DNA from: Pseudomonadota bacterium
Lineage (GTDB): Bacteria; Pseudomonadota; Alphaproteobacteria; Rhodospirillales; Magnetospirillaceae
NCBI GenBank assembly: GCA_021847015.1
Contig: JAJZVW010000014.1
Coordinates: forward strand, 1 to 64,000
Direction: 5' to 3'
DNA: 64,000 bases
Shown here: positions 1 to 64,000 of the stretch, in pieces
Numbering within the stretch: position 1 is the first letter of the stretch
Layout of the letters: every line of letters starts with the position of its first letter
Made by a program: the position numbers and the translations under genes
Notes under the pieces: generated by a model
What the model was told of the DNA's origin: nothing
The model's input: only the letters and a program-made list of their open reading frames with translations
Database searches by the model: none

Positions 1-1
1 C

Positions 2-94
2 GCCAAGGACTTCGAGGCTCTTGTCACCTCCGCCGCAGCATGGCTCATGATCGCGAGCATCAAGCTAATCATGCGGCGACTGGCGCGGGGATAA
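2..94 (+). pseudogene. 3' end of an IS5-type transposase gene (cut by window edge)
   Basis: The first reading frame of the window is open from base 2 and ends at TAA 92-94. It encodes about 30 residues beginning KDFEALVTSAAAWLMIAS and ending in IMRRLARG, which resembles the C-terminal helix of IS5/IS1182-like DDE transposases (KDFE..., AWL.IAS..LM.RRLA). No catalytic residue lies in the visible part. The element must extend to the left of the window, and its right inverted repeat should lie between 95 and about 125, just before the truncated DUF4268 frame. Whether the transposase upstream is intact cannot be judged from here. Family assignment is from pattern memory only. Confidence 0.55.
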
Positions 95-408
95 TGCAAC
101 CATGCCGATTCCGAGTCAGACACTTAGGCACGGGACAGACCGCCCGAAACAAGGCAGCCTTCCATGCATTGAAGGCACAGAAGGACGCCATAGAGGCCGA
201 TTTTGGCGGTGAATTGGACTGGCAGGAGTTACCTGAAAGCGATGGATGCCGCATCCGCCATATCTTCGATGGCGGGTACAGATCGCCACCGGACGAATGG
301 GCGGAAATCTTCGTGACGCTCACGGACGCCATGATCCGTCTGGACAGGGCACTGAGGAAGCGGGTGGCTGCGCTGAGCCTGGAGATGGATGTGGCGGGAG
401 CGGCATAG
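95..408 (+). pseudogene. 5'-truncated DUF4268-domain protein
   Basis: The frame that ends at TAG 406-408 encodes NKAAFHALKAQKDAIEADFG followed by LDWQELPESDGCRIRHIFDG and a conserved WAEIFVTLTDAMIRLDRAL tail. This is the pattern of the DUF4268 C-terminal domain, often found at the end of PD-(D/E)XK-like defence or restriction-associated proteins. Full-length members have several hundred residues; only about 95 recognisable residues remain. The left edge of the similarity (about base 118-126) directly follows the transposase tail, so the gene was most likely cut by insertion of the IS element. An ATG at 40 is open in this frame but lies inside the transposase gene, so it is unlikely to be the original start. 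Probably non-functional. Confidence 0.5.
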
Positions 409-460
409 GGGGCCGCCCGGGACAAGCTCGCAATTGGTCTGTAAACGTAAGGGGGATGCT

Positions 461-781
461 ATGATATGGATGCTTGTAGCGGTCGGGATTGCTATTGGAA
501 CAATGTTTTTTTACCCTATTACTTCTGTTGTGTTCGTTGTCGTGTGTGTGTTGGTAACGAATATGTCTGAGGGAAATCCGAATTTTCACTTTACGAATGA
601 GGCGGGAGTAGCGTGGGTTGTTCTTACGGTTGTGACGTTTTTTCTAGATGGCAAGCGGAATAAGAGGCGTGAACTGAGAAAATCGCAGCGGCGATTTGAG
701 GCGGAGGCGCAAAAAAGAGCCGCAATGGAAGCCCGTGTGGATGAGATAAAAGCGAGCCGCAAACAGGATGAAAAGGTTTAG
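461..781 (+). CDS. small AT-rich membrane protein, unknown function
   Basis: A 106-residue protein. ATG at 461 is chosen because AAGGGGG lies 6-10 bases upstream; a longer open frame exists upstream but has no such signal. Residues about 1-33 form one or two hydrophobic segments (MIWMLVAVGIAIGTMFF, then SVVFVVVCVLV), a further one follows near 50-62 (VAWVVLTVVTFFL), and the C-terminal 40 residues are highly charged and probably a coiled coil (RRFEAEAQKRAAMEARVDEI). I do not recognise a family. Its base composition is clearly lower in GC than the surrounding chromosome, which together with the neighbouring IS and intron debris points to horizontal origin. An intrinsic terminator follows at 867-903. 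Confidence 0.6.
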   Translation: MIWMLVAVGIAIGTMFFYPITSVVFVVVCVLVTNMSEGNPNFHFTNEAGVAWVVLTVVTFFLDGKRNKRRELRKSQRRFEAEAQKRAAMEARVDEIKASRKQDEKV

Positions 782-866
782 CTCAGATCACCAAAACTGG
801 CATCCCTACCCGCGGTAGTCGCTGCAGGTTAAACTCTCGGGCATTGCGTGCCCCCGCAACCAAACC

Positions 867-903
867 AAAGCCGCTGATTCTAAACATGAATCGGCGGCTT
901 TTT
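867..903 (+). terminator. intrinsic terminator
   Basis: AAAGCCGCTGATTC at 867-880 and GAATCGGCGGCTTT at 888-901 form a stem with one mismatch around a 7-base loop, followed by a short T run on the + strand. It would end the transcript of the small membrane protein gene at 461-781. The rest of 782-1112 shows no gene I can support. Confidence 0.65.
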
Positions 904-1112
904 GATTCCGGCATTTGGGCGGCGAAAATCCCGAAAGCTACCACATAGCTATCAGGCGAGAGCGCATTTGCGGCGGCAAGCGTCGCCTTGACGGACGCGC
1001 AGGTAACAGCCTCCGGCCCCCCGGTCACGCCAAGGCCCCCGGTCGTTGACGGCTCCCGCCGGAACCTGCGATGGTCCCGGACCGAGCCACCTTCCCGGCA
1101 CCAATAGACCTT

Positions 1113-2513
1113 ATGGCCTGCAAGACAACCCTGTCCCCGGAAAACCTGGTCGCCCTCGGTGCGGACAAGCTGGCGCAGTTGATCCTCGACGAGGCGGAAG
1201 GCAACGCACCCTTCCGCAAGCGGGTTCGCGCCGCCCTGGCCGGCACCAAGGGCTCGCAGGCCGTCGCCGCCCTGATCGACCGACGGCTGGCCGCCCTGGA
1301 GAAGGCGCGGGCGATGGTCGCCTGGGAAAAAGAGCGGGCCTTCGCCGCCGACCTCGACGCCACCGTCGAGACGATCACCAAGGAACTGGCGGGCCTCGAC
1401 GCGATTGCCGCCGTTCAGCGCCTGCTGCGCTTCATCGACACCCATGGCGGGGTGTTCAACCGGATCGACGATTCCGGCGGGCGCATCCAGGATGTCTATT
1501 GGCGGGCGAGCGAGGCGGTGGCGGGGCTGGTCGGGAGGCTTTCGCCCGGGGACCGAGCCCGCGTGCCCGACTGGCTGCTGGTCAGCTTGTCCCGGGATAC
1601 CCATGGCCTGGCCGGCCGGATCGCCATCGCGGTGGCGCCGCTGTTGCCCGAAACCGTGCTGGCGGAGTGGGATCGTGCGCTGCGGAAGGCCGATGGTGAC
1701 GGCGACGGCATCCTGGCGATCCGCCAGGCCATCGCCGATGCGCGCGGCGACCTCGACCTCTATCTCGCGCTTGAACTTCAGCGTGCCGACTGGCGCCAGA
1801 ATCCGCTGCGGGCGGCCGAGAAGTTGCTGGCAGCCAATCGTCTGGATGAGGCGCTGTCCTGGGTGCGCCGGGAGCGCAAGAGCGGAGTGGCCTATGCCAC
1901 CGAGGCCGATCTGGCCGACGGGCGGATCAACAGGCTGCATGACGCCGACCGGGTGGCGCTGGAGGCGCGCATCATGGAGGCGATGGGCGACCGGCCGGCC
2001 GCCCAGGCGCTGCGCTGGGCCGCCTTCGAGGCCACCCTGCATGTGCCGACGCTCCGCGACTACCTGCGCAAGCTGGAGGATTTCATCGAATACGAGGAGC
2101 AGGAGCGGGCCTTCGGCGTCGTCGAGGCCTTCCGGCATCCCTACGTCGCCCTGGCGTTCTTCGTCGAGTGGCCGCGCCTCGACCGTGCCGCGATGATGGT
2201 TCTGGCCAAGCGTAGCCAGTGGGACGGCCGCCACTACGACGTTCTGGGTGAAGCGGCCGCGGCGCTGGAGGAGAAGTTTCCGCTGGCCGCCACCGTGTTG
2301 TACCGAGCCCTGCTGAACGACATTCTCGCTAGGGCCAAATCCCCGGCCTACGGCCACGGGGCGCGTCATCTCGCGAAGCTGGAGGCGCTGGCCGGCTGGA
2401 TCGCAGACTGGGACGGCCTGGAAAATCACGTCACCTACACGCTGGGCCTGCGCAAGGCCCATGGCCGCAAGATCGGCTTCTGGAGCGTGGTTGAAGGGAA
2501 AGTGCGGCGGTGA
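1113..2513 (+). CDS. DUF6880 family protein
   Basis: A 466-residue, probably cytosolic, all-helical protein of unknown function. The start at ATG 1113 (MACKTTLSPENLVALGADKL) is preferred over the ATG at 1071 because family members begin with a short MASKTTL-like motif. Visible family traits are the N-terminal KTTL..NL.ALGA..LA segment, the VFNRIDDSGGRIQDVY motif near residue 120, a repeat-like helical middle resembling HEAT/TPR solenoids, and a C-terminal HGRK..FW segment. The last residues (VEGKVRR) may have been altered, because a group II intron reverse transcriptase fragment begins right at the stop codon. It sits among mobile-element remnants next to a tRNA gene, so it is probably island cargo. 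Confidence 0.7.
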   Translation: MACKTTLSPENLVALGADKLAQLILDEAEGNAPFRKRVRAALAGTKGSQAVAALIDRRLAALEKARAMVAWEKERAFAADLDATVETITKELAGLDAIAAVQRLLRFIDTHGGVFNRIDDSGGRIQDVYWRASEAVAGLVGRLSPGDRARVPDWLLVSLSRDTHGLAGRIAIAVAPLLPETVLAEWDRALRKADGDGDGILAIRQAIADARGDLDLYLALELQRADWRQNPLRAAEKLLAANRLDEALSWVRRERKSGVAYATEADLADGRINRLHDADRVALEARIMEAMGDRPAAQALRWAAFEATLHVPTLRDYLRKLEDFIEYEEQERAFGVVEAFRHPYVALAFFVEWPRLDRAAMMVLAKRSQWDGRHYDVLGEAAAALEEKFPLAATVLYRALLNDILARAKSPAYGHGARHLAKLEALAGWIADWDGLENHVTYTLGLRKAHGRKIGFWSVVEGKVRR

Positions 2514-2749
2514 TGCCGGACGGAACGAAGGTCGCCGTCCGGGAAGGAACTCCCCAAGGGGGTCCGCTCTCGCCGTTGCTCTCCAACGTTGTTCTCAACG
2601 AACTGGATGGCGAATTGGCGAGGCGCGGCCTTCGGTTCGTTCGGTACGCCGATGATGCCAACATCTTCGTGCGGAGCGAACGCGCCGGATTGCGGGTCAT
2701 GGCATCGGTTCGGCAGTTCCTGGAAAAGCGCATGCGGCTCCGCGTCTAA
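2504..2749 (+). pseudogene. fragment of a group II intron reverse transcriptase/maturase
   Basis: About 80 residues containing EGTPQGGPLSPLLSNVVLNE and FVRYADDANIFVRSERAG, the signature blocks 4 and 5 of group II intron reverse transcriptases, including the catalytic YADD. The similarity starts abruptly around VMPDG (about 2504-2525), overlapping the stop codon of the DUF6880 gene, and breaks at TAA 2747-2749 just after LRLRV, where a full LtrA-like protein would continue with KSAV and the maturase and endonuclease domains. Both ends are missing, so this is a dead internal fragment. No intron domain V hairpin is recognisable nearby. Confidence 0.85.
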
Positions 2750-3015
2750 AATTGGGCGCCGATCTGTCCAAAATCACGCGCCGCGCTATAGATGCGCTGG
2801 AGAGCCGTGAAACCGCGCTCCGCACCATCCTGGTGGGACCTGTCATCGTGACGGCCGCGCGGGCATCGGCCACCGCCGCGTGATCGTGAACACGGCGTGA
2901 ACAAAATCCCGGTTCCGTGTAGCATCCGTGTAGCACGGAGTTTAACGCGATCCGTGGAAAACGGCGGAAACCCTGGGATTTTATGGGAAGCGCCAAGCAC
3001 ACCGGAACAAAAGAG
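2750..3015. other. intergenic stretch at the right edge of the island
   Basis: No supported gene. A short open frame on the + strand (2752-2883) could encode LGADLSKITRRAIDALESRE followed by about 23 more residues, which looks like a remnant of a larger coding region but which I cannot assign. Two TGTAGCA-type direct repeats (CGTGTAGCATC and CGTGTAGCACG) lie near 2917-2937. The stretch separates the intron fragment from the tRNA-Met terminator and probably contains the island junction. Confidence 0.4.
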
Positions 3016-3054
3016 AAAAACCCCTGCTAAGTCGTTGACCTAGCAGGGGTTTTT
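3016..3054 (-). terminator. intrinsic terminator after tRNA-Met
   Basis: AAAAACCCCTGCTA at 3016-3029 pairs perfectly with TAGCAGGGGTTTTT at 3041-3054 around an 11-base loop. On the minus strand it follows the 3' end of the tRNA by three bases and ends in a T run, so it terminates the tRNA transcript; the symmetric A/T flanks could also work in the other direction. Confidence 0.85.
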
Positions 3055-3056
3055 AT

Positions 3057-3133
3057 TGGTAGCGGAGGAGGGACTTGAACCCCCGACACGCGGATTATGA
3101 TTCCGCTGCTCTAACCAGCTGAGCTACTCCGCC
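3057..3133 (-). tRNA. tRNA-Met (anticodon CAT), elongator type
   Basis: The 77-nt reverse complement folds into a standard cloverleaf. The acceptor stem is GGCGGAG / CTCCGCT with a G-U first pair. The D arm is GCTC..GAGC, and the anticodon stem GCGGA / TCCGC carries loop ATCATAA. The variable loop is GTGTC, the T arm is GGGGGTTCAAGTCCCTC, and a CCA end is encoded. CAT could also mark tRNA-Ile2 (lysidine-modified) or initiator tRNA; the first pair and overall sequence match alphaproteobacterial elongator tRNA-Met as I remember it. It abuts a region of mobile-element debris, a typical integration site. Confidence 0.93.
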
Positions 3134-3218
3134 GCAGCAAGCGAGAGGCGCCGATATAGTGCCTTCGCCGGGGCCTGTCAAGCGTTTGGCGGCGGTTCGT
3201 TCCCGGCCTTCGCGGGCC

Positions 3219-4121
3219 CTACGACGCGGAGTGGAGTATGCGCACCGGCACCGACGGGCGGGCGGCTTCGGCCCAGCTCACCGCCGCCCAATCCACGCGG
3301 TCGGCCTGGGAGCCGGCCGCGGCGGTGACCATCCGCCGCAGGCCGGGAATCCGTTCGACCGGCATCGGCCGGCGGTCCTCGATCGCGTCCGCCTGTCCGT
3401 GCGATGGATTCGCCTCCAGCCACAGGTCGCCGTCGATCCAGGCCAGCTTGGCCGGTTCGTCGACGATGGTGACGCGGGTTCCCACCGGAATCTCGGGGAA
3501 CAGGGCGGCGATGTCCTCGGGGTACAGGCGCATGCAGCCGTGGCTGCTGCGGCGGCCGACCCCGTCGGGCAGATTGGTGCCGTGGATGCGGATCAGCCCC
3601 AGGGCCAGGTCCAGGGCGTAATCGCCCAGCGGATTGTCGGGCCCCGCCGGTATCACCGCCGGCAGCCAGGGCTTTTCCGCGCGGATCGATTTCGGCGGCG
3701 TCCAGGTGGGATGCACCCGCTTGCCGGCGACTCGGGTGGTGCCGGGCCTGAGTTCCCATCCCTCGCGGCCGATGCCCATGGGATAGCTGGTGACCTGCCC
3801 GCCCTCCCGGGGCAGGTAGTACAGCCGCATGTCCCCCATGTTGGCGACCAGGCCAGGCCTCATGCCGGCGGGGGCGATGTGGGTGGTGGGCAGGACGATG
3901 CGGGTACCCGGCGTCGGAATCCAGGGATTGACGCCGGGGTTGGCCGCCAACAGCTCGACATAGCCGAGGTCGTGGGCGCGGGCGATGTCGGGCAGGGTGT
4001 CGCCCTTGGCCACGACCTGGGTCTCGGCAAGTTCGACGATATCCGTAGGCGGGCGGGCCGCCGCTGGCTGGGCCAGGGCGACCGCCGCCGCCATCAACAT
4101 CAATCCGGCCGCTTTGCGCAC
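3219..4121 (-). CDS. L,D-transpeptidase with LysM-like domain (ErfK/YbiS/YcfS type)
   Basis: A 300-residue periplasmic enzyme expected to make mDAP-mDAP crosslinks or to attach a protein to peptidoglycan through a catalytic cysteine. Residues 1-22 are a signal peptide (MRKAAGLMLMAAAVALAQPAAA). Residues about 35-80 form a LysM-like peptidoglycan-binding segment (VVAKGDTLPDIAR... PGTRIVLPT). The YkuD domain spans about 90-220 with the motif H180-GTN...S193-H194-G195-C196-MRL, so His and nucleophilic Cys are present. The proposed GTG start at 4121 lies 3 bases after the stop of the upstream lipoprotein gene, so the two are surely cotranscribed. The LysM plus YkuD plan is that of the E. coli enzymes that attach Braun lipoprotein, which fits the neighbour. 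An internal ATG start within the signal peptide is also possible. Confidence 0.93.
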   Translation of the reverse strand: MRKAAGLMLMAAAVALAQPAAARPPTDIVELAETQVVAKGDTLPDIARAHDLGYVELLAANPGVNPWIPTPGTRIVLPTTHIAPAGMRPGLVANMGDMRLYYLPREGGQVTSYPMGIGREGWELRPGTTRVAGKRVHPTWTPPKSIRAEKPWLPAVIPAGPDNPLGDYALDLALGLIRIHGTNLPDGVGRRSSHGCMRLYPEDIAALFPEIPVGTRVTIVDEPAKLAWIDGDLWLEANPSHGQADAIEDRRPMPVERIPGLRRMVTAAAGSQADRVDWAAVSWAEAARPSVPVRILHSAS

Positions 4122-4124
4122 GGC

Positions 4125-4352
4125 CTATTTGCGCAAGCTGCGGTTGTACATGGCTTCCGCTTGCTGCTGGGCCGCCGCCGCTTGCTGCTGGGCCGCCGCC
4201 GCCTGCTGCTGGGCGGCGCTGGCGGTCTGTTCGACCCTTTGCATCTCCTGGCGCAGGCTGGCGACATCGGCTTTGGTCGCCGTGTCTTCGGCGCAGGCGC
4301 CCAGGAGCGGAAGGGTGGCGACGATGACGGGGATGGTGATGCGCGCGATCAT
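4125..4352 (-). CDS. Lpp/OprI-like alanine-zipper lipoprotein with C-terminal Arg-Lys
   Basis: A 75-residue lipoprotein. The start at ATG 4352 gives a short signal peptide with lipobox L-L-G-A-C20, so the mature chain has 56 residues, almost the 58 of E. coli Braun lipoprotein. The mature part is a single predicted helix: TKADVASLRQEMQRVEQTAS, then three near-identical AAQQQA blocks encoded by a DNA repeat, then EAMYNRSLRK. The terminal Arg-Lys matches Lpp (YRK) and OprI (SRK), where the last Lys is joined to peptidoglycan by L,D-transpeptidases. The next gene, 3 bases away, encodes exactly such an enzyme. Function as a covalent outer membrane-peptidoglycan tether is inference. A longer upstream frame exists but lacks the signal peptide at its start. 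Confidence 0.85.
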   Translation of the reverse strand: MIARITIPVIVATLPLLGACAEDTATKADVASLRQEMQRVEQTASAAQQQAAAAQQQAAAAQQQAEAMYNRSLRK

Positions 4353-4682
4353 GTATGGCCTCGAGTTTGGCTGCGTTGGTGTGGAAGTAGGCGGAGCGGC
4401 CGGTCTGTGCCATTGGCCGAAGGGACTTTTTTCCGGCTCTCCTGGGTCTGCGGCGGATATCGAATGGGGTGGGAGGGGCCGAAGGTGCCGGGGACGCCGC
4501 CGTTCGCCCCGCGCGGCAGGCCGAAGGGAGGGCGCCGTCGGCGACGTCATGCCGCGCTGGGCATGCGACCTCTGGCGATTGTCCGCTCGGGACATGACGC
4601 CCGCATACGTAGCCGGCCCGCGCGGAGCCTCTTAAGATGGCTGGCGATGTGCGAGGATGCGCGCGGCGGAAAGGGGAAGGCG
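4353..4682. other. divergent promoter region, lipoprotein / patatin
   Basis: 330 bases between the divergently transcribed lipoprotein and patatin genes. It must hold both promoters, but I see no convincing -35/-10 pair; a T-rich patch (GGACTTTTTTCCGG) lies near 4420-4434. GAAAGGGGAAGG at 4669-4680 is the ribosome binding site for the patatin gene. Confidence 0.4.
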
Positions 4683-5885
4683 ATGAAGCGGGCGATTGCG
4701 TTGGCCGGCGGCGGGCCGGCGGTGGGGTTGAGCCTTGGGGCCTTGCAGCGGCTGCACGAGGAACCGGACATCCGCTTCGACGTCTGGACCTTATCCTGCA
4801 TCGGCGCCTGGCTAGGTATCGTGTGGAACCAGGCCGAACCGGGCGAGGAGGTCGAGACCTCGCTGAAATTCTTCCGGAAAATCTTTCGCCGCGACGACAT
4901 CTACGACCGTTTTCCGGTCGCCAGCGCCTTCGCCCCCGATTTCGAGGCGACCGTGCGCAATGCCATCGCCTTCCTGATCGACCCCAACAGCTATCGCAAT
5001 CTGGTCGTCCCCGACGCCATCGTCGAGGCGGGCGAGGTGTGCCTGTCGTATCTCCGCACGCCCTCGCAATGGTCGGTCGGAAACTTCAACGCCCTGCTGC
5101 TCAATCAGGTGCTGGCCGTCAATCCCTGGTCGCGCTTTCTGACCAGTTGGATCTACAAGAGCCGCACGCGCGGCCTGTCGCGCATCTATTATCCGGACAG
5201 CGCCTTTCTCGGGCAGATCGACTTCGAACGCCTCTCCGAGCCCGGCCGGCCGGTCCTTTATCACAATGCCTACAACCTGACCGACCGGCGGCTGGAGCTG
5301 TTCAGCAACACCAACAGGAAGTATCCCCCCATCACCGCCGAGACCCTGTGCGCCTGTTCGGCCCTGCCGTATATCGAGGACCCGGTGACCATCGGCGACA
5401 AGGCCTATTGCGAAGGCGCCACCGTCGATACCGTGAACTTCAAGGACCTGCTCGCCAACCATCCCGATCTCGACGAGGTCTGGGTCAGCCGCATTCTCGA
5501 CGTCGAACAGATTCGCCAGCCGGGGAATTTGGTGGATGCGCTCAACAACCTGGTGATGCTGTTCGCCGCCACCACCAGCGAGGACGACGTCAAGCTGTTC
5601 AAGGCCCATGTGCAGGGCGAGCGCCCCGACCTGCGGGTGGTGGAGATTCCGGTGGCCTTCAACATCGATTACGACTGGACCTGGTCGAATCTCGACCGCA
5701 GCGTCCGCGACGGCTGGGACGCCGCCGACGGGGTGATCGCCGCCTACCGCGCCGGCCAGCCGCTGCCGGTGGTGCAGGACGACCCCGGAGCCGCGGTCCT
5801 GGAACCCTCGGCGGAAGGGGACGGGAAATCCGGCGGCGGGCGCAGGCCGCCGCGGCGGATGGCCAATCCCAAGGTCACGGCCTGA
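4683..5885 (+). CDS. patatin-like protein with non-canonical active site
   Basis: A 400-residue protein. The start at ATG 4683 follows AAAGGGGAAGG and opens with MKRAIALAGGGPAVGLSLGA, where GGGPAVG (9-15) is the oxyanion-hole glycine loop of patatin lipases. In canonical patatins the nucleophile elbow is G-x-S-x-G; here the corresponding segment reads W-T-L-S38-C39-I40-G41-A-W, so the nucleophile position is Cys (or the Ser is shifted by one). The usual D-G-G/A dyad motif is C-E244-G245-A246. The rest of the fold looks intact (long insertion 60-220, then LYHNAYNLTDRRLELFSN). It could be an atypical hydrolase, a catalytically silent binding protein, or a member of a subfamily that conserves this change; I believe similar alphaproteobacterial homologues share TLSCIGAW, but cannot verify it. 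No signal peptide. Stands alone. Confidence 0.85.
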   Translation: MKRAIALAGGGPAVGLSLGALQRLHEEPDIRFDVWTLSCIGAWLGIVWNQAEPGEEVETSLKFFRKIFRRDDIYDRFPVASAFAPDFEATVRNAIAFLIDPNSYRNLVVPDAIVEAGEVCLSYLRTPSQWSVGNFNALLLNQVLAVNPWSRFLTSWIYKSRTRGLSRIYYPDSAFLGQIDFERLSEPGRPVLYHNAYNLTDRRLELFSNTNRKYPPITAETLCACSALPYIEDPVTIGDKAYCEGATVDTVNFKDLLANHPDLDEVWVSRILDVEQIRQPGNLVDALNNLVMLFAATTSEDDVKLFKAHVQGERPDLRVVEIPVAFNIDYDWTWSNLDRSVRDGWDAADGVIAAYRAGQPLPVVQDDPGAAVLEPSAEGDGKSGGGRRPPRRMANPKVTA

Positions 5886-5964
5886 TCCGTCGTTGCTTGG
5901 CGATACGCTCCCCCGGTCACCGGCCTTCTTGGAACGACGAGGATGTCGTGTCGCCCCCGTCTCA

Positions 5965-6103
5965 GGGCTGTTCAGTTCAGATATGTCATCCCCCCGAGAG
6001 AGCGGAGCGCCGGGCGCGCAGGCGCCCGATTCGACACGTTGGGCGGCATCTCGCCTTCGGCTCGGAATGACAATGAGGGACACGTCACGAGCACTGAACA
6101 GGC
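5965..6103. repeat. palindromic intergenic repeat, TIR type B (degenerate copy)
   Basis: CTGTTCAGT at 5968-5976 and ACTGAACAG at 6093-6101 are perfect inverted ends. Between them lies the shared core (GTCATCCCCCCGAGAG... GGCTCGGAATGACAATG). A better-preserved copy of the same type with 19-base ends is at 44928-45085. It carries no gene. Confidence 0.75.
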
Positions 6104-6404
6104 TTGGCCGCCATCTCCGGCCCCGCCGAGAGTTCTTTCGGGCATCTCCCCATGAAAGATCCCCCCATTGCGGCCGCGGTGGATAACAAAAAGCGTATGA
6201 TCGCATCCCAATGTATGGCTTTCGGCAATGATCGCGCCAAAATGTCTGGGGCGGACGTTACAGTCTGATCTTGCCTAAAAGGCCGTCCTATGCTTAACCA
6301 TTGTTGAGCAGGCGCCGCGTAAAACGGTCGGTATCCCAACGACGGACTGTTCGGAGCGGCGCTTGGGGCCCGAGGGGCGGGGCCGCCTGGGACGCGGGAT
6401 GCAG
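6104..6404. other. upstream region of the ParA-like gene
   Basis: About 300 bases without a gene. It is more AT-rich around 6180-6310 than the neighbours (GATAACAAAAAGCG, TTGCCTAAAAGGCCGTCC) and presumably holds the promoter of the ParA-like gene. GCCTAAAAGGC at about 6274-6284 is a small dyad. No clear sigma-70 pair seen. Confidence 0.35.
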
Positions 6405-7496
6405 ATGAAGCCGTACATCGTTGCCGTGTTCAATCAGAAGGGGGGGATATCCAAGACCACCACCAGCACCAATCTCGCGGTTTGCCTGGCGGCATGCGGG
6501 AAGTCGGTGGTGCTCGTGGATCTGGATTCCCAGGGCGATTCCACCAAGAGCCTGAACGTCGATCCCGATCCGGGACGCGGCATCTACGACGTCTTCGTCG
6601 GCGCGGCCGAACTGGCCGAGGTGATCGTGCCGACGATCTTCCACAACCTGTTCATCGTTCCGTCCACCTACAGCCTCGCCGGGATCGAGCTGAAGCTGTC
6701 GGAGCTCAAGGATTCCCAGCGGACTCTCGTCAACGTGTTCCGCAAGGGCGAGATCGACTGCGACTACATCGTCATCGATTGCCCGCCCGCGCTCGGCATC
6801 CTGCCGATCAACGCCCTGGCGGCGGCGCACGCGGTCATCATTCCGGTCACCGCGACGCCCTATGCCAACGACGGGCTGATGCGCACCCTGCCCTCGATCA
6901 AATACGTGCAGGAGGGGTTGAACAAGGCCCTGGTGCTGCAAGGGGTGCTGTTCACCATCAGCGACCGGCACAGGACCACCCAGCGGATCAACGAGGCCGT
7001 CCGCGCGCGCCTGGGGCCGGCGGTGTACCACGTCGAGATTCCGCGCGACACGGCGGTCATCGAGGCGGCCAGCGCCGGCCTGCCGGTCTGCGTCTATGCG
7101 CCCCGCAGCCCCGCCGCCGCCGCCCATCTCGCCTTCGCCATGGAGTTCATCGAACGGCACTGCCAGGCGGCCGCCAAGGCGGGCATCGACTTCGATCCGG
7201 GGGTTTCCCGGGAACAGGCCCTGCACGTCCTGATGGAATGGCAGGAACGGCATGCGCGGACCGTCGGCAGGCCGACCGGGGACCGCATCGCCCAGGGGAC
7301 GAGCCGGCTCGACCGGCTGCTCTACGGGGATCGCACCCGGATGGAACGCCTGCACTTGGGGCTGGTCCATTTTTTCATCGACAACCGGCTCTGGCTGGTG
7401 GCGTTCCTGGTGGCCACGGTCGGCGTGTTCGCCCTGCTGCTCGGCGCCGGCCTGTCGGGCGTCCGCAAGGCCCTGTCGTTCGTCGACCTGGGCTGA
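6405..7496 (+). CDS. ParA/MinD-family ATPase with C-terminal membrane anchor
   Basis: A 363-residue P-loop ATPase. Start at ATG 6405 (MKPYIVAVFNQKGGISKTTT) with GGGA 5 bases upstream; ATG 6399 is an alternative. The deviant Walker A is K-G-G-I-S-K-T-T, with the signature lysine present but Ser instead of the usual Gly before the second Lys. Walker A' VLVDLDSQGDSTKSL and Walker B YIVIDCPPALG follow at about 35-50 and 120-130. Residues about 235-330 are an extra helical region, and residues about 329-352 (LWLVAFLVATVGVFALLLGAGLSG) form one transmembrane helix, which ParA and Soj proteins normally lack. There is no parB next to it, so it is an orphan: probably a positioning ATPase tethered to the inner membrane. 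Ends 10 bases from the convergent sensor kinase gene. Confidence 0.85.
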   Translation: MKPYIVAVFNQKGGISKTTTSTNLAVCLAACGKSVVLVDLDSQGDSTKSLNVDPDPGRGIYDVFVGAAELAEVIVPTIFHNLFIVPSTYSLAGIELKLSELKDSQRTLVNVFRKGEIDCDYIVIDCPPALGILPINALAAAHAVIIPVTATPYANDGLMRTLPSIKYVQEGLNKALVLQGVLFTISDRHRTTQRINEAVRARLGPAVYHVEIPRDTAVIEAASAGLPVCVYAPRSPAAAAHLAFAMEFIERHCQAAAKAGIDFDPGVSREQALHVLMEWQERHARTVGRPTGDRIAQGTSRLDRLLYGDRTRMERLHLGLVHFFIDNRLWLVAFLVATVGVFALLLGAGLSGVRKALSFVDLG

Positions 7497-7506
7497 TCGC
7501 CGATGG

Positions 7507-9576
7507 TCAGCCGGGGGCGGCCGGCAGCGTGAAGCGGAACGTGCTGCCGCGGCCCTCGCCTTCGGATTCCACCCAGATTTGACCCCCGTGATGCTCGACG
7601 ATCTTGCGGCAGATCGCCAGGCCGATGCCGGTGCCCTCGTATTCCGCCCGCCCGTGCAAACGCTGGAAGATGCGGAAGATGCGGTCGAAGTTGTCGGGGG
7701 CGATGCCGATGCCATTGTCGGCCACGGCGACGGTCCAGTGGCCGTCCGTGCGCTCGGCCGATACCCGGATCACCGGCGCGCGGCGGGGAACGTGGTATTT
7801 CACCGCGTTGCCGACCAGATTCAGGAACAGGCGCATCAGTTCCTCGCGGTCGCCCACGACCGTCGGCAAATCGTCGGCCTGGATGGTCGCGCCCGCTTCG
7901 GCGACCGCCGCGCCGAGATTGGCGACCGCCTCGTCCAGGACCTCGCCCAGCGGGGTCGGCTCCATCGGCCGGGCCTGGCGGCCGATGCGCGAATACTGAA
8001 GCAGATCGAGGATCAGGCGGTCCATCCGCACCGCCCCGTCCTTGGCGAAGCCGAGGAACTCGCGCGTTTCCGCGTCCAGGGTGGACAGCCGCCGGTCGAT
8101 GAGGGTCAGGTAGCTGGAGATCATCCGCAAGGGCTCGCGCAGGTCGTGGGACGCGACGTAGGCGAATTGCTCGAGTTCGGCGTTGGACCTTGCCAGTTCC
8201 GCCGACTTCTCCTTCAGCGCCCGTTCGGCCGCCAGCCGCTCGCTGATGTCGTGGAAGACCACCACGGCGCCCTCCGCCTTGCCGCTGGCGGCGATCGGCG
8301 CGGCCGCATACTCCACCGGGAACGGCGATCCGTCCTTCCGCCAGAACAGGTCGTTTTCGACGCGCCGCGATTCGCCATCGCGCAAGGTCATCCACAACGG
8401 GCATTCCGGAGAGGCCGCAGACGGATCGCAGGCGGCGCAACCGCGCGCGGCGGCGTGGAAATCCATGCCGACGCCTTCCGCCGCTTCCCATCCCAGCATC
8501 CGGCACGCCGCGGGATTGAGGAAGGTGATCCTGGCGTCGGCGTCCAGGCCGACGATCCCCTCCATGGGCGACGCCAGGATCAACTCGGAGCGGCGCCGGG
8601 CCGCTTCGGCCTCCTCCTTGGCGGCGGCGATCTGCTGGTTGGCGATGCGCAGGCGTTCGCCGGCCAGGATCTGGCGCCACGCCGCCAGGGCGGCAAGGAT
8701 CACCACGACGCTGGCGGCGAGCGACTGCGCCAGGGCGCCGCGCAGATGGTCCGACGAGGCCGAAGCGATGTCCCGGGTGGCGATGCCGACGATCACCACC
8801 ATCGGGGCGTTGTCGAGCACGCGGTAGGCATACAGGCGTTCCATGCCGTCGATGGCGCTGGTTTCCAGGAACGTGCCCGCCGGGCCGCTCCTCAGCCGCG
8901 CCTTCAGACGCCCTTGCAACAGCATGGCGGCGGCCCCGGTCGCGTCGTGTGGCCCCTCGCGGGCGATCAGCGCCCCATCGGTGCGCAGCAGTTTCACGGT
9001 GCCGTGGGGGCCGACGTCCAGGCGCCGGAAGAACGCCTTGACCGACCGGGGGGCGATTCCGGCGACCACGACCCCGGCAAAGGACCCGTCGTCGGCGGCC
9101 ATCCGCCGCGACAGCCAGAGCAGGGCCGTCGGCGACAGCGGACTCACCGAGGGGGGCGAGATGAACGGCGTGTCGCCGGCATGGTTTTGGGGAAACGTGA
9201 AGTACTCCCCGCCGGCGATGGACACCGCGGGCCGGGATGGGTCCCCGGTAAGAAGGGTGGCCCGTCCGCTGGCGTCGGCGATGGCCAACACCGGCACCGC
9301 ATCATCGCCGAAACTCGGCGACGGCGCCAGCCGGCGGGCGGCCTCGGTCCCGCCGTGGGTGAGGTATTCCTCCCTGGCGACGCGAACGCGGAAGTCGGCG
9401 TTGCGGAGAATGCCCTCGGTATGCTCGGCGAACGCGATCGCCAGTCGTTCCGCTTCGGCGCCGGTGCGGCTGGAACGCTCGGCGAAATATGACTCACGGT
9501 TGATTTTCGCCGCCACCCATATGGAAACGAGCAGGGACAGGGTAATGAGCGTCAAGTAGGCGGCCCTGCGTTTCAT
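7507..9576 (-). CDS. membrane PAS sensor histidine kinase
   Basis: A 689-residue kinase. Topology: TM1 about 5-24, a periplasmic sensor of about 260 residues with Cache-like features (AEHTEGILRNADFRV.. VPVLAIADASGRATLLTGDP.. SPPSVSPLSPTALLWLSRRM), TM2 about 288-305, then a linker coiled coil, a PAS domain (about 325-460) with a Cys-rich loop (CAACDPSAASPECPLW), a HisKA-type dimerisation helix with the phosphorylated His in FAYVASHDLREPLRMI, and HATPase_c with N-box NLVGNAVKYH and G boxes DNGIGI and GTGIGLAI. The SHDLREPL form is typical of the phytochrome-like kinase group. No receiver gene is adjacent on the same strand; it is divergent from the chemosensory operon, 307 bases away, so a role in that pathway is possible but unproven. 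Confidence 0.92.
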   Translation of the reverse strand: MKRRAAYLTLITLSLLVSIWVAAKINRESYFAERSSRTGAEAERLAIAFAEHTEGILRNADFRVRVAREEYLTHGGTEAARRLAPSPSFGDDAVPVLAIADASGRATLLTGDPSRPAVSIAGGEYFTFPQNHAGDTPFISPPSVSPLSPTALLWLSRRMAADDGSFAGVVVAGIAPRSVKAFFRRLDVGPHGTVKLLRTDGALIAREGPHDATGAAAMLLQGRLKARLRSGPAGTFLETSAIDGMERLYAYRVLDNAPMVVIVGIATRDIASASSDHLRGALAQSLAASVVVILAALAAWRQILAGERLRIANQQIAAAKEEAEAARRRSELILASPMEGIVGLDADARITFLNPAACRMLGWEAAEGVGMDFHAAARGCAACDPSAASPECPLWMTLRDGESRRVENDLFWRKDGSPFPVEYAAAPIAASGKAEGAVVVFHDISERLAAERALKEKSAELARSNAELEQFAYVASHDLREPLRMISSYLTLIDRRLSTLDAETREFLGFAKDGAVRMDRLILDLLQYSRIGRQARPMEPTPLGEVLDEAVANLGAAVAEAGATIQADDLPTVVGDREELMRLFLNLVGNAVKYHVPRRAPVIRVSAERTDGHWTVAVADNGIGIAPDNFDRIFRIFQRLHGRAEYEGTGIGLAICRKIVEHHGGQIWVESEGEGRGSTFRFTLPAAPG

Positions 9577-9828
9577 CGGTCCGGCCCGTCCCGTCTTTCC
9601 CCGTCTATGGCCTCACGCTGCCCTTGATTTGTCAACATTATCCCGCAGCCTTGCCGCCGATTCTCCGGACAGTGGCGGAACCAGGCGTGGCCCGTTCTCA
9701 TCCGGCGTACTTGTGCCGAGGCCCAGGCGAGCGGTCTTCGGGTGTTACCGTGGGGCAGACATCCATTGGTCGCCGCACTCCCTCGGGATGTGCTCGCCGC
9801 CAGGACCGCGCGGCGAGAATTCTGACGA

Positions 9829-9858
9829 TTGCCGGAATGGTTCTCATTTGTTTATAAA
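9829..9858 (+). promoter_or_regulatory. candidate sigma-70 promoter of the chemosensory operon
   Basis: TTGCCG at 9829-9834 and TATAAA at 9853-9858 are separated by 18 bases, 26 bases before the cheW start. The -10 is good, the -35 is fair. The rest of 9577-9828 shows no gene or clear regulatory site. Confidence 0.4.
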
Positions 9859-9883
9859 TGGTCACTAATGCAAGGGGGATTGC

Positions 9884-10384
9884 GTGAGCGATTACATCAA
9901 TTCTGATTTGCACGGCCTCATCTCCTTTCGCTTGGACCGTTTGGCGCTGGCCCTGCCCGTCGAAACGGTGCGCGAAGTCGTGCCCATCGCCCGCCTGGCC
10001 CATCCGCCCCAACTGCCTCGCGCGGTCCACGGCATCCTCAACCTCGGTGGGGAGGCGGTGCCGGTGCTGCGGCTGGATCGGCTGCTGGGGCTGGCCGATT
10101 GCGGCTATGACCTCTCGGCTTCGATTCTGATCATGCGCGGTGAACCGGCGCTGGGGCTGCTGGTCAGCCACGTGGACGGCGTGCGCACCGCCGGCGATTT
10201 CGCCGCCCTGCCGGTTCCGCCCGAACGCACGCTGAACGGATGCCTTCTAGGTATCCTGGCGTCGGGAACGGCCGAGCTTCACCTGTTGTCGTGGAACGAG
10301 GTGCTGATGGCGGAGGAGCGGCGGCGCCTTGCCGAATTCGCTGCGCGCGCCCAGGCCCGCGTGGACGAGTTGCTGACACCGTGA
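9884..10384 (+). CDS. cheW: CheW-like coupling protein (first)
   Basis: A 166-residue CheW-domain protein that would bridge receptor and CheA. It starts with GTG 9884 behind a strong AAGGGGG. The CheW beta-barrel core is visible: LISFRLDRLALALPVETVREVVPI (10-35), the conserved VHGILNLGGEAVPVLRL (53-70, the family's G..NLRG.V.PV.D/RL), and LGLLVSHVDGV (95-107). A helical tail (EERRRLAEFAARAQARVDEL) follows. First gene of a tightly coupled operon: its stop overlaps the GTG of cheR. With a second CheW at 11838, the operon has two couplers, as in alternative-function chemosensory systems. Confidence 0.9.
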   Translation: MSDYINSDLHGLISFRLDRLALALPVETVREVVPIARLAHPPQLPRAVHGILNLGGEAVPVLRLDRLLGLADCGYDLSASILIMRGEPALGLLVSHVDGVRTAGDFAALPVPPERTLNGCLLGILASGTAELHLLSWNEVLMAEERRRLAEFAARAQARVDELLTP

Positions 10385-11841
10385 CGACCCTTCCGGCCCC
10401 GCTGCGAAGGATCATGGCCGACGGGTTGTTCACCGACCTCAAGGCGATGGTCATCGATACCACGGGGATGGCGTTCTACGCCGACAAGGACGAGGAACTC
10501 GCCCGCATTCTGCACGAACGCCTGGCCGAAACCGGTGTGGCCGATTGCGCCGCCTATCTCGACATGCTCACGGACGGTTCCACGGGCGCGGCCGAAATGG
10601 ACGCCCTGGTGGCCGAACTGACCATCGGTGAAACCTATTTCTTTCGCCACAAGGAGCAGTTCGACGCCCTTAGGGAGATCGTCTTCAACGACGTGATCGA
10701 ACGCAACCGCGGGGTCCGCCGCCTGCGCATCTGGAGCGCCGGGTGCGCCACCGGGCCCGAACCCTATTCCCTGGCGATCATGCTCACGCGGGATTTCGGC
10801 ATGCGCATCGCCGGTTGGGACATCTCCATCGTCGGCACCGATATCAACAGCAAATTCCTCGCCCGGGCCCGCGAGGGGCGCTATGACGACTGGGCTTTCC
10901 GTTCGGTTCCGGACGATATTCGCCGCGACTGCTTTGACAAAAACGGCAAGCATTGGATAATAAAATCAGAATTTAGGCGGTTCGTGACGTTTCAGCATCA
11001 CAATCTTATAAAAAATAAGTTTCCATCTATATTGGATGATTTGACAAATTTCGATGTCATAATCTGCCGAAATGTCATAATTTATTTTAGCAAGGAAACC
11101 ATCCAGGGGTTGATCCCGAGTTTTCGGGAAAGCCTGACCGAGGGTGGCTGGCTCGTCATGGGCCATGCCGAACCCAATGCGGAGCTGTTCCGCGATTTCC
11201 GCGCCATCAACACCGCGGGCGCGGTGCTCTACCAGAAGAGCGAGGCCAGGGAGGCGCGGCCAACCATCGGCGCCCCGGCTCCCGCCGCGCAAGGCAAGGC
11301 GCAGGCGGCGGTGCCGCCGATCCCCTTCGATGCGCCCTTGTCCTTCCTGCCCAAGAAGAACGGCAGGGGCCGGGAAGCCCCGCCGCGGCCCGCGGCCCCG
11401 GTAGTGCCGGCCAACCCGCCGGCCGTTGCCGGCCAGGGCGGAGGGTCCGGCGCGGAGCGTGTCCGGGAATTGGCGGACGGCGGAAGTTGGGAGGAGGCCC
11501 TTCGCGCCTGCGACGACCTGCTGGTCGGCAATGCGCTCGATGCGCGCACCCATTTCTACCGCTCATTGATCCTGGAGCAGATCGGCGACGCGAAGGAGAG
11601 CGAAAAGGCGGTTCGGCGTGCCATATACCTCGACCGGCGACTGGTTCTTCCCCATTATCACCTGGGTGTGTTCTTATGGCGGAGGGATGATGCCCAAGCG
11701 GCGGCGCGGTCTTTTCGCAACGCGCTGACGTTGTTGGACGGCGTCTCGGAGGATCACGTGGTGAGCGACGGTGACGAGATCACCGCCGGCCAGGTGCGTG
11801 AGGCCATCGAGACCTATCTCAAGCTTATCGGGGCGGCATGA
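10381..11841 (+). CDS. cheR: CheR methyltransferase with C-terminal TPR region
   Basis: A 486-residue S-adenosylmethionine-dependent receptor glutamate methyltransferase. GTG 10381 overlaps the cheW stop (GTGA); ATG 10414 is an alternative start with AAGGA close by. Residues about 20-75 are the CheR N-terminal helical domain. The catalytic domain (80-280) shows ELTIGETYFFRHKEQF, the SAM motif RLRIWSAGCATGPEPYSLAI, GTDINSKFLARAREG and FDVIICRNVIIYFS. A Pro/Ala-rich linker leads to a TPR-like tail (370-470: AERVRELADGGSWEEALRAC... HYHLGVFLWRRDDAQAAA). TPR-tailed CheR proteins occur in Frz and other non-flagellar systems. Bases about 10940-11100 are strikingly AT-rich compared with the rest of the gene, although the frame and motifs are intact. 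Confidence 0.93.
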   Translation: MTTLPAPLRRIMADGLFTDLKAMVIDTTGMAFYADKDEELARILHERLAETGVADCAAYLDMLTDGSTGAAEMDALVAELTIGETYFFRHKEQFDALREIVFNDVIERNRGVRRLRIWSAGCATGPEPYSLAIMLTRDFGMRIAGWDISIVGTDINSKFLARAREGRYDDWAFRSVPDDIRRDCFDKNGKHWIIKSEFRRFVTFQHHNLIKNKFPSILDDLTNFDVIICRNVIIYFSKETIQGLIPSFRESLTEGGWLVMGHAEPNAELFRDFRAINTAGAVLYQKSEAREARPTIGAPAPAAQGKAQAAVPPIPFDAPLSFLPKKNGRGREAPPRPAAPVVPANPPAVAGQGGGSGAERVRELADGGSWEEALRACDDLLVGNALDARTHFYRSLILEQIGDAKESEKAVRRAIYLDRRLVLPHYHLGVFLWRRDDAQAAARSFRNALTLLDGVSEDHVVSDGDEITAGQVREAIETYLKLIGAA

Positions 11842-12494
11842 GCGGGGGTCGGCAAGACAAAGACGCAAGGGGCGATCCGGATGGCGGAGGGGCGTCGTCG
11901 CTGCTCGAACGCCTGGAACGGCTGGCCTCTGCCGCCGCGGCGGACCAAAGCGCCTTCGCGGCGGCGGTTCTCGACCTCCGGGCGCGCCGTCTCGCCGCCG
12001 CGCGCGCCAACACCGAGGACCTGCCCGCGGGCGTGGCCGTGTTGGGGTTCCGCGTCGCCGGCGAAAACTACGCGCTTCCGCTTTCGGACCTGGCCGAGGT
12101 GCTTCCCCTGGGGCCGTGGGCCCCGGTGCCGGGGGTGTCGCAAAGCCTGCTCGGGGTGGTCAACGTTCGTGGCGAGATCCGCCCGGTGATGAACCTGCAC
12201 GCCATCCTGTCGCTGCCCGAACCCGAGCCGCCGGCCGGCGGATATGTGGTGTTTCTGCGCCACAGGACTCGGGCGGCGGAGTTCCGGGACGTCGGCGTGC
12301 GGGCGGACGCCCTGGACCGTATCAGCGTCGTCCGGGACGACGACCTCACGCTGCCCCATGCGGCGGCCAACGGGCTTCCGCAACGTTTCATCGCCGGGAT
12401 AACCCCGGATACGCTCATCCTGCTCGATTCGCGCCAGTTGCTCGCGCTGGATGTGTTGCAGGACCGCCGCGCCGCCGCTCGCGCGGCCTTATAA
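11838..12494 (+). CDS. cheW: CheW-like coupling protein (second)
   Basis: A 218-residue CheW protein with an N-terminal extension of about 65 residues that is Ala-rich and helical. The CheW fold runs from [20 protein letters not shown] (64-83) through [20 protein letters not shown] (104-123) to a degenerate C-terminal part ([12 protein letters not shown]). The ATG overlaps the cheR stop in an ATGA. The N-terminal helix may localise or oligomerise the coupler, and distinguishes it from the first CheW. It probably joins the PilJ-type receptor encoded next to CheA. Confidence 0.88.
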
Positions 12495-12507
12495 AGGAAA
12501 ACGGACG

Positions 12508-14109
12508 ATGACCGCCAAGGGATTCTCGCTGTGGAAGTCGATGAAGCTTCGTCACAAGTTCACGCTGGTCGCGTCGATGTTCACGCTGGTGTTGGCGGGG
12601 CTCATCGCGGTTAACGTCCTGGTCATCGAGAGCCAAAGGACCAACGCCCATCTGGGCGAGATGGCCGCCCGGCAGCGGATGCTGTCGCAGAAATTCGTCA
12701 AGGAGGTGCTGCTCTCGGCCTCGGGCGTGCCGGCCGAACCGGACGCCACCATGGCCAACCTCAAAGACACGCTGGAGGGGATGTCCGGAACCGGCGGCGG
12801 CGGCATGGGGGCGATGGTCGCCGCGGCCCCCACCGACGAGATCAGGACGCTCCTGGCCGAACAATTGACCATCCTCGGCCAGCTTAACGAGGGCGCGCGG
12901 AAGTACCTGTCCGACGCGGGAAAGGATTCCGGGCGGCCGGCGCAGCTCAAGGACCTGCTGGCCATCCAGGCCCGCCTGTCGGCCAACGCCGAGGAAGTGG
13001 CCCGGTTGTACAACGCCTATGCGGACAACCGGATCGAATCGACCATTTTCTTCCAGATCGGCGCCGGGCTTCTGGCGGCGCTGATCGGGATCGTCATCAG
13101 CGCCGTCATCAGCCGCCAGATCGCCGACCCTCTGGCGGACTGCGCCGGCGCGGCGCGCGAGATCGCGCGGGGCAACCTGCACATCGACCCTCAGAAGATC
13201 CACTCGGGCGACGAAATCGGCACGCTGCAACTGGCGTTCAACGAGATGCTGGCCAGCCTGCGGGAGATTTCGGCCCAAACCCGCAGCGTCTGCGACAGCC
13301 TGACCATGGCGGCGGCGCAGATCCTGGCATCGACCCAGGAACAGGCGGCCGGCACCAAGCAGCAGGCCGCCGCCGTCCAGCAGATCACCAGCACGGTCGA
13401 GGAAATCTCGCTGTCCGGCAAGCAGGTCGCCGAACGCGCGCGCCAGGTCGCCGGCACCGCCGAGGCGGTGGCGGCGTCGGGTTCGGCCGGTCTCCAGGCG
13501 GTGCGGGACGCTTCCGTGGGCATGGAGGCGATCCGCGAACAGGCGGAGACCGTGGCCGAGAACATCGTCACCCTGTCCGAGCGTACCCAAGCGGTGGGGG
13601 AGATCATCGCCACCGTCAACGACATCGCCGAGCAATCCAACCTGGTGGCCCTCAACGCCGCGATCGAGGCGGCCGACGCCCGCGAACAGGGGCGCCGCTT
13701 CTCGGTCGTCGCCAACGAGATCAAGAACCTGGCCGACCAAGCCAAGGAGGCCACGTCCCAGGTCCGCGGCATCCTCGAACAGACGCAGAAGGGCATCAAC
13801 ACGTCGGTGATGCTGACCGAGGAGGCGTTGAAGCGGGTCGAGACCGGGCACGAGCGCACCAGCGTCTCCGAGCAGGTCATCCGCCAGATGGCCAACAACA
13901 TCGAGGAAAGCGTGCATGCGTTCCAGCAGATCGTCGGCGCCACCAACCAGCAGCAGATCGGGCTGGAGCAGGTGACCCAGGCGCTCCATGAAATCCGCCA
14001 TGCCAGCCAGCAGACCGCCACCACCACCCAGCAATTGGAGAAGGCGTCGATCGAATTGACGCAGTTGGGAGGCCTTCTGTCCAAGACGCTGGAGAAATAC
14101 CGGCTTTGA
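12508..14109 (+). CDS. methyl-accepting chemoreceptor with PilJ-like sensor
   Basis: A 533-residue receptor. Start ATG 12508 follows AAAGGAAA. TM1 is about 20-45, then a short periplasmic domain with [19 protein letters not shown], the PilJ / type IV pili methyl-accepting motif that follows TM1 in NarX- and PilJ-like sensors. TM2 is about 172-195, followed by a HAMP domain (198-250, [20 protein letters not shown].. [14 protein letters not shown]), and a long cytoplasmic coiled coil with the hairpin tip [40 protein letters not shown]. The tip has Val and Asp-Ala where classic receptors have Leu and Arg-Ala-Gly. No C-terminal pentapeptide for CheR docking. It is the only receptor in the operon, so it probably feeds the CheA next to it. 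Confidence 0.92.
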
Positions 14110-16385
14110 TCGGCATCCGTGAAAAGCTGCTGGCCGCTTTCGAGGTCGAGTACCGCGAGCACCTGGAAGCCATCCGGGTGCTTTTGGCGGACCTGGGGAA
14201 GAACCGGGAAGGCAGCGGCATCGCTCAGCTCGACGAAATATTTCGCCGCGCCCACTCGCTGAAAGGGGCGGCGCGGGCGGTCGATCTGTTGGTGATCGAG
14301 CGGGCGTCCCACCGTCTGGAGACCCTGTTCTCCCGCCTGCGCAGCGGTCAACTGAAGGCGGACGGCCACGTGGCGGCGGTGGTCAACCGGATGCTGGACG
14401 CCATCGAGGATTGGGTGTCGGCCAACAACGCGGCCGAGGCGACGCCCGATCTCGATCCCCTGGTGGGCGAGGTCGAGGCGATCCTCGCCCCCTCGGACAA
14501 TCCCGAGGCGGCGGCATCCGCCGCGCCTGCGCCGTCTCCGCCGCCCTCGGCCAGAGAGGCCGCGCCCGCGCCGCCCCCGGCTGTCCCAATTCCCGCGCCC
14601 GCCGCCGGCCACACTCCCACCCCCACCCCGGTGCGGGTCGAGGAAACGGTACGGGTGCGGGCCGTCCATCTCGACCGCCTGCTCCGGACCTCGAACGAGC
14701 TGCTCACCGAGACGCTGAACCAGCGCTCCGTCACCGACCGCATGATCGACATCGACCGCCGCCTGGCGGACCTCGACAAGCAGTGGCACAGGGTCCGCAA
14801 GGTCTCGGCCTCCATCGCGCGCGAGCTTGGGAATCCCGAGCGGGCCTCCGGCCTGGAACGCCAGGTCGAATTGATGGAACAGGCGCTAAGGGTGGTGGCG
14901 CGCCAGACCCGCACGTCGCGCCGCATGCAGCAGCACACCGGCTGGGCGTTGCGCCGGCTCGCGGGCGAGGTGCAGCAGGAGGTGCGCGACGCGCGCATGG
15001 TGCCGGCCGAGGCCGTGTTCGGCGGTTTCCGCAAGATGGTGCGCGACATCGCCAGGGATACGGGCAAGGACGTCACGGTGGAGGTGGCCGGCCTGGATGT
15101 GGAGGCCGACCGCAACGTGCTCCAGGCCTTGAAGGACCCGGTGATGCACCTGTTGCGCAACGCCCTGGCCCACGGGGTGGAGCCCCCGGCGGAACGCGCG
15201 GCCGGCGGAAAGCCGGGCGCCGCCCTGGTGTCGCTGCGGTTCGAGATCGCCGATGGCCGGCTTGGCGTCCTGGTCGAGGACGACGGCCGCGGCATCCACT
15301 TCGAGGCGGTGCGCCGCAAGGCCGTCGAGGGGGGAATGTTCACCGAGGACGAGGCGCGGGAGCTGCCTCGCCAGGCGCTGATCGACCTGATCTTCGATCC
15401 GGGCTTTTCGACCCGCGGCGCCGTCGACGACTTGGCCGGGCGCGGGATGGGGCTGTCGGTTGTGCGCGAAGCGGCAGCCATGATGAACGGGACCGTCGAG
15501 GTGATCGAACGGCAGCCCGGAACCCGCTTCCGCCTGTCGGTGCCGCTGTCGGTGTCGACCCAGCGCCTGTTCCTGGTGGGCTGCCAGGGGCATACCTACG
15601 CCATGCCGACCGAGGGCATCGACAGGCTCTACCGCGTTCCCGCCGAGGCGGTGAGGACGGTCGAGGGCAAATCGGTGGTTTATCTCGGTGGCGAGCAACT
15701 GCCGCTGCTGTCGCTTGCCCATCTGCTGGCCCTGGGGGAAACCGCCGTCACGGTCAGCCGCAACGTCGTGCCGCTCCTGGTCCTGAAGAACGGCGAGCGC
15801 CGGGTCGGCGTCGCCGTCGACGATTTCCTGTCCATCCGCGAAGGGCTGGTGCAGGACATCGGCGTGCCGGCGGTGTGCGGCACGATGGTGGCCGGGGGCA
15901 TGCTGCTGGAGGACGGCTCGGTCGCCCTGGTCCTCAACCCCTTCGAGATCGTCGAGACCTTCCGCAAGGCGGGGTCCATCCGGGTGCTCACCACGGTGGA
16001 GCGCCCGGCCGAGAGGCGGGTGCCGATGATCCTGGTGGTGGACGATTCGCTGACCACGCGCACCCTGGAGAAAAGCATCCTGGAAGCCCACGGCTATCAG
16101 GTCCGCCTCGCCATCGACGGGATCGAGGCGCTCAACAAGCTGCGGGGGGAGAAATTCGACCTGGTCATCTCCGACGTGCAAATGCCCAGGCTCGACGGTT
16201 TCGGCCTGTTGCAGGCCATGAAGGGCGACCAGGCGCTTGCCGACATACCGGTCGTGCTGGTCACGTCGCTGGAGGCGCGGGAGGACAGGGAACGGGGGTT
16301 GGCGCTGGGCGCCGACGCCTATGTGGCGAAGCGCAAGTTCGACCAGAAGGAATTGCTGCAAACCATTGGGCAGATCGTGGGATGA
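14106..16385 (+). CDS. cheA: hybrid CheA histidine kinase with C-terminal receiver
   Basis: A 759-residue kinase of the CheA-CheY fusion type (as FrzE). TTG 14106 overlaps the receptor stop and is the only start that keeps the whole HPt domain. Domains: HPt 1-110 with phosphorylatable His50 in [13 protein letters not shown]; a Pro/Ala linker (about 125-175), no P2 domain; dimerisation and ATPase domains 180-480 with N-box [27 protein letters not shown] and [15 protein letters not shown]; CheW-like domain 485-620; receiver 640-755 ([18 protein letters not shown].. [14 protein letters not shown], phospho-acceptor Asp in SDVQM). The operon has no free-standing CheY, so phosphate may go to this receiver or to those of the two downstream kinases. 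Confidence 0.94.
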
Positions 16386-17439
16386 GCAGGATCAAGGTTC
16401 TAATCGTCGAAGATTCTCTGGTGGTGCGCGAGCTGCTCAAGCACATCATCGGCGCCGACCCCCGTTTCGAGGTGGTGGCGGCCGTGGAAAGCGCCGAGCA
16501 GGCGCTGGCGGTGATGGACGCGGTGACGCCCGACGTGATTTCCCTGGACATCCGGCTGCCCGGCATGAACGGCCTGGAATTCACCCTCCAGGTGATGAGG
16601 TCGCGGCCTACGCCCATCGTCGTGGTGGCGGCCAACGTGGACGACGACGAATTGGGCATCGCCATGAACGCGCTTCGGGCCGGAGCCCTGTCGGTGGTGG
16701 AAAAGCCCGTGGGGGTCGCGAACCTGGCCTTCGACGCCATGGCCGAACGCCTCAAGACCCAGCTGGCGATCATGAGCCAGGTCAAGGTCGTGCGCCAAGG
16801 GATCGACCGCGGCCTGCGGTTCGGGACGCCCGAGGCGCCGCCGCCGCCGCCGCGGCGCGGCGCCCAGGGCTACGGCATGGTCGGGATCGTCTCATCGACC
16901 GGCGGGCCGCAGGCGCTGGTGCAGTTGATGGGGGCGCTGGGGCCGGCGTTCCCGCTGCCGATCCTGCTGGTCCAGCACATCACCGCCAGCTTCCTGGAAG
17001 GGTTCGTGGCGTGGCTGTCGGGGGTGACGCCGTTCACCGCCGTGGTCGCCGCCGGGGGCGAAGTGCCGGAGGGAGGGCACGTCTACGTGCCGCCGCCGGA
17101 CCGGCATCTGGGCCTCGACGGCGGGCGCCTGGCGCTTTTGGACGAGGCTCCTGTGTGCAGCCAGCGGCCATCCGGGTCGGTGCTGCTGCGAAGCATGGCC
17201 AAGGGCCTGGGGCGCCGGGGCATCGGCGTGATCCTGACGGGCATGGGCGCCGACGGCGCCGACGGCTTGGCGGAAATGAAGAAGGCGGGGGCCTACACCA
17301 TCGCCGAGGACGATTCCACCTGCGTCGTTTACGGCATGCCGGCCGCCGCTGCCAAGCTGGGCGCGGCCAAGGAGATGCTGCCGCTGCCATCCATCGCCAC
17401 ACGGCTGCTCCAGCTTGCCGAAGGAGGGGCAAAAGGAGA

Positions 17440-17443
<4 letters not shown>
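16382..17443 (+). CDS. cheB: CheB receptor methylesterase
   Basis: A 353-residue two-domain methylesterase/deamidase that reverses CheR. The receiver (1-120) has VLIVEDSLVVRELL and the acceptor Asp in VISLDIRLPGMNG. The CheB catalytic domain (about 160-345) shows the triad: Ser in GIVSSTGGPQALV, His in LLVQHITASF, Asp in TGMGADGADGL. ATG 16382 overlaps the cheA stop, and the CheB stop overlaps the start of the next gene. It provides adaptation for the PilJ-type receptor. There is no cheD. Confidence 0.94.
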
Positions 17444-19134
<1,691 letters not shown>

Positions 19135-19188
19135 TGCGGCCTGTCGGCCGCTCGGACGGCAACACGGACGCGGGCGGGAGGTGAGGCC

Positions 19189-20802
19189 ATGGCGGGGGAG
19201 GACAGGCGCAAGCTCGGGGTGCTGGTCGTCGACGACGAGCCGCAGATACTCACCGCGATCACCGACCTCCTGGAAGGTGACTTCTCGGTATGGACGGCGA
19301 GCGATCCCGAGACCGCCTTCAAGATCCTGACGGTGCAGGACATGGCGGTGATCCTCACGGACCAGCGCATGCCGGGAATGACGGGGGCCGAATTCCTGGG
19401 CAAGGCCCGCGAAATCTCCGACGCCACCCGGGTGTTGCTGACGGGCTATTCGGACTTCGCCGCGTTGGCCATGGCCGTCAACCTGGGCCAGATCCAGGCC
19501 TACCTTCCGAAACCCTGGAATCCATTGGAACTCAAGGTGGTCGTCGAGACGGCCGCCGAACGGTGGCGGCTGGGGCGCCAGTTGCGGGAGGAACGCAACC
19601 TGCTGCGCTCCCTCATGGACAACATCCCCGACGCGATCTTCTTCAAGGACCGTTCTCTGCGCTTCACGCGCGTGAACGCGGCCCAGCTCGAACTGCTGGG
19701 GATCGATTCCCCCGAGCGCGTCGTCGGATTGCGGCTGGCCGATCTGGTCGCCGCCGAGCAGGCGGGCGCGGTCGAGGAGCAGGAGAAGGACATCCTCGAC
19801 CGGGACGCGCCGATGATCGACAAGATCGAGGCCACGGCGGGCCCGTCGGGGGCGAAGGTATGGCATTCGATCACCAAGGTGCCGATCCGAGAAGGCGGCG
19901 ACGTCGTCGGCCTGGTCGGGGTGGCCCGCGACGTCACCAAGCGCAAGCAGGCCGAGGATTACCTTCGGCGCGCTCACGAGGAGTTGCAGCAGGCGGTCGA
20001 GGAGCGCACGCGTTGGTTGCGCGACGAAATCCGCCGCCGCGCGCTGGCCGAAGACCAGGCGCGCTCGGCGCAGCGGGGCGCCGAACAGGCGAACCGCGCC
20101 AAGACCGTGTTCCTCGCCAATATGAGCCATGAGCTGCGCACGCCGTTGAACGCCATCATCGGGTTCTCGGAACTGGCGACCACCGTCATGAACGCCAGGG
20201 AGCTGGAAAAATACGGCGGCTATTTGTGCAACATCACCGAATCCGCCAACCATCTGCTCCAGGTCATCAACGACATCCTCGACGTCTCGCGGATCGAGAT
20301 CGGCAAGGTCAATCTGCGCGAGGAGGATGTGGATGTCGCCGACGCGATCCAGACGGCCCTGCGCCTGATCGGCCATGTCGCCGCGGGAAAGAGCCAGACG
20401 CTGTCGTTTTCGATCGCCGAGAATTTCCCCCGCCTCAAGGGCGACGTGCGGCTGCTGAAGCAGATATTGCTGAACATCGTGTCCAACGCCGCCAAATTCA
20501 CCGGCGAGGATGGCCATATCGGCGTGCATGCCTGGGTGGAGGATGGCGCGGTCAGCATTGCCGTCGCGGATGACGGGATCGGCATCGAGCCGCAGGACAT
20601 ACCCCTGGTGTTGCAGCCGTTCGGGCAGGTCGAAAGCGCCCTGTCCCGTACGCACGACGGCACCGGGCTGGGCCTGCCGCTCGCCAAGGGGTTCATGGAA
20701 TTGCACGGGGGCACCCTCACGCTCTCCTCGGAACCGGGCAAAGGAACGCGCGTGGTGTTGACCTTCCCGCCGGCGCGCACGGTGGTCCGGCCGAAGGACT
20801 AG
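19189..20802 (+). CDS. REC-PAS-histidine kinase
   Basis: A 537-residue soluble hybrid kinase starting at ATG 19189 behind GGGAGGTGAGGCC. REC 8-125 has LGVLVVDDEPQILTAI and the acceptor in VILTDQRMPGMTGAEF, followed by the TGYSD and YLPKPW motifs typical of RpfG/HupR-type receivers. A PAS domain (about 140-255: LLRSLMDNIPDAIFFKD.. GVARDVTKRKQAED) and a coiled coil precede HisKA (phospho-His in LANMSHELRTPLNAIIGFS) and HATPase_c (NIVSNAAKF, DDGIGIEP, GTGLGLPLA). Last gene of the chemosensory operon, 54 bases after the CheS3-like gene. It offers a second phospho-acceptor for CheA and a second output kinase. Confidence 0.92.
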   Translation: MAGEDRRKLGVLVVDDEPQILTAITDLLEGDFSVWTASDPETAFKILTVQDMAVILTDQRMPGMTGAEFLGKAREISDATRVLLTGYSDFAALAMAVNLGQIQAYLPKPWNPLELKVVVETAAERWRLGRQLREERNLLRSLMDNIPDAIFFKDRSLRFTRVNAAQLELLGIDSPERVVGLRLADLVAAEQAGAVEEQEKDILDRDAPMIDKIEATAGPSGAKVWHSITKVPIREGGDVVGLVGVARDVTKRKQAEDYLRRAHEELQQAVEERTRWLRDEIRRRALAEDQARSAQRGAEQANRAKTVFLANMSHELRTPLNAIIGFSELATTVMNARELEKYGGYLCNITESANHLLQVINDILDVSRIEIGKVNLREEDVDVADAIQTALRLIGHVAAGKSQTLSFSIAENFPRLKGDVRLLKQILLNIVSNAAKFTGEDGHIGVHAWVEDGAVSIAVADDGIGIEPQDIPLVLQPFGQVESALSRTHDGTGLGLPLAKGFMELHGGTLTLSSEPGKGTRVVLTFPPARTVVRPKD

Positions 20803-20877
20803 GCGGCCCCGCTCTCCCGCCGCGGCACGGCCCGCGGCCGCGCATACCGCGACGGTTGCGGCGGCCGGCATTTGCGC

Positions 20878-20906
20878 TTGACCCCAAATGGGAACGAGAG
20901 TAGAAC
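20878..20906 (+). promoter_or_regulatory. lexA promoter with overlapping LexA (SOS) box
   Basis: TTGACC at 20878-20883 and TAGAAC at 20901-20906 are spaced by 17 bases. GAAC-GAGAGTA-GAAC at 20892-20906 is an exact match to the alphaproteobacterial SOS box (GAAC-N7-GAAC, a direct repeat, unlike the E. coli palindrome) and covers spacer and -10, so LexA bound here would block its own transcription. The palindrome GGAACCGTACGGTTCC at about 20944-20959 lies downstream and may be a second, unrelated site. Confidence 0.8.
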
Positions 20907-20978
20907 AAATCCCGTTCGGTTTTTGGTTTGTTCGCAAGGGACGGGAACCGTACGGTTCCTTTGGGGGAGAAATCGCGG

Positions 20979-21686
20979 ATGCTGACACGCAAGCAATACG
21001 AACTGTTGATGTTCATCGACCAGCGCCTGCGCGCGACCGGCATTTCACCGTCCTTCGACGAGATGAAGGAAGCACTCGATCTCCGCTCCAAATCCGGAAT
21101 CCACCGGCTGATCACCGCCCTCGAGGAACGGGGCTTCATCCGCCGCCTGGCGCATCGCGCCCGGGCGCTGGAGGTGGTTCGCCTGCCCGAGAACACCGGG
21201 GATCAATCCCCGCCCGCGCCGCAACGGTTCTCCCCCACGGTCATCAAGGGGAATTTCGCCCAGAACGCTTTGGCGGGCGCGGCGCCGGTCGCCGCCGGCG
21301 TGGCCGCCGTGACCCTGCCGCTCTACGGCAAGATCGCGGCCGGCACCCCCATCGAGGCGTTGCGGGACCACTCCAATTCGGTCGAGGTGCCGGCGGCGAT
21401 GCTGGGGTCGGGCGAGCATTACGCCCTGACGGTCGAAGGTGATTCCATGATCGACGCCGGGATTTTCGATGGCGACACCGTCATCATCCGGCGCTGCGAA
21501 ACCGCCGACGCGGGCAGCATCGTGGTGGCGCTGGTGGACGATTTCGAAGTCACGCTGAAGCGGCTGCGCCGCAAGGGGGGGTCGATCGCCCTCGAACCCG
21601 CCAACACGAAATACGAGACCCGGATTTTTCCGCCGGACCGCGTCAAGGTTCAGGGAAGGCTGGTCGGTCTGGTGAGGATGTACTGA
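20979..21686 (+). CDS. lexA: LexA SOS repressor
   Basis: A 235-residue repressor/autoprotease. ATG 20979 ([17 protein letters not shown]) has GGGGGAGA upstream; an upstream ATG at 20928 lacks family support. The N-terminal winged helix (1-70) includes [20 protein letters not shown]. The hinge carries the RecA-stimulated Ala-Gly cleavage site in [12 protein letters not shown] (about 127-138). The catalytic Ser lies in [10 protein letters not shown] and the Lys in VTLKRLRRK. Length and motifs are normal for alphaproteobacterial LexA. Autoregulated through the box at 20892-20906. It is convergent with the moeA-moaC-trp operon. Confidence 0.97.
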
Positions 21687-21687
21687 C

Positions 21688-21879
21688 ATGCGGATGCAAT
21701 TCGCGTTCACCGAAGATGGCCGCCGCGCGGACGGGCAGGCGGAGTTCACCATCACCTATGTCGGCCGCATCAACCGCAAGGCGGCCGAGGCCGACGCGCG
21801 GCGTCGGTTCGAGGAATGGGCCAGCCTGCGCAGCCCCCTGGCCCGCCGGTGGTCGTCCAACCAAGTGGTTGTATCTTAG
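21688..21879 (+). CDS. small conserved-looking hypothetical protein
   Basis: A 63-residue protein one base after the lexA stop (TGAC-ATG), with GGTGAGG about 11 bases before the start, so it would be cotranscribed with lexA. It contains TEDGRRADGQAEFTITYVGR and an Arg-rich helix (INRKAAEADARRRFEEW), no Cys and no membrane segment. GC-rich third positions fit coding. I do not recognise a family. ATG 21694 is an alternative start. Confidence 0.5.
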   Translation: MRMQFAFTEDGRRADGQAEFTITYVGRINRKAAEADARRRFEEWASLRSPLARRWSSNQVVVS

Positions 21880-21901
21880 AACAAAACGAAAACGCCCGCC
21901 G

Positions 21902-23101
21902 TCATATTCCCGCGAGGGGCAGCACGGTCACGCTTTCGCCGGCTTTGGCGGCCGGCGCGTGGGGCGGGCGGACGACCAGCGCGTCGGCGGCCGCCAGTCC
22001 GGACAGGACGGCGGAATCCTGCTTGGCGAAGGGGGTGGCCACCAGGGTGCCGTCGGGCCGGCGCTCCAGGCTGGATCGCAGGTAATCCTGGCGGTCGTCG
22101 TTGGCGGGAAGGTCCCGCCCCAGGATCGCCGTGGTGTCGCCGTCGTAAAGGGCCAGTCCGGCCAGGGTGCGCAGCATCGGCACCAGGAACAGGGTGGCGC
22201 AGACCAGGGCCGCCACCGGGTTTCCCGGCAGTCCCAGCACCGGCGTGCCCCGCAGCCGGCCGCACATCAGCGGCTTGCCGGGGCGCATGGCCACCTTCCA
22301 GAAATCGAGCGCCATCCCGGCCTCGGCCAGCGCCGGGGCGACCATGTCGTAATCGCCGACCGACGCGCCGCCGGAGATCACCAGCAAATCCGCGCCCTCG
22401 GCGGCCGCGATCAGCCCGGCCAGGGACTCGGCGGTGTCGGAGGCGATTCCCACGATCATGGGCAGGCCGCCGCTGGCCTCGATCAGGGCCGCCAAAGCGG
22501 GGCCGTTGGAGCCGGGAATCTGCGCCGGGGCCAAGGGCTCGCCGGGCATGCGGATCTCGTCGCCGGTGGAAAGCACCGCAACCCGGGGCCGGCGCCGCAC
22601 CGGCAGCCACGGGATGTTCATGGCGGCCGCCAGGCCGATCCGGCGCGGGTCCATGACCGTTCCGGCGGTCAGCAGCACGTCGCCGACGGCGAAGTCGAGG
22701 CCGGCGGGGCGGACGAATTTTCCCGGCGGGATGCCCACCGTGACCGTGACCGCGCCGCCCTCGGCCCGGCAATCCTCCTGCCGCGCCACTGCGTCGGCGC
22801 CGTCGGGAAGGGGGGCGCCGGTGAAGATGCGCACGGCCTGGCCGGTCCGGACGGTGCCGGCGAAGGGGTGGCCGGCGGCCGAGGTGCCGGCGACCGCCAA
22901 CCGCGCAGGGACGGCGGCGACATCGGCGGCGCGGACGGCCCAGCCATCCATGCTGGAGACGGCGAGCGGCGGATGGCTGACGCGGGCGGCGAGGTCGGCG
23001 GCGAGCACGCGGCCGAGCGCCTGGGGCAGGGCCACGCTTTCTCCGGCCAAGGGCCGCAGCCCGGCCAGCACCCGCTCGAGCGCGGTTTCGACGGCGATCA
23101 C
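21902..23101 (-). CDS. moeA: molybdopterin molybdenumtransferase MoeA
   Basis: A 399-residue cytosolic enzyme that inserts molybdate into adenylated molybdopterin. Visible family motifs: [15 protein letters not shown] and [18 protein letters not shown] (25-62), [18 protein letters not shown] (93-110), [14 protein letters not shown] (169-182), [12 protein letters not shown] (the MoCF/MogA-like nucleotide site, about 245-256), [12 protein letters not shown] and [16 protein letters not shown] 23101 overlaps the moaC stop (GTGA). Last gene of the trpG-trpD-trpC-moaC-moeA operon; convergent with lexA. Confidence 0.97.
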
Positions 23102-23610
23102 CCGGCGCCTCCCGGCCGCTCGGCCGGCGCGTCCCAGGTTCCCGACTTGCCGCCCGATTTGTGGACAAGACGGATATCGGCGATGCGCAAGCCTTTGTCC
23201 ACCGCCTTGACCATGTCATAGACCGTCAGCGCCGCCACCGATACGGCGGTGAGCGCCTCCATTTCCACGCCGGTGCGGCCGGTGAGCTTGCAGCGGGCTT
23301 CGATGTCCACGGCGTTGCGGGCGGGGTCGATGGCGAGATCGACGGTCACCGAGGCGAGCGGCAGGGGGTGGCAAAGCGGGATGAGGTCGGGCGTGCGCTT
23401 GGCCCCCATGATCCCGGCCAGTTGCGCCACCGCCAGCACGTCGCCCTTCTTCACTCCGTGCGCCTGGATCAGCGCCAGCGTCGCCGGCGCCATCAGCACG
23501 CTGCCCCGGGCGACCGCCACCCGCTCGGTCTCGGCCTTGGCCGACACGTCGACCATGACCGCGTTGCCGTTCTCGTCGAAATGGGTGATGGGGGCCACCG
23601 CTCGCCTCAA
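23098..23610 (-). CDS. moaC: cyclic pyranopterin monophosphate synthase MoaC
   Basis: A 170-residue hexameric enzyme that, after MoaA, forms cyclic pyranopterin monophosphate. Motifs: LTHFDE-like [68 protein letters not shown], and the active-site end [13 protein letters not shown] 23610 overlaps the trpC stop; GTG 23598 (VAPITHF) is an alternative. All genes of this operon overlap by 4 bases, which indicates translational coupling. Co-location with trpC is usual in alphaproteobacteria. Confidence 0.96.
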
Positions 23611-24431
23611 CGGGCCTGGGAGGCGGCCGCGAAGCCGGTCAGCAGGACGCGGGTGGCAAGCTCCACGTCAGGGCGGCGCATCAGCGATTCGCCGATCAGG
23701 AAGCCCTTGGCGCCCGCGTCGGCCAGCCGCTTGATATCGACCGGGCCGTCGATGCCGCTTTCGGCGATCAGTATGCGCTCGGCCGGGACCAGCGGCGCCA
23801 GCCGCTCGGTGGTGGCGAGGTCGGTCTTCATGGTCTTGAGGTTGCGGTTGTTGACCCCCACCAGCGGAGTCTTGAGCTTCAGCGCCCGGTCCAGTTCCGC
23901 CTCGTCGTGGACCTCGACCAGCACGTCCATCTCGTAGCCGAGCGCGATCTCCTCCATCTGCGCCATCTCGGCATCGGTGAGGGAGGCGGCGATCAGCAGC
24001 ACACAATCGGCGCCCAGCGCGCGGGCCTCGACGATCTGATAAGGATCGACCATGAAATCCTTGCGCAGCACCGGAAGCTCGCAGGCGGCGCGCGCCGCGC
24101 CCAGATCGGCTTCCGAGCCCTGGAAGAACCGCTGGTCGGTCAGCACCGACAGGCAGGTGGACCCGCCGCGCTGGTAGGCGCGGGCGAGCGCCGCGGGATC
24201 GAAATTGGGACGGATGATTCCGGCGCTGGGCGAAGCCTTCTTGATCTCGGTGATGAGCGCGATTCCGCGCGCGGCGGCGTCCCGCCGCAGCGCCGCGGCG
24301 AAGCCCCTGGGCGGAGCCTGGTCCTTGGCGCGCTTCAGCAATTCCTGGATCGGCCGGCGGGTCTTGTGCTCGGCCACCTCGCGCCTCTTCTCGGCGCAGA
24401 TGCGGTCCAGCACGGTGGCGGTTTCGGTCAT
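23607..24431 (-). CDS. trpC: indole-3-glycerol phosphate synthase TrpC
   Basis: A 274-residue TIM barrel that decarboxylates and cyclises CdRP to indole-3-glycerol phosphate. Motifs: [29 protein letters not shown] (catalytic Lys), [61 protein letters not shown] and [13 protein letters not shown] (phosphate site). Monofunctional: no PRAI domain. ATG overlaps the trpD stop in ATGA. Confidence 0.98.
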
Positions 24432-25465
24432 GGGATTGCAGTCTTTCGATTGGTGATGGCGACCATGCGGTTCAATACCCCCAGCGCCCGCCCGCTGTCG
24501 ATCGCCTGGGCGGCCATGGCGACGGCGGACCGTATATGGTCGGTCTTGCCCGCCACCATCAGCGCGGCGGCGGAATTGAGCAGGACGATGTCGCGGTAGG
24601 GCCCCGGCGCCCCGTCCAGCAATGCCCGGAGCGCGCCGGCGTTGCGGGCGGCGTCGCCGCCCTTGAGATCGTCGGGGCGGGCCCGGGGCAGGCCGGCGTC
24701 CTCCGGGGTGATTTCAAACATCTCGACGGTGGCGTCGCGCAGCTCCGCCACCAGCGACGGCCCGCAGGTGGTGAGTTCGTCCAGACCGTCCGAGCCGTGG
24801 ACAACCCACGCCCGTTCGGCGCCCAGGCGGCCCAGCACCTCGGCCACCGGCCGCACCCAGTGGTCGGCGAACACGCCGACGATCTGCAATCGGGTGCCGG
24901 CGGGGTTGGACAGGGGGCCGAGCAGATTGAAAATGGTGCGCGTGCCCAGTTCGGCCCGCACGCCGGCTACGTGGCGCATGGCGTTGTGATGCCGGGGCGC
25001 CATCAGGAAGCCCAGGTTGCTGGTCCACAGGCACTCGCGCACCAGCGCCATGTCGGCATCGAGATCGACCCCCAGCGCCGCCAGCACATCGGCCGAGCCG
25101 GATTTGGAAGACGAGGCGCGGTTGCCGTGCTTGGCCACCGGCACGCCGCAGGCGGCGACCACGAAGGCGGCGGCGGTGGAGATGTTGTAGGTCCCGGCGC
25201 CGTCCCCGCCGGTGCCGCAGGTGTCGATGGCGCCCTGGGGCGCGTCGAGGGGAAGCGCCTTGCCCCGCATCGCCCGGGCGGCCCCGGTGATTTCCGCGAC
25301 CGTCTCGCCGCGCACCCTGAGCGCCATCAGCAGGGCGCCGATCTGCGCCGGCGTGGCCTCGCCGGACATGATCGTCTGGAACGCGCCCTCGGCTTCGGAT
25401 TCCGACAGGCGATGGCCGGCCGCCACGCGGGCGAGAACGTCCTTCATCGACGCAGTTCCCGTCAC
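24428..25465 (-). CDS. trpD: anthranilate phosphoribosyltransferase TrpD
   Basis: A 345-residue enzyme joining anthranilate and PRPP. Motifs: [21 protein letters not shown], the PRPP-binding [44 protein letters not shown] and [13 protein letters not shown] 25465 overlaps the trpG stop as GTGA, like the other joints in this operon; ATG 25447 (MKDVLARV) is an equally possible start giving 339 residues. Normal length, not fused to TrpG. Confidence 0.97.
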
Positions 25466-26052
25466 GCGGCGCTTCCCTTGGGCAGGCGGCAGAGGTCGAG
25501 GAAATTGCGCAGCATCCGGTGCCCATGCTGGGTCTCGATGCTTTCGGGATGGAATTGGACGCCCCACACGGGCAGCGTCTTGTGGGCCAGTCCCATGATC
25601 AGGCCGTCGTCGCTCCACGCCGAGACGTGCAGGCCGGCCGGCAGGGTCTCCCGCTCCACCACCAGGGAATGGTAGCGCGTCGCCCGGAACGGCGTGGGCA
25701 GGCCGGCGAACACGCCGCTGCCGTCGTGGTGAATGTCGCAGACCTTGCCGTGCATGGGGGCCGGCGCGCGCACCACCTTGCCGCCGAAGGCCTGGCCGAT
25801 GGCCTGATGGCCGAGGCAGACGCCGAACAGGGGGACGGTTCCCGCCGCTCGGCGGATCAGGTCCAGGCAGATGCCGGCCTTGTCGGGATCGCAGGGGCCG
25901 GGGGACAGGACGATGCCCTCCGGGGCCATCGCCATCGCTTCCTCCACGCCGAGCGCGTCGTTGCGCCGCACCTCGACCGTCGCCCCCAGCTCGCCCAGGT
26001 AGTGCCACAGGTTGTAGGTGAAGCTGTCGTAGTTATCGATCAGGAGGAACAT
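25462..26052 (-). CDS. trpG: anthranilate synthase glutamine amidotransferase TrpG
   Basis: A 196-residue class I glutaminase that feeds ammonia to TrpE. Motifs: [41 protein letters not shown] with the nucleophilic Cys, RYHSLVV, and [14 protein letters not shown] with catalytic His-Glu. First gene of the trpG-D-C-moaC-moeA operon. Its partner trpE lies 7.1 kb away on the same strand, separated by an unrelated cassette. No leader peptide or attenuator is visible in the 63 bases upstream. Confidence 0.97.
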
Positions 26053-26115
26053 GGCCTTGAGCGTCCGCCGGGCGTTTTTCCGAAGGCCGAAGATTGCAGC
26101 CGCGCCCTTGTTCCG

Positions 26116-27990
26116 TCAAGCGCGCGGGGTTGCCGCGGCGGCCGCGGATGCCGTCGCCATCACAGGGAAAGCGACCGTGGGGTAGGCGATGACGACGGGG
26201 GCGAACAGGAATCCGCCGCGGTTCCAGGGTTCGTGCAGGCCGGCGTCGGGCAGGACGGCGAGACTGCGGGTTCCGACCAGCCAGAGGTCGGCGATGGCGG
26301 CGGGAAGGATGGTGCGGCCGTGTCCGTCCGCCGCCAGGGCCGCCAGCGCGTCCAGATCCCCCACGACCGCGTCGGCGAACGCGGCGAGGCCGGTGTCCGG
26401 CGCGGCATCGGGAACGACGTGGAAGGCGAAGCGGGGCGCCGACTGCGCCCGCGCCGTCAGGGGCACCGGGAAGCCTTGCACGGACCGCAGATAGAGCTGG
26501 GCCGCCGCCACCTCCGTGGATGTGGCGAAGACGTGCCTTCCGGCCACTTGCAGGGCGCCCACATCGTCTTCGCGGCCGAATTCCATCCGCACCGTCCCGG
26601 CTCCGGCGGTCTCGTAGACCCGCCCGGACGGCAGCCGGGAGGCGTGGGCGGCCTGGGCGTGCCCGACCGCCAGCCGGTGGCGGGCTCGGGTGGCGCCGAC
26701 GAACAGGATGCGGGCTTCCTCGGCCGGCTCGCCGCGGGCCTCGGCCTTGGCCGGCAGCATCAGGCGCACCGAATCCGCCTCACGCCCCTTGGACGCGTGG
26801 ATCGTCCCCAGGATGGGCCCCGACGTGCCGATGTCGGGCAGGCAGAACTCGGCGGGAGGCCGGTGCCCGGACAGCCGCCGCAGCAGCAGCGCCGTGTCCA
26901 CGAGGTTCGGGCCGGCGGGGGCGGCGCGGTTGAGCTTTCGCCACGCCTCCCCCCGATCGAGGATGGCGAAGGGCGTGCCCTCCACGTTGTCCCGCCACAG
27001 CCGCGCAAAGCGGGATTCCGTCAGGACCGGCGCGCTATGGCCCGAGAGGCAGGCCGCCAGCCAGGGCGCCATGGCCGGCGGATGTCCGGACATGCGCAGC
27101 CGGTGGCCGATCCGCCGGTGGTGCAGCCGCGCCGATTCCCGCAGGGCTTCGGCGCGGCTGCGGAACAGCACGAGGTCGCATTCCTCGCTGTGGACCGTGG
27201 CCGCCCGTTCGATGTCGCGCCGCACCCCGGCCAGAACCCGCTTCGGGGGGGTGCCGGGGCTCAGGATGCGCGTGCGCGTGCGCCGGAAGACCCGCGCCAG
27301 CCGGTCCGAGCGGCAGCGGAACACCGTGGCCAGGGCCAACCGCCGGAAAGCCGGATCGGCGCGCAGGCGGTCGATCAGGGGTTCCTCGCCCCAGCCCCGT
27401 TCGGCGAAGCCGTAGATGGCCTGGGCGTCGTCGGCGAACACCGTGACGCCGCAGTCGGGGGACAGTTTCGCGATCATGGCCGCCAGCAGGTCGGCGCGGA
27501 TGCCGACGATGTCGTGGGCCTCGTCGATGACCAGATGGGCCACCGTTTCCAGGCGCGCGCCCACCTCGGCGTTCGAGCGCACAAGGTCCAGAACGCGGCG
27601 GATGGATTCGTCGTAGGAGCTTGGGCCCTCGGTCTCGGGCTGAAGGTCCCAGGCCAGGGAATCCAGCGTGGACAGGCGTACCGCGTGAGCCGCGTCGGCA
27701 TCGCCGACGGCCCCGGCGATGCGCTCGCGGATCTCGCGCACGGCGGAGCGGGTGAAGCTGATCAGCCACACGGTCTCGGGCGCGACGCGGTTCTCGCGGA
27801 TCAGATGGGCCACCCGCGCGCAGGCTATGGCGGTCTTGCCGGTGCCCGGCCCGCCGTCCACCAGCATCCGGGCGGCGGACGCGGCGGCGATCACCTCCCG
27901 TTGCGCCGCATCCCACCCGGCCGGCAGGCCGGGGCCGCGGTCGAAACGGTGGCGAAGGAGGGCGATCGCATTCCGAAGGTGGGTGATCAT
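26116..27990 (-). CDS. UvrD/Rep-like superfamily I helicase
   Basis: A 624-residue helicase-like ATPase. Motif I is MLVDGGPGTGKTAIA (about 42-56), Ia LISFTRSAVREIRERI, II HLVIDEAHDIVG, III VFADDAQAIYGFAERG, IV VFRCRSDRLARVFRR, V ILGTIHASKGREADSVRLML and VI ARILFVGATRARHRLAVGHA. It is shorter than UvrD and has a unique C-terminal region (about 470-624) with no recognised domain. Substrate unknown; possibly DNA repair or defence. It is transcribed in the same direction as trpG, 63 bases upstream of it, and divergently from the copper ATPase gene. Confidence 0.85.
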   Translation of the reverse strand: MITHLRNAIALLRHRFDRGPGLPAGWDAAQREVIAAASAARMLVDGGPGTGKTAIACARVAHLIRENRVAPETVWLISFTRSAVREIRERIAGAVGDADAAHAVRLSTLDSLAWDLQPETEGPSSYDESIRRVLDLVRSNAEVGARLETVAHLVIDEAHDIVGIRADLLAAMIAKLSPDCGVTVFADDAQAIYGFAERGWGEEPLIDRLRADPAFRRLALATVFRCRSDRLARVFRRTRTRILSPGTPPKRVLAGVRRDIERAATVHSEECDLVLFRSRAEALRESARLHHRRIGHRLRMSGHPPAMAPWLAACLSGHSAPVLTESRFARLWRDNVEGTPFAILDRGEAWRKLNRAAPAGPNLVDTALLLRRLSGHRPPAEFCLPDIGTSGPILGTIHASKGREADSVRLMLPAKAEARGEPAEEARILFVGATRARHRLAVGHAQAAHASRLPSGRVYETAGAGTVRMEFGREDDVGALQVAGRHVFATSTEVAAAQLYLRSVQGFPVPLTARAQSAPRFAFHVVPDAAPDTGLAAFADAVVGDLDALAALAADGHGRTILPAAIADLWLVGTRSLAVLPDAGLHEPWNRGGFLFAPVVIAYPTVAFPVMATASAAAAATPRA

Positions 27991-28090
27991 CCCCCAAGGC
28001 TATCCCTATCGGTTGTGGGGGACAAGGGCCTGGCACGTTCAAAGACGGAAATCCTTGACCTCCGGGAAGGGTCGGCATGATCTTGGAATC

Positions 28091-30268
28091 ATGAAAGATC
28101 AGCAGACCATCGACCTCGCCATCTCGGGGATGACCTGCGCCGCCTGCGCGACGCGGCTGGAAAAAGTGCTGGGCCGGGTCGAAGGCGTGAGTTCGGCCAA
28201 CGTGGCGCTCGCCTCGGAACGGGCCCGCGTCGTTGCCGCCCTGGGGGCAGCGGTGGCCGATCTGGTGGCGGCGGTGGAGAAGGCCGGGTTCAGCGCCACC
28301 GTGCTGACCGGCGAGGACGAGTCCCTGGCCCGCGAGGAGGCGGAGCGCGCCCGCGACGTCCGCCACCAGGTGCGGATGCTGGCGCTGGCGGCGGCGCTGA
28401 CCCTGCCGCTGGTGGCGGAGATGGTGGCGCACATGGCCGGCCTGCCGTTCCGCCTGCCACCGTGGCTGGCGCTGGCGCTGGCCACTCCCGTCCAGTTCTG
28501 GATCGGCGCCCGCTTCTACGAGGGGGCGTGGAAGTCCCTGCGGGGCGGCATGGGCAACATGGACGTGCTGGTGGTCCTGGGGACCTCGGCGGCCTACTTC
28601 CTGTCGGCCTGGAACGTGGTGACCGGCGCGGCCGGTCACGGCAACCTCTATTTCGAGGGCGCGGCGGTCGTCATCACCCTGGTCCTGCTGGGGAAAGTGC
28701 TGGAGGCGCGGGCCAGGCGCTCGGCGACCGGGGCGATCCGGGCCTTGATGACGCTCCGCCCCGACGTGGCGCGGGTGGAACGGGACGGACGGGTGGTCGA
28801 AATCCCGGCGGCGGCGGTGGCGCCGGGCGACGTGGTGGTGGTGCGCCCGGGCGAGCGTGTGGCCGTGGACGGGGTGGTGGTCGAGGGCGAAAGCCAGGCC
28901 GACGAATCCCTGATCACCGGCGAAAGCCTGCCCGTCGCCAAGGCCCCCGGCGCCCCGGCGGTGGCCGGCAGCGTCAACGGCGACGGCCTGTTGCGGGTGC
29001 GCGCCACCCGCGTGGGCGCCGAATCCACCATCAACCGCATCATCCGCATGGTCCAGGGCGCCCAGGCCTCGAAGGCCCCCGTCCAGCATCTGGTGGACCG
29101 CATTTCGGCGATCTTCGTGCCGGCGGTGGTGGCCATCGCCGCAACGGCCTTCGCAATCTGGGCGGCCGCCCTGGGCGATCCCCACACCGCCTTCATCGCC
29201 GCCGTGTCGGTTCTGGTCATCGCCTGCCCCTGCGCGCTGGGCCTGGCGACGCCCGCCGGGATCATGGTGGGCACCGGCGTGGCGGCGCGGCACGGCATCC
29301 TGATCAAGGACGCGGTGGCGCTGGAACGCGCCCATCTGGTCAACGTCGTCGTCTTCGACAAGACCGGCACGCTGACCGAGGGGCGGCCGGCAGTGGTGGC
29401 GGTGGTGGCGGCCGATGGCAACCAGGCTGGCCTGCTGCGCCTTGCCGCCTCGGCCCAGGCGGGCAGCGAGCATCCGCTGGCCAAGGCGGTGCTGGCCGAG
29501 GCCAAGGGGGTGGACCTCGCTCCCGTCGCCAGTTTCCGCAGCTTGGCCGGACGCGGGCTGGCCGCCGAGGTCGATGGCCGGGCGCTGGTGATCGGCAGCC
29601 CCCGGCTGATGGCCGAACGCGGCGTCGATCTGTCCGCCCTGGCCCATGCCGCCGAGACGCACGAAGCCGACGGGCGGACGGTGATGTGGGTGGCCGAAGG
29701 CGCCCGCGCGCTGGGCCTGATCGCCGTGGCCGATCCCGTCAAGCCGTCGGCCGCCGCCGCGGTGGCCCGGCTCAAATCCATGGGCATCGAGAGCGTCATG
29801 CTCACCGGAGATCATCGCCGCGCCGCCGAGGTCGTGGCCGCCGCGATCGGCATCGCGCGGGTGATCGCCGAGGTCCTGCCCGAGGACAAGGCAGCCTCGG
29901 TCGCCGCCCTGAAAGGCGAGGGCCGCGTCGTCGCCATGGTGGGCGACGGGGTCAACGACGCGCCCGCTTTGGCCGCCGCCGATATCGGCGTGGCCATGGG
30001 CACCGGCAGCGACGTGGCCATGGAGGCGGCCGGCATCACCCTGGTCAAGGGCGATCCCGCCCTGCTTCCGGCCGCGCTGGGGATATCGCGCGCCACCACG
30101 GCGAAGATCCGCCAGAATCTGTTCTGGGCCTTCGCCTACAACGTGGTCGCCCTGCCGGCCGCCGCGCTGGGCCTGCTGACCCCGGTGATCGCCGGCGCGG
30201 CCATGGCCATGTCGTCGGTGTCGGTGGTCTCCAACGCCTTGCTCCTGCGCCGATGGCGGGCGCGGTAG
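28091..30268 (+). CDS. copA: heavy-metal (copper) P1B-type ATPase
   Basis: A 725-residue inner-membrane exporter, probably for Cu(I). Start at ATG 28091 (MKDQQTIDLAISGMTCAACA). One N-terminal HMA domain (GMTCAAC, residues 13-19), eight predicted membrane helices, TGES phosphatase motif in SLITGESLPVAK, the metal-site CPC in VIACPCALGLATP, phosphorylated Asp in VVFDKTGTLTEG, HP motif GSEHPLAKA, and GDGVNDAPALAAADIGVAMG. The CPC plus late N and MSS residues (FAYNVVALP, AMAMSSVSVVSNALLLRRWR) mark the Cu(I) subgroup. No clear Shine-Dalgarno precedes the ATG. A separate HMA chaperone gene is at 32811. Confidence 0.94.
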   Translation: MKDQQTIDLAISGMTCAACATRLEKVLGRVEGVSSANVALASERARVVAALGAAVADLVAAVEKAGFSATVLTGEDESLAREEAERARDVRHQVRMLALAAALTLPLVAEMVAHMAGLPFRLPPWLALALATPVQFWIGARFYEGAWKSLRGGMGNMDVLVVLGTSAAYFLSAWNVVTGAAGHGNLYFEGAAVVITLVLLGKVLEARARRSATGAIRALMTLRPDVARVERDGRVVEIPAAAVAPGDVVVVRPGERVAVDGVVVEGESQADESLITGESLPVAKAPGAPAVAGSVNGDGLLRVRATRVGAESTINRIIRMVQGAQASKAPVQHLVDRISAIFVPAVVAIAATAFAIWAAALGDPHTAFIAAVSVLVIACPCALGLATPAGIMVGTGVAARHGILIKDAVALERAHLVNVVVFDKTGTLTEGRPAVVAVVAADGNQAGLLRLAASAQAGSEHPLAKAVLAEAKGVDLAPVASFRSLAGRGLAAEVDGRALVIGSPRLMAERGVDLSALAHAAETHEADGRTVMWVAEGARALGLIAVADPVKPSAAAAVARLKSMGIESVMLTGDHRRAAEVVAAAIGIARVIAEVLPEDKAASVAALKGEGRVVAMVGDGVNDAPALAAADIGVAMGTGSDVAMEAAGITLVKGDPALLPAALGISRATTAKIRQNLFWAFAYNVVALPAAALGLLTPVIAGAAMAMSSVSVVSNALLLRRWRAR

Positions 30269-30393
30269 CGCCCGCCTCCCGCCAATGGCGGACAGCTCCG
30301 ATGGCGGAGGGCGGACCCTCTCTGGCCCTTTGTTCGGCGGACGGCCGACGGCTATAACCGGAATCGCGCGTAACGGATGGCAGGAGGGGGCGG

Positions 30394-31449
30394 GTGTCGC
30401 GGCGTGAAATCCGGCGGATGCTGATGGGTCCGCCCAGGAAGAGGCTCTTGGACCGGCCCTGGGCGATCCCCGCGCTGATGGTGCTGGTCCTGGTGGGGGG
30501 AGTGGCCGCCGGCATCGGCATCGGCCTGGTCGCCCGGCCCAGGCCGCAATCCCCGCCGCCCCCGGCCGCCCGCGAGGATTCCCGGCTTCCCGTCTATGAG
30601 GAGCCGCTGGCCACGCCGGACGTGCAGGCGCCCCCGCCGCGGCCGTCGGGCTCCATAACCGGAGAGGGCGCCCGCGAGGAGGCGTTGGCCTCCATTCCCC
30701 CCGCCGCCGCGCCGGCCAAGGGGATTCCGGCCTGGGTGCGCTATGCGGTGCCGGCGCCGCCGGCCCTCGGCCGGCCGATGATCGCGGTGGTGATCGACGA
30801 TCTCGGTCTCGACAAGCGCCGTACCGAGCGCGTGACCACGCTGCGGGCGCCGCTGACCCTGTCCTTCATGACCTATGCCGAGGACCTGGACCGGCAGACC
30901 GCCCTGGCGCGCAGCCGCGGGCACGAACTCATGGTCCACATGCCCATGCAGCCCATGAACTCCAGCTACGACGCCGGCCCCGACGTCCTGCTGACCGGCC
31001 TGCCGGCCGCCGAACTGCGCCGGCGCATCGACTGGGGGCTGTCGCGCTTCAAGGGCTTCGTCGGCATCAACAACCACATGGGCAGCCGCTTCACCGCCGA
31101 TCCGGTCGGCATGGCCGTGGTGATGGAGGAAATGCGCCGCCGCGGGCTGCTGTTCCTGGACTCGGTGACCACCGGCAAGTCGGTGGCCGGGGAGATGGCG
31201 CGGCGCTACGGCGTGCCGTTCGCCGCCCGCGAGGTGTTCCTCGACAACGACCAGAGCGTCGCCGCCGTGCGCGGGCAGCTCGACAAGGTCGAGGCGCTGG
31301 CGCGGCGCACCGGGGCCGCCATCGCCATCGGCCACCCCCACGACGCCACCATCGAAGCCCTGGGCTCGTGGCTGCCCGCCCTGGAGCGGCGGGGCTTCGT
31401 GCTGGTGCCGGTCACCGCTTTGGTGAAAGAGCCCGGCCCCGGAGGGTGA
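30394..31449 (+). CDS. divergent polysaccharide deacetylase family protein (YibQ/DUF610)
   Basis: A 351-residue envelope protein. GTG 30394 has AGGAGGGGG upstream. A cytoplasmic N-terminus with RKRLLDRPW is followed by one membrane anchor (about 24-47), a Pro-rich periplasmic linker (50-125), and a divergent NodB-like domain (about 127-345): MIAVVIDDLGLD, LMVHMPMQPMNS, GINNHMGSRFT, LLFLDSVTT, AIAIGHPHDATIEALGSWLP. The Asp/His pattern of the family (IDD, H, NHMGS, GH.H) is kept. In other bacteria it often neighbours envC/ctpA; here it stands in the cassette between trpE and trpG. Substrate unknown. Confidence 0.9.
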   Translation: MSRREIRRMLMGPPRKRLLDRPWAIPALMVLVLVGGVAAGIGIGLVARPRPQSPPPPAAREDSRLPVYEEPLATPDVQAPPPRPSGSITGEGAREEALASIPPAAAPAKGIPAWVRYAVPAPPALGRPMIAVVIDDLGLDKRRTERVTTLRAPLTLSFMTYAEDLDRQTALARSRGHELMVHMPMQPMNSSYDAGPDVLLTGLPAAELRRRIDWGLSRFKGFVGINNHMGSRFTADPVGMAVVMEEMRRRGLLFLDSVTTGKSVAGEMARRYGVPFAAREVFLDNDQSVAAVRGQLDKVEALARRTGAAIAIGHPHDATIEALGSWLPALERRGFVLVPVTALVKEPGPGG

Positions 31450-31551
31450 CCTCCCGCCGGGGTATGCCGTTGGCGCGTGGATGACGGCGCCAGGGCAGGC
31501 TTCCCATCTCGCCGGGGACAACCCCAGGATTGGCGAGAGGGAGGTTCTCCG

Positions 31552-32736
31552 ATGAAGGCCGTCGTGTTCCACGGGATTGGCGACATCCGCCTCGACGACG
31601 TCCCCGAGCCGAAGATTCAGCAGCCCGGCGATGCCATCATCCGCATCACCGCCAGCGCCATCTGCGGCACTGACCTCCATATGGTGCGCGGCACCCTGTC
31701 CGGCATGAAGGCGGGCACCATCCTTGGGCACGAGGGCGTCGGCGTGGTCGAGGAGGTGGGCGCTGGGGTGCGCAATTTCCGCAAGGGGGACCGGGTGGTG
31801 ATCCCGTCCACCATCGCCTGCGGCTGGTGCAGCTATTGCCGTGCCGGCTACACCGCGCAATGCGACCACGCCAATCCCAATGGGCCGCTGGCGGGGACGG
31901 CCTTCTACGGCGGCCCGGAATGGAGCGGGTCGTTCGACGGCCTTCAGGCCGAATTCGCCCGCGTTCCCTTCGCCGCCCACAACCTCATCAAGATCCCGCA
32001 CGAGGTGACCGACGAGCAGGCGATCCTGTGCTCGGACATCTTCCCCACCGGCTATTTCGGCGCCGAGCTGGCCGAGGTCGGCGCGGGCGACACCGTGGCC
32101 GTGTTCGGCTGCGGCCCGGTCGGCCAGTTCGCTATCCTCTCCGCGTTCATGAAGGGCGCGCACCGGGTGTTCGCGGTGGACTGCCTGCCCGACCGGCTGG
32201 AGGTGGCGCGCAGCCAGGGCGCGGAATGCATCGATTTCGCATCCGAGGACCCGGTGGAGGTCATCCGCGGCCTGACCGGCGGGATCGGCGTCGACCGCGC
32301 CATCGATGCGGTCGGGGTCGATGCCGTCGCGCCCAGGGGCCAGGGCCATCCCGAGGAGGTGAAGGTGGTGGCGCCCCAGACCAATCCGCACGGGGCCAAC
32401 TGGCATCCGGGCGACGCGCCGTCCCAGGCCTTGAGCTGGGCGGTGGAGGCGGTGGCCAAGGCCGGCACGCTGGCCATCATCGGCATCTATCCGCGCACGG
32501 CCAAGGTCTTCCCGGTGGGCGTGGCGATGAACAAGAACCTCTCGGTCAACGCCGGCTACTGCAACCACCGCACCTACATCCCCGCCCTGATCGACTCCAT
32601 CCGGAGCGGCGCGGTGGAACCGACCGGGCTGCTGTCGCAAGTCCAGCCCCTGTCCTCGGTGATCGAAGCCTACGAAGCCTTCGACCGCCGCCAGCCGGGC
32701 TGGCTGAAAGTCGAGATTCTGCCCAAGGCCGCTTGA
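31552..32736 (+). CDS. zinc-dependent alcohol dehydrogenase (formaldehyde dehydrogenase-like)
   Basis: A 394-residue medium-chain dehydrogenase. ATG 31552 follows GAGGGAGG. Catalytic zinc ligands are suggested by SAICGTDLHMVRG (Cys38) and LGHEGVGVVEEVG (His/Glu). The structural zinc loop is CGWCSYCRAGYTAQC. The NAD-binding Rossmann motif is VAVFGCGPVGQFA, followed by AVDCLPDRLEVARSQGAE. The central insertion (VDAVAPRGQGHPEE.. QTNPHGANWHPGDAPSQ) is characteristic of glutathione-independent formaldehyde dehydrogenase-like enzymes. Substrate not determinable. The downstream HMA-domain gene follows 74 bases later. Confidence 0.92.
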   Translation: MKAVVFHGIGDIRLDDVPEPKIQQPGDAIIRITASAICGTDLHMVRGTLSGMKAGTILGHEGVGVVEEVGAGVRNFRKGDRVVIPSTIACGWCSYCRAGYTAQCDHANPNGPLAGTAFYGGPEWSGSFDGLQAEFARVPFAAHNLIKIPHEVTDEQAILCSDIFPTGYFGAELAEVGAGDTVAVFGCGPVGQFAILSAFMKGAHRVFAVDCLPDRLEVARSQGAECIDFASEDPVEVIRGLTGGIGVDRAIDAVGVDAVAPRGQGHPEEVKVVAPQTNPHGANWHPGDAPSQALSWAVEAVAKAGTLAIIGIYPRTAKVFPVGVAMNKNLSVNAGYCNHRTYIPALIDSIRSGAVEPTGLLSQVQPLSSVIEAYEAFDRRQPGWLKVEILPKAA

Positions 32737-32810
32737 CTTCGCTCCATCGGCGGGGACACTCACACCAAGCCCCGCCCCCGACCACCGGGGCGCAACGATG
32801 GAGAACGGAA

Positions 32811-33011
32811 ATGGCCAGCAAGTACCACGTCACCGGCATGACCTGCGCCGGATGCGCCCGCTCGGTGGAGACGGCGATCAAGATGGAGGCCCCCGGCGCC
32901 ACGGTGGCGGTCGATCTGGGCACCGCCACGGTGACGGTCGACGGCGCCAGCGAGGCTCAGGTGAAGAAGGCGGTGGGCGAGGCGGGATTCACCTTCCTCG
33001 GGGCGGCGTGA
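32811..33011 (+). CDS. CopZ-like heavy-metal-associated domain protein
   Basis: A 66-residue single HMA domain: SKYHVTGMTCAGCARSVETA with the C-x-x-C copper site (residues 11-14), then a beta-alpha-beta fold ending in VKKAVGEAGFTFLGAA. ATG 32811 follows GGAGAACGGAA. It would shuttle Cu(I) to the ATPase at 28091, although two unrelated genes lie between them. Ends 11 bases before an intergenic repeat. Confidence 0.88.
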   Translation: MASKYHVTGMTCAGCARSVETAIKMEAPGATVAVDLGTATVTVDGASEAQVKKAVGEAGFTFLGAA

Positions 33012-33021
33012 GCAATCCATT

Positions 33022-33140
33022 CTGCCGCCCCGAGCGCAGCCGGGGGGGCCTTTCGGGCAGAGCGTGGGTGAAAGGTTCCTCGGTCGCTCGCGCTCGCTCG
33101 GAACGACAAAAGCGGTTTGTCGCCCCGAGCGCGGGCGCGA
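33022..33140. repeat. palindromic intergenic repeat, CGCCCCGAGCGCAGCC form
   Basis: CGCCCCGAGCGCAGCCGG.GGGGCCTTTCGGGCA..GTGAAAGGTTCCTCGGTCGC and, at its end, a second GTCGCCCCGAGCGC. The same words recur at 51008-51110, 52821-52920 and 59338-59423. It sits between the convergent copZ-like and trpE genes and may end both transcripts. Confidence 0.7.
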
Positions 33141-33144
33141 AGCC

Positions 33145-34665
33145 TTACGTCCCCGTGCGGGTGAAGTTGATGGCGTCCTCGGCCACGCGGATCAGCACGC
33201 GGGCCTTGTTCATGCATTCCTCGTGTTCCTTTTCGGGAACCGAGTCGGCGACGATGCCGGCGCCGGCCTGGACGTACATGGTGCCGTCCTTGACCAGCGC
33301 CGTGCGGAGCGCGATGCAGGTGTCCATGTTGCCGTTGCCGGCGATGTAGCCGATGCAGCCGGCATAGAAGCTGCGGCGCACCGTCTCCAGCTCGTCGATG
33401 ATCTCCATGGCGCGGATCTTGGGCGCGCCGGACACCGTGCCGGCGGGAAAGCCGGCCATGAGCGCGTCCATGGCGTCGCAATCGGCCCTGAGGCGGCCCT
33501 CGACGTTGGAGACGATGTGCATGACGTGCGAGTAGTACTCGACGGTCATCTTCTGCGTCACCGCCACCGATCCCACCTCGGCCACCCGGCCGACGTCGTT
33601 GCGGCCCAGATCGAGCAGCATCAGGTGTTCGGCCAGCTCCTTGGGGTCGGCCAGCAGGTCGGCCGCCAGCGTCTTGTCCTCGGCCGCGTCCACGCCGCGC
33701 CTGCGGGTGCCGGCGATGGGGCGGATGGTGACCTTGCCGTCGCGCAGCCGCACCAGGATTTCGGGGCTCGACCCCACCAGCTGGAAGCCCCCGAAATCGA
33801 GGTAGAACAGGAAGGGGCTGGGATTGGCGCGGCGCAGCGCGCGGTAAAGGGAGAAGGGCGGCAGCTTGAACGGCACCGACAGGCGCTGCGACAGCACCAC
33901 CTGGAAGATGTCGCCGGCCGCGATATAGTCCTTCGCCCTGTCCACCATCGCCCCGTATTGCGCGGGGGTGATGCTGTGGACGGGCGTCGGCTCGTGCCCC
34001 GCGCGGTCGATCCACTCGCCGGCGCGCGGCAGGGGGCGGTCCAGGGCCTCGACCACGTGATCCAGCCGCTCGCAGGCGAGGTCGTAGGCGGCCCGGGCAT
34101 CCACGCCGTCGCGCGGCCACACCGGGGCGACGGCCGTCAGCGTGCCGTTGACGTTGTCGAACATGGCCATGATCGTGGGGCGGACGAAGATGCCGTCGGG
34201 AACGCCGATCTCGTCGGGATTGGCGTCGGGCAGGCGCTCCGCCAGCCGCACCATGTCGTAGGCCATGTAGCCCACCAGCCCCGCCGACATGGGCGGCAGG
34301 AAGGCGGGGATGTCGATGCGGGATTCGGCCACCAGGGCGCGCAGGCTGTCGAGCGCGCCCGACCGTTCGGCCACCGGGCAGGGCTCGAAGGCGTCGGGCG
34401 CGGTGCGCGCCAGGCGGTTGATCCAGGCGCGGTTGCCGGCGCAGCGCCAGATCAGGTCGGGCTTCAGGCCGATCACCGAATAGCGGCCGCGGACGGCGCC
34501 GCCTTCCACCGATTCCAGCAGGAAGGCGTAAGGCTGCCCGCCGCCCAGCTTGAAGAAGGTGGTGACCGGCGTCTCCAGATCGGCGACCAGGGTACGCCAG
34601 ACCACCTGCGGCCTCCCCGCATCGTAGCTGGCGCGGAAGGCGGGAAAGTCGGGCTGGACGGTCAT
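33145..34665 (-). CDS. trpE: anthranilate synthase component I TrpE
   Basis: A 506-residue chorismate-utilising enzyme. ATG 34665 is preceded by AAGAG; the GTG 34671 that overlaps the ppiD stop is an alternative. The N-terminal tryptophan-binding site is visible (YAFLLESVEGGAVRGRYSVIG: LLES motif), so feedback inhibition is likely. The catalytic domain shows GDIFQVVLSQRLSVPF, LVGSSPEILVRL, RPIAGTRRRG, HLMLLDLGRNDVGRV, MHIVSNVEG, FPAGTVSGAPKIRAMEIIDE and GAGIVADSVPEKEHEE. Not fused to TrpG. Cotranscribed with ppiD; the matching trpG is 7.1 kb downstream. Confidence 0.97.
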   Translation of the reverse strand: MTVQPDFPAFRASYDAGRPQVVWRTLVADLETPVTTFFKLGGGQPYAFLLESVEGGAVRGRYSVIGLKPDLIWRCAGNRAWINRLARTAPDAFEPCPVAERSGALDSLRALVAESRIDIPAFLPPMSAGLVGYMAYDMVRLAERLPDANPDEIGVPDGIFVRPTIMAMFDNVNGTLTAVAPVWPRDGVDARAAYDLACERLDHVVEALDRPLPRAGEWIDRAGHEPTPVHSITPAQYGAMVDRAKDYIAAGDIFQVVLSQRLSVPFKLPPFSLYRALRRANPSPFLFYLDFGGFQLVGSSPEILVRLRDGKVTIRPIAGTRRRGVDAAEDKTLAADLLADPKELAEHLMLLDLGRNDVGRVAEVGSVAVTQKMTVEYYSHVMHIVSNVEGRLRADCDAMDALMAGFPAGTVSGAPKIRAMEIIDELETVRRSFYAGCIGYIAGNGNMDTCIALRTALVKDGTMYVQAGAGIVADSVPEKEHEECMNKARVLIRVAEDAINFTRTGT

Positions 34666-34667
34666 GG

Positions 34668-36542
34668 TCACTCTTCGTGGGTGAGCTGGCTGCGATCCAC
34701 CTTGACGCCGAACTTGGCGGAAAGGGCGGACAGATACTCGTCGATCAGGTCGCCGCCGATCTGCTTGGACACGCTCTCCCGCGCGGTCTTGACGGCGTCG
34801 GCGCCGGTGGCGGGATCGAAGGGGACGATGCGCGCCAGGCGGGCGACCATCCAACCGTCCTGCGCGGCGGCCACCGCGGTCTGGCCCACGGCCTTGTCGA
34901 ACATTTCCCCGACGATTGCGGGCGGCACGCCGGCCTTGGCCACGGCGTCGCGGGTGAAGGGGTCGGTCGTCCTGGCTTCGCCGCCGACGTCCTTGGCCAC
35001 CTCGGCGGCCGTCTTGCCCGAGGCCAGTTCCGCAGCCGCCGCGTCGGCCTTCGCGCGCGCCAACTCGTGGCGCTTTTCCGCCTGCCAGTTCCCCACCACT
35101 TCGGCGCGGATGCTGTCCAGGGGCTTGGGCGCCGGCGGGGTGACCTTGTCCACCCGCAGCATGAAATAGCCGTCCGCGCCGTTCTCGGTAAGCTGGCTTT
35201 CGTTGCCGGGATCGGACTGGAACGCCACTTCCAGGAAGGCCGGGACCTTGGGAAGGCCGGCCATCGGCTTGCCGTCCGGGCCGCGGCCCTTGGCATCGAC
35301 GGCGGCGAATTTGGCGATCTGGAGATTGAAGCGCTGCGCCGCCTCCTCCAGCGACGCCCCGCCGCCCAGCGCGTCGTCCACCTTGTTGGACAGGTCGGTG
35401 AGCAGGTCGCCCGCCTTTTCACTGCGGATGTCCTGCACCAACTGGTCGCGCACCTCGGCGAGGGCGCGCGTGTGGCCGGGGGTGATTCCGGTCACCTTGA
35501 CGATGTGCCAGCCGAGCGACGTCTTGACCGGCCCCGCGACGGTGCCGGGCTTCTGGGCGAACACGGAATCGCCCAAGCCCTCGGGCAGGTCGGCCTTCTC
35601 GACGTTGCCGAGATCGACGACGTGGCCGCCCACGGCGGCGGCGATGGCGGGAAGGTCCTTGCCCTGCTTGACCAGGGCGGCCGCCTTGTCGGCCGAGGCG
35701 GCGTCGGGCGCCACCACCTGGCTGACCTGCCGGCGCTCGGGAATGATGAACTCGGCGCTGCGCTGGTCGTACTCGTCCCGGATCATGGCGTCGGTGACCT
35801 GGATCTGCCCATCGACGTCGGCGGGACGCAGCAGCAGCACGGTGACCGCGCGGTATTCGGGCGCCATGAAGTGGCGGGTGTTGGCCTTGTAATAGGCGTC
35901 AAGGGTGGCCGCGTCCGGCGGGGCGGGCAGGGCGATGGAAGCGTCCTTGACCAGCACGGTGTCGGCGATGCGGCGTTCCTGCCGGTGCGCCACCAAAGGA
36001 TCGACCAGGACGGCCGGGGCGGCGACGCCGCCGGCCAGGGCGTTGGACAACTGGCCGCGGATCATGTCGGCCCGCTGCAAATGCACGAACGCCTTCTCGG
36101 TCAGGCCGGCGCGGGCCAGCGCCATTTCCAGCCGCTGGCGATCGAACTCGCCCTTCGCGTTGCGCAGGTCGGGGGCGGCCGCGATCTTGCGGAGAATGAT
36201 CTGGTCGGACGCCGTCAGGCCGAGGTCGGCGCCGGCCTGGTCCACCAGGGTGCGGTTGACGATGGTCCGGATCGTCTGGTCCATGATGCCCAGCTTGCGC
36301 GCATCCTCGGTGGTCAGCTTGCCGCCGAACAGCGGTTGGAGCCGTTCCACATCGCGCTTGAACTCGGCGTTGACGTCGGACGCCGCCAGGGAGACGCCGC
36401 CCACCTGGATGGCGGGGGCGGTGCCGAAGATGCCGCGCCGGACCACGTCGCCGATGCCCCAGGACAGGAACCCGAGGGCGAGAATCGCGAAGAACAGTTT
36501 GGCGATCCAGGTCTTGGCGAATGTGCGGAAGGATTCGAGCAT
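34668..36542 (-). CDS. ppiD: periplasmic folding chaperone PpiD (SurA-N and parvulin domains)
   Basis: A 624-residue inner-membrane-anchored chaperone. ATG 36542 (MLESFRTFAKTWIAKLFFAI) opens with a positively charged stretch and one membrane helix (12-32), then a SurA_N/PpiD_N domain (FGGKLTTEDARKLGIMDQTI..), a parvulin-like domain (about 265-365: RQVSQVVAPDAASADKAAALVKQGK.. LGNVEKADLPEGL.. TSLGWHIVKVTGI) and a long C-terminal SurA-like helical part. It aids folding of exported outer-membrane proteins at the translocon. It overlaps trpE; the ppiD-trp link is seen in other alphaproteobacteria. Confidence 0.93.
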   Translation of the reverse strand: MLESFRTFAKTWIAKLFFAILALGFLSWGIGDVVRRGIFGTAPAIQVGGVSLAASDVNAEFKRDVERLQPLFGGKLTTEDARKLGIMDQTIRTIVNRTLVDQAGADLGLTASDQIILRKIAAAPDLRNAKGEFDRQRLEMALARAGLTEKAFVHLQRADMIRGQLSNALAGGVAAPAVLVDPLVAHRQERRIADTVLVKDASIALPAPPDAATLDAYYKANTRHFMAPEYRAVTVLLLRPADVDGQIQVTDAMIRDEYDQRSAEFIIPERRQVSQVVAPDAASADKAAALVKQGKDLPAIAAAVGGHVVDLGNVEKADLPEGLGDSVFAQKPGTVAGPVKTSLGWHIVKVTGITPGHTRALAEVRDQLVQDIRSEKAGDLLTDLSNKVDDALGGGASLEEAAQRFNLQIAKFAAVDAKGRGPDGKPMAGLPKVPAFLEVAFQSDPGNESQLTENGADGYFMLRVDKVTPPAPKPLDSIRAEVVGNWQAEKRHELARAKADAAAAELASGKTAAEVAKDVGGEARTTDPFTRDAVAKAGVPPAIVGEMFDKAVGQTAVAAAQDGWMVARLARIVPFDPATGADAVKTARESVSKQIGGDLIDEYLSALSAKFGVKVDRSQLTHEE

Positions 36543-36743
36543 CGTCGATGGAGCCGTCGCCGGGGGATAAGGACCTTGGCCGCGCGTCTCAAGAGACCGC
36601 GGCGGCCGGAGGTGTCGCGCATAATAAGGATGCCGGTCCGGGCCCGCAACCAATGAATCCGGGGGGCGGCGGGGCGCCCTTGCCATAATTATACGTATGG
36701 GAGTGTGGAAATCTCCTTGCGCGCGCCCCCCCAATCCGGGTTA

Positions 36744-36773
36744 TATAATAGTGATTTGAAGGTATTAACCTTC
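36744..36773 (+). promoter_or_regulatory. -10 element and downstream palindrome before the sulfur cassette
   Basis: A perfect TATAAT at 36744-36749 lies in an AT-rich island. GAAGGT-ATTA-ACCTTC at 36758-36773 is a perfect dyad placed about where transcription would start, a good position for a repressor. No matching -35 at 17 bases (TTGCGC at 36717 would need a 21-base spacer), so an activator may be required. The region 36543-36743 shows nothing else. Confidence 0.5.
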
Positions 36774-36819
36774 TCTAATGTTCCCCAACGAAAAGACCAC
36801 AACGCGAGGAAACGCGCTC

Positions 36820-37221
36820 ATGGCTTCCAAGCCCCTCTTCATCATGCTGTGCTCGGACGAGCACGAAAAGATACAGCTCGCGGCGATGGTCGCCTCGGTG
36901 GCGGCGGTTTCCGACCGGCCCGTGCAGGTCTTCGTGACCATGAACGCCATCCTGGCGTTCCGGCGCGGGGCGACCCCGGCCGAACGCTATCACGGCGGGC
37001 ATTTCCACGAGAAGTTCATGACCGCGAAGGTCCCCGACGCCATCGAACTGTTCGAGCACGGCAAGATGCTGGGCGACATGAAGATGTGGGCCTGTTCCAT
37101 GGTTCTCGATCTGCATCATTGGGAGGCGGACAAGGACCTGACCGAAGGGCTGTTCGACGGCGCCGCGGGGTTGACGGTCTTCCTCGCCGACGCCGAAGAG
37201 GGCGAACTCATCACCATCTGA
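36820..37221 (+). CDS. DsrE-family sulfur-carrier-like protein
   Basis: A 133-residue cytosolic protein of the DsrE/DsrF-like (DsrE2, sometimes labelled peroxiredoxin-like) group. ATG 36820 with GAGGA 9 bases upstream. The fold is visible as FIMLCSDEHEKIQLAAMVAS, VQVFVTMNAILAFRRG, ELFEHGKMLGDMKMWACSMV and AAGLTVFLADAEEGELITI. Two Cys are present (about residue 10 in MLCSDE and 92 in WACSM). Family members trap or relay sulfur together with TusA. It is the first gene of the DsrE-TusA-SQR-DUF1641 cassette, 39 bases before tusA. Confidence 0.88.
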   Translation: MASKPLFIMLCSDEHEKIQLAAMVASVAAVSDRPVQVFVTMNAILAFRRGATPAERYHGGHFHEKFMTAKVPDAIELFEHGKMLGDMKMWACSMVLDLHHWEADKDLTEGLFDGAAGLTVFLADAEEGELITI

Positions 37222-37260
37222 AAACAACAAGACTAACCAGAGTAAGAAGGAAAATACGCT

Positions 37261-37491
37261 ATGGCCGAACGCCAGACCATCGACGCCCGCGGCGCCTTTT
37301 GCCCCGGCCCCCTGATGGAACTCATCGCCGCCCTGAAGCTCGCCCAGATCGGCGACGAGATCGAGGTGCTGTCGTCCGATAAAGGTTCCGTCAACGACAT
37401 TCCGGCCTGGGTGACCAAGGTCGGCCACGCGAATGTCGGCACGACCGAGAAGGACGGCTATTGGAGCGTGGTCGTCAAGAAGGCGAAGTAG
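37261..37491 (+). CDS. TusA-family sulfurtransferase
   Basis: A 76-residue protein with the TusA signature TIDARGAFCPGPLMELIAAL: the persulfide-carrying Cys is in FCPGP. The rest is IGDEIEVLSSDKGSVNDIPAWVTKVGH. It transfers sulfane sulfur between DsrE-like and other partners. AGAAGGAAAA lies upstream of the ATG. Followed at 37504-37523 by a strong GC hairpin (GGGGGCCC-GGAC-GGGCCCCC) without a T run, which may stabilise or tune the mRNA before the SQR-like gene. Confidence 0.92.
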   Translation: MAERQTIDARGAFCPGPLMELIAALKLAQIGDEIEVLSSDKGSVNDIPAWVTKVGHANVGTTEKDGYWSVVVKKAK

Positions 37492-37576
37492 CGCCGGGCC
37501 GCCGGGGGCCCGGACGGGCCCCCGATGGCCGCGCCGGATGGCCAACAGGAATTCCAAACGTGAGGGAGGGTTTGTA

Positions 37577-38716
37577 ATGTCCAAGACGATACTGATCGTT
37601 GGTGGCGGCCTTGCCGGCACCATCGTCGCCAATGGCCTCTGCCGTCAGCTCGGGTCCGAGCTGCGCACCGGTGCGGTCAACATCACGATGCTCGGGACGA
37701 CCGAAACCCACATGTACCAGCCGGGCCTGCTGTACGTCCCGTTCGGCAAGATCCGCGAGGCCGAGCTGTTCCGCGAGCAGCGCAAGGTGCTCGACCGCCG
37801 CGTCAACTTTTTCGTCGATCCCGCCAAGCACATCGACGTCGAAAAGAATCAGGTCGCGACCGAGCACGGCCGCACCATCAAGTACGATTATCTGGTGCTG
37901 GCGACCGGCTCGCGCATCATGCCGCAGAACATCCCCGGCATGAAGGAGGCGGGCCACTGGTTCTATGACCTGGACGGCGCCCGCAAGCTGCGCGACGCCA
38001 TCAGCAACTTCCAGGGCGGCAAGATCATCGTCAACGTCAACGCCCCCCACAAGTGCCCGGTGGCTCCGCTGGAAGTCACCTTGATGATGCACGAATACCT
38101 CAAGGCCCACGGCCTGTGGGAAAAGAGCGAGATCACCTATACCTACCCGATCGGCCGCCTGCACGCCCTGGAGCCGGTGGCGCACTGGGCCAAGCCGGAA
38201 TTCGACCGTATCGGCATCAAGTACGAGACCTTCTTCAACACGGAATCGGTCGATCCCGAGAAAAAGACCATCAAGTCGATGGAAGGCGTCGAGCTGCCCT
38301 TCGACCTGCTCATCACCATCCCGCCGCATGCCGGCGCCGAGGTGATCGACGCTTCGGGCCTGGGCAAGGGCGGCTGGGTGCCGACCAATCCCAAGACCCT
38401 GCACCGGGACGGTTCGACCAACGTGTTCGTCTGCGGCGACACCACCAACATCCCGATCTCGAAGGCCGGATCGACCGCCCATTTCGAGGCCGACGTGCTG
38501 ATCGACAACCTGGTGTCGCTGGTCACCGAGGGCCGTTTCGCCCGCGACTACGACGGCAAGGTGTTCTGCTTCATCGAGACCGGCCTCAACTCGGGGACCT
38601 ACGTGTGGTTCAACTACACCACCCCGCCCAATCCCGGCCCGCCGTCGCAGATGATCCACTGGTTCAAGCTGGCCTACAACCGACTCTACTGGTTGTCCGC
38701 GCGCGGCCTGCTGTAA
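37577..38716 (+). CDS. sulfide:quinone oxidoreductase-like flavoprotein
   Basis: A 379-residue FAD enzyme of the SQR/FCC-B family. ATG 37577 with GGGAGGG upstream. FAD motif ILIVGGGLAGTIVANGL (5-21), YDYLVLATGSRI, the conserved Cys in VNAPHKCPVAPLEV (about 160), a C-terminal FAD motif NVFVCGDTTNIPISKAGSTAHF with another Cys, and a third in GKVFCFIETG. The C-terminus (MIHWFKLAYNRLYWLSARGLL) is amphipathic and probably binds the membrane. It would oxidise sulfide to sulfane sulfur with quinone; the TusA and DsrE neighbours could receive the product. The exact SQR type is not resolved. Confidence 0.88.
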   Translation: MSKTILIVGGGLAGTIVANGLCRQLGSELRTGAVNITMLGTTETHMYQPGLLYVPFGKIREAELFREQRKVLDRRVNFFVDPAKHIDVEKNQVATEHGRTIKYDYLVLATGSRIMPQNIPGMKEAGHWFYDLDGARKLRDAISNFQGGKIIVNVNAPHKCPVAPLEVTLMMHEYLKAHGLWEKSEITYTYPIGRLHALEPVAHWAKPEFDRIGIKYETFFNTESVDPEKKTIKSMEGVELPFDLLITIPPHAGAEVIDASGLGKGGWVPTNPKTLHRDGSTNVFVCGDTTNIPISKAGSTAHFEADVLIDNLVSLVTEGRFARDYDGKVFCFIETGLNSGTYVWFNYTTPPNPGPPSQMIHWFKLAYNRLYWLSARGLL

Positions 38717-38729
38717 GGGGGAGGCGTTC

Positions 38730-39266
38730 ATGACCGAGATTCCTCGCCTCAACGTCGACGAACTCGCCCGCCTGGGCGAGGGCGCGACGCAAGCCATGAC
38801 CGATTCCATGATCGAGCGCCTCGCCAGCACCGCCGGCAACGCGCTTGAGATCGTGGACAAGCTCAACGAGCCGGACGTCCGGGAGGCGCTGTCCACCCTG
38901 CTCGGCGCGCTGGGCAACATGCAGCGCACCGGCGTGCTCCAGACGCTGATCGACGCCATCTACATGATCCACGCGGCCCGCTCGGCCGCCACGGATTCCA
39001 TGGTGGACCGGGTGTTCAGCTTCATCGAGCACATGGCCAACAACCTCGGCACCGAGGACCTGGCCACCCTGGCCCACGAGGCCAAGGGCGCCATGACCGA
39101 CGCCGTGGACCAATGCGGCATCCCCGGAGCCAGCGGTGGGCTTTTCGGCACGCTGCGCATGCTGTCGAAGCCGGAGACGCAGGAAGCCATGCGCTTCATG
39201 CTTGCCTTCTCCTGCTCGCTCCGCAAGCGCGTCGTGGTGCTGGGCAAGGGCGCTCACTCCGGCTGA
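38730..39266 (+). CDS. DUF1641 family protein
   Basis: A 178-residue helical protein, 13 bases after the SQR-like gene with AAGGGGGAGG before the ATG. The stretch LNEPDVREALSTLLGALGNM followed by GVLQTLIDAIYMI is typical of DUF1641, which is often encoded beside SQR-like or formate-dehydrogenase-like oxidoreductases. Late region: GGLFGTLRMLSKPETQEAMR and FMLAFSCSLRKR. Function unknown; probably a membrane-peripheral partner of the flavoprotein. Last gene of the cassette; a terminator follows. Confidence 0.85.
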   Translation: MTEIPRLNVDELARLGEGATQAMTDSMIERLASTAGNALEIVDKLNEPDVREALSTLLGALGNMQRTGVLQTLIDAIYMIHAARSAATDSMVDRVFSFIEHMANNLGTEDLATLAHEAKGAMTDAVDQCGIPGASGGLFGTLRMLSKPETQEAMRFMLAFSCSLRKRVVVLGKGAHSG

Positions 39267-39295
39267 ACGGAGCGCGTCCGGAAGCGATCCTCATG

Positions 39296-39327
39296 GGGCG
39301 GGCCGGCGACGGCCCGCCCATTTTCTT
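39296..39327 (+). terminator. intrinsic terminator of the sulfur cassette
   Basis: GGGCGGGCC at 39296-39304 pairs perfectly with GGCCCGCCC at 39311-39319 around a 6-base loop, followed by ATTTTCTT. It lies 30 bases after the DUF1641 stop. Confidence 0.85.
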
Positions 39328-39378
39328 GATATTTCCGTTGCCATTCGTGGCAAAGGGGCGTGAAAGGTTCCTGCGCGC

Positions 39379-39516
39379 CGGTTCTCATTATGCATTTTTC
39401 GCTGTCATCCCGAGCCGACGGCGAGGGATCTTTCCGGCACTTTCGCGTGAAAGATCCCTCAGTCGCTCCGCTCCCTCGGGATGACAACATGCCCTGATGC
39501 CGCATAATGAGAACCG
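39379..39516. repeat. 138-bp palindromic element, TIR type A (copy 1)
   Basis: Perfect 15-base inverted ends CGGTTCTCATTATGC (39379-39393) and GCATAATGAGAACCG (39502-39516) enclose a core hairpin built from GTCATCCCGAGCCGA..GGCGAGGGATCTTTC and GAAAGATCCCTC..CCCTCGGGATGAC. Copy 2 at 57716-57852 is almost identical. Another partial core (GATCCCTCCACTCGC.. TCGGGATGACAT) follows directly to about 39566. The remaining sequence to tpiA holds no gene. Confidence 0.85.
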
Positions 39517-39659
39517 CTGATGAATGATCCCTCCACTCGCTCACGCTCGGTCGGGATGACATTATGAGCGAGGGCGCATAACGACAACCGCAGCCCCGCT
39601 CGCCCTGGCTCGGCCGGGATGGTATGAACAGAACACTTCGGACAGACGGGAGGAAAATG

Positions 39660-40421
39660 ATGAGCACGAGACGGCCGCTGATCGCCGGCAATTGGAAGAT
39701 GAACGGGCTGCGGGCCGACGGCCTGGCGCTGGCGGAGGGCGTGGTGGCGCGGCGCAAGGCCGAGCGGGGCATTCCCTGCGACGTGCTGGTGTGCCCCCCG
39801 TTCACCCTGATCGCCGACGTGGCCCGGATCGCAGCCGGCTCGGACGTGGCGGTGGGCGGCCAGGACTGCCACGCCAAGGTGTCGGGGGCCCATACCGGCG
39901 ACACCGCCGCCGCCATGCTCAAGGACGCGGGATGCGGCTATGCGATCGTCGGCCATTCGGAACGCCGCGCCGACCACGGCGAGACCGACGCGGTGGTCAA
40001 GGCCAAGGCCGCAGCGGCCCATCAGGCCGGGCTGGTGGCGATCGTCTGCGTCGGCGAGACGCTGGCCCAGCGCGACGCCGGTCAGACCATGGACGTCAAC
40101 CGCACCCAGTTGCGGGGCTCGCTGCCGGACGGCGCCAACGCCGCCAACACCGTCATCGCCTACGAGCCGGTGTGGGCGATCGGCACCGGGCGCGTGGCCA
40201 CGCCGGAACAGGCCCAGGAGGTTCACGCCGTCATCCGCGCCGAGCTGGCGGCCCGGCTGGGGGCGGCGGAGGCGGACGCCATGCGCATCCTCTATGGCGG
40301 CTCGATGAAGCCGGACAACGCCAAGGCGCTGCTGGCGCTGCCCGACGTGGACGGCGGCCTGATCGGCGGCGCCTCGCTGAAGGCCGAGGATTTCTGGGCC
40401 ATCGCCAAAGCCTGCGGCTGA
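39660..40421 (+). CDS. tpiA: triosephosphate isomerase
   Basis: A 253-residue TIM barrel interconverting DHAP and glyceraldehyde-3-phosphate. ATG 39660 ([17 protein letters not shown]) with GGGAGGA upstream; ATG 39657 directly precedes it. Catalytic Lys in GNWKMN, His in [15 protein letters not shown], Glu in [13 protein letters not shown], phosphate loop in [11 protein letters not shown] and GGLIGGASL. First gene of the backbone run tpiA-secG-pyrG-kdsA-eno. Confidence 0.98.
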
Positions 40422-40665
40422 CGTCCGGGCGGTGCCGCCGTCGAGGGGTCTTTGCCGCGGATGCCGCGGAAAGATCCCTCGGCCCGGCCCGGGAAGACGC
40501 GAAAAATGCCGGGCGCCGTCGACAAGGACGGGGGCGGATGCCAAGCCCAACACTTTGTGCTAGCCATCGGCGGCGCAGGGGACTAAAAAGCGGTCGAACG
40601 CAGTCCGACGTCCCGGAACTCCCGCCAGGGAGACCATCCCGGGGGCCAAATTTTCGGTGTCGCCC

Positions 40666-41013
40666 ATGGATTTGTTTCCGATCATCCTGGTGATCCATCT
40701 CCTGCTCGCCGTCGCTCTGGTCGGCGTGGTGCTGCTGCAACGTTCCGAAGGCGGCGCCCTCGGGATCGGCGGCGGCGGCGGCAACGTGCTGAGCGGGCGC
40801 GCCGCGGGCAACCTTTTGACCCGGACCACGGGCATCCTGGCCGGGGCGTTTTTCGTGACCAGCCTTGGGCTGGCCATGATCGCCAATTCGCGGAACAGCG
40901 GCAGTTCGGTCTTCGACCACATGCCGGTCCCGGCGCCGACCGCGCCCGCGCCCGCGGGGCAGCCCGCGCCGCCGGCGGCGCCGGCCGGGCCGAGCGCGCC
41001 GCTCGCGCACTAA
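40666..41013 (+). CDS. secG: protein translocase subunit SecG
   Basis: A 115-residue inner-membrane protein of the SecYEG channel. Two helices: DLFPIILVIHLLLAVALVGVVLLQ (1-24) and TGILAGAFFVTSLGLAMIAN (55-75), with the conserved cytoplasmic loop RSEGGALGIGGG between them. The C-terminal 40 residues are Pro/Ala-rich, common in alphaproteobacteria. ATG 40666 is taken as start; GTG 40657 (VSPM) is possible and closer to a GGGGG. The 244 bases before it hold a degenerate repeat (GGGGTCTTTGCCGC.. GAAAGATCCCTCGG). Confidence 0.92.
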   Translation: MDLFPIILVIHLLLAVALVGVVLLQRSEGGALGIGGGGGNVLSGRAAGNLLTRTTGILAGAFFVTSLGLAMIANSRNSGSSVFDHMPVPAPTAPAPAGQPAPPAAPAGPSAPLAH

Positions 41014-42729
<1,716 letters not shown>

Positions 42730-42736
42730 GACGGGG

Positions 42737-43582
42737 ATGCCGACTCCGCATCACGTCGCCGTCGGGCCGCTCACCCTGGGCAACGACCTGCCGCTGGCGC
42801 TCATCGCCGGGCCCTGCCAGATGGAGAGCCGGGACCATGCCCTGGAATGCGCCGCCGCGCTGAAGGAGATGGCGGCCCATGCCGGGCTGCCGCTGATCTT
42901 CAAGGCCTCCTTCGACAAGGCCAACCGCACCAGCCTGGGCGGAAAGCGGGGCGTGGGCATGGCGGCGGCGCTGCCGGTGTTCGCCGAAATCCGCGAGCGG
43001 CTGGGCATCCCCGTGCTGACCGACATTCACGGCGAAGACCAGTGCGCCCCGGTGGCCGAGGCGGTGGACGTCCTCCAGATCCCCGCCTTCCTGTGCCGCC
43101 AGACGGATTTGTTGCTGGCGGCGGGACGCACCGGGGCGGCGATCAACGTCAAGAAGGGCCAGTTCCTGGCCCCGTGGGACATGGCCAACGTCGCCGCCAA
43201 GGTGGAAAGCACCGGCAACAGCCGCATCCTGCTGACCGAACGCGGCGTGTCGTTCGGCTACAACGCGCTGGTGGCGGACATGCGCGCGCTGCCCATCATG
43301 GCGCGCACCGGCTGGCCGGTGGTGATGGACGCCACCCACGCGGTCCAGGCGCCGGGCGGGCAGGGGGGCTCGTCGGGGGGCGACCGCCGCTTCGCCCCGG
43401 TGCTGGCCCGCGCCGCCGTCGCCGTGGGCGTGGCCGGGGTGTTCATCGAGACCCATCCCGACCCCGATCGTGCGCCGTCGGACGGCCCCAACATGATCGC
43501 GCTTGGCGACATGCCCGCCCTGATGGCGGTCCTGGCGAGCCTGGACCGGATCGCCAAGGGCAATCCCGTTTTGATCGACTGA
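42737..43582 (+). CDS. kdsA: KDO-8-phosphate synthase
   Basis: A 281-residue aldolase joining PEP and arabinose-5-phosphate, the first committed step of KDO for lipopolysaccharide. ATG 42737 follows GGGG 7 bases after pyrG. Motifs: LIAGPCQMESRDHAL, IFKASFDKANRTSLGGKRG, VLTDIHGEDQCAPVAE, IPAFLCRQTDLL, INVKKGQFLAPWDM, MDATHAVQAPG and GVFIETHPDPDRAPSDGPN. Cys in AGPCQME suggests the metal-dependent or -independent class question; not decided here. Confidence 0.97.
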   Translation: MPTPHHVAVGPLTLGNDLPLALIAGPCQMESRDHALECAAALKEMAAHAGLPLIFKASFDKANRTSLGGKRGVGMAAALPVFAEIRERLGIPVLTDIHGEDQCAPVAEAVDVLQIPAFLCRQTDLLLAAGRTGAAINVKKGQFLAPWDMANVAAKVESTGNSRILLTERGVSFGYNALVADMRALPIMARTGWPVVMDATHAVQAPGGQGGSSGGDRRFAPVLARAAVAVGVAGVFIETHPDPDRAPSDGPNMIALGDMPALMAVLASLDRIAKGNPVLID

Positions 43583-44896
<1,314 letters not shown>

Positions 44897-44927
44897 CCGC
44901 CCATGCGGGGGAGGCCAGGCCTCCCCC

Positions 44928-45085
44928 CAGGGCTGTTCAGTGCTCGGCTCGTGACGTGCCCCTCATTGTCATTCCGAGCCGAAGGCGGGGAATCTTTCAG
45001 GCACTGTCGCGTGAACGATCCCTCCGCTCGCTGGCGCTCGGTCGGGATGACATCGGCGGGTGAAAACGAGCACTGAACAGCCCTG
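44928..45085. repeat. 158-bp palindromic element, TIR type B (intact copy)
   Basis: Perfect 19-base inverted ends CAGGGCTGTTCAGTGCTCG (44928-44946) and CGAGCACTGAACAGCCCTG (45067-45085). Core: GTCATTCCGAGCCGAAGGCG..GAATCTTTCAGGCAC.. GTGAACGATCCCTC.. GCTCGGTCGGGATGACATC. The core words are those of the type A elements although the ends differ. A degenerate relative lies at 5965-6103. The remaining bases between eno and ftsB carry only the ftsB promoter. Confidence 0.88.
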
Positions 45086-45221
45086 GCCCTCCCCCGGTGT
45101 CCGGCAACGGCGCCGGTTCCGCGCCGATCAATATGTTGCGGCCTGTCTTGTCTTGTGTCGCCATCCGTTGTGTTTGTGAGAAAACGCAAAGAAAGACGGC
45201 GGTGCGAATGGCCAATACTTG

Positions 45222-45250
45222 TTGACGACAAAAATACGCTTGTGATTACA
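45222..45250 (+). promoter_or_regulatory. candidate ftsB promoter
   Basis: TTGACG at 45222-45227, then a 16- or 17-base spacer and GATTAC/ATTACA at 45244-45250, only 8 bases before the ATG of ftsB. The region is unusually AT-rich (GACAAAAATACGC). If right, the ftsB mRNA would be nearly leaderless. Confidence 0.45.
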
Positions 45251-45257
45251 TGGCGGA

Positions 45258-45569
45258 ATGCTCATGGATTTCCGCCATCGCTTACGCCATGTGGTGGGCC
45301 CCCTGATCGGGCTCAGCGCCGTGGTGTATTTCGTTTATCATACCCTGGAAGGCGATCGCGGCGTGCTGGCGTGGATGCGCCTGCGCGGCCAGATCGCCCA
45401 GGCCGAGGCCAAGCTCGCCACGGTCTCCGCCGAACGGCAGCAATTGGAACACAAGGTGCTCCTGCTCCGCCCCGACCATCTCGATCCCGATATGCTCGAA
45501 GAGCGGGCGCGGATCATGCTCGACATGGGGCATGACGACGAGGTGGTGGTGTTCGACCGCAAGAAATAG
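45258..45569 (+). CDS. ftsB: septum formation initiator family protein (FtsB/DivIC)
   Basis: A 103-residue bitopic membrane protein. One helix at about 12-30 (VVGPLIGLSAVVYFVYHTL) followed by a short Gly/Trp stretch and a coiled coil (RGQIAQAEAKLATVSAERQQLEHKVLLL) that ends in HLDPDMLEERARIMLDMGHDDEVVVF, the family's typical C-terminal motif. It would join FtsL and FtsQ in the divisome. Its place between eno and the pdh genes is the standard alphaproteobacterial location. Confidence 0.92.
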   Translation: MLMDFRHRLRHVVGPLIGLSAVVYFVYHTLEGDRGVLAWMRLRGQIAQAEAKLATVSAERQQLEHKVLLLRPDHLDPDMLEERARIMLDMGHDDEVVVFDRKK

Positions 45570-45723
45570 TCCCGGTAATCATCCCGCCTGTCCCCACCCA
45601 TTCCCACTGGCCAATCCCCGTCCCACCTCCGACATACGGTTCAGCCATTCCCGGTCTATGTCCTTGGCGGGGTGGACGGCGTTCGTCGGCGGGGTCATGA
45701 TCCGCGCCACGGCACCGATGCGA

Positions 45724-45742
45724 TTAACCGATATTCGGTTAA
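45724..45742. promoter_or_regulatory. perfect palindrome upstream of pdhA, probable operator
   Basis: TTAACCGA-TAT-TCGGTTAA, a perfect 8-base-arm dyad 112 bases before the pdhA start, in an AT-rich region. A second dyad CAAGGA-CGAGT-TCCTTG (45775-45791) follows. The size and symmetry suit a dimeric repressor controlling the pyruvate dehydrogenase operon; no T run follows, so it is not a terminator. The regulator is unknown. Nothing else is seen in 45570-45853. Confidence 0.6.
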
Positions 45743-45853
45743 CTGTCATTATTGCGTTGCAAAACAGGGATTTCCAAGGACGAGTTCCTTGAAAATTAGG
45801 GTAGTTGGGGTTACCCATTCGTGGTGCCACAAGCCAAGCCCCCGGGAGGAAGT

Positions 45854-46855
45854 ATGGCGACGACGAAGAGGAAGGCCAGGCAATCCGCCGAGCCCGGCGC
45901 GGCCGAGCTGATCGGCTATTATCGGGAGATGCTGCTGGTCCGCCGGTTCGAGGAAAAGGCCGGGCAGCTCTACGGCATGGGCCTCATCTCCGGCTTCTGC
46001 CATCTCTACATCGGGCAGGAAGCGGTCGTGGTGGGCATGAACGCCGCCGGCGACAAGCGGGATTCGACCGTCACCAGCTACCGCGACCACGGCCACATGC
46101 TGGTTTGCGGCATGGACCCCAAGGGGGTGATGGCCGAACTCACCGGCCGGTCGGGCGGCTATTCGCACGGCAAGGGCGGGTCCATGCACATGTTCAGCCA
46201 CGAGAAGAAATTCTACGGCGGCCACGGCATCGTCGGCGCCCAGGTGCCGATCGGCACCGGCCTGGCCTTCGCCCACAAGTACCGGGGCGACGGCGGCGTC
46301 TGCCATTGCTACCTGGGCGACGGGGCGGTCAACCAGGGCCAGGTCTACGAGTCGTTCAACATGGCAGCCCTGTGGAAGCTGCCGGTGGTCTACGTCATCG
46401 AGAACAACAAGTACGCCATGGGCACCTCGGTGGAGCGCGCCGCCGCCGGCACCGAACTGTTCCGGCGCGGCGCCGCCTACGACATCCCCGGCGAGGCCGT
46501 GGACGGCATGGACGTGCTGGCGGTGCGCGAGGCGGGCCTGCGGGCGCTGGACTACGCGCGCTCGGGCCAGGGGCCGTACATCCTGGAGCTGAAGACCTAC
46601 CGCTATCGCGGCCACTCCATGTCGGACCCCGCCAAATACCGCACCAAGGAGGAAGTGAGCCGCATGCGCGAGCAACACGATCCCATCGACACGCTGAAGG
46701 CCAAGCTGGAGGCGCGCGGGCTGATCGACGAGGCCGGACTCAAGGAGATCGACCGCGAGGTCAAGGCCCTCGTCACCGAGGCGGCGGATTTCGCCCAGAG
46801 CAGCCCCGAGCCGGACCCGGCCGAGCTGTGGACCGACGTGCTGGTCGAGGCGTGA
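45854..46855 (+). CDS. pdhA: pyruvate dehydrogenase E1 component, alpha subunit
   Basis: A 333-residue ThDP-dependent subunit. ATG 45854 behind GGGAGGAAG. Motifs: [58 protein letters not shown], the ThDP fold [25 protein letters not shown], and [20 protein letters not shown] containing the phosphorylation-loop Ser of the mitochondrial homologue. It pairs with PdhB, encoded 13 bases downstream. Confidence 0.98.
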
Positions 46856-46868
46856 GGAGAGGATTCCG

Positions 46869-48251
46869 ATGGCCACCAACATCCTTATGCCGGCGCTGTC
46901 GCCGACCATGACCGAGGGCAAGCTGGCCCGCTGGCTCAAGAAGGAAGGCGATCCGGTGAAGTCCGGCGAGGTCCTCGCCGAGATCGAGACCGACAAGGCG
47001 ACCATGGAGATGGAAGCCGTGGACGAGGGGACGCTGGGCAAGATCCTGGTGGAGAGCGGCACCGAAGGCGTGCGCGTCAACACCCCCATCGCCATCCTGC
47101 TGGGCGAGGGCGAGACCGAGGCCGATCTGGGCGCCGTGGCGGCCCCGCCGGCCGCGGCCCCCGCACCGGCCGCGGCCGCCGTGCCGGTTGCGCAGGCCGT
47201 GGCCGCCGCTCCGGCCCCTTCCGCGCCGTCCGCCGGCCCGGCGCCGGAGGAAAGGGCTTACGGGAAGTTCGTGCGCGTGACCGTGCGCGAGGCCTTGCGC
47301 GACGCCATGGCCGAGGAGATGCGCCGCGATGCGGACGTGTTCGTGATCGGCGAGGAGGTCGCCCAGTACCAGGGCGCCTATAAGGTCTCCCAGGGCCTGC
47401 TCGAGGAGTTCGGCCCCAACCGGGTGATCGACACCCCCATCACCGAACTGGGCTTCGCCGGGCTGGGCGTGGGCGCGGCCTTCGCCGGCCTCAAGCCGGT
47501 GGTCGAGTTCATGACCATGAATTTCTCCATGCAGGCCATCGACCACGTCATCAATTCGGCGGCCAAGACGCTCTACATGTCCGGCGGCCAGCAGCCGTGC
47601 CCCATCGTCTTCCGCGGGCCCAACGGCGCGGCGGCGCGGGTCGCCGCCCAGCACAGCCAGGACTTCGCCTCGTGGTACGCCCATTGTCCCGGCCTCAAGG
47701 TGGTGGCGCCCTATTCGGCGGCCGACGCCAAGGGCCTGCTGAAGGCCGCCATCCGCGATCCCAACCCGGTGGTGGTGCTGGAGAACGAGCTGCTCTACGG
47801 ACACAGCTTCGACGTCCCCGACGATCCCGACTTCATCGTCCCCATCGGCCGGGCCAAGATCGAGCGTCCAGGCACCTCGGTCACCATCGTGGCCTATTCC
47901 CGCATGGTCCAGGTGGCGCTGGAGGCGGCGGAATTGCTCGCCAAGGAAGGGATCGAGGCCGAAATCGTCAACCTGCGTTCCCTGCGCCCGCTCGACATCG
48001 ATACCATCGTCGCCTCGGTGAAGAAGACCAACCGCGTCGTCAGCGTCGAGGAGGGCTGGGCCTATGCCGGCATCGGCGCCGAGATCGCGGCGGTGGTCAA
48101 CGAGCATGCGTTCGACTGGCTCGACGCGCCGGTGACGCGCGTGGCGGGGGCCGACGTGCCCATGCCCTACGCCGCCAATCTCGAACGCCTGGCCCTTCCG
48201 CAGCCCGACGGGGTCGCCGAAGCCGCCCGCTCGGTCTGCTATCGCAAATAG
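46869..48251 (+). CDS. pdhB: pyruvate dehydrogenase E1 beta subunit with N-terminal lipoyl domain
   Basis: A 460-residue subunit. Residues 1-78 are a lipoyl domain ([20 protein letters not shown], lipoylated Lys in [12 protein letters not shown]), joined by an Ala/Pro-rich linker (90-130) to the transketolase-like E1-beta domain (135-460): [75 protein letters not shown], and [18 protein letters not shown]. The extra lipoyl domain on E1-beta is a known alphaproteobacterial trait. Twelve bases separate it from pdhC. Confidence 0.98.
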
Positions 48252-48262
48252 GGGGACCACCA

Positions 48263-49537
48263 ATGCCGATCCAGATCCTGATGCCAGCCCTGTCGCCGAC
48301 CATGAGCGAGGGGACCGTGGCCCGCTGGCTGAAGAAGGAGGGCGACGCGGTCAAGTCCGGCGACGTGCTGGCCGAGATCGAAACCGACAAGGCGACCATG
48401 GAGTTCGAGGCGGTCGACGAGGGCGTGCTGGGCAAGATCCTGGTGGCCGGCGGCACCTCCGGCGTCAAGGTCAACGAACCCATCGCGCTGCTGCTGGAAG
48501 AGGGCGAAGACCCCTCGGCGCTGGACAAGCCGGCCGCATCCAAGGCCGCGCCCGCCGCTCCCGTTGCGCCGGCGTCCGCTGCGCCCGCTCCCGCGGCTTT
48601 GGCTCCGGCGGTGGCCGCCGCTGCGCCGCCGGCCGCGGAGCGTGGCGGCCGGCGCGTGTTCGCCAGCCCCCTGGCCAAACGGATCGCCAAGGAGGCCGGG
48701 CTCGGGCTCGACGGCGTCAGCGGTACCGGCCCGCACGGGCGGATCGTCAAGGCCGACGTCGAGGCGGCCTTGCGGCCCGGCGCCGCTCCGGCGCGGGTGC
48801 CGTCCTTGGCGCCCGAGGCGATCGCCGTGCCCAAGGCTCCCGCTCCGTTCGAGCCGGCCTACGAGGAAATCCCCAATTCCTCCATGCGCAAGGTCATCGC
48901 CCGGCGCCTCACCGAGGCCAAGCAGAGCGTTCCCCATTTCTACCTGACCATCGACTGCGACGTGGACGCGCTGCTGGGGCTGCGCGCCGAGATGAACAAG
49001 CGCTCGGACGAATTCAAGCTGTCGGTCAACGACTTCGTCATCCGCGCCGTCGCCCTGGCGCTCAAGAAGGTGCCGGCCGCCAACGCCTCGTGGAGCGAGG
49101 AGGCCATCCACCGCTACACCGACATCGACATCTCGGTGGCGGTGGCCACGCCCAACGGTCTGATCACGCCGGTCGTCCGCCACGCCGACCGCAAGGGCCT
49201 GGGCGCCATCTCCACCGAGATGAAGGCGCTGGCAATCAAAGCGCGGGACGGCAAGCTGATGCCCGACGACTACCAGGGCGGCGGCTTCACCATCTCGAAC
49301 CTCGGCATGTACGGCATCCGCGAGTTCGCGGCCATCATCAACCCCCCGCAGGGCTGCATCCTGGCGGTGGGCGCCGCCGAACAGCGGCCGGTGGTGCGCG
49401 ACGGCGCGCTGGCGGTGGCGAGCGTGATGACCTGCACCCTGTCGGTGGACCATCGCGTCGTCGACGGCGCGGTCGGCGCGGAATTCCTCGCCGCCTTCAA
49501 GAAGCTGGTCGAAGACCCGCTGATGATGCTGCTCTGA
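48263..49537 (+). CDS. pdhC: dihydrolipoamide acetyltransferase (PDH E2)
   Basis: A 424-residue core subunit. ATG 48263 behind GGGGGACCACC. One lipoyl domain (1-78; Lys in [12 protein letters not shown]), Ala/Pro linker, peripheral-subunit-binding domain (about 130-165: FASPLAKRIAKEAGLGLDGV.. GTGPHGRIVKADVEA), and the catalytic domain (about 200-424) with RKVIARRLTEAKQSVPHFYL, GGGFTISNLGMYGIREFAAI and the active-site His/Asp in LSVDHRVVDGAVGAEF. Its lipoyl domain is very similar to that of PdhB, pointing to past duplication. Confidence 0.98.
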   Translation: MPIQILMPALSPTMSEGTVARWLKKEGDAVKSGDVLAEIETDKATMEFEAVDEGVLGKILVAGGTSGVKVNEPIALLLEEGEDPSALDKPAASKAAPAAPVAPASAAPAPAALAPAVAAAAPPAAERGGRRVFASPLAKRIAKEAGLGLDGVSGTGPHGRIVKADVEAALRPGAAPARVPSLAPEAIAVPKAPAPFEPAYEEIPNSSMRKVIARRLTEAKQSVPHFYLTIDCDVDALLGLRAEMNKRSDEFKLSVNDFVIRAVALALKKVPAANASWSEEAIHRYTDIDISVAVATPNGLITPVVRHADRKGLGAISTEMKALAIKARDGKLMPDDYQGGGFTISNLGMYGIREFAAIINPPQGCILAVGAAEQRPVVRDGALAVASVMTCTLSVDHRVVDGAVGAEFLAAFKKLVEDPLMMLL

Positions 49538-49575
49538 ATTCGAAGCGGGGCGGCTTCCGCCCGCAGGGGGACTCG

Positions 49576-50985
49576 ATGAGCTTCGTGGAGAAGAGAATGC
49601 CGGAAGACACGTTCGACCTCGTCGTTCTGGGCGGTGGCCCCGGCGGCTATGTGGCGGCTATCCGCGCCGCCCAGCTCGGCCTGCGCACGGCCGTGGTGGA
49701 ACGCGAGCACCTGGGCGGAATCTGTCTCAACTGGGGCTGCATTCCCACCAAGGCGCTGCTGCGATCCGCCGACATCCTGCGCTCCATGCGCCATGCCGAA
49801 TCCTACGGCCTGTCGGCGGGGGCGGTCGGCTTCGATCTGCCCAAGATCGTCGCCCGCTCGCGCGCCGTGTCGGCGCAGCTCCAGGCCGGCGTCAAGCACC
49901 TTCTGAAGAAGAACAAGGTTACCGTCTTCGAAGGCCACGGCCGGCTTTCCGGCAAGAACAAGGTCACGGTCGACGGCAAGAACGTGCTCACCGCCGCCCA
50001 CATCATCCTCGCCACCGGCGCGCGGGCGCGCGTTCTGCCTGGGCTGGAGCCGGACGGCAAGTTCGTGTGGACCTACAAGGAAGCCCTGGTGCCCGACACG
50101 GTGCCGAAGCGGCTGCTGGTCATCGGATCGGGCGCCATCGGCATCGAATTCGCGAGCTTTTTCAATGCTCTGGGGTCGCAGGTTACCGTCGTCGAGGTGA
50201 TGGACCGGGTTCTTCCTGTAGAAGATGAGGAAATCTCGGCTATCGCCAAGAAATCCTTCGAGAAACAGGGTATGACGATCATCACCGGGGCGAGTGTGAA
50301 GGGCTTGAGCAAATCCGCCGATGCGGTCACCGCCGTGATCGAGGCCGGCGGCAAGCCGCAGGAGATCGTCGCCGACCGCGTCATCTCGGCGGTGGGCATC
50401 GTCGGCAACGTCGAGAACATCGGCCTGGAAGGGACCAAGGTCGTCGTCGAGCGCTCGCACGTGGCGATCAACCAATGGTGCGAAACCGGCGAGCCTGGGG
50501 TCTACGCCATCGGCGACCTGGCCGGGCCGCCCTGGCTGGCGCACAAGGCCAGCCACGAGGGCGTGATCTGCGTCGAGAAGATCGCCGGCGTGAAGGACCT
50601 CCATCCCCTCGATGCGCGCAAGATCCCGGGATGCACCTATTGCCATCCCCAGGTGGCGAGCGTCGGCCTGACCGAGGCGCGGGCCAAGGACATGGGCTAT
50701 GCGGTGAAGGTGGGGCGCTTCCCGCTCATCGCCAACGGCAAGGCCATCGCGCTGGGCGAGACCGAGGGGCTGGTCAAGACCGTGTTCGACGCCAAGACCG
50801 GGGAATTGCTGGGCGCCCACATGATCGGGGCCGAGGTCACCGAACTGATCCAGGGCTACACGGTGGCCAAGACCCTGGAGACCACCGAGGCCGACCTCAT
50901 GCACACCGTGTTCCCGCACCCGACGCTGAGCGAGACGATGCACGAGGCGGTCCTCGACGCCTACGGGCGGGCCATTCACTTCTAG
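49576..50985 (+). CDS. lpd: dihydrolipoamide dehydrogenase (PDH E3)
   Basis: A 469-residue FAD disulfide reductase. ATG 49576 (MSFVEKRMPEDTFDLVVLGG) with AGGGGG upstream; ATG 49597 is an alternative. FAD motif LVVLGGGPGGYVAAIRAAQLG, redox pair in GGICLNWGCIPTKALL, NAD motif LLVIGSGAIGIEFASFFNALG, YAIGDLAGPPWLAHKASHEG, and the catalytic HPTLSE near the C-terminus. Bases 50150-50300 are slightly richer in A/T than the rest. Last gene of the pdh operon. Confidence 0.97.
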   Translation: MSFVEKRMPEDTFDLVVLGGGPGGYVAAIRAAQLGLRTAVVEREHLGGICLNWGCIPTKALLRSADILRSMRHAESYGLSAGAVGFDLPKIVARSRAVSAQLQAGVKHLLKKNKVTVFEGHGRLSGKNKVTVDGKNVLTAAHIILATGARARVLPGLEPDGKFVWTYKEALVPDTVPKRLLVIGSGAIGIEFASFFNALGSQVTVVEVMDRVLPVEDEEISAIAKKSFEKQGMTIITGASVKGLSKSADAVTAVIEAGGKPQEIVADRVISAVGIVGNVENIGLEGTKVVVERSHVAINQWCETGEPGVYAIGDLAGPPWLAHKASHEGVICVEKIAGVKDLHPLDARKIPGCTYCHPQVASVGLTEARAKDMGYAVKVGRFPLIANGKAIALGETEGLVKTVFDAKTGELLGAHMIGAEVTELIQGYTVAKTLETTEADLMHTVFPHPTLSETMHEAVLDAYGRAIHF

Positions 50986-51007
50986 CTTCGGGTGCCGATC
51001 GGACGTC

Positions 51008-51110
51008 TCGCGTGAAAGGTTCCTCGGTCGCATGCGCTCTCTCGGAACGACATGAACGGGAATGTCGCCCCGAGCGTAGCCGAGGGGCCTTTCAGGCACC
51101 ACGCGTGAGC
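51008..51110. repeat. palindromic intergenic repeat, CGCCCCGAGCG form
   Basis: TCGCGTGAAAGGTTCCTCGG..CTCTCGGAACGACA, then TGTCGCCCCGAGCGTAGCCG..GGGGCCTTTCAGGCAC..CGTGAGCG. It folds into a long imperfect hairpin and probably helps end the pdh transcript. The rest of 50986-51287 has only the ribosome binding site of the next gene. Confidence 0.7.
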
Positions 51111-51287
51111 GCTCGGGTCCGCCTCCCCGGCACGCCCGGGCGGTTCCGCTTGACCTCTTCGCCGGGCTGCCCGATATCCAAGGCATGACTGACAGCGTTC
51201 CCCGCCGCTCGCCAAGCGCGTTCCACCTTGCTATAAGGGCGTCCTCGCCCGTCGATTTCGCTTGGCAAGGGAAGGGGAGAGCCCCCG

Positions 51288-52190
51288 TTGAACACCGTTC
51301 TGTCCGTCCTGATTGCCGGCCATTTGGTCGCCGTGGAGGTGCTGGCCGGCGTCCTGCTGTTCCTGTCCGTGGTGGTGGGGCCGGCCCATGCCGGGGTGCC
51401 GGAACTGGTCCTCAAGCGCCGCAGCGAGAGGGTCGCCCTCGTTTGCCTGGCGGTGGCCACCGTGACCATGATCGGCTGGCTGTGGCTGGTGGCGGCGGCG
51501 CTGGCCGGGCTGCGCGGTCTGCCCTCGCCCGAGATCGTCTTCAACGTCCTCACCACCACGCCGTTCGGGATGGTGTGGGGCCTGCGCGCCCTGGCGGTGG
51601 CCTTCGCCGTCTCGGCGCTCATCCGCGGCTACGACCAGCGGAGCGGCCGCAGCCAGGCGCCGCTGGCGTGGTCGCTGATGGTGCTGATCTCGCTGACCCT
51701 GGCCAGCCGGATGGCGACCGGGGACCACCCCTATGCGGGCGTCCTTCTTCAAATGGTCCATCTGGCCGGATCGTCGGTCTGGGTCGGCGGACTGGTGGCG
51801 CTCGCCTTGCTGGCGTGGCGGATGGGGGCGAACGATCTCGCCGCCTGGCGCAAGCTTCCGATTGCGCGCGGCCGGGCTTACTTCTGGTACTTCGCCGGGT
51901 CGATGGCGGCCATCCTGGCGTCGGGCGCGGGAATGGGCTGGCTGCTGACTGGCGGACGCTTCTCGCTGGGCGCCTATTTCGACTCGGTTCTGGCGGTGAA
52001 GGCTGGGCTGGCCGTGGGCGCGCTCGCCGTGGGCGGCGTCAACCGCTCCGTCCTGGTCGCCCGTCTTCTGTCCGGAAAGCCCCGGGCGGCGGCTGCGTTG
52101 TGGATCGGCTTGGCCCTGGAGGGCGTGCTGATGGTGGCGGTCATCGGCGTCTCGGCCATGCTCGAACTGACCCCGCTGCCCATCCGGTGA
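51288..52190 (+). CDS. CopD-domain integral membrane protein
   Basis: A 300-residue protein with about eight membrane helices. TTG 51288 is chosen because GGGAAGGGGAGA ends 7 bases upstream and the N-terminal helix (NTVLSVLIAGHLVAVEVLAG) starts there. The CopD-like signature is in LLQMVHLAGSSVWVGGLVALALLAW (about 155-180) and VLAVKAGLAVGALAVGGVNR. CopD proteins are linked to copper uptake or handling. GTGA overlap with mobA suggests cotranscription, although no functional link between the two is known to me. Confidence 0.85.
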   Translation: MNTVLSVLIAGHLVAVEVLAGVLLFLSVVVGPAHAGVPELVLKRRSERVALVCLAVATVTMIGWLWLVAAALAGLRGLPSPEIVFNVLTTTPFGMVWGLRALAVAFAVSALIRGYDQRSGRSQAPLAWSLMVLISLTLASRMATGDHPYAGVLLQMVHLAGSSVWVGGLVALALLAWRMGANDLAAWRKLPIARGRAYFWYFAGSMAAILASGAGMGWLLTGGRFSLGAYFDSVLAVKAGLAVGALAVGGVNRSVLVARLLSGKPRAAAALWIGLALEGVLMVAVIGVSAMLELTPLPIR

Positions 52191-52828
52191 GCGCCGTGAC
52201 CGGGCCGGTGGCCGGGCTGGTGCTGGCGGGGGGACGGTCACGGCGCATGGGCGGCCGCGACAAGGCGCTGATCGACGTGGGCGGCCGGCCGCTGCTGGAA
52301 CGGGTGATCGAGCGGGCGCGGCCGCAGGTGGCGGCGCTGGTTCTCAACGCCAACGGCGATCCGCGCCGTTTCGCCGCCCACGGTTTGCCCTTGGTCGCCG
52401 ACGCCATAGGGGGGCACGCCGGGCCGCTGGCGGGAATTCTCGCCGGCCTCGAATGGCTGCGGGACAACCGGCCGGGAATGACGTGGATGGCCAGCTTCGC
52501 CGCCGACACTCCGCTGCTGCCCGCCGATCTGGTGACCCGCCTGGAGGCGGCGGTTCGGGCCGAGGGCGCGGACATCGCCTGTGCCGAGTCCGGCGGCGAA
52601 ATCCACCCCGTGTTCGCCCTGTGGCCGGTCCGGCTGGCGGGCGATTTGCGCCGCGCCCTGGTGGACGAGGACGTGCGCGGCGTCGGCCGCTGGATGCACC
52701 GCCACCGGGTGGCGCGGGCGGTCTGGCCGGCCGGGGAGAACGATCCCTTCTTCAACGTCAATACTCCCGACGACGTCGAGCGCCTCGGCCGGATGCTGGC
52801 CGGGCGGGGTTCCGGGCACGGCGTGTGA
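52187..52828 (+). CDS. mobA: molybdenum cofactor guanylyltransferase MobA
   Basis: A 213-residue nucleotidyltransferase adding GMP to Mo-molybdopterin. GTG 52187 overlaps the copD-like stop; GTG 52196 (VTGPVAGL) is an alternative. Motifs: GLVLAGGRSRRMGGRDKALI, LNANGDPRRFAAHGLPLVAD, GPLAGILAGLEW, FAADTPLLPADLV, HPVFALWPV and FFNVNTPDDVERL. The last residues (GSGHGV) and the stop codon lie inside an intergenic repeat, so the C-terminus may have been recruited from it. Confidence 0.95.
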   Translation: MSAVTGPVAGLVLAGGRSRRMGGRDKALIDVGGRPLLERVIERARPQVAALVLNANGDPRRFAAHGLPLVADAIGGHAGPLAGILAGLEWLRDNRPGMTWMASFAADTPLLPADLVTRLEAAVRAEGADIACAESGGEIHPVFALWPVRLAGDLRRALVDEDVRGVGRWMHRHRVARAVWPAGENDPFFNVNTPDDVERLGRMLAGRGSGHGV

Positions 52829-52920
52829 AAGGTTCCTCGTCGCCGGCGCCCGCTCGGAGCGACAGATTTTTTCCTGTCGCCCCGAGCGCAGCCGAGGGGC
52901 CTTTCGGGCATGGCGTGTGA
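52821..52920. repeat. palindromic intergenic repeat overlapping the mobA stop
   Basis: GTGTGAAAGGTTCCTCGTCG..CGCTCGGAGCGACAG, then CTGTCGCCCCGAGCGCAGCCG..GGGGCCTTTCGGGCAT..GTGTGAAA. Same family as 33022-33140 and 51008-51110. It lies between the convergent mobA and mobB genes and supplies the mobA stop codon. Confidence 0.7.
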
Positions 52921-52928
52921 AATCGCCG

Positions 52929-53426
52929 TTACGCCAGCCCCGCGCGGGCCAGGATGAAGGCGGCGACCGCGGCCGGATCGCCCAGGTCCAGCCGGGGCAA
53001 GGGCAATCCCTCCAGGGGGACGTCGGACGCGACGGCGACGATGCGGGGATCGTCCGGCCACAGCATGGGCTTGCCCAGCGACGGGCGATGAACCTCGACC
53101 TTGTCGTGGGGATGGAACTTGAACCCCTCGATCAGGAGGAGGTCAACCGGCTCCATGCGGGCGATCAAATCCTCGACCGCAGGCTCGGCGTCGCCGCGCA
53201 GCTCGCGCATCAGCGCCCAGCGCAGGCCCGAGGCGACCATCACCTCGCGCGCGCCGGCCTCGCGGTGGCGGTGGGAATCCTTGCCGGGCTTGTCGATGTC
53301 GAAGGCGTGATGGGCGTGCTTGACGGTCGAGACCGTGACGCCGCGGGCAGTGATCTCCCGCAGCAGCCCTTCCATCAGGGTGGTCTTGCCGGCGCCGCTC
53401 CATCCCGCCAGTCCGAAAATCTTCAT
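52929..53426 (-). CDS. mobB: molybdopterin-guanine dinucleotide biosynthesis adaptor MobB
   Basis: A 165-residue P-loop GTPase-like protein. ATG 53426 (MKIFGLAGWSGAGKTTLMEG). Walker A GWSGAGKTT, then STVKHAHHAFDIDKPGKDSH, REAGAREVMVASGLRWALMR, LLLIEGFKFHPHDKVEVHR. It assists MobA or delivery of the finished cofactor. mobA and mobB face each other here, 100 bases apart, instead of forming the usual mobAB operon. Confidence 0.95.
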   Translation of the reverse strand: MKIFGLAGWSGAGKTTLMEGLLREITARGVTVSTVKHAHHAFDIDKPGKDSHRHREAGAREVMVASGLRWALMRELRGDAEPAVEDLIARMEPVDLLLIEGFKFHPHDKVEVHRPSLGKPMLWPDDPRIVAVASDVPLEGLPLPRLDLGDPAAVAAFILARAGLA

Positions 53427-53627
53427 GTCGTCTGTTCCGCGCGATGCCCTCGGGCGAGGGTCTGCCACCGCCGGAGGGCGAGCGCAAGCCCATTCCCTTT
53501 TTCCTGCCCGGCGGCCCGCTTCCATCGCGCTCGCGCGATAGCCACCTGTTGTGCAGCGTGCATCGCCATGGTATCGCCCTAAAGTGGCGATACAGAATTC
53601 GATCCCTCCACAGCCCCCGGACCGCAC

Positions 53628-55364
53628 ATGCTTGGCATCATCCGAAACTTCGCGCGGCATCTGTGGGCCCTGGCCGGTCCTTTCTGGTTTTCCGAGGAAC
53701 GCTGGCCGGCGCGGGGGCTGCTGGCGGTCATCGTCGGCATGAACCTGGGCATGGTGTACCTGAACGTCCTGTTCAACAAATGGTACAACAGCTTCTACGA
53801 CGCCTTGCAGGGCAAGCACTTCGACGAATTCATCCACCAGATCGTCCGGTTCGGCGAACTGGCGGCGATCTTCATCATCGTCGCCGTCTACCAGACCTAT
53901 CTGCGTCAGATGCTCCAGATCCGCTGGCGGCGCTGGCTGACGGAACGGTTCCTCGGCGACTGGCTGGGCGGCCGGGCCTATTACCTGATGCAGGTGGCCG
54001 GCCAGGGGGCGGACAACCCCGACCAGCGCATCGCCGACGACGTGGATCTGTTCGTCGCCCGCACCCTGTCTCTCAGCCTGGGGCTGCTGGATTCGGTGGT
54101 CACCCTGGCGTCGTTCGCGGCCATTCTCTGGGGCCTGTCCGGCGGTCTCACCCTGCTGGGCATCACCATCCCCGGCTACATGCTGTGGGCGGCGGTGGTC
54201 TACGCGGTGCTGGGCACCTGGCTGGCCGACCGGATCGGCCGTCCGCTGGTGCGCCTCAACTTCGACCAGCAGCGCTTCGAGGCGGATTTCCGCTTCTCGC
54301 TGGTGCGCCTGCGCGAAAACGCCGAGGGCGTGGCCCTCTATGGCGGCGAGGCCGACGAATCCCAGCGCCTGCTTGGCCGTTTCGGCCGGGTGGTGGGCAA
54401 TTGGTGGGACATCATGCGCCGGCAGAAGAAGCTGACCTTCTTCACCTCGGGCTACGGCCAGATCGCCGTGGTCTTCCCCTACGTGGTCGCCGCCCCCCGC
54501 TACTTCGCCGGGGCCATCACCCTGGGCGGGCTGATGCAGACGGCGTCGGCCTTCGGCCAGGTGCGCGGCGCCCTGTCATGGTTCGTCGAGGCCTATGGCT
54601 CGCTGGCCGACTGGAAAGCCACGGTGGACCGGCTGCTGACGTTCCGGAACACGCTCGACCGGGCGCGGATGCCGGCCGCGGCCGCACCGGCCCTCGGGGG
54701 ATCGTCCGGGATCGACCGGCGCGAAACCCCATCTCCGGCGGTGGCGGCGGAAAATCTGGGGCTGGCGCTGCCGGACGGGCGTTCGCTGTGGCAGGGCGTC
54801 GATCTGCGCTTCGAACCGGGCGAGGCGGTGCTGCTCACCGGCCCCTCGGGCGCGGGCAAGAGCACGCTGATGCGGGCGATGGCCGGGCTGTGGCCCTTCG
54901 GCGAGGGCCGCATCGACATTCCCGCCGGGGCGCGGCTGCTGTTCCTGCCCCAGAAACCCTACCTGCCCATCGACACCCTGCGGGCGGCGGCCAGCTATCC
55001 CGCCCGCGGCGACACCTTCGACGATCGCGCCGTGGCCGAGGCCCTCGCGGCCTGCGGCCTGCCCGATCTGGCCGGGCAATTGGACGAAATCCACCACTGG
55101 GGCAACCGGCTGTCGCCCGGCGAACAGCAGCGCCTGGCTTTCGCCCGGGCCTTCCTGCACCGTCCCGACTGGCTGTTCCTGGACGAGGCCACGTCGGCCC
55201 TGGACGAGGCCGGGGAGGGGCGGCTCTATGCCCTCCTGCGCGAGCGGCTTCCGGACGCCGGCATCGTCAGCGTCGGCCACCGCGGCACCCTGGCGGCCTT
55301 TCACGACCGCGAGATAAACCTGCCGTCCCTGTGGCGGTCGGGGGAACGGGCGGCGGCGGAATAG
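53628..55364 (+). CDS. SbmA/BacA-YddA-type ABC transporter, fused membrane and ATPase domains
   Basis: A 578-residue half-transporter of the ABCD-like family (vitamin B12, bleomycin or antimicrobial-peptide type). Membrane domain 1-340: WFSEERWPARGLLAVIVGMN, NVLFNKWYNSFYDALQ, the family motif NPDQRIADDVDLF, and RENAEGVALYGGEADE. ATPase domain 370-570: Walker A LTGPSGAGKSTLMRAMAGLW, FLPQKPYLPIDTLRAA (Q loop), signature LSPGEQQRLAFARAFL, Walker B WLFLDEATSALDE and H loop SVGHRG. Probably imports or exports a peptide-like or cobalamin-like compound at the inner membrane. Stands alone. Confidence 0.93.
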   Translation: MLGIIRNFARHLWALAGPFWFSEERWPARGLLAVIVGMNLGMVYLNVLFNKWYNSFYDALQGKHFDEFIHQIVRFGELAAIFIIVAVYQTYLRQMLQIRWRRWLTERFLGDWLGGRAYYLMQVAGQGADNPDQRIADDVDLFVARTLSLSLGLLDSVVTLASFAAILWGLSGGLTLLGITIPGYMLWAAVVYAVLGTWLADRIGRPLVRLNFDQQRFEADFRFSLVRLRENAEGVALYGGEADESQRLLGRFGRVVGNWWDIMRRQKKLTFFTSGYGQIAVVFPYVVAAPRYFAGAITLGGLMQTASAFGQVRGALSWFVEAYGSLADWKATVDRLLTFRNTLDRARMPAAAAPALGGSSGIDRRETPSPAVAAENLGLALPDGRSLWQGVDLRFEPGEAVLLTGPSGAGKSTLMRAMAGLWPFGEGRIDIPAGARLLFLPQKPYLPIDTLRAAASYPARGDTFDDRAVAEALAACGLPDLAGQLDEIHHWGNRLSPGEQQRLAFARAFLHRPDWLFLDEATSALDEAGEGRLYALLRERLPDAGIVSVGHRGTLAAFHDREINLPSLWRSGERAAAE

Positions 55365-55392
55365 GCGGACGAGCGTATGTGAAAATAAAGGC

Positions 55393-55583
55393 TCTGTTCG
55401 CGGATCGTATCGATCGGGCCGCGCCTTACCCGTCATGCCGGTGCTCGTCGCGGGCATCCACGCCGTTCCACCTGACAGGCGGTGGAGGAGCGGCACGGCG
55501 TGGATGGCCGGAACACGTCCGGCCATGACGATATCACATTGAAATTACGCCATTTTATAGTGCCAATACGATCCGCGAACAGA
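55393..55583. mobile_element. 191-bp element with 18-bp perfect inverted ends (MITE-like)
   Basis: TCTGTTCGCGGATCGTAT at 55393-55410 and ATACGATCCGCGAACAGA at 55566-55583 are perfect inverted repeats. The interior has its own dyads (GCCGTTCCACC / GGTGGAGGAGCGGC, and CATCCACGCCG / CGGCGTGGATG) and no gene. No obvious target duplication. The shape is that of a non-autonomous transposable element; no transposase in the window matches it. Confidence 0.7.
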
Positions 55584-55624
55584 TCCGCAATAAAATATAC
55601 ATAAAAATCAATATATATCAAAAG

Positions 55625-55653
55625 TTGACACGGGCGTGAATGTGGTTAATGAT
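55625..55653 (+). promoter_or_regulatory. candidate promoter for the Cys-rich small protein
   Basis: A consensus TTGACA at 55625-55630 and TAATGA/AATGAT at 55647-55653 with a 16- or 17-base spacer, right after an AT-rich island (ATAAAATATACATAAAAATC, 55589-55608). About 30 bases before the ATG at 55685. Confidence 0.5.
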
Positions 55654-55684
55654 TCCCTACCAACTCAAGCCACAGGGGTAGGGA

Positions 55685-55888
55685 ATGACGACGCTACGAG
55701 TCCCAGGGTCCTGTTCGTATTGCGACAATTACGACGGAGGATTTTGCCGGCAGCCGTCTTCCGCTTTCTCCGGACAGCACATGTTCAGTTGCGCCTGCGT
55801 GAAATGTGGCGCCTATGCGGGGAAGATCGTGCCCGGCTCCTCGTCGGCCCGGACCGGCGGCTCCGCCCAGGGGCCGGCGAACCGGTAG
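55685..55888 (+). CDS. small Cys-rich protein, unknown
   Basis: A 67-residue protein with C-x2-C (CSYC, 10-13), a third Cys at 21 and a second cluster CACVKC (36-41), suggesting one metal site. Start ATG 55685 follows GGGGTAGGGA. No family recognised. Support is the promoter at 55625 and the regular Cys spacing; against it, the second half (GSSSARTGGSAQGPANR) looks non-conserved. Composition is less GC-rich than the neighbours. Confidence 0.4.
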   Translation: MTTLRVPGSCSYCDNYDGGFCRQPSSAFSGQHMFSCACVKCGAYAGKIVPGSSSARTGGSAQGPANR

Positions 55889-55929
55889 GCAAGGGCGGCT
55901 CGCCGGAGCCCGCGGTTCCGGCGAGCCGT

Positions 55930-56172
55930 TCACGGGACGGGGGGGAATTTCAGGGAATCCGCCGCGGGGGCGGATTGGAGGGCGAGGACCGCGCCGGTGA
56001 TGACGGCGCCAACGACGGTCAAGGCAGCCCCGAGATAAATCAAGCGATCCGCCAGGCGATGTCCGTTCTCCCTGCCGTGCCGGGTGCCCAGCAATTCGCT
56101 CGGGCAATTGGGGCAGGGAAAGGGCGGGAACACGTCCAGCGCGGTGCAGATGGAGCAGACGTCGTCGGACAT
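55930..56172 (-). CDS. small membrane protein with a zinc-ribbon-like N-terminus
   Basis: An 80-residue protein. Residues 1-25 carry two C-x2-C knuckles (VCSIC and PCPNC), followed by a basic segment (RHGRENGHRLADR) and one membrane helix (about 44-65, LIYLGAALTVVGAVITGAVLAL). ATG 56172 has GGAG 7-8 bases upstream. I do not know the family; such ribbon-plus-helix proteins often sense or scaffold. The facing small Cys-rich gene at 55685 ends 41 bases away. The 236 bases between this start and the GH25 gene hold nothing else clear. Confidence 0.5.
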   Translation of the reverse strand: MSDDVCSICTALDVFPPFPCPNCPSELLGTRHGRENGHRLADRLIYLGAALTVVGAVITGAVLALQSAPAADSLKFPPVP

Positions 56173-56408
56173 TTCAACGCTCCGGTCCGGGTTTCGACGC
56201 CCGAGAGACTAGCTCCTGTCGCCCTCGGTCGTTTCTGGGCGGAGGAACTAGCGGCCGGGGGAAAAGCATAAAGCCGGGGATTGGGGGCTTTTTGGACGTG
56301 ATCCAAAGGTTAGGTCCCGCCGGACCGCCTATTCCTCTGGCGTCGGCTTCACGATCCGCTCACATTTTTGCTCCAGGATGGCGGATGGTTCCGATCCGCG
56401 GAGAACGC

Positions 56409-57287
56409 ATGAATCTATCTCGCCGAACGCTGATGGCAGGATTGGCCGCCTTTCCGCTGGCGGCCTGCGGAACGCGCCCGCAGGCGGCGGCCGTCTCGGC
56501 CCCGCCCCAGCCGGACGCGCCGTTTCCGCTCCCGCCGGCCACGCCGGGCTGGGTGGCCGACCCCGCGCGGGCGGGGTTGAACGCCGTGATCGATCTCAGC
56601 CACTCCAGCATGGTCCGTGATTTCGCCGCCGCCCGCGAGGAGGGGCGCATCCTTGGCGTCATCCACAAGGCCACCGAAGGTGTCGGCTTCATCGACCCGC
56701 TCTATGCGGAGCGCCGCGCCCAGGCCCAGGCCGCCGGCCTGATGTGGGGCGCCTATCATTTCGGCACCTTCGAATGGCCGGGAGCCGATCAGGCGGCGGC
56801 GTTCCTGGCCACGGCCCAGCCCCAGCCCGACACCCTGATCGCGCTGGACCTCGAACTCAACGAACGCGACCCGGCCAACAGCATGGACATCGGCCGGGCC
56901 GAGGATTTCGTCCGCGCCGTCCACGCCGCGACCGGCCGGCTGCCGTTGCTTTACGTCCATCCGGTGTGGGCCGACGGCGGGGCGGTGGGCGGCTATGGGC
57001 GGACCCTGGGCGGGGCTATCCGGCCGGGGTCCATCCTCGCCGCGTGCGACCTTTGGCTGGCGGACTACCGGGCCACGCCGCAACTGCCCAGCGCCTGGGC
57101 GGCGCGCGGCTGGCGGTTGTGGCAGTACGCCGGAGACGCGGATGGCCGTGGCGGCGGCCCGTTCCGCGATTATGCGCGGTCCGTGGCCGGCATCGACCGC
57201 TGCGACCGCAACGTGTTCGTGTCGGACGAGGAGCGCCTGCGCCGCTATTGGCGCGAACAGGCCGGACGCGAGAGGCCCACGGTCTGA
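56409..57287 (+). CDS. GH25-family lysozyme-like lipoprotein
   Basis: A 292-residue exported protein. ATG 56409 with GGAGAACGC upstream. The N-terminus MNLSRRTLMAGLAAFPLAAC has a twin-arginine-like SRRTLM and a lipobox L-A-A-C20, so it is probably a lipoprotein. The glycoside hydrolase 25 barrel is visible from AVIDLSHSSMVRDFAA, GVIHKATEGVGFIDPLYAER, GLMWGAYHFGTFEW, LIALDLELNERDP (catalytic acids in the DxE position, D-L-E) to WLADYRATPQLPSAW and WRLWQYAGDADG. It would hydrolyse peptidoglycan or only bind it. A 107-bp tandem repeat follows directly. Confidence 0.88.
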   Translation: MNLSRRTLMAGLAAFPLAACGTRPQAAAVSAPPQPDAPFPLPPATPGWVADPARAGLNAVIDLSHSSMVRDFAAAREEGRILGVIHKATEGVGFIDPLYAERRAQAQAAGLMWGAYHFGTFEWPGADQAAAFLATAQPQPDTLIALDLELNERDPANSMDIGRAEDFVRAVHAATGRLPLLYVHPVWADGGAVGGYGRTLGGAIRPGSILAACDLWLADYRATPQLPSAWAARGWRLWQYAGDADGRGGGPFRDYARSVAGIDRCDRNVFVSDEERLRRYWREQAGRERPTV

Positions 57288-57319
57288 GGAGGCGGCGAAG
57301 CCGCCGACTAGCGCGTTGA

Positions 57320-57620
57320 GCGCGCCGCAGCGGCCGGAGATGCCGCAGGCATCGGAGGGAAAGCGAGGATAGCCAAGCGCGCGGAGGCGCGCGCTGGCGC
57401 CTGAGGCCATGACCTGAAACCGACTGGCGCGCCGCAGCGGCCGGAGATGCCGCAGGCATCGGAGGGAAAGCGAGGATAGCCAAGCGCGCGGAGGCGCGCG
57501 CCGGCGCCTGAGGCCATGACCTGAAACCGACTGGCGCGCCGCAGCGGCCGGAGATGCCGCAGGCATCGGAGGGAAAGCGAGGATAGCCAAGCGCGCGGAG
57601 GCGCGCGCCGGCGCCTGAGG
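57320..57620. repeat. 107-bp tandem repeat, about 2.8 copies
   Basis: Copies start at 57320, 57427 and 57534 with the word GCGCGCCGCAGCGGCCGGAG (first copy begins GCGCGCCGCAG after a slightly different lead). Copies are nearly identical (GCGCTGG versus GCGCCGG). Each has two small dyads: GATGCCGCAGGCATC and GCGCGCGGAGGCGCGCGC. The period is not a multiple of three, so it is not a protein repeat. The third copy is cut at 57620. The rest of 57621-57715 shows nothing. Confidence 0.92.
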
Positions 57621-57715
57621 GCTGACTTACGGCCCGACGTTGTCGCGCGTCCACTCGGCCATGGTGACGGATCGGCAGCCGCAACGGCGTGTCCAGGGGG
57701 AGGGTGGGGCGTCAG

Positions 57716-57852
57716 CGGTTCTCATTATGCATTTTTCGCTGTCATCCCGAGCCGATGGCGAGGGGGCTTTCCGGCACTTTCGCGTGAAAGATCCCTCTGT
57801 CGCTCCGCTCCCTCGGGATGACAACATTCCTTGATGCCGCATAATGAGAACC
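57716..57852. repeat. 137-bp palindromic element, TIR type A (copy 2)
   Basis: CGGTTCTCATTATGC at 57716-57730 and GCATAATGAGAACC at 57839-57852 enclose the same core as copy 1 at 39379-39516, with only a few differences (for example CGATGGCGAGGGGGC for CGACGGCGAGGGATC). The near identity of two copies 18 kb apart suggests recent spread. Confidence 0.85.
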
Positions 57853-57897
57853 TGCCGGAGCGTGGCGATGGGGAACCTTTCGCGCGGGGTGCGGGAT

Positions 57898-59232
57898 TCA
57901 ATCCCGCACCACCTCGGCCCACAGATCGTAATCCTCGGCGGCGTAGACCTCGGCCTTGACCACGTCGCCGGGCTGGACTCCGGTTTCGCCCTGGAGGAAG
58001 ACGCAGCCGTCCACCTCGGGGCTGTCCGCTTTCGAGCGGCCGATGGCGCCCTCCTCGTCCACTTCGTCGACGATGACGTCGATCGCGCGGCCGACCTTGG
58101 CCCGCATGCGGCGGTCGGCCGCCTGGCGGGCGACCTCCACGAGGCGGGCGTGCCGCTCCTCCTTCTCGTCCTCGTCGATGTGGCCGGGCAGCGCGTTGGC
58201 GGCGGCGCCGGCCACGTTCTCGTATTTGAAGCAGCCGACCCGGTCCAGCTCGGCCGCGTCCAGCCAGTCCAGCAGGAACTCGAAATCCTCTTCGGTCTCG
58301 CCGGGGAAGCCGACGATGAAGGTCGAGCGGATGGCGAGGTCGGGGCAGGTTTCGCGCCAGGACCGGATGCGCTCCAGCGCCTTCTCCTGGTTGGCCGGGC
58401 GGCGCATGGCCTTCAGCACCGTGGGGCTGGCGTGCTGGAAGGGGATGTCGAGATAGGGAAGGATCTTTCCTTCCGCCATCAGCGGAATCAACTCGTCCAC
58501 ATGGGGATAGGGGTAGACGTAGTGCATCCGCACCCAGATGCCGAGGTCTCCCAGCGCCGACGCCAGATCCGTGAGGCGGCTTTTGACCGGTCGGCCCCGC
58601 CACGGGCTTTCGGCGTGGCCGAGGTCGAGGCCATAGGCGCCGGTGTCCTGGGAGATCACCAGCACTTCCTTGACGCCGGCCATGGCCAGGCGCTCGGCTT
58701 CCGCCAGCACGTCGCCCGCCGGCCGGCTGACGAGGTCGCCGCGGATGGAAGGGATGACGCAGAAGGCGCAACGGTGGTTGCAGCCCTCCGAAATCTTCAG
58801 ATAGGCGTAATGGCGGGGCGTGAGGCGCAGGCCCTCGGGCGGGACCAGATCGAGGAAGGGGTCGTGGCTGGGCGGTGCCGCCCGATGCACGGCTTCGACC
58901 ACCGCCTCGTACTGGTGGGGGCCGGTGACGGCCAGCACCGAAGGGTGGGCGGAGCGGATGGCGGCCTCGTCCACGCCCATGCAGCCGGTGACCACCACGC
59001 GGCCGTTCTCGGCCAGGGCCTCGCCGATGGCCTCCAGCGATTCCGCCCGCGCGCTGTCCAAAAAGCCGCAGGTGTTGACGATCACCACGTCGGCGCCGTC
59101 ATAGGTGGACGAGATGTCGTAGCCCTCCGCCCGCAGGCGGGTGAGGATGCGCTCGGAATCGACCAGCGCCTTGGCGCAGCCGAGGCTGACGATACCGACC
59201 CTGGGGGCGACCTTGGAAATTTTCCGGTTCAT
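57898..59232 (-). CDS. rimO: ribosomal protein uS12 methylthiotransferase RimO
   Basis: A 444-residue radical-SAM enzyme that methylthiolates Asp of ribosomal protein S12. ATG 59232 ([20 protein letters not shown]). UPF0004 domain (10-100) with three cluster Cys ([28 protein letters not shown]); radical SAM domain with [20 protein letters not shown] (C-x3-C-x2-C); [36 protein letters not shown]; and a C-terminal TRAM domain (about 375-444). The length and GCNHRCAFC pattern favour RimO over MiaB. Confidence 0.96.
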
Positions 59233-59337
59233 GGAATCCCGCGCCGATGAGGGCGGCCCACCGGCCGCCGGCCGGGCACCAAGTAGCGCCAATCGTCCGG
59301 AGATTCAAGCGTTCCGCGGCCGGGGCGACATTCCCGG

Positions 59338-59423
59338 TTGTCGTTCCGAGCGAGCGTGAGCGACCGAGGAACCTTTCGCGCGACGGCGCCGGAACGATCC
59401 TTCGCTGGCGCTCGGGATGACAG
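59338..59423. repeat. palindromic intergenic repeat (short copy)
   Basis: TTGTCGTTCCGAGCGAGCGT..GACCGAGGAACCTTTCGCGCG..GAACGATCCTTCGC..GCTCGGGATGACAGG. It combines words of both the CCGAGCG and the CTCGGGATGACA forms of the core. The rest of 59233-59520 has no gene. Confidence 0.65.
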
Positions 59424-59520
59424 GAAAGAAGAGGGGTCCGCGGCCGGGACGTGGCCCCGGCCGCGGATTGGGGAGTCCTGTCGAAGGGGGCAGGGGGAGG
59501 ACTCCCCATCGGGATCGGTC

Positions 59521-60009
59521 CTACTGATGAAGGACGGTCTGGTTGCGGGCGCCCGTGATGGCGGTACAGGCGGCCCAGAACACCCGGATGGTCCGTCCGG
59601 CCTTGGCGAAGGGCTGGACGCGGGCCCACAGCGCGCTCAGCGTATCGTCGCCCTCGACGCCGATGATGTGCGGGCCGCCCGGCCGGATGGTGATTCCGCG
59701 CGGCGAGTGAAGGCGATAGTCGGGGGCGTTGGCGCGGGCCCGGTAGATTGTGGGCTGGACCGGCGACAGCGAGTCGGTCGTCCGGCTGCGGATGGCCAGC
59801 TTGGTGATGGGGTCGCAATGTTCGAGGGCGCCGCCCAGGGCGTCCGTCAGGGTCGAGCCGGGCGGGCCCGGGACCCACAGCTCGAAACCGGCGGGGACGG
59901 CGGTTTCGCCGTCGAACTCGTAGGAGCCGTGGCCGCTGATGACCACGTCGTCGGGGGTGGTGCGGAGAATGGGGTCGAGGACGGAAATCTGTGACCAGTC
60001 GATCGGCAT
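59521..60009 (-). CDS. Stv-like (putative adhesin) domain protein, uncertain
   Basis: A 162-residue protein. ATG 60009 (MPIDWSQISVLDPIL) has AAGAGGG 6 bases upstream; the longer frame from 60066 lacks such a site. The block VVISGHGSYEFDGETAVPAG followed by FELWVPGPPGSTLTDALGGA resembles the Stv-type putative adhesin domain (HG..., VP.gt.l..y...G..l). The later DTLSALWARVQPFAKAG and IRVFWAACTAI are compatible with that fold. No signal peptide. The assignment rests on memory of the pattern only; the reading frame itself is convincing. Confidence 0.6.
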   Translation of the reverse strand: MPIDWSQISVLDPILRTTPDDVVISGHGSYEFDGETAVPAGFELWVPGPPGSTLTDALGGALEHCDPITKLAIRSRTTDSLSPVQPTIYRARANAPDYRLHSPRGITIRPGGPHIIGVEGDDTLSALWARVQPFAKAGRTIRVFWAACTAITGARNQTVLHQ

Positions 60010-60170
60010 GATGCCCTCTTCGTTGAGTGCCCCCAGGGGCGGCGGCACTCTGAAGACGAGGCTCATCCGTCAGATGTGAACGGGCATGCGCCGGTCCGAG
60101 CGCCGCCGGGCGCGCTTTCGGGCACCCGTGCGTGAAAGCCGCCGCGGTCGGCGGCGCCCGCCCGGAACGG

Positions 60171-60662
60171 CTACTGCCCGGCCTGGATGTCGAGATAGCG
60201 CTGGGTGATGGCCGGGAGCGCGTCCACCAGCCAGTTCATCATGTCGATCTTCTCGTTGGCCATCTCCTCGAACACCGAGCGCATAGAATGCTCACCCTCG
60301 CGTTCGGCGGCGGCGGCCAGGGCGCGGTAATTGGCGATCTCCCAATTCTCGTAGGCCAGGGCGTTGGTGGCCTGCTTCACCACCTCGTCGGGCGAAGCGC
60401 CCGCGAGGACGGCCTGCACCCGGCCGGCCATGCGGGTCATGGCGTCCCTGACCGTCGAGGCGTCCTCGCCCATCGCCCGCAATTGCTCGTCGATCCGGCG
60501 CTGCTGCTGGCGGGTCAGATCGATCTGCTCGCGCCATTTGGCCTTCAGTTCCGGGTAGTCGTCCAAATATTCCATCTGCTTGCTGAGACTGTCGATGGAA
60601 GCGCCCTCCATCGCGTGCGCGTCCTTCAGCCAGTCCTTGATGATCGCGCGGGTGTTGGCCAT
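60171..60662 (-). CDS. ferritin-like DUF892 (YciE-type) protein from an internal start
   Basis: A 163-residue all-helical protein if translation begins at the ATG 60662, which has GAGGAGGGG spaced 3-8 bases upstream and so looks like a true start. The four-helix pattern with carboxylates and His is visible: DWLKDAHAMEGASIDSLSKQ, LTRQQQRRIDEQLRAMGED, QATNALAYENWEIANYRALA and MRSVFEEMANEKIDMMNWLV. DUF892 proteins bind iron in a ferritin-like site and are stress induced in enterobacteria. It shares its frame and stop codon with the SDR upstream. Confidence 0.7.
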   Translation of the reverse strand: MANTRAIIKDWLKDAHAMEGASIDSLSKQMEYLDDYPELKAKWREQIDLTRQQQRRIDEQLRAMGEDASTVRDAMTRMAGRVQAVLAGASPDEVVKQATNALAYENWEIANYRALAAAAEREGEHSMRSVFEEMANEKIDMMNWLVDALPAITQRYLDIQAGQ

Positions 60663-61736
60663 GGTCCCCTCCTCTGGTTTCGGCATAGCCGGAAACAGCG
60701 GACGCCAGGGGCGCGTTCCCGCAAGGCGCCGCCATCCGGCGAGGCCGATCCCCAAGGCGGCGGCCACGATCACGCCTCCGGCCAGGGCGGCGGCGAGGCG
60801 CACGCCGGCCTCGGCGAACCAGGGGGCCTCGTCGCGGGCGCGGTCGTCGAAGCGGCCGTGCGCGCCCCAATTCCCCGGCACCGGTGCGAACAGATTGTCG
60901 GGCCGGCCGGGACTGTCGGGCGGGCCGCCCTCGTCGCCCTGCCAGGCCGCCTCCGCCACCAGATGGTCCATCAGGCCCGGTGCCGCCAGGGAGGCCGCGA
61001 TCACCTTGACCGTCGAGGTGTCCACCCACAACTCGCGCGGCGCCCGCTCGGCGGCATGCACGATGGCTTCGGCCGCCATTTCGGGCTGGTAGACCGGCGG
61101 CACCGGCTGGGGCCGGCGGGGCAGGCGGTTGCGGGCCCAGTCGAATTGCGGGGTGTTGACGGCCGGAAGCTGGACCATGGTCAGGCGCACCGGCGAGGTG
61201 TCGTGGATCAGCTCGCCGCGCAGGCTGTCGGTGAAGCCGCGCAAGGCGAATTCGGCCGCGCAATAGGCCGATTGCAGCGGGAGACCCCGATAGGCCTGGG
61301 ACGAGCCCACCTGGACGATGGTTCCGAATCCCTGGGCGTCCATGCGCCGCAGCGCCGCCAGGGTGCCGTGGACGCAACCCAGATAGGTGACCTCCGTCAC
61401 CCGCTGGAACTCCTCGGGGCTCATGTCGGCCGCCCGGGAATAGACGGTGGCCATCGCGCAATTCACCCAGACGGCGATGGGGCCGAAAGCCTCCTCGGCG
61501 GCGGCGGCGGCTTCCTCGACGGCGGCGGCGTCGGCCACGTCCAGCGACAGCGTCAGCGCCCGTCCGCCCAAATCCTCGACATCGCGCGCCGCCGCGTCCA
61601 GACGCCCCTGGTCTCGCGCGATCAGGGCCAGACGGCAGCCGCGCCGGGCGAAGGCACGGGCCGCCGCCCGTCCGATCCCCGCCGAGGCGCCGGTGATCAC
61701 GACAGTGGCGTCGCGGGCGGGGATGGGCAGCGGCAT
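60171..61736 (-). CDS. short-chain dehydrogenase joined in frame to a ferritin-like DUF892 domain
   Basis: One open frame of 521 residues from ATG 61736 (MPLPIPARDATVVITGASAG). Residues 1-250 are an SDR: cofactor loop TGASAGIGRAAARAF, VNCAMATVYSRA, active-site Ser in VQVGSSQAYRG, but the Y-x-x-x-K motif reads Y-C-A-A-E, so the catalytic Lys is Glu. Residues about 315-345 include a membrane helix (LAAALAGGVIVAAALGIGLAGW). After PMPKPEEGT-like linker the frame runs without a stop into MANTRAIIKDWLKDAHAMEG, a ferritin-like DUF892/YciE domain. A strong GAGGAGGGG sits directly before that Met. Either this is a real fusion, or two genes whose separating stop was lost, with the second still started on its own. 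Confidence 0.8.
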   Translation of the reverse strand: MPLPIPARDATVVITGASAGIGRAAARAFARRGCRLALIARDQGRLDAAARDVEDLGGRALTLSLDVADAAAVEEAAAAAEEAFGPIAVWVNCAMATVYSRAADMSPEEFQRVTEVTYLGCVHGTLAALRRMDAQGFGTIVQVGSSQAYRGLPLQSAYCAAEFALRGFTDSLRGELIHDTSPVRLTMVQLPAVNTPQFDWARNRLPRRPQPVPPVYQPEMAAEAIVHAAERAPRELWVDTSTVKVIAASLAAPGLMDHLVAEAAWQGDEGGPPDSPGRPDNLFAPVPGNWGAHGRFDDRARDEAPWFAEAGVRLAAALAGGVIVAAALGIGLAGWRRLAGTRPWRPLFPAMPKPEEGTMANTRAIIKDWLKDAHAMEGASIDSLSKQMEYLDDYPELKAKWREQIDLTRQQQRRIDEQLRAMGEDASTVRDAMTRMAGRVQAVLAGASPDEVVKQATNALAYENWEIANYRALAAAAEREGEHSMRSVFEEMANEKIDMMNWLVDALPAITQRYLDIQAGQ

Positions 61737-62008
61737 GGCGGCGCGCTCCGGCTCGTGGCCCGACAAAAGGTTCATCCCCCCATTTTGCCGTCATGGCGGG
61801 ACGTGATCCGGCCATCCACGCGGTTCCGTCCGCACCCCATTGGAAACGTTAGTTCGTGCGGCTGTCACGTGGATGCTCGGGTCAAGCCCGAGCATGACGA
61901 AGAAAGTCAACTCCCTGTACCTTTTGAATGAGTCGATTCACTAGGGCATGCCCGAGTCAACGTCTATGCCGAGGCTGCGGTTCCGATCCTGGCGCCCGGC
62001 CACCATAA
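61737..62008. other. intergenic region with a diverged hairpin repeat
   Basis: Contains GTCATGGCGGGACGTGATCC..CATCCACGCGG and, further on, TCACGTGGATGCTCGGGTCAAGCCCGAGCATGACGAAG, whose GATGCTCGGG / CCCGAGCATG arms form a strong hairpin (about 61871-61899) ending in a weakly T-poor tail. It resembles another common alphaproteobacterial intergenic hairpin type. No gene seen. Confidence 0.45.
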
Positions 62009-62725
62009 ATGGTAGAATTCGTCATGGTTGCGGTCGGTTCCATCATCGTCACGGCGCAGGGACTGGCCCGGGTGATCGCCATCGAGCGGACGCCCGTCGT
62101 GGTCGGGTCCAATGCGCTGAACAACGCGCTGGCGCGAACCCTGGGCGGGCAGGCCCAGGGAACAGGCGGGCCGGTGGCGCCGGGCGCGCTTTCCACCCAA
62201 GCGGCCATCACGGAAAGCACGGCCGTGCCGGGGCTCCCATCCCAGGACGGCGGCACCCAGGACGGCGGTGTCCAGGGCTCCACGGTCGTGGCCCAGGCGG
62301 TCTTCCAGGCCATCCCCGGGGCCGCCGCGAAGCCCGCCCCGGCCAGCGCGTCCAAGCCGACGGCCGCCCAGCAGGCGGCGCTCGCGCAGCAAGGAAAGGC
62401 GTTCAACGCCGGCCTGGGCCGGAACGTGGTCGATTTCTACCTTTCCGCCGCCAACGCCTCCGTGCCCGCACGGCTGGTCCAGGACCCTGCGGCATCCGAT
62501 TCCTTCGCCTTCGGCTCGTCCCCCGCCAACCCCAATCCCCTGTCCCAGACGCCGCTGTTGCAGAGCGACATCAACGGGACGCTCTATACCGTGCTCGGGG
62601 CGCCGTCCAACGCGCTGGCCGTGGCGTCGCTGATGGAATCCGTGGCCGTCAGCAGCGCCTACCTGTCCACCGCGCAACTCGACCTGGCCTATCCGCCTCC
62701 GGCGTCGCTCGTCGTCATCGCCTGA
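62009..62725 (+). CDS. Ala/Gly/Ser-rich hypothetical protein
   Basis: A 238-residue protein of low complexity. Residues 1-25 (MVEFVMVAVGSIIVTAQGLARVIAI) are hydrophobic, residues 30-130 are rich in Gly, Ala, Gln and Pro with a short repeat QDGGTQDGGVQG, and the last 100 residues are more ordered (GRNVVDFYLSAANASVPARL.. LLQSDINGTLYTVLGAPSNA). ATG 62024 is an alternative start; neither has a good Shine-Dalgarno. GC bias at third positions supports coding on this strand over the overlapping minus-strand frame. No family recognised; possibly related to killing or tail-like proteins is not supported. Confidence 0.5.
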   Translation: MVEFVMVAVGSIIVTAQGLARVIAIERTPVVVGSNALNNALARTLGGQAQGTGGPVAPGALSTQAAITESTAVPGLPSQDGGTQDGGVQGSTVVAQAVFQAIPGAAAKPAPASASKPTAAQQAALAQQGKAFNAGLGRNVVDFYLSAANASVPARLVQDPAASDSFAFGSSPANPNPLSQTPLLQSDINGTLYTVLGAPSNALAVASLMESVAVSSAYLSTAQLDLAYPPPASLVVIA

Positions 62726-62770
62726 CGCGGGGCGTCCCGGCCGCCACGCATGCCGGCGGCCGCCGGGCGG

Positions 62771-63550
62771 TCACTGCATGAACCAGCCATGGCTGACCAC
62801 CAGCGACTGGCCGGTCAGCGCGTTCGATTCGAAGGAAGCGAGGAACAGCGCCACCTGGGCGACGTCCTCGACGGTGGTGAATTGCCCGTCGACGGTATCC
62901 TTCAGCATGACCTTGCTCACCACCTCTTCGGGCGACAGGCCGAGGTCACGCGCCTGTTCGGGAATTTGCCTGTCCACCAGGGGCGTGCGCACGTAACCCG
63001 GGCAGATGACGTTGGCCCGGACGCCGTGGGCCGCCCCCTCCTTGGCGACCACCTTGGCCAGGCCGATCAGGCCGTGCTTGGCGGTCACGTAGGGAGCCTT
63101 GAGCACCGACGCCTCCTTGGAATGCACCGAGCCCATATAGATCACGGTGCCGCCGCCCTGCCGGTACATCGGACGCAGGGCGGCGCGCGTCGTCAGGAAG
63201 GCGCCGTCCAGATGCACCGCCAGCAGACGTTGCCACTTGGCGAACTCGAACGCGTCGAGGGGCGCGACGATCTGGATGCCGGCGTTGCTCACCAGGACGT
63301 CGAGGCGGCCGAAGGTCTCGACCGCCTTGGCCATACCGGCCTCGACCTGGCTTTCGTCGGTCACGTCCATGGCGATTCCCAGGGCGCGCAGCCCCGCGGC
63401 GTTCATCGCCTCGGCAACCGCCTCCGCGCCGGCAAGGTCGCGGTCGGCAATGACGACCTTCGCCCCTTCGCGCGCGAACGTGCGGGCGATCTCCTCGCCG
63501 ATGCCGCTGGCGGCGCCGGTGACGACGGCGACTTTGTCCTGCAAGCGCAT
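62771..63550 (-). CDS. bdhA: 3-hydroxybutyrate dehydrogenase (SDR)
   Basis: A 259-residue NAD-dependent SDR that interconverts D-3-hydroxybutyrate and acetoacetate. Motifs: [23 protein letters not shown] in [14 protein letters not shown], catalytic Ser in [14 protein letters not shown]-x-x-x-K in [10 protein letters not shown], and [20 protein letters not shown] followed by [13 protein letters not shown], which is diagnostic for the bdhA subfamily (VLL..Q...FT). The C-terminus [13 protein letters not shown] is also typical (HGW..Q). It belongs to polyhydroxybutyrate breakdown, with acetoacetate decarboxylase just upstream in the same direction. Confidence 0.94.
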
Positions 63551-63581
63551 TGCCGCCTTCCTGGGGCTGAACGAATTCCGG

Positions 63582-64000
63582 TTAAGCCATGTAGTCGTGG
63601 ACGACCGTCCCCAGGCCCAGGGTCAGGTCGGCGAGGATGTGGACCGCCGACACCAGCTCGATGACCGGCAAATCCGCCACCGGCGCCAAAGCGTGCGGGG
63701 TGAGCGCGAGCGCGCCGGGGCCGCTCCATGCGCCTTTGAGCCGGATATCCTCCAGGTAGTACTCCACCAGCTCGCAGATGCGTGGCGAGCCGTCGACATG
63801 CGGGATGATCTTCAGCAGGAAGTTCGGCGCGGACAGGGACGCCAGGACGGCGCTGGAATCGGCCTGGCGATGTTTGTAGCCCATCGTTCCTGTCGCCACC
63901 CGCACCGGCCCGTAATCGAGGGTGCCGACCAGGGTGTCGCGCTCGGCCCGCAGCGACGGACTGCCGAGCTTCTTGGGAAACCCCCACAATTCCCGGCCGG
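63582..64000 (-). CDS. adc: acetoacetate decarboxylase, 3' part (cut by window edge)
   Basis: About 139 residues of the C-terminal part; the frame is open through the window end ([14 protein letters not shown]), so the N-terminus lies outside. Motifs fit acetoacetate decarboxylase: [59 protein letters not shown] and [19 protein letters not shown]. The catalytic Lys (in E-x-x-x-K-x-x-x of full proteins) is expected just upstream, outside the window. It would convert acetoacetate to acetone and CO2. It precedes bdhA by 31 bases, forming an acetoacetate/3-hydroxybutyrate unit. Confidence 0.88.

What the first reader, a model, noticed from the sequence alone, without database searches (positions are those of the whole stretch)
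3219..4352. Braun-lipoprotein-like protein paired with its probable L,D-transpeptidase in an alphaproteobacterium
A 56-residue mature lipoprotein with an alanine-zipper helix and a C-terminal Arg-Lys (as in E. coli Lpp and Pseudomonas OprI) is encoded 3 bases upstream of a LysM-YkuD transpeptidase of the kind that attaches Lpp to peptidoglycan. Alphaproteobacteria are generally considered to lack Lpp and to use crosslinked beta-barrel proteins instead. A compact operon carrying both tether and enzyme would be an independent or overlooked solution. Seen directly: lipobox, helix repeats, RK end, YkuD motif with Cys196, spacing. Inferred: the crosslinking.
Basis: partly seen in the sequence, partly recalled or inferred. 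Interest (0 to 1): 0.75.

Follow-up and report, generated by a model that had tools for sequence, protein, structure and literature searches.

The report
Overlooked Braun-type lipoprotein pair in alphaproteobacteria
This bacterium carries a small lipoprotein and a neighbouring enzyme that very probably rivet its outer membrane to its cell wall the way Braun's lipoprotein does in E. coli and Pseudomonas, in a bacterial class that the literature says mostly lacks this device.

Summary
In detail: a 75-residue prolipoprotein (56 mature, one long alanine-rich helix, ending Arg-Lys) lies 3 bases upstream of a LysM-YkuD L,D-transpeptidase (LDT) with Cys196. Relatives of the lipoprotein occur across Alphaproteobacteria together with this LDT lineage, usually beside it: in 385 genomes of the class, the 26 with a confident lipoprotein hit (E<=1e-8) are all among the 45 with a near-full-length LDT, 25 within 1 kb. 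In 12 order genomes where the two are unlinked, both are present in 12 of 12. Of 53 alphaproteobacterial lipoprotein clusters 47 end in Lys, 39 in Arg-Lys; 23 of 23 others end in Lys. The same neighbourhood exists in Pseudomonas (oprI) and E. coli, where lpp converges on ldtE 63 nt away. In P. aeruginosa an enzyme of this lineage was shown to anchor OprI through its terminal Lys (PMC10434034). So this is most likely an overlooked homologue of the Lpp/OprI tether, not an independent invention; papers state that Lpp is absent from (most) Alphaproteobacteria. The crosslink itself is inferred. RefSeq already names an Azospirillum relative 'alanine-zipper protein'.

The parts
4125..4352 (-). lpp-like gene: prolipoprotein of 75 aa, mature 56 aa, ends Arg-Lys
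   Evidence: NF040598 Lpp/OprI E 1.1e-7, below cut-off; relatives
4296..4352 (-). lipoprotein signal peptide (19 aa) ending in lipobox LLGA before Cys20; Ala at +2 (no Asp, the inner-membrane retention signal of E. coli, recalled)
   Evidence: read directly; +2 residue is Asp in 1 of 53 alpha clusters
4149..4211 (-). three heptads QQQAAAA QQQAAAA QQQAEAM of the alanine-zipper helix
   Evidence: period 7 signal; helix 25-74 in the model
4128..4133 (-). terminal Arg74-Lys75 codons; Lys75 is the presumed attachment residue
   Evidence: 47 of 53 alpha clusters end in Lys
4122..4124 (-). three-base spacer between the two genes (operon inferred)
3219..4121 (-). L,D-transpeptidase, 300 aa, GTG start, probable signal peptide, LysM + YkuD
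3888..4016 (-). LysM domain (residues 36-78)
   Evidence: E 1.5e-5
3465..3851 (-). YkuD catalytic domain (residues 91-219)
   Evidence: E 1e-20
3534..3536 (-). codon of catalytic Cys196 in SHGCMR (SXGChR type, not the SXGChA type proposed for the Lpp-releasing amidase)
   Evidence: motif distinction from PMC10434034, passages
3016..3054 (-). terminator-like hairpin downstream, after tRNA-Met 3133..3057; may end the unit
   Evidence: 1 found against a mean of 1.5 in shuffles, so weak

Best explanation
The two genes make a Braun-type outer-membrane tether and its attachment enzyme, homologous to OprI and LdtPae2 of Pseudomonas and to Lpp and the ErfK-lineage LDTs of E. coli. Shown from sequence: lipoprotein signal, long heptad helix, conserved terminal Lys, adjacent LDT with intact active site, close co-occurrence across genomes. 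Inferred: the lipoprotein is acylated at Cys20 and sorted to the outer membrane, forms a coiled coil (probably a trimer) spanning the periplasm, and the LDT attaches the side-chain amino group of Lys75 to meso-diaminopimelate of a stem peptide.
For: Co-occurrence: in the own family the lipoprotein (E<=1e-8) is in 12 of 55 genomes, exactly the 12 with a full-length LDT; in the class 26 of 26 against 45 of 385, Fisher 1.4e-28. Less circular: a profile of five own-family sequences (A1) found 12 further class genomes at E<1e-6, and in all 12 the LDT lies within 1 kb. Unlinked: 12 of 12 order genomes with the LDT but no lipoprotein beside the fetched copy carry one elsewhere, best E 4.4e-9 or better, each with at least one ending in Lys. 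Terminal Lys, not used for selection: 52 of 53 neighbour clusters; 47 of 53 alpha and 23 of 23 other clusters; rough control 16 of 725 open frames over 300 aa end in K, though PMC12274547 (passages) gives over 20% for E. coli periplasmic proteins and lipoproteins. Gene order varies (37 convergent, 13 lipoprotein upstream, 2 downstream, 1 divergent) while the association stays. Same neighbourhood in named Pseudomonas loci and E. coli lpp-ldtE. In P. aeruginosa LdtPae2, of the ErfK/YbiS/YcfS/YnhG lineage, is the only enzyme anchoring OprI, giving Tri-Lys-Arg (PMC10434034, abstract and passages). The LDT profile matches PDB 9tyw (E 4e-84) and the model matches 4lzh. Only 3 YkuD matches were found in the genome; one has Scaffold and PG_binding_1 domains and resembles PRK10594 (277 bits, below cut-off 425; YcbB/LdtD by recall), so a likely crosslinking enzyme exists apart from this one.
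Against: No sacculus data for this organism. E. coli LdtE, beside lpp, makes 3-3 crosslinks, and PMC10434034 says function cannot be read from LDT lineage. Six of 53 alpha clusters do not end in Lys: three have 3-4 residues after Arg-Lys (L082, L238, Azospirillum brasilense L299), three end otherwise (L239, L240, and the second copy of genome G074). At the looser E<=1e-3, 20 of 55 lipoprotein-positive class genomes lack the LDT, and 10 of 45 LDT-positive genomes gave no hit. In the named scan only 12 of 25 alphaproteobacterial LDT loci (31 of 44 gamma) have such a lipoprotein within 1 kb. P0001 is below the curated cut-off of NF040598. A3 contains sequences from some genomes it was then used to search.
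Confidence: 0.77

Rival explanations
1. The LDT makes 3-3 peptidoglycan crosslinks, like E. coli LdtE, and the lipoprotein is attached by another enzyme or by none; the neighbourhood is merely inherited.
For: Best NCBIfam score is LdtE (176 bits, below cut-off 480); E. coli ldtE is convergent with lpp and LdtE is a crosslinking enzyme (PMC12729407, passages).
Against: The genome has another LDT with Scaffold and PG_binding_1 domains; in the tree E. coli LdtE groups with LdtA, B and C, not with the alpha LDTs; LdtPae2 of the same broad lineage anchors OprI; co-occurrence holds even when unlinked.
Confidence: 0.12
2. The lipoprotein is a free periplasmic spacer or structural coiled coil that is never crosslinked.
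For: Six of 53 alpha clusters lack the terminal Lys; even in E. coli only about one-third of Lpp is attached (PMC12274547, passages).
Against: Cys20 and the last Lys are the only invariant columns of the 28-row A3 (I had left the non-Lys L082 out of A3), and the association with this LDT lineage is close.
Confidence: 0.07
3. The resemblance to Lpp/OprI is convergence of alanine-rich coiled coils; the protein is an unrelated small lipoprotein.
For: Low complexity; P0001 alone scores below curated cut-offs; Pfam Alanine_zipper hits 21, not 28, of 28 members at E<=0.01.
Against: 28 of 28 members hit NF040598 at E<=1e-3, a model that also takes E. coli Lpp (57 bits); same LDT lineage and neighbourhood in Alpha- and Gammaproteobacteria. 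Even if convergent it would work alike.
Confidence: 0.08

Closest known systems
OprI with LdtPae2, Pseudomonas aeruginosa (PMC10434034)
   Same: Alanine-rich heptad lipoprotein ending Arg-Lys; in Pseudomonas loci OprI is encoded beside an LDT of the ErfK lineage; LdtPae2 was shown to attach OprI. PDB 9tz4 is an OprI sequence and 9tyw has the motif of the OprI-adjacent LDT (species not shown by the call).
   Different: In Pseudomonas the genes converge; here they form an operon, lipoprotein first. That the OprI-adjacent gene is LdtPae2 (PA14_27180) is inferred from lineage and from recalled locus numbering, not read in the paper.
Lpp with LdtA/B/C, and the lpp-ldtE neighbourhood, Escherichia coli K-12
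   Same: Mature lipoprotein of similar length (58 against 56) ending Arg-Lys; LDTs of the same broad lineage; lpp and ldtE lie 63 nt apart.
   Different: E. coli Lpp is more leucine-zipper-like (recalled); LdtA, B and C, which attach it, lie elsewhere; LdtE next to lpp makes 3-3 crosslinks (PMC12729407).
Azospirillum brasilense Sp7 plasmid p3 'alanine-zipper protein' + 'L,D-transpeptidase family protein' (NZ_CP033315.1)
   Same: Alphaproteobacterial pair of the same two genes in the same order and orientation, 17 nt apart.
   Different: The lipoprotein ends SQRKTRS, so the Lys is not terminal.
Beta-barrel proteins crosslinked to peptidoglycan by LDTs (Brucella, Agrobacterium, Coxiella)
   Same: Covalent outer membrane-peptidoglycan link, LDT-made, reported in Alphaproteobacteria (PMC10787603, PMC11527210, PMC12729407, passages).
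   Different: Attachment through the N-terminal part of an outer-membrane protein, not the C-terminal Lys of a lipoprotein.

Membership tests
Lpp/OprI family (NCBIfam NF040598; Pfam PF11839 Alanine_zipper) | Profile match | tested here: inconclusive
   P0001 E 1.1e-7, 32.3 bits against cut-off 43; 28 of 28 rows of A3 at E<=1e-3; PF11839 21 of 28 at E<=0.01, P0001 not among them
Lpp/OprI family | Lipobox and short mature lipoprotein | tested here: met
   LLGA|C, 56 aa
Lpp/OprI family | Continuous heptad helix, no globular domain | tested here: met
   Helix 25-74 in a monomer model; period 3.5 over 53 clusters, period 7 in P0001
Lpp/OprI family | C-terminal Lys, usually Arg-Lys | tested here: met
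   RK here; 47 of 53 alpha clusters end in K, 39 in RK
Lpp/OprI family | Covalent attachment to meso-DAP through that Lys | not testable with these tools
   needs muropeptide analysis
Lpp/OprI family | Trimeric coiled coil | not tested
   only a monomer was modelled
YkuD L,D-transpeptidases, ErfK/LdtPae2 lineage | YkuD domain with SXGChR motif and upstream LysM | tested here: met
   model matches 4lzh, TM-score 0.76 by query length
YkuD L,D-transpeptidases, ErfK/LdtPae2 lineage | Attaches the lipoprotein | not testable with these tools
   needs gene deletion or expression in an LDT-less E. coli

The most novel reading that the evidence does not exclude
The lipoprotein-LDT pair was already present in the common ancestor of Alpha- and Gammaproteobacteria and is the ancestral covalent tether of this group; lineages such as Rhizobiales that rivet beta-barrels instead are replacements after loss, and many unexplored Alphaproteobacteria still use the Braun-type tether (perhaps also Rhodobacter sphaeroides, whose sacculi contain an unassigned Tri-Lys-Arg muropeptide).
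Probability: 0.35. Interest if true: 0.8.

Novelty: new member of a known kind. Interest (0 to 1): 0.55.

Why it matters
The papers I saw treat Braun's lipoprotein as a gammaproteobacterial device and look for other tethers in Alphaproteobacteria. A widespread Lpp/OprI homologue with its own LDT there would correct that map, supply a candidate type for lipoprotein-derived muropeptides (R. sphaeroides: Tri-Lys-Arg 4.3 +/- 2.9% in wild type, attached protein unknown, PMC10470522 Table 2; its authors know of no Lpp homologue there), and let the history of outer-membrane tethering be reconstructed. The range of lengths (52-88 mature residues in alpha clusters) offers natural variants for studies of periplasm width.

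Tried and rejected
Recent transfer from Gammaproteobacteria: not supported. In a tree of 139 LDTs the 73 alpha rows and the 37 gamma rows are separated by one change (SH-aLRT 99), and paired loci occur on both sides. Against all other rows the alpha label needs 6 changes: on the alpha side also lie seven unnamed same-phylum rows, two 'Bdellovibrionia' (Micavibrio) rows, one Desulfuromonadia row and two unassigned rows. The root is a midpoint, so an ancient common origin is likely but not shown.

Independent invention: not supported, see the neighbourhood and profile evidence.

The first scan of order loci for neighbours printed only the LDT's own strand and so missed convergent genes; repeated on both strands. 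My first lipobox pattern missed L042 and L080; relaxed. Loci without a neighbour (L005-L018) looked like exceptions until 12 of their 14 genomes were searched whole (G062 and G129, with LDT matches broken at contig ends, were left out).

G167, of the same order as the window's genome, has the same hit coordinates as Caenispirillum salinarum AK4 (G968), which NCBI places in Rhodospirillales; so the window is probably Rhodospirillales. R. sphaeroides itself could not be searched.

Promoter scan: nothing found. Papers: my ten searches (open-licence papers only; others listed nothing; one listed 20 of 44, 42 listed 20 of 214) showed me no report of an Lpp/OprI tether in Alphaproteobacteria, but I looked into ten papers only, by passages. 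The two 2021 Nature Microbiology papers on beta-barrel tethers are known to me through citing papers (look-up failed). PMC7969528 and PMC10659215 (passages) added nothing.

Full report
WHAT IS THERE. On the minus strand of the window, 4352..4125 encodes a prolipoprotein of 75 residues and 4121..3219 an L,D-transpeptidase of 300 residues, 3 bases apart. The lipoprotein has a lipobox (LLGA|C), Ala at +2, a 56-residue mature part with three QQQAAAA-type heptads and the end NRSLRK. AlphaFold predicts one helix, residues 25-74, at pLDDT about 95. The enzyme has LysM and YkuD domains and SHGCMR with Cys196; its model matches a Klebsiella LDT, 4lzh, with TM-score 0.76. Downstream lie tRNA-Met and a terminator-like hairpin.

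HOW WIDESPREAD. In the own family, 12 of 55 genomes have a full-length LDT of this lineage (a 13th match, G216, is partial with a stop). With a profile of 28 lipoproteins (A3) exactly those 12 have the lipoprotein at E<=1e-8; of the other 43 one gave a weak hit at 1.5e-4 and 42 none at E<=1e-3. The earlier five-row profile (A1) found 11 of the 12 at E<=3e-4 (at its limit of E<=1, 34 of 55 genomes had some hit, mostly noise) and missed G207, whose gene was seen beside the LDT. A1, made only of own-family sequences, was then run on 385 genomes of the class: 47 had hits at E<=0.05; besides the own genome 12 had hits at E<1e-6, and in all 12 the LDT lies within 1 kb. With A3, 26 genomes had hits at E<=1e-8, all among the 45 with a near-full-length LDT match (E<=1e-80; 56 genomes at E<=1e-30), 25 within 1 kb; Fisher p 1.4e-28. 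A3 holds sequences from some of these genomes, so those counts are partly by construction. At the looser E<=1e-3 there are 55 lipoprotein-positive genomes, 35 with and 20 without the LDT, and 10 LDT-positive genomes without a hit.

UNLINKED GENOMES. In the order search 14 further genomes had a strong LDT match (E below 1e-40) and no such lipoprotein in the fetched flanks of about 1.5 kb. I searched 12 of these 14 whole: 12 of 12 carry a lipoprotein elsewhere, best E from 2.0e-17 to 4.4e-9, and each has at least one ending in Lys (the second copy of G074, L291, ends in Arg). Association without linkage argues for a shared function rather than hitch-hiking.

THE TERMINAL LYSINE. Neighbouring lipoproteins were picked by lipobox, length and helix-forming composition, not by their last residue. 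Of 143 distinct LDT loci then held (some fetched through the lipoprotein, so this is no prevalence), 90 had one within 1 kb; their 77 distinct mature sequences form 53 clusters at 80% identity, of which 52 end in Lys and 32 in Arg-Lys. Over all loci held at the end, 104 of 108 candidates match the lipoprotein profile and form 76 clusters: alpha 53, of which 47 end in Lys and 39 in Arg-Lys; others 23, all ending in Lys. The exceptions are L082 (RKSSGS), L299 (RKTRS), L238 (RKPAR), the second copy of G074 (printed under L281), L239 and L240; the last two have no such LDT on their fragment. L082 was left out of A3, so the invariance of the last Lys there is partly by choice. As a rough control, 16 of 725 open frames over 300 aa in the same loci end in Lys; these frames were not filtered for being genes.

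SAME NEIGHBOURHOOD OUTSIDE THE CLASS. Among them are Pseudomonas species with OprI, Tistrella mobilis, Defluviicoccus and a Kiloniellaceae genome. In E. coli K-12 lpp and ldtE converge 63 nt apart, while ldtA, ldtB and ldtC lie elsewhere. In a tree of 139 LDTs (161 rows before near-copies were dropped) alpha and gamma rows are separated by a single change, with other rows mixed in as told under Tried and rejected; 46 of 73 alpha rows are paired. Azospirillum brasilense Sp7 has the two genes on plasmid p3, annotated 'alanine-zipper protein' and 'L,D-transpeptidase family protein', so databases already name the family without the literature having drawn the conclusion, as far as my searches reach.

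HOW IT PROBABLY WORKS. In P. aeruginosa, LdtPae2 alone attaches OprI by its C-terminal Arg-Lys, yielding Tri-Lys-Arg, and loss of either makes cells sensitive to EDTA (PMC10434034, abstract and passages). The paper places LdtPae2 in the lineage of ErfK, YbiS, YcfS and YnhG, and also warns that function cannot be assigned by lineage. The window's LDT is nearest to that lineage. In its genome three YkuD matches were found at E<=1e-3; one has Scaffold and PG_binding_1 domains and resembles PRK10594 (YcbB/LdtD, recalled; below cut-off), a likely 3-3 crosslinking enzyme; the third, in a 167-aa frame, was not characterised. Hence the likely reaction: the LDT attaches Lys75 to meso-DAP, and the acylated helix holds the outer membrane about one helix length (50 residues, roughly 75 A at 1.5 A per residue) from the wall. 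This last chain is inference.

WHAT PRINT SAYS. PMC10470522 (passages): no known Lpp homologues in R. sphaeroides, absent in most Alphaproteobacteria; yet R. sphaeroides sacculi hold Tri-Lys-Arg at 4.3 +/- 2.9% (1.1 +/- 0.6% without dalA), attached protein unknown. I could not test whether R. sphaeroides has a member of this family. PMC10787603, PMC11527210 and PMC12729407 (passages) describe beta-barrel tethers where Lpp is lacking. PMC11762602 (passages) notes no Braun homologue in Rhodothalassium. PMC12274547 (passages) shows that LDTs of Dickeya accept varied sequences before a terminal Lys and reports that loss of the last Lys of Lpp cut its attachment about 50-fold. PMC8263019 (passages) notes a peptidoglycan-attached lipoprotein in Pseudomonas.

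VERDICT. Observation confirmed; interpretation supported, with 'overlooked homologue' in place of 'independent solution'. A new member of a known kind, in a class where it is said to be mostly missing, with a clear bench test.

Noticed in passing
window 2510-2749 (+): Fragment of a reverse transcriptase (PF00078, E 1.6e-14; YADD motif), probably the remnant of a group II intron, close to tRNA-Met.
   Followed up: partly
L162:4484-4681, L198:4546-4761, L268:3027-3236: Short lipoproteins without an alanine zipper, ending PVFESKQVK, KVFQKANTK and PVFESRQVK, convergent with the same LDT type at 600-700 nt; perhaps another lipoprotein tether with a terminal Lys.
   Followed up: no
L159, L165, L178, L183, L199, L200, L202 (CC) and L045, L157, L166, L169 (CxxxC): Several relatives outside the class have a pair of cysteines shortly before the C-terminal segment, which could form disulfides between helices.
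   Followed up: no
L082, L238, L299: Three alphaproteobacterial members carry 3-4 residues after Arg-Lys, so their Lys is not terminal; attachment would need processing or an internal Lys.
   Followed up: no
G204 and G205: Two lipoprotein copies per genome; G205 also has two LDTs of this lineage.
   Followed up: no
alpha lipoproteins: Mature lengths fall on 66 plus or minus multiples of 7 in 19 of 53 clusters, as if the rod changes by whole heptads; the reference length was chosen after the fact.
   Followed up: partly
window 1071-2513 (+): Protein of the unknown family DUF6880 (E 3.5e-114).
   Followed up: no
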